Shown: positions 1-42,695 of the stretch, piece after piece
Layout: each line of letters opens with the position of its first letter
Numbering within the stretch: position 1 is the stretch's first letter
Assembly (NCBI GenBank): GCA_019347575.1
Contig: JAHWKY010000036.1
Span: 1-42,695, forward strand
DNA: 42,695 nucleotides
Direction: 5' to 3'
Source: Actinomycetota bacterium
GTDB lineage: Bacteria; Actinomycetota; Nitriliruptoria; Nitriliruptorales; Nitriliruptoraceae
Translations under genes and position numbers: made by a program
Notes under the pieces: model-generated
Databases searched by the model: none
Seen by the model: only the letters and a program-made list of their open reading frames with translations
What the model was told of the DNA's origin: nothing

Positions 1-1098
1 GGCCCGTCCCAGTCGCGGGTGCCGCAGCCGGGCACCGAGCAGTGAGGCGGCGTCGGGCGACGGAGCCGCCGGTTCGCGGTCGTTGCGGCGCGCCCACTCC
101 TCGTCGGTGTGTGCGGCCCACGCGATCTGGACCACCAGGCCGCCGACCTGCGACGGACGGAGGAACGCCTCCTTCCAGTGGCCGCCCCCGGTGTTCACGT
201 CGACCACGTCCAACCGGGCCCCTCGGACCTCCTCCACCGCGGCGTCGATGTCGGGGACCGCGTCCCCGATCACCAACGTCCGGACGGCATCCTGATCCAA
301 CGCCCCGAGGTGCGCCCGGAGGTGGTCGACCTTCCGCCCGCCGCCCTCTCCTCGGATGCCGTCGATCCGCGCGAGCCACCGCCCCAGCCCCAGCTCGTCG
401 ACGAGTTCGACGAGCTCGTTGCTGAAGTCCGGCGCGGCGGCGCGCACCTGGTCGCGGTAGGCCCGCCAGCCGTCGCGGCCGACAGTCTGCTGCCCGAGCG
501 ACCCTCGGAACTTGAAATCTTCGGCCAGGATAGCCTCGACCGCGTCGTCATCCGTGAGCCCCTGACCGGTCAACGTCTTCCACGTGTCGAAGTTCACAGC
601 TACCGCGACCAGCGCGGCCCGCCGGGAAGACGAGCTCGGAGGGTCGTCGTAAGCGGAGCTCAACACCTCCGTCATCTGCGCGAACGACCGCTCGACCAGC
701 GGGAGGTTGAACTGCCGCATCGACTCGACCACGTGCATGTCGCGGAACACGTTCTGCAGCATCTGTTCGTTCCGGGCGTAGTGGCTGTAGAGCTGGGTCA
801 GCGCAACCGTGAGCCGTTCGCGTGGCTCGTCGATCGCCGTCCACGAGGCCGGGTCGGGGGGTGGGTCCTGCGCCATCCAGTGCAGCATGCAGACCTGCAA
901 CAGCGCCGCTTCGTCGGGGAAGTGCGCGTACAGCGTGGGCCGGGACACGCCCGCCTCCCGCGCGACCGCCGACAGGCTCGTGTTCGCCGGACCGATCTTC
1001 GAGTGCAGTTCGACCGCCGCTTCGACGATCCGTCGCCGCGTCTCGCCGGTCCTCTCGGCGCGCGTCGTCTGCCGGTACCGGCGCTTGACCTGGGCCAT
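1..1098 (-). CDS. TetR-family regulator with long extra C-terminal region (open at window edge)
   Basis: Read leftwards from ATG at 1098, the frame stays open for 366 codons to the window edge. Residues about 20-66 are a TetR_N DNA-binding domain, with the helix-turn-helix at about 42-61 including GVSRPTLYAHF. Residues 80-190 look like a TetR ligand domain. Normal TetR proteins end near 200. Here the frame continues with a stretch resembling the start of a SnoaL/NTF2-like fold (FKFRGSL, GRDGWRAYRDQVRAA, about 194-220). A VOC/glyoxalase-like end follows (DIDAAVEEV near 284-292, HWKEAF at 307-312). Neither extra domain looks complete. It is divergent from the cupin gene across a palindromic operator. 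The TetR assignment is firm; the downstream domains are pattern-based. A real fusion, a decayed fusion or an assembly error are all possible. Confidence 0.75.
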   Translation of the reverse strand, partial: MAQVKRRYRQTTRAERTGETRRRIVEAAVELHSKIGPANTSLSAVAREAGVSRPTLYAHFPDEAALLQVCMLHWMAQDPPPDPASWTAIDEPRERLTVALTQLYSHYARNEQMLQNVFRDMHVVESMRQFNLPLVERSFAQMTEVLSSAYDDPPSSSSRRAALVAVAVNFDTWKTLTGQGLTDDDAVEAILAEDFKFRGSLGQQTVGRDGWRAYRDQVRAAAPDFSNELVELVDELGLGRWLARIDGIRGEGGGRKVDHLRAHLGALDQDAVRTLVIGDAVPDIDAAVEEVRGARLDVVDVNTGGGHWKEAFLRPSQVGGLVVQIAWAAHTDEEWARRNDREPAAPSPDAASLLGARLRHPRLGRA

Positions 1099-1107
1099 AC
1101 TTTCACT

Positions 1108-1121
1108 TTACAGTAGTGTAA
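1108..1121. promoter_or_regulatory. Palindromic operator in the TetR/cupin divergent promoter
   Basis: The arms TTACA and TGTAA are separated by four bases and form an inverted repeat 10 bp upstream of the TetR-type ATG and 38 bp upstream of the cupin start. The region is AT-rich against a GC-rich background. TetR proteins commonly bind such sites in divergent promoters, so autoregulation and control of the cupin gene are inferred. Confidence 0.6.
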
Positions 1122-1158
1122 TCCGAAATCTAGCGACGGCGCACGCGGAGGCGGAGCG

Positions 1159-1704
1159 ATGACGGACCACGACGGCACCGAGGCGCTGGACTTCCGCCCA
1201 TCACTGCGGCAGACGATGTTCATCACCGGCGTGTCGGAGGAGACCGACGGCAGGATCTCGCGGGTCGAGATCGAACTCGAGGGGGACCAGGGGGGCCCGC
1301 CCAAGCACGTGCATCCACAGCAGCGTGAGATCTACACCGTCGAGGAGGGCGAGCTGACCGTCACGCTCGATGGCGACCGGCACGTCGTGCCGGCGGGCGA
1401 GTCGATCGAGATCCCCGCCGGTTCCTTGCACGGGTTCGCCAACCCCTCGGACCAGCCGGTTCGCTTCACCGCCGACCATCGGCCGGCCCTTCGGTTCGAG
1501 GAGTACATCCGCCTCGTGCACCGCACGGTCCAGGGCAGGAAGGCCACCCTCCCGGTGATCATGCGCATCGTCCGCATCGAGAGCTCCTACCCCGAGACGA
1601 TCCTGCCGCCCCCCGGGCCACCCCGGCTGGTCAGCAAGGTACTCGCGGGGCTGGGGAAGCTGGCGGGTTTCCCGACCGGCGAGGAACTCACGGCGTCGAG
1701 CTGA
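1159..1704 (+). CDS. Single-domain cupin protein
   Basis: A 181-residue protein with one cupin barrel. Motif 1 is seen in KHVHPQQREIYTVEEGE (two His and a Glu as metal ligands), and motif 2 around PAGSLHGFANP supplies a further His. The C-terminal 70 residues (after FEEYIRLV) are helical and basic and end without a recognised domain. The ATG follows a purine-rich GGAGGCGGAG ribosome site. The substrate cannot be read from the sequence; the fold covers dioxygenases, isomerases and ligand-binding proteins. Its divergent position next to the TetR gene suggests that regulator controls it. It converges on the cupredoxin gene at 1733 with only 28 bp between. Confidence 0.8.
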   Translation: MTDHDGTEALDFRPSLRQTMFITGVSEETDGRISRVEIELEGDQGGPPKHVHPQQREIYTVEEGELTVTLDGDRHVVPAGESIEIPAGSLHGFANPSDQPVRFTADHRPALRFEEYIRLVHRTVQGRKATLPVIMRIVRIESSYPETILPPPGPPRLVSKVLAGLGKLAGFPTGEELTASS

Positions 1705-1732
1705 CCGCGGTGGGACCTCGCCTCGAGACCTA

Positions 1733-2392
1733 TCAAGCGGTGGCTGCTTGCTGCAGCGTCTCGTCGCACACCCGGGCCTCGCCCCCCAGGGCGACCACCC
1801 TCGCGGGCCGCAGGCGCCGGATCTCGTCGAGCACGACCTCGGGTACGTCACCGCATGCGGGCACGAGCAGGATCGGCCCGAGCGTCAACGACCCGCCTAC
1901 CAGGGCGTCGGGGTTCAGCTCCTTGTCGGCGAGGTAGACCTCCGGGGCGCCGTTGGGGAACTGGTACCGCGAGATCTCCACCGCGGTCTCCACGCGACCC
2001 GGGCCGGCCAGCCGATCGACCTCGCGGCCGCTCGCCGTCGTGACCGTGACCTTCCCGACCATGCCCTTGTCGACGTCGAAGCGGCAGAAGTAGTCGACGG
2101 TCCCGGTCTCGGTGAACGTGAGGGTGAAGCTCTCGCCGGGCTTGAGGAGTTGATCGAAGGTCGCGCCGTCGTCCGAGGTGGACGTGACCGTGTGCCCCTT
2201 CGAGTCGGTGTTCCTCCACACCACGCGGTCGGCGACCTCCACCTCCACGGTTGCCGGCGTGAAGCGGAAGTTCGACACCGCCTGGACCTCGACCGTCTCG
2301 GCTGCCGCGGTGGTTACGAGGACGATCCCACCGAGGATCACGAGGGTCAGGGTGACGACGAGGAGCCTGGTCGTCGAGGGCGGGTGAGACAT
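1733..2392 (-). CDS. Secreted cupredoxin-like protein with one cell-wall-binding (CWB2) repeat
   Basis: 219 residues. An N-terminal signal/anchor (residues 8-30) is followed by a plastocyanin/azurin-like domain (about 33-120) and one CWB2 repeat (about 127-219, with PDALVGGSLT and RPARVVALGGEARV). Type 1 copper ligands would be His67 (GHTVTS), Cys103 (YFC), a His three residues later, and Met111. The third ligand is Asp106 instead (YFCRFDVDKGM), so copper binding may be altered or lost. ATG at 2392 is preceded by GGAGGTG at good spacing. The gene is divergent from the multicopper oxidase, 165 bp away. The CWB2 repeat should hold the protein on the wall surface; that role is known for the family, not shown here. 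Confidence 0.82.
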   Translation of the reverse strand: MSHPPSTTRLLVVTLTLVILGGIVLVTTAAAETVEVQAVSNFRFTPATVEVEVADRVVWRNTDSKGHTVTSTSDDGATFDQLLKPGESFTLTFTETGTVDYFCRFDVDKGMVGKVTVTTASGREVDRLAGPGRVETAVEISRYQFPNGAPEVYLADKELNPDALVGGSLTLGPILLVPACGDVPEVVLDEIRRLRPARVVALGGEARVCDETLQQAATA

Positions 2393-2557
2393 GGTCGGCA
2401 CCTCCGGGTTCGGTCGCGGCAGCTCCAACGGAGGCGGGACCCTACCGCGGTCCGCCCCCCGGATGAGCCGATCCGCGGGACGCCACGGACGGGCCGCGGT
2501 AGCCTCCCCGGGCGCGCGCCACCGCACGCACCGTGGGATCGCCGGGCCGCTGCCGGC

Positions 2558-5020
2558 GTGGGGACAGGGAGCCAGCGCATCCTCTCTCGTCGTTCACTGC
2601 TGCGCAACGGGGTCGTGGCCGGGCTCGGCCTGTCGGCGTTCCGCCCGGTGGCGCTGGCCGCCGACGGCGACTCAGCGGCCACAGCCGATCTCGGGTACAG
2701 CTGCGATCTCGCGGGGGTGTCCGCGTCTCGGTTTCAGCTCGCGACCGCATCGCTGACACCGTTCGAGCGGGCGTTGGTGTTGCCGGAGGTCCTGGCCCCA
2801 CGGCGGTCCGATGCGACGACGGACCAGTACGACGTCACCATGCGCGTCGCGGAGCAGGCCGTGGTACCGGGGGCGGGGCCGACGACGATCTGGGGCTACG
2901 AGGGCACGTGGCCGGGACCGACCATCGTCGCGCGGGTCGACCGGACGGTCGAGATCACCCAGCACAACCAGCTAGACGTTCCCACCTCGATCCACCTCCA
3001 CGGCGCCCACGTCCCACCCGACATGGACGGCCACCCCAACGATCTCATCGACCCCCGCGCCGCGAAGCTCTACCGCTACCACAACGATCAGCTCGGGGCG
3101 ACGCTGTGGTACCACGACCACGTCGAGCACGCCACGGGGCACAACGTCTACCAAGGCCTGGCGGCGTTGTACCTGCTGCTCGACGAGCTCGAGGAGGAAC
3201 TCGGCCTGCCGCGCTTCGACCCCGACCCCTCCCTGACGCGCGACGTGCCGCTGGTCATCCAGGACCGCAGCTTCCAGGCGGACGGGCAGCTCGTCCCGTT
3301 CGACTCCTACCCCGGCGTCAGCGGTCACACCGGCCTGCTCGGCGACACGATCGTCGTCAACGGCGTGCCCCACCCCCGCTTCGAGGTCGGCCGGGCCCGC
3401 TACCGCTTCCGCATGGTCAACGGCTCCAACGCGCGTGTCTACGAGCTCGCGCTCTCGGACGGGGCGCCGCTGCTGCAGATCGCCACGGACGGTGGGCTGT
3501 TGCCCCGCCCCGTGCGCCGGAGCAGCATCGAGCTGTACCCCGCCGAGCGCGCCGAGGTCGTCATCGACTTCTCCGCGTACGCCAAGGGCACCGAGATCGT
3601 GCTCGAGAACCGCACCGCGGGCGCGTCGGGCACGCTACGGCAGGTGCTGCGTTTCGACGTGGTCCGCGACGAACCGGATCCCTCCGCGGCCCTGACGCCC
3701 ACCACGACGCTGCGACCCCGCGAGGATCTGCCGGCACCGACGGTCACCCGCGACCTCGAGTTCACGCTCGACGACAGCGGCTTCTGGGTCATCGACGGCA
3801 AACGCTTCGATCCCCAGCGGGTCGACCAGATCGTCAAGCACGGCGCCGTCGAACGCTGGCGCCTGCACGCACCTGCGGACCTCTCGCCGATGAGCCACCC
3901 CGTCCACCTGCATCTGATCATGTTCCAGGTGCTCGCACGCAACGGACGCCCGACTCCAGAGTGGGAGCGCGGCTGGAAGGACACCATCCCGGTCCACCCC
4001 GGCGACACCGTCGAGATCGTCGCCCGCTTCGAGGGGCACACCGGCACGTACGTCTACCACTGCCACAACCTCGAGCACGAGGACCACGACATGATGGCGC
4101 AGCTGCAGATCGTCGACCTGCCGCGCCTGGGCGGCCTCGACCGTATCGAGACGGCCGCCACCGTCTCGGCAGCCGCGTTCCCGGACGGCGCACCGGTGGC
4201 GTTCGTAGCCACGGGGCAGAGCTTCGCCGACGCGCTCGCCGGGGGGCCGGTCGCCGCCCTGCGCGGAGGCCCCGTGCTGTTGACGGGGGATCGCCTCCCC
4301 GACGCGACCCGCGCCGAACTGCAGCGTCTCGGCCCTGGCGAGGTCATCATCCTCGGTGGTGAGCGAGCGGTGACCGGGGCGGTCGAGGCGGACCTGGCCG
4401 CTGCAGGCGACTGGCACATCAGCCGCACGGGAGGCGACGACCGGTACGGCACGGCCGCCGCGCTCGCGATGCAGCACTTCGGATCGGGTGTAACGGTCGC
4501 CTACGTCGCCACGGGGATGGACTTCGCGGACGCGCTCGCGGCCGGCGTGCCGGCAGCACTCGGTGGCGGCCCGGTCCTGCTCGTGCGCCCCGACGCGGTC
4601 CCGGATGCCACAGGGCAGGCGCTGCGTGCGCTGCAGCCTCAACGCCTGTACGTGCTCGGAGGTACCCGCGCCGTCTCCCGCGATGTCGAGGAGCAGCTGC
4701 GCAGCTCCGTTGCGGGGCCTGTCGACCGTCTCGCCGGTGACGATCGGTACGGGACCGCCGCTGCCGTCGTCCGGCAGACGTTCACCGAGACGGGTGGGAC
4801 CGTCTACGTCGCCAGCGGCGTGGCCTTCCCCGACGCGCTCGCGGGTGTCCCCGCGGCCGCGCGCGTGAAGGCACCCGTGCTGCCGGTGCGCCCCGACGCC
4901 ATCCCCGCCGCCATCGCGACCGAGCTGCGCCGCCTCGAGCCGGCACGGATCGTCCTGCTCGGGGGCCCCGCGGCTGTTTCGGAACAGGTCGAACGCGAGC
5001 TCGCCGACTTCCTGCCCTGA
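2558..5020 (+). CDS. Tat-exported multicopper oxidase with three CWB2 repeats
   Basis: 820 residues from GTG at 2558, chosen because it sits just before a twin-arginine signal (SRRSLLRNG at residues 10-18); no strong ribosome site is visible, so the start is tentative. All four multicopper oxidase motifs are present: HLHGAH (about 145-150), WYHDHVEH (about 184), HPVHLHL (about 447) and HCHNLEHEDHDMM (about 501-513), so type 1 and trinuclear copper sites look intact. The body resembles the CotA/bilirubin-oxidase/FtsP-like group. From about residue 525 to the end are three tandem CWB2 repeats (FVATGQSFADALAGG, YVATGMDFADALAAG, YVASGVAFPDALAG). Oxidation of phenolics, bilirubin-like compounds or metal ions with O2 reduction at the cell surface is the likely role; the substrate is unknown. 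Confidence 0.9.
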   Translation: MGTGSQRILSRRSLLRNGVVAGLGLSAFRPVALAADGDSAATADLGYSCDLAGVSASRFQLATASLTPFERALVLPEVLAPRRSDATTDQYDVTMRVAEQAVVPGAGPTTIWGYEGTWPGPTIVARVDRTVEITQHNQLDVPTSIHLHGAHVPPDMDGHPNDLIDPRAAKLYRYHNDQLGATLWYHDHVEHATGHNVYQGLAALYLLLDELEEELGLPRFDPDPSLTRDVPLVIQDRSFQADGQLVPFDSYPGVSGHTGLLGDTIVVNGVPHPRFEVGRARYRFRMVNGSNARVYELALSDGAPLLQIATDGGLLPRPVRRSSIELYPAERAEVVIDFSAYAKGTEIVLENRTAGASGTLRQVLRFDVVRDEPDPSAALTPTTTLRPREDLPAPTVTRDLEFTLDDSGFWVIDGKRFDPQRVDQIVKHGAVERWRLHAPADLSPMSHPVHLHLIMFQVLARNGRPTPEWERGWKDTIPVHPGDTVEIVARFEGHTGTYVYHCHNLEHEDHDMMAQLQIVDLPRLGGLDRIETAATVSAAAFPDGAPVAFVATGQSFADALAGGPVAALRGGPVLLTGDRLPDATRAELQRLGPGEVIILGGERAVTGAVEADLAAAGDWHISRTGGDDRYGTAAALAMQHFGSGVTVAYVATGMDFADALAAGVPAALGGGPVLLVRPDAVPDATGQALRALQPQRLYVLGGTRAVSRDVEEQLRSSVAGPVDRLAGDDRYGTAAAVVRQTFTETGGTVYVASGVAFPDALAGVPAAARVKAPVLPVRPDAIPAAIATELRRLEPARIVLLGGPAAVSEQVERELADFLP

Positions 5021-5038
5021 CGAGGCCCGCTCACAGGC

Positions 5039-5064
5039 GGGGAGGGCCCCGTGAGGCCCTCCCC
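5039..5064. terminator. Hairpin terminator between convergent genes
   Basis: A perfect 10-bp stem (GGGGAGGGCC pairing with GGCCCTCCCC) with a six-base loop lies 18 bp after the oxidase stop and 22 bp before the end of the opposite-strand CHRD gene. There is no strong T tract, as is common in GC-rich actinobacteria. It can serve both strands. Confidence 0.7.
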
Positions 5065-5086
5065 TGTGTGCGTCGGGTGGATCAGC

Positions 5087-7234
5087 TCACCGCGTGAACG
5101 CCGACATCGACATCCGCTTGACCGGAGCGTCGTGGGGTGGATCCGGCGTGAAGAGCAGGCCCTTCAGCTCGCCGCCGGGGTTCGCCTCGGTGTGCACGTT
5201 CAGGTAGTAGTCGCTGGGCGTGGCACCGATCGCGGCGACCGTGGCCTCGTCGAGGCCCTCGGCGCAGTCCCAGGCCACGTAGAACACGTCCTCGGGCGAG
5301 AACTCACGCTTCTCCGGTGTCTCCAGCGGCACCACCACACCACCGGTTTCGACGTCGTGGATGTGCTGCGCGGTCGGGTCACCGGTCGTCCCGAAGGCGA
5401 ACGTGAAGTAGCACAGCTCGGTCGGGTCGTCGGCGTTGCCGACGAAGAACCCGAACCCACCCGCGAAGGGCAGGCCCTCCACGCCGGCCTCTTCAGCTGT
5501 GGTGAACGACCCGGCGAGGAACGACGGCTCGAGGAGCTGGCCACGCACCGCGCCGCCGGGGAACGACTCGGTGTGCAGGTTGAGGTAGTAGCCGCCGGGG
5601 TTGGCCAGGATGTCGGCCACCACCGCCTCGTCGATACCGAAGGTGCACCCGTAGGGGTCACCGAACAGACCTGGGCTCACCAGCAGCGGCACCACCGGTG
5701 GACCATTGACACCCTCGGCACCCTCGTGGACGTGTGCGGCCGCGACCGGCTCCGGCACGTCGCTGAACCAGCTGTAGCAGAGCGCCCCGCCGTCCGGCGT
5801 GCCGCGCACGTCACCCGCGCCTCCCGCACCGGCCAGTCCAGAGGGATCGCCCTCGTCGTCGACCTCGGCTTCGCCGGTCATCAGGGCCAAGCGCGTCCGG
5901 GGGCCGAAGAACGGTCCGCTGTTGGAAGCGGTCTGCGCCTGTGCGCAGCTCGTGCTCGCCAGGTTCGGGCCGCACACGACGTGGGGTCGGCCACCCATGA
6001 GCGCCTGGAACGCGACACCATCGAGGGTCGTGTCGTTGGCGCCGGTGTCCGCGGTCCGGGACCGCACGAGCAGCAGACCGGACGCCCCGGTGGTGTGCGC
6101 CGCGGCCGGGAAGCCCGCGGCCCACGCGTTCTCGTCCATCGCCTCGATGAGCACCAGCCGGTGCATGCCACCCACGAAGTCGTCCGCGTGCTCCGCCGCC
6201 TGGGACCGGAGGAACAGCTCGGTGGCGGTCTCGAAGCGCGTCTCACCGCCAGCTCGATCCACGTCGAGGCCCAGCCCGCGCAGGTCCTCCTCGACGTCGT
6301 CGCTGAGCGCGTCGGGGCCACCCGCGATGATGACCGAGCGGATGCCGGATCTACTCAGGTAGTCGCTCGTCTCGGGCGACAGCGCCTCGGTCCGCGACAG
6401 CAGCACCGGGATGCCGAGGTTCGCGCCCAGCGCCCCGGCGCCGAGCGAGTCGGCGAAGGCCTGGCTCTGGTCGCGCCCCGGCTCCTCCCAGGCGCGAGCG
6501 ATGATGGCCTGGCTCGCGCTCGGGAAGAACGCTGCCGCCGTCGCCGTCGCCGTGGTCAGGCGCGTGTCGCCGAACACGCGACGCGTGCGGTAGCCCAGCT
6601 CCACGAGCCGTGCCTCGACCTGAGGCTGCAGCGCCTCGGGACCGCCGAGCAGGATGACCTGTTGCGCCCCCAGCCGCGTCAGCTCCTCCTCGACGCCCCG
6701 CACGACCCGATCGTTGAGCGTCAGCAGCAGCGGCGCCCCGAGAGCACCCTGCGCCGGCCCGGAACTCAGCGAGTCGGCGAAGACGTCGTTGCGCGCCAGC
6801 AGCACCGTGGGGGCGGAACCGTCGTCGAAGCCCCACCGGCTCCAGTTGAGCGCGCGATCGATGTTGGTGTCGCCGCTGATCATGCTGGCTCGGGTCGGTT
6901 CGACGATGACCGTCCCCGCCATACCCTCGCCCTCGGGATCGCCGTGGAACTTGCAGAAGTAGGGCACGATCCCGGGCTCGGTGAACGTCACCGCGTAGGT
7001 GTCGCCGCGGTAGCGCGTCCCCGAGTCGAAGCTGAAGTCGGACCCGGTGACCGTGTGCGGCTCGGCTCCCGCCCAGTCCCACACGACGGTGCCACCCGCC
7101 TTGACCACGATCGGGTCGGGATCGAAGGCGAAGTCGCGCACCACGGCACGTGAGCCTGCCGCGGCGACCGGCAGCGCGACCAGCAACGAGCTGACCAACG
7201 TGGCCGTGGCGATGACGATCGACATCCTCCGCAT
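5087..7234 (-). CDS. Secreted cupredoxin - CWB2 repeats - two CHRD domains
   Basis: 715 residues. A signal peptide (1-26) leads into a cupredoxin domain (27-112) with a complete type 1 copper set: HTVTG, then Cys94-x-x-His97 (YFCKFHGD) and a downstream Met (GEGMAG). CWB2-type repeats follow (about 115-405, with LLARNDVFADSLSSG, VILLGGPEAL and VIIAGGPDAL). Two CHRD domains occupy about 455-580 and 585-705, each ending with the YYLN-HTE-PGG pattern (NLHTESFPGG, NVHTEANPGG). CHRD domains are beta-sandwich modules found in chordin and in bacterial surface proteins; their ligand is unclear. ATG at 7234 has GGAAAGG eight bases upstream. It converges on the multicopper oxidase and appears to be a partner of it. 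Confidence 0.88.
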   Translation of the reverse strand: MRRMSIVIATATLVSSLLVALPVAAAGSRAVVRDFAFDPDPIVVKAGGTVVWDWAGAEPHTVTGSDFSFDSGTRYRGDTYAVTFTEPGIVPYFCKFHGDPEGEGMAGTVIVEPTRASMISGDTNIDRALNWSRWGFDDGSAPTVLLARNDVFADSLSSGPAQGALGAPLLLTLNDRVVRGVEEELTRLGAQQVILLGGPEALQPQVEARLVELGYRTRRVFGDTRLTTATATAAAFFPSASQAIIARAWEEPGRDQSQAFADSLGAGALGANLGIPVLLSRTEALSPETSDYLSRSGIRSVIIAGGPDALSDDVEEDLRGLGLDVDRAGGETRFETATELFLRSQAAEHADDFVGGMHRLVLIEAMDENAWAAGFPAAAHTTGASGLLLVRSRTADTGANDTTLDGVAFQALMGGRPHVVCGPNLASTSCAQAQTASNSGPFFGPRTRLALMTGEAEVDDEGDPSGLAGAGGAGDVRGTPDGGALCYSWFSDVPEPVAAAHVHEGAEGVNGPPVVPLLVSPGLFGDPYGCTFGIDEAVVADILANPGGYYLNLHTESFPGGAVRGQLLEPSFLAGSFTTAEEAGVEGLPFAGGFGFFVGNADDPTELCYFTFAFGTTGDPTAQHIHDVETGGVVVPLETPEKREFSPEDVFYVAWDCAEGLDEATVAAIGATPSDYYLNVHTEANPGGELKGLLFTPDPPHDAPVKRMSMSAFTR

Positions 7235-7495
7235 GGCGCCAACCTTTCCCGTCGTGTGCGACGATCGCCCAACCGTCGCGCGCCTGCCGAGCGACGGCTG
7301 CCTCCAGCGCCGCTCGCAGCCGGAACGCTAGAGCCGGGATGGGTGGCCTGGGACCGATACGGACAGCATGCGCGCCCGACGCACGTCGCTGGCCGCCGCC
7401 ATGCGAACCCACTGTGGAGCGGTCAGCCCGTCGTCCTCCGCGCCGCCGAGCGCGCTGGGCCACTCGCCCGGTCGGCCCCACACGTGCGTCCCACG

Positions 7496-7957
7496 TCAGG
7501 GTGTGGTCTCGCGTCTGCGTTCGGCGAAGAAGTCGGCCAGCAACGCCCCGCACGTCTCCGCCTCGACGCCCCGCACGACCTCGACCCGGTGGTTGAGCCG
7601 CGGGTCACGGGGGATGTCCCACAGCGCCCCGGCCGCGCCGGCCTTGGGATCGTCAGCCCCGAAGACGAGCCGGTCGATGCGGGCGAGCACGGTCGCGCCC
7701 GCGCACATCGCGCACGGCTCGAGCGTGACGTAGAGCGTGCAGCCGTCGAGCCGCCAGCGCCCCAGCCGACGCGCGGCCTCGCGCAAGGCGAGCAGCTCGG
7801 CGTGGGCGGTGGGGTCCTGGTCCACCTCGCGCCGGTTGTGAGCCCGCGCGATCACCTCGCGCTCGTGGACGACGACCGCCCCGATGGGGATGTCACCGTG
7901 GGCGGCCGCCAGCCTCGCTTCCTCGAGCGCGGTACGGACGTACGACGCGTGATCCAA
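7496..7957 (-). CDS. tadA: tRNA adenosine(34) deaminase TadA
   Basis: 153 residues, the usual length for TadA. It converts A34 to inosine in tRNA-Arg(ACG). Zinc and catalytic motifs are HAE (52-54; Glu is the proton shuttle) and PCAMCAGA (two zinc Cys near residues 82 and 85). The N-terminal helix (ALEEARLAAAHGDIPIGAVVV) is typical. The start is TTG at 7957, because GGGAGG lies at ideal spacing before it; a GTG nine codons upstream has no comparable site. The gene is divergent from the LysM gene. Confidence 0.92.
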   Translation of the reverse strand: MDHASYVRTALEEARLAAAHGDIPIGAVVVHEREVIARAHNRREVDQDPTAHAELLALREAARRLGRWRLDGCTLYVTLEPCAMCAGATVLARIDRLVFGADDPKAGAAGALWDIPRDPRLNHRVEVVRGVEAETCGALLADFFAERRRETTP

Positions 7958-8019
7958 CCGTGGCCTCCCGCGTGATGGTCGCACACCGGCACCGCGCGGG
8001 GGACACGCGCGTTGCGCGG

Positions 8020-8036
8020 TGAGATAGCATGAGATA
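8020..8036. promoter_or_regulatory. Direct repeat TGAGATA in the tadA/LysM divergent region
   Basis: TGAGATA occurs at 8020-8026 and again at 8030-8036, exactly ten bases apart (one helical turn), in the least GC-rich part of this intergenic region. Such spacing suits a regulator binding one DNA face or an element of the tadA promoter. No function can be assigned. Confidence 0.35.
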
Positions 8037-8093
8037 CCGTTAGATGCACGAAAAATCGGTGGAGCGGGTGGGGGGCCTCGGATCGGAGGGGAC

Positions 8094-8960
8094 GTGGATC
8101 GCGACCGTCGGGTGCTGCTGTCGTGGGCCGCGTTGCTCACCGCGATCATCGTCGTCTTCGGCAGCGTGGATGGCGGGGCGTTGGCGACTCCGTCGCTGAC
8201 CGACCCGGGAGCGTGGCCGGACTGGCTCGCCACGACCGCACCCGCGACCACGGCGTTCGCACTGCTGCGACTGCTGGTCGTGGCGCTCGCCTGGTACCTG
8301 CTCGGTGCCACGGCCCTCGGCGTCCTGGCGCGACTCACACGCGCGAGACACCTGACGCGCATCGCCGATGCCGTGACCCTGCCCAGCCTGCGACACCTGC
8401 TGCAGGCCGCCGTCGGGCTGGGACTCGCAGCCAGCGCGGTGGGGATCGTGACCACGCCGCCCCCCGTGGCTCACGCGGTGCAAGCCTCGTCCGGCGATGA
8501 GTTCGGCTTCCGCCCTCCGGTGCTGGACACGCCGCTCTGGGATCCGGTACCCGAGACCGCGACCGTGGTGGTACCGCCCACGACCGACCGGGCATCGCTC
8601 GCCACGCCCCCAGCACTCGACCCGAGCGCGTTCGTCGAAGCGCCACCCGTCCCGGTAGACCCGAGGCAGCGGAGCGCTCCCAGCGCGACGGCGACCGAGG
8701 AACCGGCTGCGGATGAGGGGGTCGCGTCCCCCGCCACAGCAGGCGACCCGGAGACCTGGGTGGTCCAGCGGGGCGAGCACTTCTGGTCGATCGCTGAGGC
8801 GCGCGTCGCAGCCGTCAGCCCGGACCCCCCGCGTGAGCACGAGATCGCGGAGTACTGGCACCGGCTCATCGCGGCCAATCGGGGCGTCCTCGCCGTCCCC
8901 GACGAACCCGACCTGCTGTTCCCGGGCCAAGTCCTCTCCCTGCCGCCGCTCGAAGCGTGA
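8094..8960 (+). CDS. Membrane protein with C-terminal LysM domain
   Basis: 288 residues from GTG, with GGAGGGG just upstream. Hydrophobic segments are at about 9-30, 52-82 and 104-122. A long Pro/Ala/Thr-rich linker (about 125-215) follows, then a LysM domain at the end (WVVQRGEHFWSIAEAR ... LLFPGQVLSLPP). LysM binds N-acetylglucosamine polymers, so the protein probably spans the membrane and touches peptidoglycan. LysM proteins of this build occur in many actinobacteria beside regulatory or pilus genes; nothing nearby identifies a partner. The motif is clear, the role is not. Confidence 0.8.
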   Translation: MDRDRRVLLSWAALLTAIIVVFGSVDGGALATPSLTDPGAWPDWLATTAPATTAFALLRLLVVALAWYLLGATALGVLARLTRARHLTRIADAVTLPSLRHLLQAAVGLGLAASAVGIVTTPPPVAHAVQASSGDEFGFRPPVLDTPLWDPVPETATVVVPPTTDRASLATPPALDPSAFVEAPPVPVDPRQRSAPSATATEEPAADEGVASPATAGDPETWVVQRGEHFWSIAEARVAAVSPDPPREHEIAEYWHRLIAANRGVLAVPDEPDLLFPGQVLSLPPLEA

Positions 8961-9133
8961 AGCCGGGCCACCACAGCGTGGACCCGTCCGAACGGAGGTG
9001 AGCCCCTGGCCGTGGCCAGCCCGTCGTCGGACGGCATCTGCTGGCCAGGCCCTGTCCGAAGGCGCCCGCTCGGCGGTACTCAGCACTTGATCACTCTCAT
9101 AGCGTGGTGTCCGAGCGGACGTGGAGAGATGCC

Positions 9134-10102
9134 ATGGACACGATCGAGAGCATCGGCAGGGCCGTCGAGAGCTTCTTCGCGACCTTCTGGGACGGCTTCC
9201 TCGAGTTGTACGCGGACGAGCCCTGGCTCGTGATCGCCGTCGCAGCCGGGGTGATCGTGCTGCTGGCCGGCCTGTGGGTGTGGATGCGTCGACGTCGCAC
9301 CGCGCGACGGGCCGGGGCGGCCGCCGTACCCGCGTCCGCGACGACACCCGCACGGACCACGATCCGTCGTCCCGTCTACCTCGATGCGTTGCTCCTCGAC
9401 GATCTGCTGGCCCACGTCGAGACGCGCGACTACAGCCGCGACCTGCGTGACACGCTCGAGGGCGGACGGCTCGAGGACGATGGTCACGCCGGCGAGACCC
9501 GCAAGCTCAACAAGGTCCTCGCAGGCATGCACGGCCGCACCGATCTGGTCACCAACCTCGACGAGGACGACGGCGCGGATCTGACCGAGGGACGCGCCGT
9601 CATCGTCACCGGCCGGCTGGTGGAGCTGCCCGCGACCGCCGCCGCCGAGCTGCTCGAGCTCTCCACGCCGCTGCTGACGCACGCGCCCAGCGACAACGGT
9701 GACGACGGGGCGCTCAAGACCCGGCCGCGCCAGACCTCGACGGCAACCCCGACGAGCACCGCGGCACCGCTGGTCCTGCGACTGGAGCCCACCGACGGCG
9801 ACCGGAACTTCCTCGTCGTGCTCCCCCGCGAGGGCCTGCGGGTCGACGACCCCGATTCCCTCGGGGGCCGCGTCACCCTCATCGGCGTCGTCGACGAGGT
9901 GCTGGGATCGCGCGACCGCCTCGGTCCCGACCGCTACCTCAAGCCGGGACTGTCGAGCGACGTGCGCGAGCACATCCGCGACCGTGAGCTCAGCGAGGTC
10001 GTGTCGTCGCTGGCGGACGCCGCCGGCACGAAGCTGTCCGAGCGCGACCTGACCTTCAAGGGCCCGGGCGCGCGCGTCACGCCCGCCGCTATCTACCGCT
10101 GA
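9134..10102 (+). CDS. Single-pass membrane protein of unknown function
   Basis: 322 residues. ATG at 9134 is chosen over an upstream GTG (9104) because GGAGAG lies five bases before it. An N-terminal amphipathic region is followed by one strong membrane segment (about 36-56), a basic stop-transfer cluster (RRRRTARR) and a soluble domain starting RRPVYLDALLLDDLLAHVE. That domain has mixed strands and helices (LNKVLAGMHGRTDLVTNL, LVLRLEP, GRVTLIGVVDEVLG). It resembles the membrane-anchored DUF6414 type, but I cannot confirm this. It precedes the acyl-CoA synthetase by 78 bp with no visible terminator. Confidence 0.7.
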   Translation: MDTIESIGRAVESFFATFWDGFLELYADEPWLVIAVAAGVIVLLAGLWVWMRRRRTARRAGAAAVPASATTPARTTIRRPVYLDALLLDDLLAHVETRDYSRDLRDTLEGGRLEDDGHAGETRKLNKVLAGMHGRTDLVTNLDEDDGADLTEGRAVIVTGRLVELPATAAAELLELSTPLLTHAPSDNGDDGALKTRPRQTSTATPTSTAAPLVLRLEPTDGDRNFLVVLPREGLRVDDPDSLGGRVTLIGVVDEVLGSRDRLGPDRYLKPGLSSDVREHIRDRELSEVVSSLADAAGTKLSERDLTFKGPGARVTPAAIYR

Positions 10103-10180
10103 TGCGCACCCGCTGAGGCCGACCTCGGCGCAACAGCGGGAGCTCCAATTACGATCGCCCCCTCACACGAGGAGGCGATC

Positions 10181-11698
10181 GTGGGTGAGCACCACCTCGC
10201 GCGGCTCGCCGAGGCGTCGCGCGAGCGACATCCCGGCGAGGGCACGCTGCTGTACGAGGGACAGCGGTTCGACGCACCGACGCTCTGGGACCGTATCCTG
10301 CGCGCGGCCGGAGGCTTCAAGGCCCTCGGCATCGCCCCGGGTGAACGGGTCGTGGTGCTCATGGCGAACTGCCCGGAGGTGGGCATCGCCTACAACGCCC
10401 TGTGGCGCATCGGGGCGGTGATCACCCCGGTCATCTTCCTGCTCCCCCCGGAGGGGATCCGCCACGCGCTGCTCGACGCCGAGGCGTCCGCGGTCGTGAC
10501 CACACCGGAGTTCGTGACGAACGTGCGCGCCGCAGCCGAGGGCGTGCCGACGCTGCGGCACGTGATCGTGGCCGGCGACACCGACGACGAGGGTGCCATC
10601 GCCTACGCCGACCTGGAGCAGCACGATCCCGTGCCGATCACCGACCGCGCTGACGACGACCTCGCCGCGCTGATGTACACGGGCGGCACGACCGGACGGT
10701 CGAAGGGCGTCATGCTCACCCACGAGAACCTGTGGTACTGCGGCCGCTCGGGCCACCTCGCCAGCTACATCCCCGACCTCAACCGGGTGATCGTCCCTCT
10801 GCCGCTGGCGCACGCGTTCGGCCTGATCGTCACCGTGATCGGTCTTCACAGCACCGAGCCGCGCGACACCGTGCTGATGCGGTGGTTCGACGCCGCCGGT
10901 TTCCTGCAGCTGGTCGAGCAGGAGCGCTGTGAGCGGGCCACGTTGGTGCCCGCGATGCTTCAGCTGCTGCTGCAGCAGCCCCTCGAGGACCACGACCTGT
11001 CGTCCTGGGCGACCATCAACGTCGGATCCGCCCCGCTGCCACTCGAGGTCGCGACCGAGTTCGAGCGGCGTGTTCCATCGCTGACGATCTACGAGGGCTA
11101 CGGCCTGACCGAGTCTGGCGGCATCGTGACCACCAACCGCCCCGGCGCACGCAAGCTCGGCACCGTCGGCACCCCCATCGACGGCTACGAGGTCCGTGTG
11201 GTCGACGACGACGGCAACGACGTCGATGCAGGCCAGCCCGGCGAGGTGATCTTCCGCTCGCGGGGAACGATGTCCGGCTACTGGCGCTCACCCGAAGCGA
11301 CCGAGCAGACCATCGTCGACGGCTGGGTCCACAGCGGCGACATCGGCGTCCTCGACGAGGACGGCTACCTCTCCATCGTCGACCGCAAGAAGGACCTGAT
11401 CATCCGCGCCGGGTTCAACGTCTACCCCCGTGATGTCGAGGACGCCCTCGTCGAACACCCTGCGGTGGCCATGGCCGGCGTGGTCGGTGCGCCCGACGAG
11501 GCCAAGGGCGAGGAGGTGGTGGCGTTCGTGTCGCTGGCGCCGGGCGCGCAGGCGGACGCCGACGAGCTCGTCGCGTGGGCACGTGAGCACATCGGCGGCT
11601 ACCGCTACCCGCGCGAGGTCCGCGTGATCGATGCGATCCCGCTCACTCCGATCGGCAAGACCGACCGCAGGGCGCTCCGGGCCCGCCTGAGTTCCTGA
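10181..11698 (+). CDS. AMP-dependent acyl-CoA synthetase/ligase
   Basis: 505 residues, full length for the class I ANL family. It activates a carboxylic acid as acyl-AMP and transfers it to CoA. Visible motifs: the ATP loop YTGGTTGRSKG, YGLTESGG (A5), SGDIGVLDEDGYL (A7), DRKKDLIIRAGFNVYP (A8 hinge) and the C-terminal catalytic lysine in PLTPIGKTDRR. The GTG start has GAGGAGG at good spacing. It fits the long-chain or benzoate-like CoA ligase groups; the acid is not predictable from sequence alone. With the thiolase, thioesterase and acyl reductase elsewhere in the window it suggests active acyl-CoA metabolism. Confidence 0.9.
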   Translation: MGEHHLARLAEASRERHPGEGTLLYEGQRFDAPTLWDRILRAAGGFKALGIAPGERVVVLMANCPEVGIAYNALWRIGAVITPVIFLLPPEGIRHALLDAEASAVVTTPEFVTNVRAAAEGVPTLRHVIVAGDTDDEGAIAYADLEQHDPVPITDRADDDLAALMYTGGTTGRSKGVMLTHENLWYCGRSGHLASYIPDLNRVIVPLPLAHAFGLIVTVIGLHSTEPRDTVLMRWFDAAGFLQLVEQERCERATLVPAMLQLLLQQPLEDHDLSSWATINVGSAPLPLEVATEFERRVPSLTIYEGYGLTESGGIVTTNRPGARKLGTVGTPIDGYEVRVVDDDGNDVDAGQPGEVIFRSRGTMSGYWRSPEATEQTIVDGWVHSGDIGVLDEDGYLSIVDRKKDLIIRAGFNVYPRDVEDALVEHPAVAMAGVVGAPDEAKGEEVVAFVSLAPGAQADADELVAWAREHIGGYRYPREVRVIDAIPLTPIGKTDRRALRARLSS

Positions 11699-11731
11699 AC
11701 GAGCCGCGCAGGCGACCCGGCCGGGCGTGGA

Positions 11732-12058
11732 TCAGCGCTCGCGGTTGTCCGGCATGGTCCGCAGTGCCTCGGCGACCTCGGGCGGGGCGTTCATCCCGTA
11801 CGCCACGAGGCTCCAGCCGCGGTGGCCCTCAGGACAGCGCAGGACCAGCACGAGCTCCTCGTCGGAGGGGTTGGTCTCGCCCTCGTAGCGGTGCAGCCCG
11901 ATGACCTCGACGTCGGCTGGGGGGTAGGGGTCGGCACACCGGCTGCAATGCACGGTGGGTCCGGCGGCGATCCGGAACCGAGCGTCGTAGCCCTGCGCCT
12001 CCAGGGCATCGACGACGTCGTGCAGGGGCAGCAGCTCCTGATCGATCCCGGGGTCCAC
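11732..12058 (-). CDS. Small CxxC protein downstream of the baeRF gene
   Basis: 108 residues from GTG at 12058, eight bases after the baeRF stop, so probably co-transcribed. It contains HCSRC near the middle and a later Cys/His pair (LRCPEGH), consistent with a zinc-binding site. Conserved-looking text is VEVIGLHRYEG and GWSLVAYGMNAPPEVAEAL. No family is recognised. The start is chosen for position; a ribosome site is not obvious, and translational coupling to the upstream gene is likely. Confidence 0.6.
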   Translation of the reverse strand: MDPGIDQELLPLHDVVDALEAQGYDARFRIAAGPTVHCSRCADPYPPADVEVIGLHRYEGETNPSDEELVLVLRCPEGHRGWSLVAYGMNAPPEVAEALRTMPDNRER

Positions 12059-12065
12059 GATCAGG

Positions 12066-13253
12066 TCACCAACGCAGCAGCGCGGCGACGCCGTCGTTCT
12101 CGTCGAGCAGCGCGGCGACCTCGGCGTCGACCGGGGTGACCTTGCCGCTGGTCGACAGCGCCCGTTCCAGCATGCGCTCCACCAGGTAGGGCTCCTCGAC
12201 CAGCTCCTCACCCAGCGCCTCAGCCGGCCCCCCCTCCTCGGCGAACAGCAGCCCCTGATCAGCGCTGCGGAAGCCGGAGAAGGTCACGTCGGCCGAGAAC
12301 AGCAGGTGGGCGACACGGCCCTCGTTGAGCGCCCCGAGCACGTCACGCAGACCCAGCGCCCCGGCGTTGCCCGACAGGGCCCGGTCCCGCGCCTGGCCCA
12401 CGAGGTCGAGTTCACGCTCGCGGTGCATCGATCGCAGCGTGGGCCACACGGTGGTCGCGATCGTGTGCGGTGTCTCGGTCTCCCACCGCTGGTCGGCTTC
12501 GACGATGCGCAGGTCGTTGCCGCTGCTGAGCTGATCGATGACCCACTGGCGCAGCTTGTTCTCCCCCGCGACGACGAGCCGGTCCCAGCCGCGTTCCTTG
12601 CCGGCCTTGAGGTGGTCCTCGAGGGCTGAGCGCAGGAAGCGCCTGCGGTTCTCGTCGAGCCGATCCTCGAAACGCTCGCGGTGGCTGACGCCCTGCTGCG
12701 CACGCTGTGGGTTGGCGGCGACGGGGCCGCCCTTCTGGTCGGCGAGCTGCGCGTCACCGAACCCGAAGTTGTTGGTGTCGAGCTCGCGGACCTCGCCCAT
12801 CTGCCACTCGAGCAGACGGGTCCCGCCCCGGTGGGCGACCAGGATCCCTGCGGGGCGGCCCTCGTCCCACGCCGCCACGAGCGGCCGGATGTAGGCGTTC
12901 TCGCGCCACAGGACGCGCTCGGCGAACGGCACCTGGACCGTCACGGTCTCGCGGTGGCCGTCGCTGACGGCGACGAACATCGCGCGCCCCCGACCCGAGC
13001 GTGACGAGTCGAGGAACTGATCGAGGTCGGGTTCGAGCGCGTCGAGGCGGTCGTGGACCGCCTTCCACCGCTCGTGCTCCTCCTCATCGCGGACCTTCTG
13101 GCGCAGGTCGCGGATGCGGTTCTTGATCTCGATGCGCCACGCAGGCTGGGGGTTGGACTGCCCCTCGGGGGTGATCCCGACGTAGAACGACAGGACCCCG
13201 ACATCGTCACGCATCTCGATCAGGCGGGCGAGGGTCTTCTCGTCAAGGCTCAT
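12066..13253 (-). CDS. Bacterial eRF1-like protein (baeRF family, probably family 10)
   Basis: 395 residues resembling the bacterial archaeo-eukaryotic release factor homologues. An N-terminal segment (VLSFYVGITPE ... IRDLRQKV) leads into a middle eRF1-type domain (AMFVAVSDG, RPLVAAWDEGRPAGILVAHRGGTRLLEW). A C-terminal L7Ae/eRF1-3-like part follows (GWDRLVVAGE, ALGLRDVLGALNEGRVAHLLFS, VAALLDENDGVAALLRW). I see no GGQ peptide-release motif, as usual in baeRFs. Such proteins are thought to act in ribosome rescue or peptidyl-tRNA release, but bacterial members are poorly characterised. ATG at 13253; the ribosome site is weak. It heads a two-gene unit with the CxxC protein. Confidence 0.75.
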   Translation of the reverse strand: MSLDEKTLARLIEMRDDVGVLSFYVGITPEGQSNPQPAWRIEIKNRIRDLRQKVRDEEEHERWKAVHDRLDALEPDLDQFLDSSRSGRGRAMFVAVSDGHRETVTVQVPFAERVLWRENAYIRPLVAAWDEGRPAGILVAHRGGTRLLEWQMGEVRELDTNNFGFGDAQLADQKGGPVAANPQRAQQGVSHRERFEDRLDENRRRFLRSALEDHLKAGKERGWDRLVVAGENKLRQWVIDQLSSGNDLRIVEADQRWETETPHTIATTVWPTLRSMHRERELDLVGQARDRALSGNAGALGLRDVLGALNEGRVAHLLFSADVTFSGFRSADQGLLFAEEGGPAEALGEELVEEPYLVERMLERALSTSGKVTPVDAEVAALLDENDGVAALLRW

Positions 13254-13358
13254 GCCATCACCCTAACCACACGAAGCTCGGCGCGCTCCGCGCCCACCTC
13301 GACCCTCGACCGGGGGCACGCGGAACCCCCCGGCGACAGCCGGCGTTACGGTTCGACG

Positions 13359-14495
13359 ATGTTCCAACGTGCAGTGACCCTGGGTGAGGTACGCGGCATC
13401 CCCGTCCGCGTCGATCCCTCTTGGCTCATCATCGCGGCGCTGGTCGCGTTCAGCTTCTGGCGACAGTTCACCTTCTACGGCCATCCGGACGTGGCCGCCG
13501 TGGCCATGTCCCTGCTGACCGCGATCCTCTTCTTCGTCTCGGTGCTCGTGCACGAGCTCGCCCATGCCCTGGAGGCGCAGCAGCGGGGCGTCGAGGTCGG
13601 CGGCATCACGCTGTTCCTGTTCGGGGGCGTAACCGAGATGCACCTCGAGGCGAAGCGTCCCCGCGACGAGTTCGCCCTCGCCGCGGTCGGTCCGTACGCG
13701 AGCCTGGTGCTCGCGGCCGTGTTCGGCCTCGTCGCGGCGTACGCCAACACCTACGGACCCGCCGCTGCCGCACCGATCGGGGACATCGCCGGGCTGCTCG
13801 GCTGGATCAACGTGGGACTCGCCGTCTTCAACCTGCTCCCCGGAGCACCGCTGGACGGCGGACGCGTGCTGCGGTCCGGGTTGTGGGCGCTCACGCGTGA
13901 CCGCGTACGCGCCATGCGCCTGGCCGGACGTGCGGGTCAGCTCCTCGCGATCGCGCTGATGACGTACGGGGCGTTGCTTCTGCTGACGGTGCCCGGCGGG
14001 GCGTTCACGGGCATCTGGTTCGCGCTGATCGCCTGGTTCATGCTCCAGGCCGCCAGCACCGAGGTGGCCCAAGCCGACGTCCGTGGTCTCGTCGCGGACC
14101 GCACCATCGGCGCGATCGTGCACGCCTCGGCCCCGCGTGTCCCGGCGTCTCACTCGGTCGCCGTCGCGGAGGCGCGCCTGGCCGCAGAGGGCCATCTCGC
14201 GTTCCCGGTGGAGGACGACGGCGAGGTCGTCGGGGCGCTGCTCGCCGAGGACGTCGCCGCGATGGACCCCCAGGACCGCACGTTCCGTCTCGTGAGCGAG
14301 ATCATGCGTCCGCTCGACGACGTACCGATCGTGTCGGAGGACACCCCGATCCTCGATGTGCTGTCGACGCCAGCGCCGGACGACACCGGGCTGCTGCTCG
14401 TCCGCCGGGACGATGGCGACGTGCTGCTGACCCGGCTGGACATCGCACGTGCCCTCGCGCGGTTGCGATCGCTCGAGAGGAAGCGCCGCCCGTGA
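13359..14495 (+). CDS. M50 (site-2-type) metalloprotease with CBS region
   Basis: 378 residues. An integral membrane zinc protease: HELAH at 65-69 in a membrane helix gives two His ligands and the catalytic Glu, and the second motif (LLPGAPLDGGRVL, Asp near 166) supplies the third ligand. About six hydrophobic segments are visible. Residues about 250-370 form a CBS-domain-like pair (SHSVAVAEARLAAEGHLAFP, PIVSEDTPILDVL), which often senses adenylates. This matches the Rip3-like actinobacterial S2P group. The substrate (usually an anti-sigma factor or a cleaved membrane protein) is unknown. The ATG lacks a strong ribosome site. Its last four bases overlap the next gene. Confidence 0.9.
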   Translation: MFQRAVTLGEVRGIPVRVDPSWLIIAALVAFSFWRQFTFYGHPDVAAVAMSLLTAILFFVSVLVHELAHALEAQQRGVEVGGITLFLFGGVTEMHLEAKRPRDEFALAAVGPYASLVLAAVFGLVAAYANTYGPAAAAPIGDIAGLLGWINVGLAVFNLLPGAPLDGGRVLRSGLWALTRDRVRAMRLAGRAGQLLAIALMTYGALLLLTVPGGAFTGIWFALIAWFMLQAASTEVAQADVRGLVADRTIGAIVHASAPRVPASHSVAVAEARLAAEGHLAFPVEDDGEVVGALLAEDVAAMDPQDRTFRLVSEIMRPLDDVPIVSEDTPILDVLSTPAPDDTGLLLVRRDDGDVLLTRLDIARALARLRSLERKRRP

Positions 14496-15478
14496 GCCGT
14501 CGCTTCCTGTACCTGCTGTCGGCTGCGGTGATCGTGTGGGCGGGCCTGATCGTGCCGCTGCCGCTGTCCGCGGTCGCTCCCGGCACCGCGCCGTCGATCC
14601 CTCCGCTGCTCGACATCGGCAGCGAGACGACGCCCATGAACGGTGACATCAAGCTCCTCACGGTCGTGGTCAGCCAGCCCAGCGTCATCGAGGCGGCCAT
14701 CGCCTGGTGGGACGACGACGTCGAGCTCAACCAACGCCGAACGTTCATCCCCGAGGGCTTCACCCGCCAGGAGTACTTCGAGCTCGAACGTCAGGAGTTC
14801 CAGCAGAGCGGGACCATCGCCACGGTCGTAGCGATGCAGCTCGCCGGGCACGAGGTCGTGGTCCGCACACGTCCTGTGGTCGCCGGGGTGATCCCTCAGA
14901 GCCCCGCGGACGGCGTGCTCCAGCCCGGCGATCTGATCCTCGAGGTCAACGGCGAGGAGGTCGAGACCGCGGACGAGCTCGCCACCAAGTCCCGTCGCGC
15001 GGAGACCGGCGAGAGCATCGAGCTGCACGTGCGTCGGGGGGAGGACGACCGGGAGGTCAGCGTGACCGCCGCACAGGTGCGCGGCATGACGCGCCCCGGG
15101 ATCGGGGTGTTCGTCGACACGATCGTCTCCGACCTCGAGCTGCCCTTCGAGGTCGCACTCGATCCTGACATCCGCATCGGCGGACCATCGGCCGGGATGA
15201 TGATCGCGGTCACCATCTACGACCTCGTCAGCGAGGACGACATCGCCGCTGGCCGGGTGATCGTCGGCACCGGCGAGGTGCTGCCCGACGGCAGCGTCGG
15301 GAGCATCGGCGGCATCCGCGAGAAGGTCCGTTCCGCCCTCGACGCAGGCGCCGATGTCCTGGTCGTCCCCGAGCAGCAGTTCGAGGCGGCACGCGCGACG
15401 GCGCCCGAGGACCTCGAGATCATCGGCGTCGCGAACGTGCGCGAGGCCATCGAAGCACTCGGCGGCACTCCGAACTGA
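14492..15478 (+). CDS. PDZ and Lon-like serine protease, membrane-anchored (YlbL type)
   Basis: 328 residues. An N-terminal signal anchor (about 5-30) is followed by an extracytoplasmic region, a PDZ domain (about 128-195, with SPADGVLQPGDLILEVNGE) and an S16 Lon protease domain (about 205-328). The Ser/Lys dyad is Ser233 (GGPSAGMM) and Lys278 (GGIREKV). The ATPase part of Lon is absent, as expected for YlbL/SdrC-like proteases, which act outside the membrane. The GTG overlaps the M50 stop (GTGA), so the two are translationally coupled. The pair may act in sequence on one membrane substrate: site-1-like cleavage outside by this protein and intramembrane cleavage by the M50 enzyme. That is inference. 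Confidence 0.9.
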   Translation: MSRRFLYLLSAAVIVWAGLIVPLPLSAVAPGTAPSIPPLLDIGSETTPMNGDIKLLTVVVSQPSVIEAAIAWWDDDVELNQRRTFIPEGFTRQEYFELERQEFQQSGTIATVVAMQLAGHEVVVRTRPVVAGVIPQSPADGVLQPGDLILEVNGEEVETADELATKSRRAETGESIELHVRRGEDDREVSVTAAQVRGMTRPGIGVFVDTIVSDLELPFEVALDPDIRIGGPSAGMMIAVTIYDLVSEDDIAAGRVIVGTGEVLPDGSVGSIGGIREKVRSALDAGADVLVVPEQQFEAARATAPEDLEIIGVANVREAIEALGGTPN

Positions 15479-15536
15479 TCCCACCCCTGCTCTGGGTCGG
15501 ATCGCGGTCAGATGCGGCCACAACCCGACCCGGGGT

Positions 15537-16441
15537 TCAGCTCGGGTAGGCGTTGGTTATCACGTCGTCGAGGTCGACCTCCCACCGCAGGCGGGTGCGA
15601 CCGGCGCGGCGGGCGATGACGCCCGCGCCGAGGTACGCCTGGGCGTGCTCGTTCCCGGCGACGATGGCGTGACTGAACCGTGGCACGACCGACGCCGGCT
15701 CGCCCATGGCGACCTCCTCGATGACGAACCCCGTGGCAGGGTTGAACAGGGCGAACCAGGCATCGTTGGAGTACCGCCAGTAGTCCCACGGCACCTCGTG
15801 CAGCGGGAAGGTCTGGTGCGTCTGGACCAGCACCAGCCCGCCGTCCCGGAGCACCGAGTTCAGCTCCAGCACCACCTTCCACGGCATCGCGAGGTGCTCG
15901 AAGACGGACAGCGAGACGACCGCGTCGAACCGTTCGCGGCGTCCGAGAGCTCGGCGCAGCGCGTGGGCATCCGCGACGAGATCGACGTTGGGCCCCGGGC
16001 GGATGTCGAGGCCGACGTGGGTCCAGCCCGCTGGCAGGTCGCCGAGGAGCTGCTCGCTCCGCTCGCCCCGCGCCCCGACCTGCAGCAGCCGCCCCGGCGC
16101 CTGAGCCGCGAGCAGCTCGCAGAAGCGGGGCCACAACCGGTGGTAGGGGTCGTCGGCCAGCCCCACCCGCAACGGATCGTCGAGTCGGTGGCGATCCCCG
16201 TCGGCGCCCGTGGCGACGAGCGTGACGTCGTCGATCGTCACCCCGGCTGGCAGGCGGAACGACAGTGCGAAGTCGAGCGCGTTCTCTGGCGGCGCGTCCT
16301 CGTCCTGCGGTGGGCGCCCCGGCCACGTCTCGATCGGCCGCTGGCCGTGCGCGACGCCGACGTCGGTGGCGACTCGGACCCAGCCCGCAGCGTGCCCCAC
16401 CCCACGGAAGCTGCACCACTCGGTGACGTGCCAGTCCAGGC

Positions 16442-16445
<4 letters not shown>
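15537..16445 (-). CDS. Class I SAM-dependent methyltransferase
   Basis: 302 residues. The N-terminal part (1-115) begins SLDWHVTEWCSFRGVGH and looks like a beta-rich accessory region. The C-terminal part is a Rossmann methyltransferase: motif I is atypical (GRLLQVGARGERSEQL), followed by THVGLDIRPGPNVDLVADAH and FDAVVSLSVFEHLAMPWKV (motif IV), then a YWRYS segment typical of type 11/12 methyltransferases linked to glycan or natural-product genes. The GTG at 16445 overlaps the PabA-like stop, so it is the third gene of a coupled trio. Target unknown. Confidence 0.8.
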
Positions 16446-17034
<589 letters not shown>

Positions 17035-17038
<4 letters not shown>

Positions 17039-18369
17039 GCCGACTCCTCCGCTGCGGCGCCGTCGAGCGCGTCCACCAGCGCGAAGCTGCCGTCCTCGTC
17101 ACCACGGACCCACTCGCCGGTGATGAGCCATCCGCCATCCGCCGCCACGGTCGGGATCTGGGGCCCCTGCACGGCGAGGCGGCCGGGCCGCCCCGGCCGT
17201 GCCAGCTTGCGGGCACGTTCGTCGACGACCACCGCGACCGTGTCGGTCAGCGGCAGCCCGATGGTGCCTCGCTTCGAGCGTCCGTAGATCGGGTTGGCGT
17301 GGGTGGGCAGGCAGGCCCCGCTCGGCACGTACAGCGACCGCAGCCGCGCCCCGCCCGCCGCCTGCTCGAACCGGTCGGCGGTGTCGGCATCGAGTGGAGC
17401 GCCCAGCGCGAGGCACGCCCGCAGCGACGTCAGCTCGTCACCGTCGCGCCGGTGAACGAGCTCGGCGTAGGCCGAGGCCGGGGCGTACAGCAGGGTCGGC
17501 TTGCGGTCGCTGGTCACCTGACCGAGCGTGCCGGCACTGAGCGGCTCGCACAGCACGAGCGTCGCAGCGGACAGCACGGCGTGGAGCACGCACGCGGTCA
17601 CGCCCACCGGATCGGTGACCGGGATCCCGGCGAGGAGCCGCTCACGTCCGGCCTGTTCATCCGGGACCCACAGGCGCGCCTGGAAGCTGGCCGCGACGAG
17701 GTTGCCGTGGGACAGCACGTACGGCTCGCCGGCCAGGGTGATCTCGAGGGCAGGTGCACCGGGGTCCAGCGGGGCCTGAACCGGGGCGGGGTTGGCCTCC
17801 CCGAACAGCTCGCCCGCCTCGACCACGCCCTCGCGGAGGGCGGCGGTCGAACGTCGGTGGCGGAGTCGCAGACGGTCGCGCCACGTCCGACCGAGGCGGT
17901 GGCGGTCGGCGACGACGAGCGGAGCGACGTCGGGTGAGACGTCGGGGCGCGAGGTGAACAGCGCGTCCAGGCCCTCGAGTGGTGGCGTCTCGGGGGCGAT
18001 CGGGACGACCACCGCCCCGACGCGCAGGGCCGCGAGGAGGGCAACCGGTGCGAGGACGTCGTTGCCGAGCTGCAACCCGATGCGCGCCGCGACCGAGACG
18101 CCCCGTCGGCTGAGGGCGCCGGCGAGCGCGTCCACCGCCTCGCCCAGCTGTGCGTAGGTCAGCTTCCCCGTGTCCGCGTCGACCGCTATCACCTCGGGGA
18201 AGTCACGCACCGCATCATCGAGGAACCGGGTCACGGGCACGTCGGGATGGCGGTACGAGGGCGGCACGCCCGGCGGGTAGGACGCCAGCCACGGCCGCTC
18301 GAGCTCACCAGGTACCGGGAGGCGCGAGCCGCGGCGACGACGACGCGCCGGCTCGGTGGCGCCTGGCAC
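17035..18369 (-). CDS. Degenerate ANL-family (AMP-binding-like) protein, probable pseudoenzyme
   Basis: 444 residues from GTG at 18369 (GGAGG six bases upstream). The N-terminal half follows acyl-CoA synthetase architecture: FLDDAVRDFPEVIAVD, LTYAQLGEAVDALAGAL, RIGLQLGNDVLAPVALLAALRVGAVVVPI. The ATP-binding loop that should precede LSHGNLVA is missing: the sequence reads ITLAGEPYVLSHGNLVA where a Thr/Ser/Gly-rich P-loop is expected. The A5 motif (YG-TE) is replaced by LYVPSG, and the C-terminal lysine domain is absent; the protein stops soon after a GEW segment in place of A7 GD. Catalysis looks lost. It is translationally coupled to the PabA-like and methyltransferase genes. It may be a binding or scaffold subunit. 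Confidence 0.8.
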
Positions 18370-18447
18370 GTGTGGCCTCCGGCTCGGGGACCGGCGAGTG
18401 TAAGTCACTCGAACTAACGTCAGGCAGGTGGCGACCCCCGAGGAGAT

Positions 18448-19509
18448 GTGACCACGGAACCGCTGGGCGACCTTCGCGACGCGGTCGATGCCGGGCTGGC
18501 CGCCTTCCTCGAGCGGGCGCTACCGCGGCTGGTCTCGCTGCACCCGGCGCTCCAGGATGCAGCTGACGAGCTGGGAGCGTTCGTGCTCGGCGGCGGCAAG
18601 CGGGTGCGGCCGATCTGCCTGCTCCTGGGTCACCGCGCCGCCGGCGGCGACGACGAGCGGGTGACGGGCCCGGCGCTGGCGCTGGAGCTGTTGCACACCT
18701 GTGCGCTGATCCACGACGACCTGATCGACGAGGCCGACACGCGTCGCGGCCGGCCGAGCATCCACCACCGCTTCGCCGCGGACCACGGTCGACGCGGCTG
18801 GCGAGGCGATCCCCGGACGTTCGGCACCGCCGCCGCGGTGCTCCTCGGCGACCTCGCGTTCGTCCTCGCCGACGAGCTGTTCCTCGACGCGGGCGTCACG
18901 TCGGACACGCTTCTCGCCGCGTTGCAACTGTTCACCACCATGCGTGAAGAGGTGATGGCCGGCCAGTACCTCGACGTCGTCGCCGCACACGACGGTCACG
19001 GCGACGGCGCGCTCGCGCTGCGGGTCGCCGCGCTGAAGTCCGGCCGCTACACGATCGCGCGACCGCTGCAGCTCGGGGCGGTGCTCGCAGACGGAGATGA
19101 CCGACTTGTCGAAGGTCTGTTCCGTTTCGGCGAGCCGCTCGGACAGGCGTTCCAGATCCGCGATGACGTGCTCGGGGTGTTCGGCGCCGCCGACGCCACG
19201 GGCAAGTCCCGCGACTCCGACCTGCGCGAGGGCAAGCGCACGCTCCTCGTGACCGAGACCTCGGCTCGCCTGTCCGGGGACGACGCGCGGCGCTTCGGCG
19301 AGCTGCTCGGTCACCCCGGACTGACCGCCGACGAGGCCGATGAGCTCCGGATCCTCATGCGGGAGTCGGGCGGCGTCGAGGCCACCGTCACGATCGCGGA
19401 CCAACTACGGGCCGCGGCGCTCGAGGCGCTGCGGAAGCTGGGCGTGCCCGATGACACGCGGCTCGCGCTCGAGCATCTCGCGCGCTTCGTGGTCGACCGC
19501 CAGGCGTGA
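18448..19509 (+). CDS. Polyprenyl diphosphate synthase (trans-isoprenyl type)
   Basis: 353 residues. It condenses isopentenyl diphosphate onto allylic diphosphates. The first Asp-rich motif is DDLID (90-94, in LIHDDLIDEADTRRG) and the second is DD at 239-240 (FQIRDDVLGVFG). GGGKRVRP near the N-terminus and KSGRYT in mid-protein are also conserved. Residues just before DDLID (LELLHTCA) lack large aromatics close to the motif, compatible with C20 or longer products, but chain length is uncertain. The GTG start has AGGAG only two bases away, so the start is tentative; no other nearby in-frame start exists. It is divergent from the trio. Confidence 0.9.
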   Translation: MTTEPLGDLRDAVDAGLAAFLERALPRLVSLHPALQDAADELGAFVLGGGKRVRPICLLLGHRAAGGDDERVTGPALALELLHTCALIHDDLIDEADTRRGRPSIHHRFAADHGRRGWRGDPRTFGTAAAVLLGDLAFVLADELFLDAGVTSDTLLAALQLFTTMREEVMAGQYLDVVAAHDGHGDGALALRVAALKSGRYTIARPLQLGAVLADGDDRLVEGLFRFGEPLGQAFQIRDDVLGVFGAADATGKSRDSDLREGKRTLLVTETSARLSGDDARRFGELLGHPGLTADEADELRILMRESGGVEATVTIADQLRAAALEALRKLGVPDDTRLALEHLARFVVDRQA

Positions 19510-19518
19510 CCCGCGGAC

Positions 19519-19719
19519 TCAGCGACCCAGCGTCGGGTCGTCGGTGAGGGTCTCCACCCACGGGAACACGACCGTGAAGAGCACCACGAGAACCACGAGC
19601 ACGACGAGGCCGATGACCAGCACCCGTGCGACCCGCCGCCCGGTCGAGCGCGCCGCGGCACCGCGTATCGCTCCCTCGGCAGCGCGCGCGTCGACCCCGT
19701 CAGAGGTGTCGTCCACCAC
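19519..19719 (-). CDS. Small single-pass membrane protein
   Basis: 66 residues: an acidic/alanine-rich N-terminus, a basic cluster (RSTGRRVARV), then one strong hydrophobic helix (VLVIGLVVLVVLVVLFTVV) and a short outside tail. Tandem GTG codons follow GGAGGG at good spacing. It lies 21 bp downstream of the sortase gene on the same strand, so they may be co-transcribed. No family is recognised. Confidence 0.65.
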   Translation of the reverse strand: MVDDTSDGVDARAAEGAIRGAAARSTGRRVARVLVIGLVVLVVLVVLFTVVFPWVETLTDDPTLGR

Positions 19720-19740
19720 GGTGGTCCCTCCCGTCTCTGC

Positions 19741-20400
19741 TCACGCTACCGGCGTGGCGAGCTCCGCGAACACGACGAGCCGCTGACGCGCGCTGAACCT
19801 CGGGTGGCACGTGGTGAGGGTGAGCAGGGCCGTGTCACCACCGGCCCCGAGCGGGTCCGGTCCGACCACCCACACATCCCCGGGCGAAACGATCCGGGTC
19901 TCGCGGACGACGTAGACCCACTCGCGCCGCTCCCGGTCGACCACGTGGATCTCGTCGCCCGCCACGACGTCGTCGAGATGGTAGAAGGGCGCCCCGTACG
20001 TCGTCCGGTGCCCGGCCACGGCGAAGTTGCCGATCTCGCCCGGCCCGGCGCTCTCGGGGTAGTGACCGGGACCGTTGCGGAGCACCGGGAGGCTGACGCC
20101 CTCGACGAGGAACAGCGGATCGGCGTGCACCAGCGGCTCGTCGGAGCCGGGGCGTTCGAACCACATCGCCGCGTAGGCGTCGCCGGGGTCGACCGGCTCC
20201 CGCGGTCCCTGCGCGACCGGCTCCTCGCCGGGCAGTGCCTCCTCAAGGGGCCCGTACTCGAGTTCGAACTGCTCGAGCAGCTCGGCCTGGGCCCGCTGGG
20301 TCTGCAGGTTCGTGAAGAACAGCAGGTACACGAGGTAGAGCAGGATGAGCACCCCGAGGCCGATGAGCGACCAGCCGAGGACACGTATCGCCCGCAGCAC
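19741..20400 (-). CDS. srtE: Class E-type sortase
   Basis: 219 residues. One N-terminal membrane anchor (about 8-30) and an extracytoplasmic sortase beta-barrel. The active site is visible: His131 in VAGHRTTYG, Cys198 in LTLTTCHPRF, and the Arg following in SARQR. The long acidic linker and TLTTC-H-P pattern fit class E/D. Class E enzymes attach proteins with LAxTG signals to peptidoglycan in actinobacteria. A protein ending in LAATG, hydrophobic stretch and RRRR tail is encoded at 28803-30122 and is a plausible substrate. GTG at 20400 with GAAGGGAC upstream. It is divergent from crgA, as sortase/crgA neighbours often are. Confidence 0.9.
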   Translation of the reverse strand: MLRAIRVLGWSLIGLGVLILLYLVYLLFFTNLQTQRAQAELLEQFELEYGPLEEALPGEEPVAQGPREPVDPGDAYAAMWFERPGSDEPLVHADPLFLVEGVSLPVLRNGPGHYPESAGPGEIGNFAVAGHRTTYGAPFYHLDDVVAGDEIHVVDRERREWVYVVRETRIVSPGDVWVVGPDPLGAGGDTALLTLTTCHPRFSARQRLVVFAELATPVA

Positions 20401-20525
20401 GCACGTCCCTTCGCCGTCGGGAGGGTAACGACGCAGCCGGAGGGCGCGTTCCAGCCCACTCGGGGACCGCCGAGGTGAGCCACTACCATCGGTCGCCAGG
20501 CGCGCGCACCTCGGAGGGACCGCCC

Positions 20526-20783
20526 ATGCCCGAGAGCAGGCACCGACGCAAGGGCAAGCAGCGGCCACGCCCCGGCAAGGCGGCGGGCCCGCCCCGCAAC
20601 CCCACGCCGAGCCCAGCGTGGGTACCGATCACCGGCAGCGTGCTGCTCGGACTGGGCGTGCTGATCATCCTCGCGGGGTACTTCACGGCGATCTCGGGCC
20701 CGATCCTCGGGCAGAACTTCCCGCTGGTGCTGGGGTTCGTGCTGCTCGCGATCGGCTTCGGCTTCCTCACCCAGTGGCGCTGA
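20526..20783 (+). CDS. crgA: Cell division protein CrgA
   Basis: 85 residues, the family length. A basic N-terminal region (MPESRHRRKGKQRPRPGK) is followed by two membrane helices separated by a short loop: WVPITGSVLLGLGVLIILAG and NFPLVLGFVLLAIGFGF, ending TQWR. CrgA helps assemble the actinobacterial divisome at FtsZ rings and bridges it to septal peptidoglycan synthesis. GGAGGG lies six to seven bases before the ATG, which decides this start over an upstream in-frame one. Confidence rests on the length, helix pattern and conserved neighbourhood. Confidence 0.92.
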   Translation: MPESRHRRKGKQRPRPGKAAGPPRNPTPSPAWVPITGSVLLGLGVLIILAGYFTAISGPILGQNFPLVLGFVLLAIGFGFLTQWR

Positions 20784-20820
20784 CAACGGTGGACTTCCAC
20801 CCGTGTCGTTCTTCCCCAGC

Positions 20821-21011
20821 CCTGTCCACAGCTGTGGACAGGAGGGGGCGACCGCGCCGCCGCTTTCCACGGAACCTCTCCACAGCCTGTGGACCCGTCC
20901 CACGGCTGGTTGACTGAAGCACCCTGGCGTTCGCTGCGTGACGAGGTGACCGCACTACGGGAAGGACGCGACGTGCCGGTCTACGAGTACCGCTGCGAGG
21001 GTTGTGGACAG
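20821..21011. promoter_or_regulatory. Cluster of DnaA-box-like TCCACA sequences
   Basis: Five sites share the TCCACA core of the actinobacterial DnaA box. A perfect 22-bp palindrome at 20821-20842 holds two facing CTGTCCACA sites. An inverted pair at 20876-20896 (TCCACAG, one base, CTGTGGA at the centre) gives two weaker ones. CTGTCCACA also appears on the minus strand at 21003-21011, inside the FmdB gene. The classic box is TTGTCCACA, so three sites match at eight of nine. No dnaA or dnaN flanks it, so it is not shown to be oriC; DnaA titration or DnaA-controlled transcription are alternatives. Confidence 0.5.
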
Positions 21012-21233
21012 AGCACGGACCGGATCCTGCCCTACGAGCGGGTGGACGATCCCGGACCGTGTCCCGCGTGCGGCGGCGAACTCGCCCGGCGGTGGTCACG
21101 GGTGGCGGTGAAGCTGCAGGGGTGGGGCTTCTCGCGCACCGACGCGCTCGTGCCCGACCGCCCCGGAGGCCGCAACGACTTCAAGCAGGTCCAGGAGCGC
21201 GCCGAGAAGCTGTCCGACACCGGCGAGCTGTAA
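20973..21233 (+). CDS. FmdB-type zinc-ribbon protein
   Basis: 86 residues beginning MPVYEYRCEGCG, the signature start of the FmdB regulatory/zinc ribbon family. Four Cys in two pairs (CEGCG and CPACGG) form a zinc ribbon; the tail (GRNDFKQVQERAEKLSDTGEL) is charged and helical. GTG at 20973 has GAAGGA upstream. The family was named for a putative regulator of formamidase, but its general role is unclear. Confidence 0.85.
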   Translation: MPVYEYRCEGCGQSTDRILPYERVDDPGPCPACGGELARRWSRVAVKLQGWGFSRTDALVPDRPGGRNDFKQVQERAEKLSDTGEL

Positions 21234-21342
21234 CTGGCGACGCCGCATCCGCGTCGTCGATACAGCCTTCGCGGTCCACCCACGGCCGAGAGCGCGGTCT
21301 CGGCCGCTCGGGTGGCGGGGGGACCCCGGGCGCTGTGATCGA

Positions 21343-21666
21343 CTATCCGGGGTCGACCTCGGTGCGGGCGTGCATGCGCGCCCCGCAGTGACGCGGGGGC
21401 AGCCCCGAGCCGGCGGCGACGACCAGTAACTCCGCGCCGCACTCCTCGCACCAGTAAAGGGTCGGTCCTGCCGCGGTGGGCGGAGGCTGCTCGTCGTCCG
21501 CGACGTCGACGCCGTGCGCCCCGCGTCGGAACGACCGCAGCGTCGCCGTGCCCCAGGCCCAGACCAACGCTCCGATCAGCGGGGCGAGGACGAACTTCCA
21601 GCCCCACACGACGGCGACGAAGGCGGCTGCGGCGATGGCCACGACCGCGACGAGGATCGCCGCCAC
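21343..21666 (-). CDS. Small membrane protein with CxxC zinc-ribbon-like tail
   Basis: 107 residues. Two close hydrophobic segments (about 2-22 and 24-44) are followed by an acidic linker and a metal-site-like end (LYWCEECGAELL ... PRHCGARMHAR). GTG at 21666 lies 22 bp after the thiolase stop on the same strand, so it is probably the last gene of that transcript. No family is recognised; the CEECG...HCG pattern suggests a zinc ribbon on the inner face. Confidence 0.7.
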   Translation of the reverse strand: MAAILVAVVAIAAAAFVAVVWGWKFVLAPLIGALVWAWGTATLRSFRRGAHGVDVADDEQPPPTAAGPTLYWCEECGAELLVVAAGSGLPPRHCGARMHARTEVDPG

Positions 21667-21687
21667 GGGTCCGCTCCGACCGATCGA

Positions 21688-22887
<1,200 letters not shown>

Positions 22888-22935
22888 CTGGGGTCTCCTG
22901 GGAGGTCGGGGAGAGGTGCGTTCAGCGTACCGAGC

Positions 22936-22967
22936 GGTCCGGCGCCGCCCGCAGGCGGCGCCGGACC
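22936..22967 (-). terminator. Perfect 14-bp hairpin between the 40-residue gene and thiolase
   Basis: GGTCCGGCGCCGCC pairs perfectly with its complement over a four-base loop, 13 bp after the small gene's stop and 49 bp before the thiolase start on the same strand. There is no T tract. It probably ends or attenuates transcription from the upstream promoter, so much of the thiolase mRNA may depend on partial read-through or its own promoter. Confidence 0.7.
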
Positions 22968-22979
22968 TCGGTGCTCGCC

Positions 22980-23102
22980 CTAGTGGGCCGACACCCGGAT
23001 CCCCCAGACCAGTACCAGCAGGCCCAGGAGGATCCCGAGGCTGACGCCAGCGGCGGGGTAGTCCGTCGTCAGCGTCCACCACAGCTCCGTGATGACCTCC
23101 AT
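22980..23102 (-). CDS. 40-residue single-pass membrane peptide
   Basis: ATG at 23102 is preceded by an excellent ribosome site (AGGAGGTGGAGG). The peptide starts MEVITELWWTLTTDYPAAG, has one hydrophobic helix (VSLGILLGLLVLVWGI) and ends RVSAH before TAG. It sits directly downstream of the paired palindromic operator at 23173-23220 and upstream of a strong hairpin and the thiolase. No family is recognised. The strong ribosome site, clean membrane helix and own terminator argue that it is real despite its size. Confidence 0.65.
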   Translation of the reverse strand: MEVITELWWTLTTDYPAAGVSLGILLGLLVLVWGIRVSAH

Positions 23103-23172
23103 GTCCTCCACCTCCTATCCCGTCGCGAGCCCTCCGAGACCCGCGCTGGTGCAACCACGCTCTCCCTGTATC

Positions 23173-23220
23173 GACTACGGAGCGTGAGGACTTGAGCCAA
23201 ATTGACTACGTTCCGTAGTC
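23173..23220. promoter_or_regulatory. Paired palindromic operator (GACTACG-n3-CGTAGTC)
   Basis: A perfect inverted repeat, GACTACG / CGTAGTC with a three-base spacer, lies at 23204-23220. A second, weaker copy with the same left arm and spacer is at 23173-23189 (right arm CGTGAGG), 31 bp away, or three helical turns. They lie between the thioesterase stop and the small membrane gene. This is typical of a TetR-type repressor binding as two dimers; control of the small gene and thiolase is inferred. Confidence 0.65.
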
Positions 23221-23267
23221 GGTTCGGGGGACTCGGCGGTCGGGATGAGGCGGTCCAACCGGGCGGA

Positions 23268-23735
23268 TCAGTGCGCGGCGCGCCACTCGTCGGGCCACGC
23301 GGCCTCGCCGAGGTGCCAGCCCGACGTGCGGTGGCCCATCGCCTGAAGGCTGGCGACCAGCTCGGCTTCGTCGGCACGTACCTCGATGAGGTAGGCGGCC
23401 GTCCGGCGCGTCCGGGAGCGCTCGCGGGCCTCGGCGACGAGCTCGGTGTCGGGACCGACCGGCGCGAGGTACTGCACCTCGACCGTCAGCGCGACCGCTT
23501 GGCGGCCCCACGAGTTGGACGCGACCGCGAGGGCGGCGTCACCCAGTGCGAAGAGCGCCCCGCCGTGCACCGACCCCGCGAAGTTGCGGTGCTCGTCACC
23601 CGGTGTCCACCGCACGCGCGCCCACCCGCCGCCCCAGTCCTCCAGCGTCCCGCCGAGCGCGCGCAGCAGCGCATCGCGCCGGAACAGCGCATCGAGCGCG
23701 TCGCGGTTGGGGTGCTCGGTCGTGTGGGCATCCAC
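23268..23735 (-). CDS. Hotdog-fold thioesterase (PaaI type)
   Basis: 155 residues with the hotdog pattern: RNFAGSVHGGALFALGDAALAVA contains the PaaI-type HGG motif and the helix carrying the active-site Asp, followed by the strand ALTVEVQYLAP. Likely hydrolyses acyl- or phenylacyl-CoA esters in the cytoplasm. ATG at 23735; ribosome site modest. It lies 39 bp downstream of the transporter on the same strand and ends before the operator region, so its link to the thiolase is positional. Confidence 0.85.
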   Translation of the reverse strand: MDAHTTEHPNRDALDALFRRDALLRALGGTLEDWGGGWARVRWTPGDEHRNFAGSVHGGALFALGDAALAVASNSWGRQAVALTVEVQYLAPVGPDTELVAEARERSRTRRTAAYLIEVRADEAELVASLQAMGHRTSGWHLGEAAWPDEWRAAH

Positions 23736-23774
23736 GGTCCCGCGACGGTAGCTGCGTCGGTCGCCGGCGCGCCG

Positions 23775-25208
23775 TCATCCGCGTTCGGCCAGGAGGGGGA
23801 TGCGGGCGTTGAGCTCCTCGAGCTCTGAGTCGCCGCCGCTGGCGAGCGAGAGCCCCACGGCGACCAAGGTCGACCCCGCGATGGCGCCGAGGAACGGGGG
23901 CAACGTTGGTACGACCGCCGCGAACGTCACCGTGTCCCAGATCGACACCGCACCGCCACCGATCGCGGCGGCCACGACCGCCCCGACGAGCCCCCCGATC
24001 CCGCCCGCGAGGACCGCCGGGGCGGTGGCGCGGCGCCACAGGCTGAGCAGCGCCGGGACGACGGTCGCCGCCGCCAGGAGGTCCGCGACCAGGAACAACC
24101 GGAGCACCGACACACCCTGGAATGCGACCGCAGCGGCGGGAACCAGCAGGACCGCCGTGACGATGCGGGCATCGCGCAGCGACAGGCTCGGACGCTCGGC
24201 CACCACCAGGGAGGCCAGCGCGTTCTCGAGCGTGTCCACCGACGAGGCGACGAGCGCGATCCCCAGGACGAGCACGACGACCGCGACCCAGGTCGCGACG
24301 CCGCCCACGAGGGCGAAGAAGGGCACGATCGCCGTGGCCGTCGGGTCGGACACGCCCGCTCCGACCGCGAACGTGCCGAGCAGTCCGACCACCAGCACCA
24401 CCGGGATGGTCAGCCCCGCGCCGATGAGCGTGCCCCGCCGCAGATCGCGGTCGTCACGCGCCGCCCACACCCGCTGCCAGTAGCCCTGGTGGAACAGGTT
24501 CGCCGCGGTCACCGCGATGACGAGAGTGACGGCGGCCTCGACGCCGGCCGCGTCGACACCCGCCCCGCCGGAGCGGTCGAGGGTCCCGCCCAGATCACCG
24601 AAACCGGCGACGATGGCGACGACGGCGATCGCGACCAGGGCGAGGACGAGCCAGCCCTGCCAGCGGTCCGTGCGCAGCGACGCACGCAGACCCCCGTAGG
24701 CGGTGTACGCGAGCGTGACCGCCGCGACGGCGACGATCGTGACCCGCGCGTCGAGGCCGGCCAGGATCGCGGTGACGCCGCCGATGGCCCCGAGTTCGGC
24801 GGTGACGAACACCCACATGTACAGGATCGAGATCCCCACGACGTAGGTGTGGAAGGCGCGACCGAAGCGGAGCCGGACGAACTCAGTGAGGCTGTGGCCG
24901 GCCGGGACGAGGCGCCGCAGCCGCGGGCCGAGCAGCCCGAACGCCAGGATCGGGGCGGCGGCTGCCACGGCGTAGCCGACCACGGCATCGACGCCCGCGC
25001 GCGCGCCGATCTCGGGCGGGGCGAACAGGATCCAGGCGCCGAGTCCCGACGCGAAGAAGGTCAGGGCGAGCGGCCACGATGACTGGCTGTTGCGCGCGAC
25101 GAGGTACTCCTCGAGGTCCTCGTCGCCCCGGTCCGTCGTGAAGCCCACCCACGCGAACAGCGCGAGGGTCGCGAGCAGGACGAGGACACCGATGCTGGTC
25201 GCGATCAC
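23775..25208 (-). CDS. Sodium:solute symporter (SSS family) under TPP riboswitch control
   Basis: 477 residues with about 12-13 hydrophobic helices. SSS features include the N-terminal EEYLVARNSQSSWPLALTFFASGLGAW region, which corresponds to the family's first sodium-site helices, and LFHQGYWQRVWAARDDRDLRRG. GTG at 25208 has GGAGGGAG upstream, overlapping the base of a TPP riboswitch. That places it in thiamine metabolism: SSS-type transporters with THI elements (the predicted ThiV group) are thought to import thiamine or its pyrimidine/thiazole precursors. The exact substrate is inference. Followed closely by the thioesterase. Confidence 0.88.
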   Translation of the reverse strand: MIATSIGVLVLLATLALFAWVGFTTDRGDEDLEEYLVARNSQSSWPLALTFFASGLGAWILFAPPEIGARAGVDAVVGYAVAAAAPILAFGLLGPRLRRLVPAGHSLTEFVRLRFGRAFHTYVVGISILYMWVFVTAELGAIGGVTAILAGLDARVTIVAVAAVTLAYTAYGGLRASLRTDRWQGWLVLALVAIAVVAIVAGFGDLGGTLDRSGGAGVDAAGVEAAVTLVIAVTAANLFHQGYWQRVWAARDDRDLRRGTLIGAGLTIPVVLVVGLLGTFAVGAGVSDPTATAIVPFFALVGGVATWVAVVVLVLGIALVASSVDTLENALASLVVAERPSLSLRDARIVTAVLLVPAAAVAFQGVSVLRLFLVADLLAAATVVPALLSLWRRATAPAVLAGGIGGLVGAVVAAAIGGGAVSIWDTVTFAAVVPTLPPFLGAIAGSTLVAVGLSLASGGDSELEELNARIPLLAERG

Positions 25209-25221
25209 GACGCGCTCCCTC

Positions 25222-25298
25222 CGCCGGCATGACCCGGATCAGGTGTGGGGTCTGCGTCCGCGGCGCACTCTCAGCCCGGCGTGGGGGCTCCCCCGGCG
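25222..25298 (-). ncRNA. TPP (THI-element) riboswitch
   Basis: On the minus strand, the conserved THI elements appear in order: GGGCTGAGAG, then GACCC, then ACCTGATCCGGGTCATGCC and GGCGGAGGGA. CGCCGG at the 5' end (25293-25298) pairs with CCGGCG at the 3' end (25222-25227) to form P1. The transporter's Shine-Dalgarno (25218-25222) abuts and touches P1, so TPP binding probably blocks translation initiation. The start codon is 14 bases further on. Confidence 0.95.
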
Positions 25299-25359
25299 TT
25301 TCGTTCCGCGCGAGCCTAGCGGCCCGATCTGCCCTTCCCGGCGCGATGGTCAGGAGCGA

Positions 25360-25656
25360 TCAGCGGACGCGCTCGTAGGACCGGGGCCCTCGTCCCGTGC
25401 GACCACGTCCCCCGGCGGCGCGGTAGACGAGCAGCGCGACGACGGCTCCGACGACCGAGCCGATGAACCCCGAAGCGGTGAAGGCGAGCTCACCGGCGAA
25501 GATCAGCGCGGCGAGGAACCCACCGACGAACGAGCCCACGATGCCCAGCAGGACGGTCTGCCAGAACCCCATCGGGTCCGGGCCGGGGACGAGCAGCCGT
25601 GCCAGGTACCCAGCGATGGCACCGACGATGATGAGGTAGAGGACGAAGCCGAGCAT
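25360..25656 (-). CDS. GlsB/YeaQ/YmgE-type (transglycosylase-associated) membrane protein
   Basis: 98 residues with three hydrophobic helices and the family pattern: MLGFVLYLIIVGAIAGYLA, then a short loop with PMGFWQTVLLGIVGSFVGG, then FIGSVVGAVVALLVYR and a basic tail. GAGGAG lies six bases before the ATG. These small proteins are common in stress regulons; the molecular role is unknown. Confidence 0.88.
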   Translation of the reverse strand: MLGFVLYLIIVGAIAGYLARLLVPGPDPMGFWQTVLLGIVGSFVGGFLAALIFAGELAFTASGFIGSVVGAVVALLVYRAAGGRGRTGRGPRSYERVR

Positions 25657-25790
25657 CGCGCGCTCCTCGATCGATGTCTCCCCCAGGGTGCGCCCTCAGA
25701 GGCCCTCGGTGCCGCCCGCTCCTCGGCCATCCGGTCACCACGTCGTGATCGGCGGGGAGCCGTCGTCTCCACGCTCCGTGCTCGCGCGCC

Positions 25791-26441
25791 TCAGCGCATC
25801 CTCTTGCGGCTGACCCCGGGGATCGGCCCCTTCGGGATCGGGATGCGGTCTCCCCCGAGCGCGTCGAGCTTGCGCGCGAGCTCGGGGACCTCGCCCTTCT
25901 TCAGTGAGCGGGGGAGCTTCGCCAGCGTGAGCGTGAGCTTGCCGAGCTCGACGACGTTGTCGCCATCACCCTCACCGACGACGAACGTGCGCACCGGCGC
26001 GTCCCCGGAGACGCGCTGCATCCGCTTGCGCTCCTTCTGCAGCAGCGCCGCCGCTTGCTTCCCGCGCCCCTCGGCGACCAGCACGATGCCGGGACGCCCG
26101 ACCGCTCGGTGCACCATCACGGCCTTCCCGGCCACGGCGACGGCAGGCGTGACGAACCACTGTCCGCGCATGGCGTGCATCACCGCGGCCGCCGCTCCCG
26201 GTTGCCCCTCGATGGCGGCGATCTGAGCTGCGGTGGCGCGGCGGCCGAACACCGACAGTCCCCCGACGACGAGGCCGAGGACACCGAGCACGATGCCGAT
26301 GATCAGCGCGTCGAGGAGGATGCCGACGACGAAGGGGATCGCGAAGCCGAGCAGGGCCGCCGCGACGAAGAGGGGGAGGAACCGTGAGTCGGCGTCGGCC
26401 GTGGCCTTGAAGGCCTGCCAGAGTTGTCCGAGTCGGCGCAT
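25791..26441 (-). CDS. DUF4191-type membrane protein
   Basis: 216 residues with two adjacent membrane helices (about 22-44 and 46-66), a basic cytoplasmic domain (KAVMVHRAVGRPGIVLVAEG, LLQKERKRMQRV) and a very basic end (KGPIPGVSRKRMR). This arrangement matches the actinobacterial DUF4191 family, of unknown function and often close to lipoate or glutamine synthetase genes, which are not seen here. ATG at 26441; divergent from the response regulator. Confidence 0.78.
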   Translation of the reverse strand: MRRLGQLWQAFKATADADSRFLPLFVAAALLGFAIPFVVGILLDALIIGIVLGVLGLVVGGLSVFGRRATAAQIAAIEGQPGAAAAVMHAMRGQWFVTPAVAVAGKAVMVHRAVGRPGIVLVAEGRGKQAAALLQKERKRMQRVSGDAPVRTFVVGEGDGDNVVELGKLTLTLAKLPRSLKKGEVPELARKLDALGGDRIPIPKGPIPGVSRKRMR

Positions 26442-26558
26442 GGCTTCCGTCCGGTCCGAGATGTGGCCTCATCCTACGGGCGCGTGGACGCGGTCTCGAT
26501 GCAGAGGCCCTCCGGCGGGGCCGGGTGGTTAGGCTTCCGGGTGCCGGGAGGTGACGTG

Positions 26559-26996
26559 GTGCCGCGGGTGCTCATCGCTGAGGACGACGCCAACATCCGT
26601 GCCCTGATCGAGATGGCCTTCGACGAGTACGAGACGATCGTCGCGGCCGACGGGGGGCAGGCCATCGCGCTGCTCGAAGAGACGCGCTTCGACGCCGCGG
26701 TCCTCGACGTGATGATGCCGGTGGTTGATGGGTTCGACGTGCTGACCGCGATCCGTACCCACTCCCGCCACGCCAAGGTACCGGTGGTCATGCTCACGGC
26801 GAAGACCTCCGAGAGCGACCACATCGAGGGCTTCCAGCGGGGCGCGGACGCGTACGTCACAAAGCCCTTCATGCCCGACGAGCTCGTCGCGACCGTCGAT
26901 GAGCTGCTCAGCATGTCGTGGGAGGCACGCAGCCGTCAGCGGGATTCGGAGAAGGACCGCGCCGAGTTCCTGCGCCGGCTGGAACGCCGCTTCTGA
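26559..26996 (+). CDS. Orphan single-domain response regulator
   Basis: 145 residues. A CheY-like receiver: acidic pocket EDD near residue 8, phosphoacceptor Asp50 (VLDVMMP), Thr in VMLTAKT and Lys102 (VTKPF). After the receiver there is only a charged helix (ARSRQRDSEKDRAEFLRRLERR) and no output domain. GTG at 26559 is preferred because GGAGGTG lies five bases upstream; other in-frame GTGs exist. No kinase is adjacent; a soluble PAS kinase is 6 kb away. It is four bases upstream of a methyltransferase-like gene, so the two are probably co-transcribed. Confidence 0.88.
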   Translation: MPRVLIAEDDANIRALIEMAFDEYETIVAADGGQAIALLEETRFDAAVLDVMMPVVDGFDVLTAIRTHSRHAKVPVVMLTAKTSESDHIEGFQRGADAYVTKPFMPDELVATVDELLSMSWEARSRQRDSEKDRAEFLRRLERRF

Positions 26997-27000
26997 CGAC

Positions 27001-27711
27001 GTGCTCGCTTCGAACGTCGACCGCATCCTCCACATCGCCGGCGACGACGACCGGGTCCTCGACGTCGGCGGTTGGGCACGTCCGTTCTCCCGCGCCGACT
27101 GGGTGATCGATCTCCTGCCGTTCGAGACCCGAGGCATGTACGGCTGGGACGGCGAGCGCCGGTCGGAACGCTTCAGCGCCGACAGCTGGATCCAGCGCGA
27201 CATCTGCCACCGCGACCCGTGGCCGTTCGAGGATCAGCAGTTCGACTTCGCCGTGTGCTCGCACACGCTGGAGGACGTGCGCGATCCGCTCTGGGTCTGC
27301 TCCGAGCTGACGAGGGTGGCGCGTGCGGGGTACATCGAGACGCCATCGCGCCTCGAGGAGCAGACCTACGGCGTGCACGGGCCCTGGGTCGGGTGGTCGC
27401 ACCATCGGTGGCTGGTCGAGGAGGACGGTCGGGGCGGGCTCGTCTTCGTGCTCAAGCCGCACGTCCTGCACGGACGCCCGACCGCACAGTTCCCGACGCG
27501 TTTCCTCACCGCTCTCGAGCCCGAGGAGCGGGTCATGACCCTGTGGTGGGATGGCGACTTCACTCGGTCCGAGCGCATCTTCACCGGCCCCGGCGAGATC
27601 GATGACTGGCTCGACGCGGTCGTCGAGAGGAACCGGCACCGCATCCCGCCGGAGCCTCCGCCGAGCCGACGCTGGCCGCGACGACGATCCCCGCGGCGGC
27701 GCCCCGCGTGA
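27001..27711 (+). CDS. Methyltransferase-like protein (type 11 fold)
   Basis: 236 residues from GTG at 27001. Motif I is RVLDVGGWARPFSRAD; Asp/Glu of the second strand is in DWVIDLLPFE; motif IV is FDFAVCSHTLEDVRDPLWV, followed by ELTRVARAGYIETPS as in type 11 methyltransferases. The middle (GWSHHRWLVEED) and C-terminal (PPSRRWPRRRSPRRR) parts are unusual, the latter very basic. It starts four bases after the receiver gene without its own strong ribosome site, suggesting coupling. Substrate unknown. Confidence 0.75.
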   Translation: MLASNVDRILHIAGDDDRVLDVGGWARPFSRADWVIDLLPFETRGMYGWDGERRSERFSADSWIQRDICHRDPWPFEDQQFDFAVCSHTLEDVRDPLWVCSELTRVARAGYIETPSRLEEQTYGVHGPWVGWSHHRWLVEEDGRGGLVFVLKPHVLHGRPTAQFPTRFLTALEPEERVMTLWWDGDFTRSERIFTGPGEIDDWLDAVVERNRHRIPPEPPPSRRWPRRRSPRRRPA

Positions 27712-27738
27712 CGCCCGTTACGCTCTGGGTCTCCTGAA

Positions 27739-27811
27739 GGGCCCGTAGCTCAGTTGGCAGAGCGCCTGCTTTGCAAGCAGGAAGTCGTCGGTTCGAATCC
27801 GATCGGGTCCA
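27739..27811 (+). tRNA. tRNA-Ala (UGC)
   Basis: A complete 73-nt cloverleaf: acceptor GGGCCCG pairs with CGGGTCC (one G-U), D arm with GCTC/GAGC, anticodon stem CCTGC/GCAGG around loop TTTGCAA (anticodon TGC), T arm with GTTCGAATC, discriminator A. CCA is not encoded (CCT follows). Its last part (27787-27813) is repeated exactly at 31422-31448. Confidence 0.97.
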
Positions 27812-28048
27812 CCTAGGGGCAGCTCGCCGGGGTACGCCGGGGTACTTCCCCCATCACCTCGCGAACCGACTCCGGGACTTGCTGAGCGTGGTCACGCGAT
27901 TGGGCGACGATGAGGGTCGATCGGGGATCGGTGGATCGAGCGGTCGCCGTGCTGTCCGAGTACGGTCAGTCGGCCAGGACGGTCGAACGCGTGAGCTGGA
28001 CGTGGTCACGGTGGAGCAACACTCGGTAGAGGGGTGGGTGGCGCGTCG
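27812..28048. other. Intergenic region after tRNA-Ala
   Basis: No gene is supported here. The ten-base unit CGCCGGGGTA occurs twice in tandem at 27825-27844 and is followed by TTCCCCC, giving a possible weak GGGG/CCCC hairpin that could end the tRNA transcript. The remainder carries the promoter of the TetR gene, with no clear boxes. Confidence 0.5.
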
Positions 28049-28648
28049 ATGACGCTCAGCACGAAGACCCCGACTCGTGAGCGCATCCTGGATGCCGCAT
28101 GGGAACTGTTCGTCCGGCAGGGGTTCGCGGGCACGACAGTCGCGCAGATCGAGGCTGATGCCTCACTGGCTGCCGGCAGTGGCAGCCTGTATCGACACTT
28201 CTCATCGAAGGAGGCCGTCCTGCGGACAGTTGTGGATCGGGAGGTGGAGCGGGTCGATGCGGCACGCGAGCTCGGTCCGGAGCCCGTGGAGACGGGAGGC
28301 GATGTGCGCGTCGCGCTGGCGATCGAGTTCCAGCGACGCCTCGACAACCTGCGTCGTCTGCATCCGTTGATCGACCTCGTTCGGCGAGAGCGCGAGCATC
28401 TGGGTCCTTCCCAGCAACATCTGGGCGACTTGCTCGTGGAACGGAACCTGTCGGTGCGTTCGCAGCGGTTGGCGGCGTGGATGGACGCTGGCGACATCCC
28501 ACGGCGCGATCCCGGAGCTCTCACGACGACGATCATGTCTGCGTTGACCGGCTACCACCTTGCGGTCGAGTTCTTCGGCGGGCCACCGGGCGGACTTCGC
28601 GAGCAGGAACTGATCAGCACGCTGGTGGATCTCGTCACCGGTCAGTAG
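28049..28648 (+). CDS. TetR-family transcriptional regulator
   Basis: 199 residues. TetR_N domain at about 8-58 (RERILDAAWELFVRQGF, TVAQIEADASLAAGSGSLYRHFSSKE) followed by a helical ligand domain (FQRRLDNLRRLHPLIDLVRRE, ALTTTIMSALTGYHLAVEFFGGPPG). ATG at 28049 is favoured over an in-frame GTG five codons upstream that sits directly on the G-rich ribosome site. Palindromes lie just 13 bp beyond its stop, upstream of the propeller genes. Local control of those genes is the simplest reading. Confidence 0.88.
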   Translation: MTLSTKTPTRERILDAAWELFVRQGFAGTTVAQIEADASLAAGSGSLYRHFSSKEAVLRTVVDREVERVDAARELGPEPVETGGDVRVALAIEFQRRLDNLRRLHPLIDLVRREREHLGPSQQHLGDLLVERNLSVRSQRLAAWMDAGDIPRRDPGALTTTIMSALTGYHLAVEFFGGPPGGLREQELISTLVDLVTGQ

Positions 28649-28660
28649 CTGCGCGGTCGT

Positions 28661-28695
28661 GCAAGTGTCTACTTGCGTAGCGCAAGGGCCGCTTG
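28661..28695. promoter_or_regulatory. Two CAAG/CTTG operators upstream of the propeller operon
   Basis: A perfect inverted repeat GCAAGT-GTCT-ACTTGC at 28661-28676 is followed by CAAG-n5-CTTG at 28683-28695; centres are about 20 bp apart. A third palindrome forms between them (CTTGCG-TAG-CGCAAG, 28672-28686). It lies between the TetR stop and the propeller start at 28803, as expected for tandem TetR dimers repressing the operon. Confidence 0.65.
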
Positions 28696-28802
28696 TAGCG
28701 TCGCCGGCTCGACAGGCGGATGCACTGAGGGGTCGGACCTTGTCCCAGGGAAGCCGGATGCCCGATGGGGGTCGAGCGCGCCGCGTCGCGTGGGGGGACG
28801 GC

Positions 28803-30122
28803 GTGGTTCGTCGGCTCCTCCTGATGTTGGCCGTGATGCTCTTCGCACCGGTGTCGGCGTTGCCGACATCGGCACAGGAGAATCCGGTGAGCCTGGACCC
28901 GGACAAGGGCACGAAGGACGGTTCGCCGGTCGACGACCTGCCAGACCACATCCGCCTGCTCGACATCCAGCTGCCGGACGACGGCAAGGCGATGCGTCCC
29001 GATTGGTCGCCGGACGGCGAACGCCTCATCCTGCTCGATGCTCCGATCGGCGATGTCTGGGAGCACGACTTGGCGGCTGGGACGACGCGGAACCTGACCG
29101 GCTCGCTGCTGCCCGCCGGGGTGATCCGGGCCCACCACCTCAGCAACGGCGACCTGGTGCTCTGTGCTCTCACTGAACGGAGCCCGGGCGAGCCCGAATC
29201 GGACCGCTTCAACGGGCAGCTGTTCGTCGTGCAGCGTCCGCTGGGGACACGCGCACCGGTCCCCCTGGGCGAACCATGCTGGGAAGGCATCGCGGTCTCC
29301 AAGGATCCCACGTCGACGAGGATCGCCTGGAACCGATCGACCATCGACTTCACCGCCGTTCCCGAGGTCTTCGTCGAGGCCCTGATCGGCGAGTCGCAGG
29401 TGTTGACCGGCACGGTCGTCTACGACGCCGACGGGACGCCGAGCCTGGTCGACGTCGCCGTCGTGCTGGACAAGACCGACGTCTCGCCCGACACGCCGGC
29501 GGTCGAGGCGCAGGACTTCCGACCCCTCGACGACGGCGACCCCGATCCGGACGACGAGCTGATCTTCACCGCCTACTTCCACAAGGGCGGCCAGGCGATG
29601 GGCATCGACCTCGATACGGGTGAGATCACCGACTACGCGTTCGACTCGCCCTACTACGAGGAGGCCGAGGGCACCGACCCGGGCGGCGCGTACGTCATGG
29701 TCGAGCGGGACCTGACCATCACCCTGTTCCCCGGCATGGTCGACATCTGGCGACTTCCCCTCGACGGCTCCGGAGCGTTCGAGCGGATGACGACCTTCGA
29801 CCACTACGAGGGCTTCGGGGCGAACCAACCGGTCATCTCGCCCGACGGGACGCGCATGGCCTTCGGGCTCAAGGTCGAGGGTGAGGAAGGCGAGAGCGAC
29901 GGCATCCTGATCATGGACCTGGTGGCCTTCGACGATCTGCCGGAGCCGGAGCCGGAAGGGCCGGACTCCGCGCCGCCCCCGGTGGACGAGGACGACGCGG
30001 TGGGCGAGTTGGCGGCAACCGGCTCGACGCCGGCGATCCCGGCGCTGCTCGTTCTCGGTCTGGCCGGGCTGCTCGCGACGTCCCGACGCCGGCGCTCCTC
30101 GCGGGCACCCATCGACCCGTGA
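28803..30122 (+). CDS. Sortase-anchored (LAATG) beta-propeller surface protein
   Basis: 439 residues. GTG at 28803 is chosen because it gives a classical signal peptide (MVRRLLLMLAVMLFAPVSA, cut near ALPTSA); upstream in-frame starts would bury it. The body carries TolB/WD40-like (PD40) blades: RPDWSPDGERLILLD and PVISPDGTRMAFGL are clear. An acidic Pro/Glu linker (PEPEPEGPDSAPPP) spans the wall, then LAATG, a hydrophobic stretch (AIPALLVLGLAGLLA) and RRRR form a cell-wall sorting signal of the class E (LAxTG) type. The class E sortase at 19741 is the likely enzyme. It shares a four-base overlap with the next gene. Ligand unknown. Confidence 0.85.
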   Translation: MVRRLLLMLAVMLFAPVSALPTSAQENPVSLDPDKGTKDGSPVDDLPDHIRLLDIQLPDDGKAMRPDWSPDGERLILLDAPIGDVWEHDLAAGTTRNLTGSLLPAGVIRAHHLSNGDLVLCALTERSPGEPESDRFNGQLFVVQRPLGTRAPVPLGEPCWEGIAVSKDPTSTRIAWNRSTIDFTAVPEVFVEALIGESQVLTGTVVYDADGTPSLVDVAVVLDKTDVSPDTPAVEAQDFRPLDDGDPDPDDELIFTAYFHKGGQAMGIDLDTGEITDYAFDSPYYEEAEGTDPGGAYVMVERDLTITLFPGMVDIWRLPLDGSGAFERMTTFDHYEGFGANQPVISPDGTRMAFGLKVEGEEGESDGILIMDLVAFDDLPEPEPEGPDSAPPPVDEDDAVGELAATGSTPAIPALLVLGLAGLLATSRRRRSSRAPIDP

Positions 30123-31675
30123 TCACCAGGCTCTCGCGCGTAGCCGTTCGGTGTCGTCGACTCGTCTTGCTCGGGGTCGTGACGGCCGGCATGGGCCTGG
30201 TCGGCCCGATGTCCATGGCGCACGGTTCCGAGGACGTGGACTACCTCACGGCGCCCGTGGTGGAGACGAAGGTCCTCGACTGGGGGCATCGGCCCGCGTG
30301 GTCACCGGACGGCACGAAGCTGGCCTTCCTCGGCCTGCAACACCACTTCGGTGCTGGCCTCGCGTACGAGCTCGACCTGGCCACGGGTGAGGTCCGGTGC
30401 CTGACCTGCCACCTCGAGAACGGGTCCGTGCTGCGTGTCTACTACCTCCCCGACGGCAGCTTCCTCTTCCAGGCACCCGCCACGCCGCTGTACCCGACCA
30501 GCCCGGCCGACACGTCCATCCCCGAGCACTTCAACTGCGCGATCGCCGGAAGGGAGCACCAGCTCGGCCTGGGCACCGACGACGTATCGGGCCTGTTCCG
30601 GTGCGAGCTCTATTGGCTGCCCGCATCGCTGGAGGGGCCGCTCCAGCCGCTCGGTGTGCACTCGTTCGAGGAAGTCGCTATTGACCCGTCGACGTCCCGG
30701 ATCTCCTGGGTCGTACCCGCAGGAGCGGTGACACCCGACTGGCAGATCTGGCTCGGCGACCTCGTCCACGAGGGCCAGCACGCGCAGCTCATCAACCGGC
30801 AGCAGGTGTTCACGACGTTCCCGGAGTCGGTTGCGGACCCGCCGGTCATGGCGTGGATCGAGGTCATGGACTTCTTCGTTGGACGCGAAGCCATGCTCAT
30901 CTACGCGAGGCTGATCGGCACCGAGAATCAGGGCGACGGCGAGGTCCTCGAGCTCGACCTCGCCACCGGCGCGCTCACGAACCACTCCAACAACCCGGCG
31001 CACGAAGAAGCTCACCTCTTCTTCCCCGACGACACCTTCGCGCTCAACGAACGAGACGACGGCCTGTGGGCGCTCCAACTCGACGGCACGGGCCAGCACA
31101 CCCGTCGTTTCGCCGACGGCATCGGCGCCGTCTCCTCACCGGACGGCCATCGCGTCGCGTATGCGAAGGAGACCGCCGGTCCGGGTGGCCTTTGGGTGGC
31201 GACGTTCGGCGGCGCCCCATCGGGTCCCCTCGACGACGGACGACCCAGCGACGTTGTCTCCGAGCCCCCCGCCACCTCGCTTCCGTCAACCGGTTCCGCG
31301 GCACACGTCGTCGGGCTCGCAATGCTGGTGTTGGCCTTCGCGTCGCGGCAGGTCAGAGGCACATCGCAGCACTCGGTGACACCCGCCGCGACGGGGGTGA
31401 ACCCCTTTGTAAGCAGGAGTGGTCGGTTCGAATCCGATCGGGTCCACCACGCCAGTGCCCGCCCCGTCGATGTACGCGTTCCGGTGCGATACGGCACCGA
31501 AGTGCATACACCGAGTGACCACGAGGGTGATCGCGCGGGCGAGAGTCGCGAGGTGGCGATCGTCAGCTGCTGGGCAGGGCACCCAGCTTCTGCAGTCGCA
31601 TCTCGATCGCACGTTGCGAGCGGCCATGCTCGCGGGCGAGGTCCGCGAGCGACGCCCCGTCCTCGAACGCCGTGA
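30119..31675 (+). CDS. Second beta-propeller surface protein (LPSTG) with run-on C-terminus
   Basis: 518 residues from GTG overlapping the previous stop. Signal peptide (about 1-37), then PD40-type blades (RPAWSPDGTKLAFLG, AVSSPDGHRVAYA) and Cys-containing loops. A sorting signal follows: LPSTG, a hydrophobic helix (HVVGLAMLVLAFA) and a short basic tail (RQVR). A normal anchored protein would stop here, at about 31360. Instead the frame runs on about 100 residues, through a tRNA-like segment (31404-31449), and overlaps the 3' end of the opposite gene by 113 bp. I infer the natural stop was lost when the tRNA-like segment arrived. Anchoring may be impaired, since sorting signals work near the end. 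Confidence 0.75.
   Translation: MITRLSRVAVRCRRLVLLGVVTAGMGLVGPMSMAHGSEDVDYLTAPVVETKVLDWGHRPAWSPDGTKLAFLGLQHHFGAGLAYELDLATGEVRCLTCHLENGSVLRVYYLPDGSFLFQAPATPLYPTSPADTSIPEHFNCAIAGREHQLGLGTDDVSGLFRCELYWLPASLEGPLQPLGVHSFEEVAIDPSTSRISWVVPAGAVTPDWQIWLGDLVHEGQHAQLINRQQVFTTFPESVADPPVMAWIEVMDFFVGREAMLIYARLIGTENQGDGEVLELDLATGALTNHSNNPAHEEAHLFFPDDTFALNERDDGLWALQLDGTGQHTRRFADGIGAVSSPDGHRVAYAKETAGPGGLWVATFGGAPSGPLDDGRPSDVVSEPPATSLPSTGSAAHVVGLAMLVLAFASRQVRGTSQHSVTPAATGVNPFVSRSGRFESDRVHHASARPVDVRVPVRYGTEVHTPSDHEGDRAGESREVAIVSCWAGHPASAVASRSHVASGHARGRGPRATPRPRTP
31404..31449 (+). repeat. Degenerate copy of tRNA-Ala 3' half (attachment-site-like)
   Basis: Positions 31422-31448 match the tRNA-Ala 3' end (27787-27813) base for base: T arm, acceptor strand and the following ACC. 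Upstream, similarity continues to the anticodon loop with a few changes (CTTTGTAAG against CTTTGCAAG), and the 5' half of the tRNA is missing. The next base makes CCA complete. 3' tRNA copies of this kind mark integration of mobile elements. No integrase lies between the two copies. Confidence 0.75.
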
Positions 31676-32057
31676 CGAGCTGACGCTCCTCGTCCCGCGT
31701 CCACGAGCGGAAGGCGTTCGCGTTGCGTTCGCGGGCCCGTTCCACGACCTCGTCGCGGTCGCCCGTGTCGTCCACGGCACGCAGTCGCGGCCGCCGACCT
31801 TGCCCAGCGGAGGACGGCGTGGACGGAACCGGCGCCGCCGCGCCGGCTTGCGCCCGCGCCCCGAGCACTCGAGCCAGGCCCTCGAGGAAGGCCGTCAGCT
31901 CGTCGGCGTCCTCGACGGTGATGCGGCACACGTCCTCGTCCCCGTCCGGTGTCTCCTGTCGCAGCGTCAGACGGCCGCGGTCGGGATCGGCGACGAAGAC
32001 GAAGTCCTTGCCGTCCTCCTGGACACGGACCTCACGCCGTTCACTGATGGCGCCCAT
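31563..32057 (-). CDS. SANT/HTH-type DNA-binding protein with beta-rich N-terminus
   Basis: 164 residues. The N-terminal part (REVRVQEDGKDFVFVADP, GRLTLRQETPDGDED) is rich in beta strands, reminiscent of PC4/single-strand-binding-type or regulator modules. A Pro/Ala linker follows. The C-terminal 45 residues (FRSWTRDEERQLVTAFEDG, LADLAREHGRSQRAIEMRL, QKLGAL) look like a Myb/SANT-like helix-turn-helix. Similar tails are used by bacterial proteins to bind DNA. ATG at 32057, weak ribosome site. Divergent from the secreted protein at 32195. Confidence 0.6.
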   Translation of the reverse strand: MGAISERREVRVQEDGKDFVFVADPDRGRLTLRQETPDGDEDVCRITVEDADELTAFLEGLARVLGARAQAGAAAPVPSTPSSAGQGRRPRLRAVDDTGDRDEVVERARERNANAFRSWTRDEERQLVTAFEDGASLADLAREHGRSQRAIEMRLQKLGALPSS

Positions 32058-32194
32058 GGGCGTGACGGTACGCAGCTCGTTCCGTCGCGCCGATGGCCGC
32101 TCGGACAGGGAGGATGGCGTGGGAAGCGCGCAGGGGATGGCCTGTCCGGCGTCGAAGTCGTCGAAGGAGAGGTAGCTACGGAGGGGAACCGCAC

Positions 32195-33181
32195 ATGCGC
32201 TCGAAGCTGACCATCCTCGTCGCGCTCGCACTGGCAGGCACCGCGATCGCCGCCATCCCGGCATCGGAGCACGGGGAGGAGGGCCCCACACCGACCACGA
32301 TCACGACGGCGGAGGTGAACCCCACAGGACCCGCAGCGTGGGAGATCACCGGCACCGTCGACTACGGCGGGCAGGCGCCGGTCGTGCTCGGGACCGACGC
32401 CACCGGGGACGCCCCACCGAACGGGACCGGGCACACCGCGGGCCTCGGTCTGGACCTCACCCAACTGGTCGCGTACGCGTCGGACGGTGACGAGCCGGTC
32501 GTCACCCTCGAGTGGCACGCGACGGCGCTCGATCAACTGCCCCCGCCCGAACTCATCCGGTACTACTGGCAGGTCGAGATCGGCCTCAGCGGCGGTTGGG
32601 CGTTCCAGGCCAAGACCAGCGATGTGGTCTCAGCGGCCAACCTCGGCGACGGCGAGCCCGAGACTATCGCCGGCAACGTCGCCTCGTACGCCGGCTCGAC
32701 CGTCCCGAGCTTCCGTATCCGCGGCAACTGCGGCAACGTCACGGTGGGACCCGTGTCGCCCGCCAGCAACTGCGGTCACGTGGCCTGGGTGGATGGGGAG
32801 TTCGACTTCGACGCCAACGTCGTGCGCTTCTTCCTGCCCCTCGATCTCGACAACGCTGCGGCGATCCGTCCCGGCGCGGTCCTCACCGCGGTCGAGAACG
32901 GCACGTACGCCGCGATCCAGGCGGTTGCCGACATCGGCAACACCCGCGACACGATCGCGCAGGAGGTCGCCTACACCATCCCCGAGCGGACGGCGTCGGT
33001 CTCGTTGGTCGACGCCGACGGCGAGCTGGTCAAGGCCGGCACGCTGACCGTGGCCGACGACAGCAGCATCAGCGGCGGTCTCGATGCCGGGGCGATCGCG
33101 CCCGGTGCGTACCGGCTCGACGTGACCGCGTGCTTCGCCGCCAACTGCGACACCGACACACGCACCGTCACGGTGTCGTAG
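32195..33181 (+). CDS. Secreted protein of unknown function
   Basis: 328 residues. GGAGGGG eight bases before the ATG fixes the start. Signal peptide 1-20 (MRSKLTILVALALAGTAIA). The body is beta-rich (WEITGTVDYGGQAPVVLG, PVVTLEWHATALDQLPPPEL, YWQVEIGLSGGWAFQ) with Cys pairs (GNCGNVTV ... SNCGHVAW; ACFAANCDTD) that could form disulfides, ending in an Ig-like strand pattern (YRLDVTACF ... TRTVTVS). No family recognised. It converges on, and overlaps by 14 bases, the histidine kinase gene. Confidence 0.72.
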   Translation: MRSKLTILVALALAGTAIAAIPASEHGEEGPTPTTITTAEVNPTGPAAWEITGTVDYGGQAPVVLGTDATGDAPPNGTGHTAGLGLDLTQLVAYASDGDEPVVTLEWHATALDQLPPPELIRYYWQVEIGLSGGWAFQAKTSDVVSAANLGDGEPETIAGNVASYAGSTVPSFRIRGNCGNVTVGPVSPASNCGHVAWVDGEFDFDANVVRFFLPLDLDNAAAIRPGAVLTAVENGTYAAIQAVADIGNTRDTIAQEVAYTIPERTASVSLVDADGELVKAGTLTVADDSSISGGLDAGAIAPGAYRLDVTACFAANCDTDTRTVTVS

Positions 33182-34265
33182 CCGCGGGCAGGTCGACCGC
33201 GAACGTGGAGCCGCGGTCGACATCGCTGCACACCACGACGCGGCCGCCGTAACGCTCGGCGAACCCACGCACGATCGTCAGGCCGAGCCCCGCACCCTGG
33301 GTCGGCCGGGTCATGACGTCGCCGAGCCGCACGAAGCGTTCGAAGATGTGGGCATGCTCGGATGGCGGGATGCCGGGCCCTTCGTCCTCGACGGCGATCG
33401 TCACCTCGCCGCCGTGCACCTCCGCGGTCACGGTCACCGCCCCGTCCGTGTGACGCAGCGCGTTGTCCAGCAGGCCCCGGACGATCCGCGCCACGGCGCG
33501 ATCGGTCGCCAGGACGCTCGCCGCTTCGGGGAGTTGGGTCGTGACCCGCTCGCGGTCCTCGTCGGGCAGATCCTCGATCGCCCCGGTGACCACCTCGACG
33601 ACATCGACGGGCTGTGCCGTCGCCGCCCACGTCGGATCGTCCACCGTCGCGGCGTCGATGAGGTCGCTGACGAGCGCCTCGAGTCGCTTCAACGAGACGA
33701 GCATCAGATCGGCGAACTCGCGGATACGGTCGGGCGTCATGCGGTCGGCTGCCCGCTCCATCGTGAGCAGCAGCGCCTTCAGGGGTGTCATGGGGGTGCG
33801 CAGCTCGTGGGCCGCGGTCGCGATGAAGTCGGCGCGTGCCTGCTGCTCATCGTCGAGCCCGCCGAGCTCCTCGACGACGAGCACGACCCCGACGGTGCCC
33901 TGCTCGTCGGCAACCGTCGCGGTCCGCATCGCGATGTCCAACCACGTGCCATCGACGTGCAGGAGCGAGAGCCGCTGCGTCGTCGTGTCCCGCGGCGTGC
34001 GGAGCGCATCGGCGATCGGGTTCCCGATCGCCACGGGCAGCTCGCGCCCCGCCGCGTCCCGCAGCCGTAGCGCCATGAACCACGCATGGCCCACGACCGC
34101 CTCAGCGGTGAAGCCGGTCAGCTCCTGCATGCCGGTGTTCCAGAGCAGGATCACGCCATCGGGACCGATGACCGCCACGGCGTCCGCGGTGACCCCCACG
34201 ACGCGTTCGAGGTAGCGCGTGGCCAAGCCGCGCGCACCATCAGCGACGTCGTGTCGGGCCGGCAT
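33168..34265 (-). CDS. Soluble PAS-domain sensor histidine kinase
   Basis: 365 residues. A PAS domain (about 25-140, AVIGPDGVILLWNTGMQELTG) is followed by a dimerisation/phosphoacceptor domain with His in FIATAAHELRTPMTP and an HATPase domain with DNALRH (N box), VEDEGPGIP (G1) and GAGLGLTIVRG (G2). No membrane segments are seen, so it senses a cytoplasmic signal. ATG at 34265 is chosen for GGAGGTGA immediately upstream. No response regulator is adjacent; the orphan receiver at 26559 or a distant protein could be its partner. Confidence 0.9.
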   Translation of the reverse strand: MPARHDVADGARGLATRYLERVVGVTADAVAVIGPDGVILLWNTGMQELTGFTAEAVVGHAWFMALRLRDAAGRELPVAIGNPIADALRTPRDTTTQRLSLLHVDGTWLDIAMRTATVADEQGTVGVVLVVEELGGLDDEQQARADFIATAAHELRTPMTPLKALLLTMERAADRMTPDRIREFADLMLVSLKRLEALVSDLIDAATVDDPTWAATAQPVDVVEVVTGAIEDLPDEDRERVTTQLPEAASVLATDRAVARIVRGLLDNALRHTDGAVTVTAEVHGGEVTIAVEDEGPGIPPSEHAHIFERFVRLGDVMTRPTQGAGLGLTIVRGFAERYGGRVVVCSDVDRGSTFAVDLPAATTP

Positions 34266-34456
34266 GGCCCTCACCTCCCACCTGACTAGTGACACCATCG
34301 GACTTCTGAGCCAGAACGGACATGGCCCGACCGGGTCACGCGGCGTGGTCCGTTGGAGCTAGACGGCTGTACGCCGAACGGCCGCAACCCCCGCGGAACG
34401 GCCCCCTCGGCCAGGTCGCTCACCTAGGGTTCCGCGTGGCGAACGGGAGGGTGAGC

Positions 34457-36451
34457 GTGACCTACTTCGTGACCGGCGCGACGGGCTTCATCGGCAACCA
34501 ACTCGTGCGCAGGCTCCTGGCGCGGGACGGAACCATCCGGGTGCTCGTCCGTGAGGGCTCGCTGGATCGCCTCGCGGACCGTCTCGCTGAGTGGGGTACG
34601 ACCGAGGAGCGGGTGGTACCGGTCGTGGGTGACCTCACCGCGCCCCGCCTCGGTGTATCGGACGAGGATCTCGACGTGCTACGTGGCGCGGTCGATCACG
34701 TCTTCCACCTCGCGGCCGTCTACGACATCGAGGCCGACGAGCAGACCCAGCGCGAGGCCAACGTCGCCGGGACCCGCAACGTCGTTGGGTTCGCCAACGC
34801 GATCGAGGCGGGACGGCTGCACCATGTCAGCTCGATCGCGGCAGCCGGCAACGAGTACCGCGGCGAGTGGCGCGAGGACATGTTCGAGCAGGCCGAGGGC
34901 CTCGACCAGCCCTACTTCGCGACCAAGCACGAGGCCGAGGGGATCGTGCGACGAGAGGCCGACGTCCCCTGGCGCATCTACCGCCCCGCCATCGTCGTGG
35001 GCGACAGCCGCACCGGTGTCACCGACAAGATCGATGGGCCCTACTACTTCTTCAAGCTCATCCAGCGTTTGCGTCGGATGTTCCCGCAGTGGCTGCCGTT
35101 GATCGGCGTCGAGGGGCGACCGGTCAACATCGTGCCCGTGGACTTCGTCGCGGATGCGCTCGACCACATCGCGCACCTGGAGGACACGGACTGGGACGGC
35201 ACGGCGTTCCACCTCACCGATCCCAACCCCTACCGCGTCGGGCAGATCATGAACATCTTCATGGACGCCGCCCACGCGCCCCGCTTCGGTATGCGCATCG
35301 ACTCGCGTGCGATCGACCTGATCCCCAAGACCGCCCGCAACGTGATCGGCTCGCTGCCTCCGATCGCGAACGCGCGCAAGGCCGTGCTCGGCGACCTCGG
35401 CATCCCCGACGAGGTGCTGGGCTACATCAACTGGCCGACCACCTACGACCGCCGCAACACCGACGCCGCCCTCGAGGGGACCGACATAGAGGTTCCTCGG
35501 CTGGAGGACTACGCCTACAGGCTGTGGGACTACTGGGAGCGCAACCTCGATCCGGAGCTGTTCAGGGACCGGTCGTTGAAGGGCGCGATCGGCGAGCGGA
35601 CCGTGATGGTCACCGGGGCCTCCGACGGCATCGGTCGCGAGATCGCGCTGGTCGCCGCCGAAGCCCAGGCGCAAGTGCTCCTGGTGTCACGCACACGCGA
35701 GAAGTTGGAGGCGGTCGCGGCGGAGATCGAAGAGGCTGGCGGCACCGCGTCGGTGCATCCGTGCGACCTCAGCGACCTCGACGACATCGACCGCTTGGTC
35801 AAGGAGGTCCTGGCCGAGCACGACACCGTTGACGTGCTGGTCAACAACGCCGGCCGATCGATCCGACGTAGCGTGCGCCTCAGCTTCGACCGCTTCCACG
35901 ACTACGAGCGCACGATGACGCTCAACTACTTCGGGGCGGTCAAGCTCATCCTCGGGCTGCTACCCGCGATGATGCACAACAAGAGCGGACACATCATCAA
36001 CGTGTCGTCGATCGGCGTGCAAACCAACACGCCCCGCTTCTCCGCCTACGTCGCATCGAAGGCGGCGCTCGACGCGTTCAGCCGCTGCGTCGCGTCGGAG
36101 ATCATCGACAACAACGTGCACGTCACGACCGTGTACATGCCGCTGGTCCGCACCAAGATGATCAGCCCAACCAAGATGTACGACTACTTCCCGGCGCTGT
36201 CTCCGGAGGAGGCCGCCGAGCTGGTGTGCAACGCGATGATCGGCCGACCCAAGAAGGTCGCCACCGGCCTCGGCAACTTCGGCGAGGTCATGTACGCGAT
36301 CTCGCCGAAGGTCGTCGACCAGGTGCTGCACCAGGCATACCGCATCTTCCCCGAATCGGCCGCCGCCAAGGGCGAGGAGGGGGAGAGGAGGGAGAAGGCC
36401 TCCGCCGAGGGGGTCGCGTTCGCCCACCTGCTGAAGGGCGTGCACTGGTGA
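34457..36451 (+). CDS. Two-domain SDR protein, fatty acyl-CoA reductase type
   Basis: 664 residues from GTG at 34457 (GGGAGG six bases upstream). The N-terminal extended SDR (about 1-370) has TGATGFIGNQL for NAD(P) binding and YFATKHEAE (Tyr/Lys pair). The C-terminal classical SDR (about 380-630) has TGASDGIGREIA, NNAGRSI, NVSSIG and YVASKAAL. Two reductase domains of this kind in about 660 residues match Marinobacter Maqu_2507-type fatty acyl-CoA reductases and mycobacterial AcrA1-like proteins, which reduce acyl-CoA to aldehyde and alcohol. The chain length and whether both steps occur here are unknown. It converges on the epimerase gene. Confidence 0.88.
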   Translation: MTYFVTGATGFIGNQLVRRLLARDGTIRVLVREGSLDRLADRLAEWGTTEERVVPVVGDLTAPRLGVSDEDLDVLRGAVDHVFHLAAVYDIEADEQTQREANVAGTRNVVGFANAIEAGRLHHVSSIAAAGNEYRGEWREDMFEQAEGLDQPYFATKHEAEGIVRREADVPWRIYRPAIVVGDSRTGVTDKIDGPYYFFKLIQRLRRMFPQWLPLIGVEGRPVNIVPVDFVADALDHIAHLEDTDWDGTAFHLTDPNPYRVGQIMNIFMDAAHAPRFGMRIDSRAIDLIPKTARNVIGSLPPIANARKAVLGDLGIPDEVLGYINWPTTYDRRNTDAALEGTDIEVPRLEDYAYRLWDYWERNLDPELFRDRSLKGAIGERTVMVTGASDGIGREIALVAAEAQAQVLLVSRTREKLEAVAAEIEEAGGTASVHPCDLSDLDDIDRLVKEVLAEHDTVDVLVNNAGRSIRRSVRLSFDRFHDYERTMTLNYFGAVKLILGLLPAMMHNKSGHIINVSSIGVQTNTPRFSAYVASKAALDAFSRCVASEIIDNNVHVTTVYMPLVRTKMISPTKMYDYFPALSPEEAAELVCNAMIGRPKKVATGLGNFGEVMYAISPKVVDQVLHQAYRIFPESAAAKGEEGERREKASAEGVAFAHLLKGVHW

Positions 36452-36460
36452 GTGGGGGCT

Positions 36461-37417
36461 CTAGACCAGGCGCTCCTGTCGCGCCCATCGCAGCGTGTGC
36501 GCCATACCCTCCTGCAGGCCGAATTGCGGCTCCCAACCGAGGTGCAGACGAGCACGCTCGATGGAGTAGGTGCCGGGGTGGGTGACGTACTCGAGCGCCT
36601 CGGGTGACACCGGCGCGGGTCGGCCGCGGAGGCGAGCGACCCCGGCGATGAGGTGGCTGAGCGCCGCGACGGCGGGGCGCGGCGCTGAGCGGAGCGTCAC
36701 GCCGAGAGCATCGGCGTAGTGGCCGAAGAACTCGCGCGTCGTCACGCCGGTGCCGCCGGTGATGTTGAACACGCGGTGCCGGCCGTCGTGATCGGCCGCC
36801 GCCAGGGCGCCCCGCACCGCGTCGTCGACGTAGGTCGGCGTCAGGATCCCGCTGCCACCGTCGACGAGGGCGAACAGGTTCCGGCGCATCAGCCGCAGCG
36901 GACGCACCGTCCACGGTTGGCTGCCGGGGCCGTACACGTCGCCGAGGCGGACGACGACGACGTCGAGGCCGGTGTCGGCGGCGACGCGGAGGGCTTGGTG
37001 CTCGGACGAGATCTTCGTGTCGGTGTAGGGGCTGCCGGTGGGGACGAGCGCGGCGTCCTCGCTGACGCCGTTGGGGAAATCGGTGCCGTACACCACGACG
37101 GACGACACGTGCAACACCCTCGAGACGCCGCGCTCCGCGGCCGCCTCGACGACGGTTCGGGTCCCTCCGACGTTGACGTCGTAGAACCTCGCCCGGTCGC
37201 CGGACTCGGCGACGATCGCAGCGGTGTGGAGGACGAGGTCGGCGCCGTCGAGCGCGTCGCACCACGGACCGGGGCGGCGCACATCGGCGGCGGTGATCGC
37301 GCGCTCATCGTCAGGGCGGAGGTCGAGACCGCGAACGGTCCAGCCGCGCCGGGCGAGCTCAGCGGCAGCGTGTGACCCGAGGAACCCGGCTGCGCCCGTG
37401 ACGACCGCGGTGGGCAC
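36461..37417 (-). CDS. NAD-dependent epimerase/dehydratase (extended SDR)
   Basis: 318 residues. TGAAGFLGSH near the N-terminus binds NAD; Ser and Tyr/Lys catalytic positions are seen in HVSSVVVYGTD and SPYTDTKISSE (YxxxK). GDVYGPG and TPTYVDDAV are typical of 3-beta-HSD/sugar-epimerase-like SDRs. GTG at 37417; ribosome site weak. Similar genes often lie beside lipid or sterol-like metabolism, and it faces the acyl reductase with a 9-bp gap. Substrate unknown. Confidence 0.85.
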   Translation of the reverse strand: MPTAVVTGAAGFLGSHAAAELARRGWTVRGLDLRPDDERAITAADVRRPGPWCDALDGADLVLHTAAIVAESGDRARFYDVNVGGTRTVVEAAAERGVSRVLHVSSVVVYGTDFPNGVSEDAALVPTGSPYTDTKISSEHQALRVAADTGLDVVVVRLGDVYGPGSQPWTVRPLRLMRRNLFALVDGGSGILTPTYVDDAVRGALAAADHDGRHRVFNITGGTGVTTREFFGHYADALGVTLRSAPRPAVAALSHLIAGVARLRGRPAPVSPEALEYVTHPGTYSIERARLHLGWEPQFGLQEGMAHTLRWARQERLV

Positions 37418-37440
37418 GGCTCAGCTGGAGGCAGCGACGA

Positions 37441-37623
37441 TCAGACGTCGCGCGGCTCCTCCCAGAGCGCTTCGTCGAGCTCCTGGTCGCGCTTCTTCTT
37501 CCAGAAGAACAGCGCGCCACCGACGGCGGCCAGCAGGAGGGCGAGCTTGCCCTTCTTGCCGCCCTTCTTCTCGTCCTCGTCCTTCGCCACAGCATCCTCC
37601 GCGTGATCGTCGTGGTGCGTCAC
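37441..37623 (-). CDS. Small charged single-helix membrane protein
   Basis: About 60 residues from GTG at 37623 (GGGGAGAG just upstream); an alternative GTG at 37590 also has a good site (GGAGG) and would give 49 residues. Acidic start (DEDEKK), then a Lys/Gly stretch, a hydrophobic helix (LALLLAAVGGALFFW), KKKR and an acidic end with ALWEEPRDV. This resembles the small actinobacterial DLW-39 family in length, single helix and LW near the end, though I am not certain. It lies just upstream of the epimerase on the same strand. Confidence 0.6.
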   Translation of the reverse strand: MTHHDDHAEDAVAKDEDEKKGGKKGKLALLLAAVGGALFFWKKKRDQELDEALWEEPRDV

Positions 37624-37810
37624 GGTGCTCTCCCCGTTGTCGGGTCGGGGGGCTGAGCCTAACCAGCCAGGGCGGGGCGCGTCACCGACGAGGTTGCTGG
37701 TTCCGACCGGAGCGCGGGCGGATGCTGCGGCCACCCGACGGCCTGGACGAGCGATGAGCTTCAACGTGCTCGTGATGGGCGCGATCATCGGGGGGTGGAA
37801 CTGACGTGTC

Positions 37811-37853
37811 GGTGGGCACGATGGACTTGAACGATCGACCTCGACCTTATCAG
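37811..37853 (-). repeat. 3' remnant of a tRNA-Ile (GAU)
   Basis: On the minus strand the segment reads as anticodon loop CTGATAA (anticodon GAT), variable region AGGTC, an imperfect T arm with GTTCAAGTCC, and acceptor end GTGCCCACC. The 5' half is absent, one T-stem pair is broken and no complete tRNA-Ile lies in the window. It is probably an attachment-site scar of a mobile element, and it opens the accessory zone that follows. Confidence 0.65.
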
Positions 37854-38051
37854 GGCCATCGCGGTCGTTTCGCGGGTTGTCACGGAAGGCCCGATGTGCC
37901 GCTGACCTGCGATAACACACCGGTGTAGTTCATCGCGTACTGCGTCGTGGCGCCCGGTCCCGCCGATCTTGTGCCCAAGCTGTGCCCACGCCGAGAAGTG
38001 CTCGATCGCGTCTCCACCTGCGGGCCGTCGCAAGCTGCCTGACGTCGGTCA
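37854..38051. other. Non-coding stretch after the tRNA-Ile remnant
   Basis: No supported gene. Short open frames on the minus strand (about 37880-38051) have no ribosome site or recognisable family, and base composition dips near 37905-37935. It may hold decayed integrase or element sequence, but I cannot identify any. Confidence 0.4.
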
Positions 38052-38717
38052 TCACGCTGGCTCGACGCTGATCGAGGTGACCTTGGCGACGACGTCGTAG
38101 GAGAAGGCCGTCGGGCCTTGTACGAAGCCCGAGGCCGCCACCTCGGCCGCGACGAGGACCTTGTTCGACCCGAGCGGCTCTCCGTCGTCACGGACCAGCG
38201 TCGTCTCGAGTGTGTAGGTGCCCGGCTGAGCCTGGCTGCTCTCCACCCTGGTCAAGGGGAGGATGAGTGGCGGGAGCCCCGGCCCGGTCACGACGTGGAA
38301 CCCCGCGAGCTGCTCGGAGACGCTCGACCGCACCGGGCCACTGCCATCGCGGTCGGGCTGGAAGGCGGTGAGGACCAGGTTCACGGCGGCGCTCCCACCG
38401 TCCGCTTCCTCCGGCGGTGAGAGTTCCACCGCGGTCACCTCGAAAGTCGCGGTGACCCGGACGGCCTGCCTTGGGCCCCAGGTGGGTCGGTAGTCTATGA
38501 TGGTCGCCAGTTGGCCCCAGTGGTGCTCCTCGTGCCCCTCGAAGTCCCCGGCAGTGCGCGCGAGCCCGCCGTGGTTCTCGGCCTCGGTGACCAGCCGGCA
38601 GGGCCGCTCCTGGCACCCATCCTCGATCGTCCACGACCCGTCGTAGGGCTGACCTCCGTGGGCAGCCACCAGCAGGATCGCGGCGGTCGCGACGGCGATC
38701 GGGATCCTCGCTCTCAT
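38052..38717 (-). CDS. Secreted protein of unknown function
   Basis: 221 residues. ATG at 38717 has GGAGGGAG six bases upstream. Signal peptide 1-19 (MRARIPIAVATAAILLVAA). The body is beta-rich with a Cys pair (GCQERPC) and His-rich segment (GHEEHHWG), then strands (AVRVTATFEVTAVELSPPE, VNLVLTAFQPDRDG, TYTLETTLVRDDG) like an Ig-fold or adhesin module. No family recognised. It lies inside the accessory zone. Confidence 0.7.
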   Translation of the reverse strand: MRARIPIAVATAAILLVAAHGGQPYDGSWTIEDGCQERPCRLVTEAENHGGLARTAGDFEGHEEHHWGQLATIIDYRPTWGPRQAVRVTATFEVTAVELSPPEEADGGSAAVNLVLTAFQPDRDGSGPVRSSVSEQLAGFHVVTGPGLPPLILPLTRVESSQAQPGTYTLETTLVRDDGEPLGSNKVLVAAEVAASGFVQGPTAFSYDVVAKVTSISVEPA

Positions 38718-39027
38718 GTCGATCTCCCTCCTTGGAAGGCACCGCCGCCGAAACGACTTGCGCAGCCCGTTCATCGAGCTCAACGTCGTGGGCGTAACAC
38801 CAGCTGGAACGGCAGGGCGGCGGGAGGGAACGATTCGGGAGTCGATGGAACGCACCCGCTCGCCCACCCTCGCCCTCAAGCGACGGTACGGCCCCTGGGC
38901 GGTCGCGCCAGCGAGGGTGTAGGCGCGTTGCTCTGCTCATCGGGCTAGCGGGTTCCACGTGACCGAGCACTGCGGTGAACCGACGTCGCGATCACGCGCT
39001 CGCCCGCCCGATCGCCGCCCGGCAGCC
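38718..39027. other. Non-coding interval in the accessory zone
   Basis: It contains the ribosome site and presumed promoter of the secreted protein at its left end. No gene is supported to the right: open frames on the plus strand lack ribosome sites and recognisable motifs. The interval ends at the broken S15 peptidase fragment. Confidence 0.4.
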
Positions 39028-39335
39028 TCAGTCGGTGGTCGCCAGGCTGCCGGAGACGATCGGGAGGGTGACGGCGCTGATCGTGCCGGGACCGGTGGTC
39101 CACCGTGAGCTGGGGGCGGAAGGGGTCGCGTTCGGTCTTCCACCCGGCTGAGCCCACCGTGAGTACGAGTCTATGGCCCGCGGGGATGCGGCTTGCCAGC
39201 GGCAGGCTGGTCAGGGTGATGTCGGTCGGGGTGTCCACCGGGAAGTCCGCGCCCTCGTCGGTGAACACGTGGCGCAAGTCGCCGATCGCCTGGCCGGACG
39301 CCGCCAGCTGCGCCCTCCAAGACTCGGTTCAGCCT
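39028..39335 (-). pseudogene. Broken C-terminus of an X-Pro dipeptidyl-peptidase (S15/CocE type)
   Basis: Minus-strand reading gives VFTDEGADFPVDTPTDITL, TSLPLASRIPAGHRLVLTVG and GWKTERDPFRPQLTVD, the jelly-roll end of S15/CocE peptidases. The frame is then lost near 39095 and resumes in another frame as GTISAVTLPIVSGSLATTD before a stop at 39028. The catalytic domain and N-terminus are missing. It is a frameshifted 3' fragment. Confidence 0.65.
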
Positions 39336-39392
39336 CGTCTCAGAACTCCACGACCGCCTCGTTGGGACAGGTCGAGGCCTCGCCAGGTTCCT

Positions 39393-39510
39393 CTACGGAA
39401 GCGAAGCGGTCTCACTGACGCTCACCGTTGTCGTGCGTCCCGCGGTGTCCCAGACGGTGAGTTCCAACTGGTAGTCGGTCGAATGCGCCCCGCCCCGGAC
39501 CGTGGTGAGG
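39393..39510 (-). pseudogene. Truncated 3' end of a beta-sandwich secreted protein
   Basis: The last about 40 codons read PPLTTVRGGAHSTDYQLELT then VWDTAGRTTTVSVSETASLP and a stop at 39393, a pattern typical of an Ig/PKD-like extracellular domain end. Upstream coding is replaced by the toxin-antitoxin promoter. No start or ribosome site remains. Confidence 0.45.
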
Positions 39511-39514
39511 GGCG

Positions 39515-39533
39515 GGTATGATGCTGTCATACC
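39515..39533. promoter_or_regulatory. Toxin-antitoxin operator palindrome
   Basis: A perfect inverted repeat, GGTATGA / TCATACC with a five-base spacer, ends 19 bp before the antitoxin ATG and overlaps the likely promoter. RHH antitoxins autorepress through such sites. Confidence 0.7.
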
Positions 39534-39552
39534 TGCGGTGTGGGAGGCACTC

Positions 39553-39804
39553 ATGGCTGTCAGGAAGGTAGCGGTCACGCTGCCCGAGGAATTGTTCGAA
39601 ATGGTCGAGCGACTCCGGGACATCGAGCATCGTTCGCGGTCCGACGTGTTCCAGGACGCGCTGCGCCGCTACTTCGGCGAGCCGGTGTACGAGCCGTCCG
39701 AGGAGGAGCGTCGCCTACTCGACGAGGCCCTGGCCGGGCTGGAGCGCGAACCGGCCGCAGGTCGGTCGTGGAGCGACGTCCGGGCCGAGATCTGGCCCGA
39801 GTGA
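39553..39804 (+). CDS. Ribbon-helix-helix antitoxin (ParD/CopG type)
   Basis: 83 residues. The RHH DNA-binding fold is at the N-terminus (VRKVAVTLPEELFEMVERLR, RSRSDVFQDALRRYFG); the C-terminal acidic/helical part (EPSEEERRLLDEALAGLERE) would wrap the toxin. GGGAGG lies before the ATG. The stop is followed directly by the toxin GTG, with no gap. Palindromic operator upstream suggests autoregulation. Confidence 0.88.
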   Translation: MAVRKVAVTLPEELFEMVERLRDIEHRSRSDVFQDALRRYFGEPVYEPSEEERRLLDEALAGLEREPAAGRSWSDVRAEIWPE

Positions 39805-40107
39805 GTGGACCTGTTCCTCAGGCCCGAGGCCGTTGCTGACCTGCGCGCGACTCGCGCGTACTACGAGGAAGCCGAGGCCGGGCTCAGCCGCCGCTTCGTG
39901 GCGTCGCTGGACGAGCTGTTCGTCCGACTGCGGGCGTTCCCACGCAGCGCCCCACCGGTTGCCGGCTACGAGGATGTGCGTCGTGCCGTGGTCCGCGGGT
40001 TCCCCTTCGTGGTCTTCTACCGTCTTGGGCCGGACCGGATCGACATCTTGCGGGTCTCACACGCCGCTCGATCAGACGCCGATCGGCCGCGCGACGCCGG
40101 GGTTTGA
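39805..40107 (+). CDS. ParE/RelE-type toxin
   Basis: 100 residues in the RelE/ParE fold: LFLRPEAVADLRATRAYYEE (alpha hairpin), LRAFPRSAPPV, DVRRAVVRGFPFVVFYRLG and ILRVSHAARSD. The basic Arg near the end and R-x-PF-VFYR core are typical of ParE, which targets DNA gyrase; RelE-type mRNA cleavage is the alternative. It starts immediately after the antitoxin stop. The pair looks complete and intact despite the decayed surroundings. Confidence 0.88.
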   Translation: MDLFLRPEAVADLRATRAYYEEAEAGLSRRFVASLDELFVRLRAFPRSAPPVAGYEDVRRAVVRGFPFVVFYRLGPDRIDILRVSHAARSDADRPRDAGV

Positions 40108-40131
40108 AGCGCCCCGCGATCTGCGCTCATC

Positions 40132-40376
40132 GCCTCGAAAGCGGGTACCGGCAGGGTCATCGGCCAGTGCCTGCCGCGCCACCGCCACCAGGGGTTCCTG
40201 AAGTTCCTGCGCACCATCGACCGCGAGGTCCCCAAGAGCCTGGCCGTCCACCTGATCCTCGACAACTACGCCACCCACAAGCACCGTGACGTGACCACGT
40301 GGCTGGCCAAGCACGCCCGCTTCCACCTGCACTTCACCCCGACCTCGAGCTCGTGGCTCAATGCCCGGAACCGCCG
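40132..40376 (+). pseudogene. IS630-family transposase fragment
   Basis: An in-frame internal piece with the family's second catalytic Asp block: HLILDNYATHKHRDVTTWL, then FHLHFTPTSSSWLN. The sequence breaks right after SSSWLN, before the catalytic Glu (normally in a following QVERWF-like motif), and the N-terminal third is missing. Not functional. No terminal inverted repeats are recognisable. Confidence 0.85.
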
Positions 40377-40535
40377 CTGCGACCCCATCCAGCCATCCCC
40401 GCCGGTCACTTCAAGAGAGCCGCACCCGAATGAGTTCGCGCGCTGGACACACCCCCGGGAGGCCGCTTCCGCGCAAGCGCCTCCGTTAACCGCCCCGTCC
40501 CCGACTAGGGGCCGGACGACGGCGTTGGGCACGAG
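40377..40535. other. Remainder of the transposase scar region
   Basis: No gene or repeat is supported. The frame of the transposase continues open but no longer resembles the family, so the break at about 40376 is a recombination or deletion point. Confidence 0.4.
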
Positions 40536-42086
40536 CTACGACTCGTCGCCTCGGGCCCTCACCGCATCGAGAAGGCCGCCGCCATCGTCCGTCTCGCATG
40601 TCGTCAGGTTTCCGTGAGCCGCCCCGTGTGGCGGTGGCAGGCATTCCTGGGTGCCGAAGTTGAACCGGTTCAGCCGGATGTGATCCTTGAGCCGCGGATC
40701 GTCGACGGCGAAGACGTCGAAGCCGCGCTCGGTCTTCGGCGTAAAGTCGCCATCGAACGTGTTGTTGGCGTAGACGAACCCGTTGTACCAGTAGGAGGAC
40801 CAGGGATTGGATCGCCGCTCGGGGTCGTCGGGTTCTGCCCTGTAGTGGGCGATCTGCTCAGGGTTGTCGGGATCGGTGAAGTCGACCACCGTGGTGCCAC
40901 CCAGGAACCAGCCGGCGACGAGGACGTCCCGGCCGCTGCGCAGGGGGACGACGTTGAACTGGTGCGCGGTGCAGCCGCCCGCCTCGACGGGCTGGGGGAG
41001 CTGGTAGAAGTTCTTGAGCACCGGGACGGCCGGATCGCTGATGTCGTAGAACCAGAGGGCGCCGATTGGGGAGGAGGTCGCGGGCCCCGGGCACGGCCCC
41101 GATGAGGCGAGACCGGCGAGAGCCTCGTCAGCCACGACCAGGATGTTCCCGTCCCACGAGAACGTCGACCCGTGGACGTTGTCCATCTCGGGATTGGAGG
41201 TCACAGAGACGAGCGAGGGATCAGCCGGATCGGAGATGTCCCAGATCTGGACCTGCGTCGACTTCTCCCCGGCGCAGGCGGCGAGGTTCCGAGGGAGGAA
41301 CACCGAGACGTCGTGACACGCTCCAGCGAACCCGGAGGAGGGCGGAGCGAAGTCGACCCAGTTGATCACCCGCGCGTCGACCGGGTTGCGCAGGGGGACC
41401 TCCACCACCGCCTGGTTGGTCCGGTTCACGTAGACGATGAGCCGAGGGTCGCGCTTCCCGGTCGCGGGATCACGGTGCTCGAGGTCTGGGACGAGGGTGT
41501 GGGTGTGCGAGTCGCTACAGCGCGTCGGATCCCTCCGATCGGGGCACGTGTTGACGCTGGCGATCCGCTCCGGTGCCTCGGGGTTCTCGATCGAGACGAT
41601 CTGGAGCCCCATGAAGCCTTCGGGGTCACCGAGGGACTCGCCGTGGCAGTCGTCACTAGTCAGAACGTTCTCCGACGACGACAGGAACACGAGGTCACGC
41701 CAGACTGAGACGTCGGCCCCCGTCTTCACGCATTCGAATACGCCCCCGATGTTCGTGGGCTTGGTCGGATCGGAGATGTCCACCAGTTGGAACCCGTCGT
41801 TCCTGCCCCCCGGGTCCCCGTCGGCGGACCCGTGGGAGAGCACCGCGGTGTCGCCCCAGAAGGCGAGATCACCGCCGTGGCCGGTGTCGAGCGTCGCGAC
41901 CAGCGACATGTTGTCGGAATGGATGTCGGTGTTGTGGTCGGCGCGGGCTCCTTGGTCCCCTACTACGACGAGCGACGCGAACAACGCCGCCGTCAGGGCG
42001 GAGGCCACCAGCCGAGGCCTCGACCTCACGATACGCTCGGATCGATTCCTTGTTCCGGTCATCTCTCCTATTAGGTGCGTGGCCAT
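40536..42086 (-). CDS. Secreted LVIVD-repeat protein
   Basis: 516 residues. ATG at 42086 has a strong ribosome site (GGAGGAGGGG); an in-frame ATG at 42062 is closer to the signal peptide but has poor spacing. Signal peptide about 28-50 (LVASALTAALFASLVVVG). The body has LVIVD-type propeller blades: FQLVDISDPTKPTNIGG, LQIVSIENPEAPERIAS, VQIWDISDPADPSLVS, LWFYDISDPAVPVLKNF, TVVDFTDPDNPEQIAHY. Cys residues suggest disulfides, and His-rich turns (DNVHGSTF, HGGDLAF) could bind metal. Role unknown; such proteins are common extracellularly in actinobacteria. Confidence 0.85.
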   Translation of the reverse strand: MATHLIGEMTGTRNRSERIVRSRPRLVASALTAALFASLVVVGDQGARADHNTDIHSDNMSLVATLDTGHGGDLAFWGDTAVLSHGSADGDPGGRNDGFQLVDISDPTKPTNIGGVFECVKTGADVSVWRDLVFLSSSENVLTSDDCHGESLGDPEGFMGLQIVSIENPEAPERIASVNTCPDRRDPTRCSDSHTHTLVPDLEHRDPATGKRDPRLIVYVNRTNQAVVEVPLRNPVDARVINWVDFAPPSSGFAGACHDVSVFLPRNLAACAGEKSTQVQIWDISDPADPSLVSVTSNPEMDNVHGSTFSWDGNILVVADEALAGLASSGPCPGPATSSPIGALWFYDISDPAVPVLKNFYQLPQPVEAGGCTAHQFNVVPLRSGRDVLVAGWFLGGTTVVDFTDPDNPEQIAHYRAEPDDPERRSNPWSSYWYNGFVYANNTFDGDFTPKTERGFDVFAVDDPRLKDHIRLNRFNFGTQECLPPPHGAAHGNLTTCETDDGGGLLDAVRARGDES

Positions 42087-42454
42087 GCGGCCCCTCCTCC
42101 GGTCGGCATGCCGAGCGGCGCTGCTGGCGCTCGCCGCCTCCGTGGGAACACGCGTTACAACGCCCGGCACAACCGGCGTGCGTCGTGGAACGACGTGACC
42201 TGGCCAGCGAGTGACCAACGCGGTGTCCGCCAGGTCTTCCTAGGCACCGATCTGGAACGAGAAGTCGGATCCGACCCCCGGCAGCCGGCGCTCCCCCGCC
42301 GTGGTCGGCGTTCCAGGGGTGCTGACCGACCACCCCTCGCTGTGGTCCTCTAACCCGAGCGGCCAGTCGCCCCGTTGCGACGGACGTCGTAACCCACGCG
42401 AACAGCGCGCTGCGAGAGGAACGACCGCGATCGGGAGGGAACGACGGTCGCCTC
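42087..42454. promoter_or_regulatory. Upstream region of the LVIVD gene with two palindromes
   Basis: Two perfect inverted repeats lie 66-110 bp upstream of the LVIVD start: GCGTT-AC-AACGC at 42152-42163 and CGTCGT-GGA-ACGACG at 42181-42195. They could be regulator sites. The rest of the interval shows no supported gene. Confidence 0.45.
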
Positions 42455-42695
42455 TCAGGTCCGGGCGGATGCCGGTCGCCTGCGTCGTGGCGATGGGGTC
42501 TCCGCGATCGGCAGGGTGAACCGGAAGGTGGTGCCCCCGCCGAGGGTGCTGTCGTAGGTGATCTCGCCGCCGTGTGCCTCGACCAGCCGGCGCGTCAACG
42601 CCAGCCCGAGGCCGGTCGATGCCTGCCCGGTCCGCGGGGCGGTGCGCTGGACGCGGAAGAAGGGCTCGAACAGCTGGTCGCCCACACCGTCGGGG
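42455..42695 (-). CDS. Histidine kinase C-terminal end (partial at window edge)
   Basis: The visible 80 codons are the last part of an HATPase domain: [20 protein letters not shown] (F box), [18 protein letters not shown] (G2 box) and [11 protein letters not shown], ending with a basic tail ([11 protein letters not shown]). The rest of the kinase lies beyond the right edge. Its partner and signal cannot be seen. Confidence 0.85.

Follow-up and report, generated by a model that had tools for sequence, protein, structure and literature searches.

A laccase-type multicopper oxidase fused to CWB2 repeats adjoins a cupredoxin-CHRD protein bearing the same repeats in a Nitriliruptoria genome

Organization of the locus

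The window, by which we mean the whole stretch of 42,695 nucleotides analyzed here, comes from a genome of 4.9 Mb (G000) assigned to the Nitriliruptoraceae, in which it lies on contig C36. Three genes, which we call A, B, and C, lie next to one another. Gene A (positions 1733 to 2392, reverse strand) encodes 219 residues with a signal peptide, a plastocyanin-like domain (residues 27-119), and one CWB2 repeat, as read from the open reading frame, Pfam, and a phmmer search of the PDB. Gene B (2558 to 5020, forward strand) encodes 820 residues with a Tat signal, a three-domain multicopper oxidase (MCO) reaching to about residue 520, and three CWB2 repeats at residues 523-812, as placed by Pfam, PDB phmmer, and an alignment of 12 MCOs. 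Gene C (5087 to 7234, reverse strand) encodes 715 residues in which Pfam, alignment, and a structure model searched with Foldseek recognize a signal peptide, a cupredoxin, a CWB2 array, and two CHRD domains. Open reading frames and Pfam scores well above chance identify all three as real genes with these folds. An earlier note on this DNA had described three neighboring genes joining copper folds to CWB2 repeats; every domain it named is present, but A has a single repeat and an incomplete copper site.

The likely start of A is the ATG at 2392, with GGAGGT upstream, and B probably starts at the GTG at 2558, opening with MGTGSQRILSRRSLLRNGVVAGLGLS, a Tat-type signal. A and B diverge across an intergenic region of 165 bases (2393 to 2557), while B and C converge with 66 bases between them. 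The genes are therefore neighbors but do not form an operon, a reading that was dropped on account of their alternating strands. A cupin gene (1159 to 1704, forward strand; Pfam Cupin_2, 1e-18) adjoins A and is probably unrelated to the three. The window also holds a ribbon-helix-helix/ParE toxin-antitoxin pair at 39553-40107 (Pfam RHH_1 and ParE_toxin).

The oxidase of gene B

Pfam matches in B are to CWB2 (9e-53, over three stretches), Cu-oxidase_2 (1.8e-26), and Cu-oxidase_3 (2.1e-25), and its oxidase domains run in the order Cu-oxidase_3, Cu-oxidase, Cu-oxidase_2, as in three-domain enzymes of the laccase type. The earlier note had credited the oxidase with all four copper motifs and a Tat signal, and both are borne out. 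The motifs HLHGAH, WYHDH, HPVHLHL, and HCHNLEHEDHDMM are complete, they supply ten His, one Cys, and the axial Met, and these ligands are invariant across the alignment of 12 MCOs. The Tat motif reads SRRSLLR.

The best solved relatives of B are bilirubin oxidase and CotA (PDB phmmer, ~4e-75). CotA is located in the spore coat. With CotA laccase and bacterial bilirubin oxidase (1GSK, 8z59, 8z5b), B shares the three-domain MCO architecture and the same copper motifs, including HCHxLEHEDxDMM, but it differs from CotA in its Tat-type signal and its three CWB2 repeats. These repeats (4124 to 4993, forward strand) come immediately after the final MCO domain as a tandem triplet marked by PVLL, PVLL, and, in the third, PVLP. 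None of the NCBIfam equivalog cut-offs for CueO, PhsA, and FtsP is reached by B, whose CueO score is 282.5 of 525 bits. The Met-rich segment of CueO is absent from B, which has no Met in residues 340-400. The features of its sequence thus suggest that B is a Tat-exported, CotA-like MCO of the laccase type.

Gene C and its CHRD domains

In C, Pfam recognizes CHRD (1.2e-32, over two stretches), CWB2 (7.6e-21), and Copper-bind (2.2e-05). The cupredoxin domain (6899 to 7135, reverse strand), defined by its PF00127 match and its ligands, has a complete type-1 site consisting of H60, C94, H97, and M105. In the C-type cupredoxins of one family (L095, L141, L142, L147, L148), the axial Met position is occupied by Gln, as in stellacyanin. 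Two CWB2 repeats of C are found by Pfam, and a third is seen only in an alignment of relatives and in the fold match; this third repeat is degenerate, lacks the PILL motif, and is missed by both Pfam and our own profile. The full model of C (mean pLDDT 75) brings up Clostridioides difficile Cwp6, Cwp8, and SlpH in Foldseek, followed by cupredoxins and a tethered SOD pair, and its CWB2 part matches C. difficile wall proteins at an E-value of 7e-18.

The CWB2 proteins of C. difficile (Cwp2, Cwp66, SlpA; PMC4973711) resemble B in their triple array, and also C if its degenerate third repeat is counted. B and C differ from them in carrying a copper oxidoreductase as cargo, and A differs in having one repeat only. 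Since the third repeat of B carries PVLP and that of C is degenerate, we infer the anchoring of both proteins to the wall rather than take it as given.

The two CHRD domains of C (5135 to 5902, reverse strand) each contain an HxH followed by a later NxH (H501/H503/H554 and H624/H626/H681). The first of them, modeled together with 27 bacterial CHRDs, gives an AF2 model with a pLDDT of 92 that is predicted to form a Greek-key barrel of the SOD type. Cu,Zn-SODs account for nearly all of its top 50 PDB matches in Foldseek, the best with an E-value of only 0.017 at a probability of 0.98. The HxH and later NxH are nearly invariant among the 27 bacterial domains, and sequence comparison finds no such triad in chordin. 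The CHRDs of chordin (PMC13382577; 9RD6) belong to the same sequence family as those of C, and crystal structures show them as SOD-like barrels without the catalytic His (PMC13382577). Unlike C, chordin lacks the bacterial His triad.

How close do the bacterial domains come to a superoxide dismutase? The copper ligands of the Cu-only enzyme SOD5 are H75, H77, H93, and H153 (PMC13017621), and the bacterial CHRDs have no conserved fourth His. The surface-layer protein DR_0644 of Deinococcus has been reported as a Cu-only SOD with a triad of His74, His76, and His182 (PMC9823218). It resembles the CHRDs of C in its SOD-like fold and its HxH...H pattern; no homology between the two is detected by sequence, and no cupredoxin or CWB2 part has been described for DR_0644. 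A profile comparison between CHRD and SodC, one row of which was mis-framed (L254), gave no significant homology, though two HxH motifs fall in register. We detected no Sod_Cu gene in the genome of the window or in the other genomes with a fused MCO; SodC is missing from most genomes of the class anyway. A link between bacterial CHRD domains and copper was not found in the literature searched. Because of the SOD-fold model, the HxH...NxH triad that chordin lacks, the triad of DR_0644, and the missing Sod_Cu, a copper site in the bacterial CHRD is plausible. With its CHRDs modeled as a Cu,Zn-SOD fold bearing a conserved HxH...H triad, C may thus combine two different copper sites.

The altered cupredoxin of gene A

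Gene A matches Copper-bind (3.9e-11) and CWB2 (8.6e-10) in Pfam and plastocyanin 1bxu in the PDB (phmmer, 1.1e-10). The cupredoxin domains of A and C resemble plastocyanin, amicyanin, and halocyanin. A differs from these in having Asp in place of the second His, as several C-type relatives do in having Gln in place of the axial Met. By alignment, the copper-site residues of A are H67, C103, D106, and M111. D106, encoded by GAC at 2075 to 2077 (reverse strand), stands at the position that the second His occupies in plastocyanin (1BXU) and in every C-type relative, so the usual type-1 set of His, Cys, His, and an axial ligand is broken. We compared about two dozen stretches of cupredoxin sequence, drawn from this genome and from the class, and only A has Asp at this position; a few of the more distantly related stretches align differently there. 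Pfam finds one CWB2 repeat (residues 127-211; nucleotides 1760-2014, reverse strand) instead of an array. In C. difficile, anchoring requires three CWB2 repeats, and losing one suffices to release the protein (PMC4973711). Given Asp106 and a single repeat measured against the C. difficile rule, we predict that A by itself should have no normal blue-copper site and, unless it forms trimers, no usual binding to the wall. In none of the other three genomes with an MCO-CWB2 fusion does a counterpart of A adjoin the oxidase. Judged by its sequence, A is not a credible electron carrier.

Distribution of the fusion and of the B-C pair

MCO domains were searched for in 66 genomes of the class and in a sample of 396 genomes of the phylum, and the MCO-CWB2 junction was searched for in the same 396. 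The fusion was detected in four genomes of the class: that of the window and three others (G190, G422, G283), which belong to one genus of another family. Among the 396 phylum genomes, the junction profile is matched over its full length in the window's genome, G190, and G283 and in no other, and CWB2 is absent from the best 80 MCO matches to the junction in the GTDB 220 collection. All four fused MCOs are preceded by RR motifs and carry three CWB2 repeats. The MCO tree neither shows nor excludes a single origin of the fusion.

In the genomes searched, the MCO closest to B by identity (53%) is that of G168, which resembles B in ending with a C-terminal wall-anchor triplet but differs in that the triplet consists of SLH domains instead of CWB2. 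Attachment of this type of enzyme to the wall thus recurs by another route. The CotA-like SLH fusion lies at L096:9281-11209, and no cupredoxin-CWB2 or CHRD gene occurs within the 20 kb read around it.

In G190 (L095) and G422 (L141), the MCO-CWB2 gene divergently adjoins a gene whose product is built like C, from a cupredoxin, three CWB2 repeats, and two CHRD domains; in the window the two genes converge. A single conserved cluster of three genes, for which the earlier note had suggested searching Nitriliruptoria and relatives, was dropped: the B-C pair recurs in these two genomes and A does not. In G283, the MCO-CWB2 gene has as its neighbor a gene (L094:8575-10671) that joins a CWB2 array to an NHL-like propeller and encodes neither cupredoxin nor CHRD.

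The association is not exclusive. Oxidase and C-type genes occur together in three genomes, but C-type genes are also found apart from any adjoining MCO, as a second copy in both G190 and G422 and as one copy each in G272 and G294. The finding that the earlier note had named as refuting its idea, oxidase and cupredoxins lying apart and never together, is thus half borne out. The copy in G294, a genome with no MCO match, lies on a short contig. The second copies in G190 and G422 and the copy in G272 each stand directly behind a GMC oxidoreductase gene (by Pfam for the G272 copy). At L142, L147, and L148, in three genomes of one genus, the two genes lie on the same strand with 40 to 107 bases between them. 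The GMC oxidoreductase and C-type genes are likely an operon. In a tree of the C-type proteins, the oxidase-linked copies form no clade.

How much does adjacency mean in a genome so rich in CWB2? The window's genome yields 157 CWB2 hits, with 59 genes among the 150 listed, and the presence of CWB2 alone therefore says little. Pairs of CWB2 arrays within 4 kb number five, against 3.4 expected if the arrays were scattered. Yet the only MCO-CWB2 gene of this genome has a cupredoxin-CWB2 gene on either side, out of three such genes known in all. Were genes placed at random, this arrangement would have a probability of about 2.5e-7; taking both neighbors as CWB2 genes raises it to 0.002, and both figures are post hoc. 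Together with this, the recurrence in G190 and G422 makes it unlikely that the pairing of B and C arose by chance. Whether by inheritance or by arising twice, B and C are truly linked in two lineages.

Interpretation

What might these proteins do on the cell surface? The reading we prefer, which we judge probable though far from assured, is that B works as a laccase tethered to the wall and takes small molecules or ions outside the cell as its donors, that C is a second surface copper protein, and that A is a decayed or repurposed satellite that would lack a normal blue-copper site. B would be exported folded, with its copper, through the Tat pathway, and its three CWB2 repeats would keep it attached to the wall. 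Its type-1 copper would oxidize small extracellular donors, either phenolics or low-valent metals such as Cu(I), Mn(II), or Fe(II), and its trinuclear site would reduce O2 to water. C, likewise anchored to the wall and possibly in contact with B, would contribute an intact cupredoxin site and two SOD-fold CHRD domains. It may serve the same surface copper and oxygen chemistry by binding or supplying copper, by buffering electrons, or by handling reactive oxygen. The idea of the earlier note that an MCO is displayed on the wall through CWB2, next to a cupredoxin-bearing wall protein, thus finds support in the sequences and in the recurrence of the pair within the class.

The same note went further and took A and C as a pair of wall-bound electron carriers feeding B, a terminal oxidase that would reduce O2 outside the cell. 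Three adjacent genes with copper folds, the recurrent B-C pair, and the intact type-1 site of C speak for such a chain. Yet the carrier pair loses one partner in A, which lacks a copper His, has one CWB2 repeat, and has no equivalent next to any of the other three fused oxidases. No cytochrome or other electron donor was recognized among the window's called genes, part of which were scanned; enzymes of the laccase type to which B belongs draw their electrons from small molecules, and C-type genes also turn up in places that lack an oxidase. An outer-surface respiratory chain is thus supported neither by A, nor by the locus, nor by the enzyme type of B, and we regard it as highly improbable. 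A mere accumulation of domains, shuffled freely onto CWB2 arrays and brought together by local duplication or chance with no joint function, seems to us equally improbable. It would fit the roughly 59 CWB2 genes, the five close pairs where 3.4 are expected, the differing orientation of B and C between lineages, and the lack of a clade of oxidase-linked C proteins, but it accounts poorly for the flanking of the only MCO-CWB2 gene by two of three known cupredoxin-CWB2 genes and for the return of the B-C pair in another family.

An antioxidant or copper-handling module at the surface is possible, if on the unlikely side. Here B would be a cuprous oxidase that clears Cu(I), the CHRDs would act like Cu-only SODs, and the cupredoxin would load or store copper. 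The SOD fold of the CHRD model points this way, as do the nearly invariant HxH and later His of the 27 bacterial CHRDs that chordin lacks, the three-His pattern reported for DR_0644 (PMC9823218), and the lack of a Sod_Cu gene in every genome with a fused MCO, G000 included. Against it stand Foldseek E-values of 0.017 and weaker, a CHRD-SodC profile comparison without significance, the unconserved fourth His of Cu-only SODs, and a B protein without the Met-rich segment and below the cut-off of CueO (282 of 525 bits); the missing SodC also loses weight in a class most of whose genomes have none. Bolder, and to our minds unlikely, is the proposal that the laccase and the blue-copper/CHRD protein form one module coupling O2 reduction to the control of superoxide or copper, with CHRDs that bind copper in the manner of Cu-only SODs. 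If true, bacterial CHRDs would thereby gain their first enzymatic role.

Taken singly, the parts (laccases, CWB2 anchors, cupredoxins, and CHRD domains) are already known. As the earlier note had supposed, no system of this make-up appears to have been described: neither the MCO-CWB2 fusion nor a protein with a cupredoxin, CWB2 repeats, and two CHRDs adjoining it was found in the literature searched, which leaves out most subscription papers. Literature matches for CWB2 together with multicopper oxidase turned out to concern Gordonia strain CWB2, not the domain. Should the reading of a tethered laccase hold, the locus would show in nature how CWB2 can fix a laccase to a wall of the Gram-positive type, and a relative would supply a counterpart anchored by SLH. 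It would also offer the bacterial CHRD, to which we found no role assigned, a testable function, that of an SOD scaffold holding a copper site. Gene A adds a caution that not every cupredoxin fold counts as an electron carrier.

Other genes of the window's genome show related combinations. In the third cupredoxin-CWB2 protein (L236:5052-6836, contig C19), whose copper ligands are intact, a PKD domain separates the cupredoxin from a set of three CWB2 repeats. A short gene at L239:1401-1856 (contig C90) resembles A in encoding only one CWB2 repeat, and the repeats of the two belong to one subtype. At L241:1002-6860 (contig C1), two further genes are flanked by two similar cupredoxin-bearing genes, all on the same strand.
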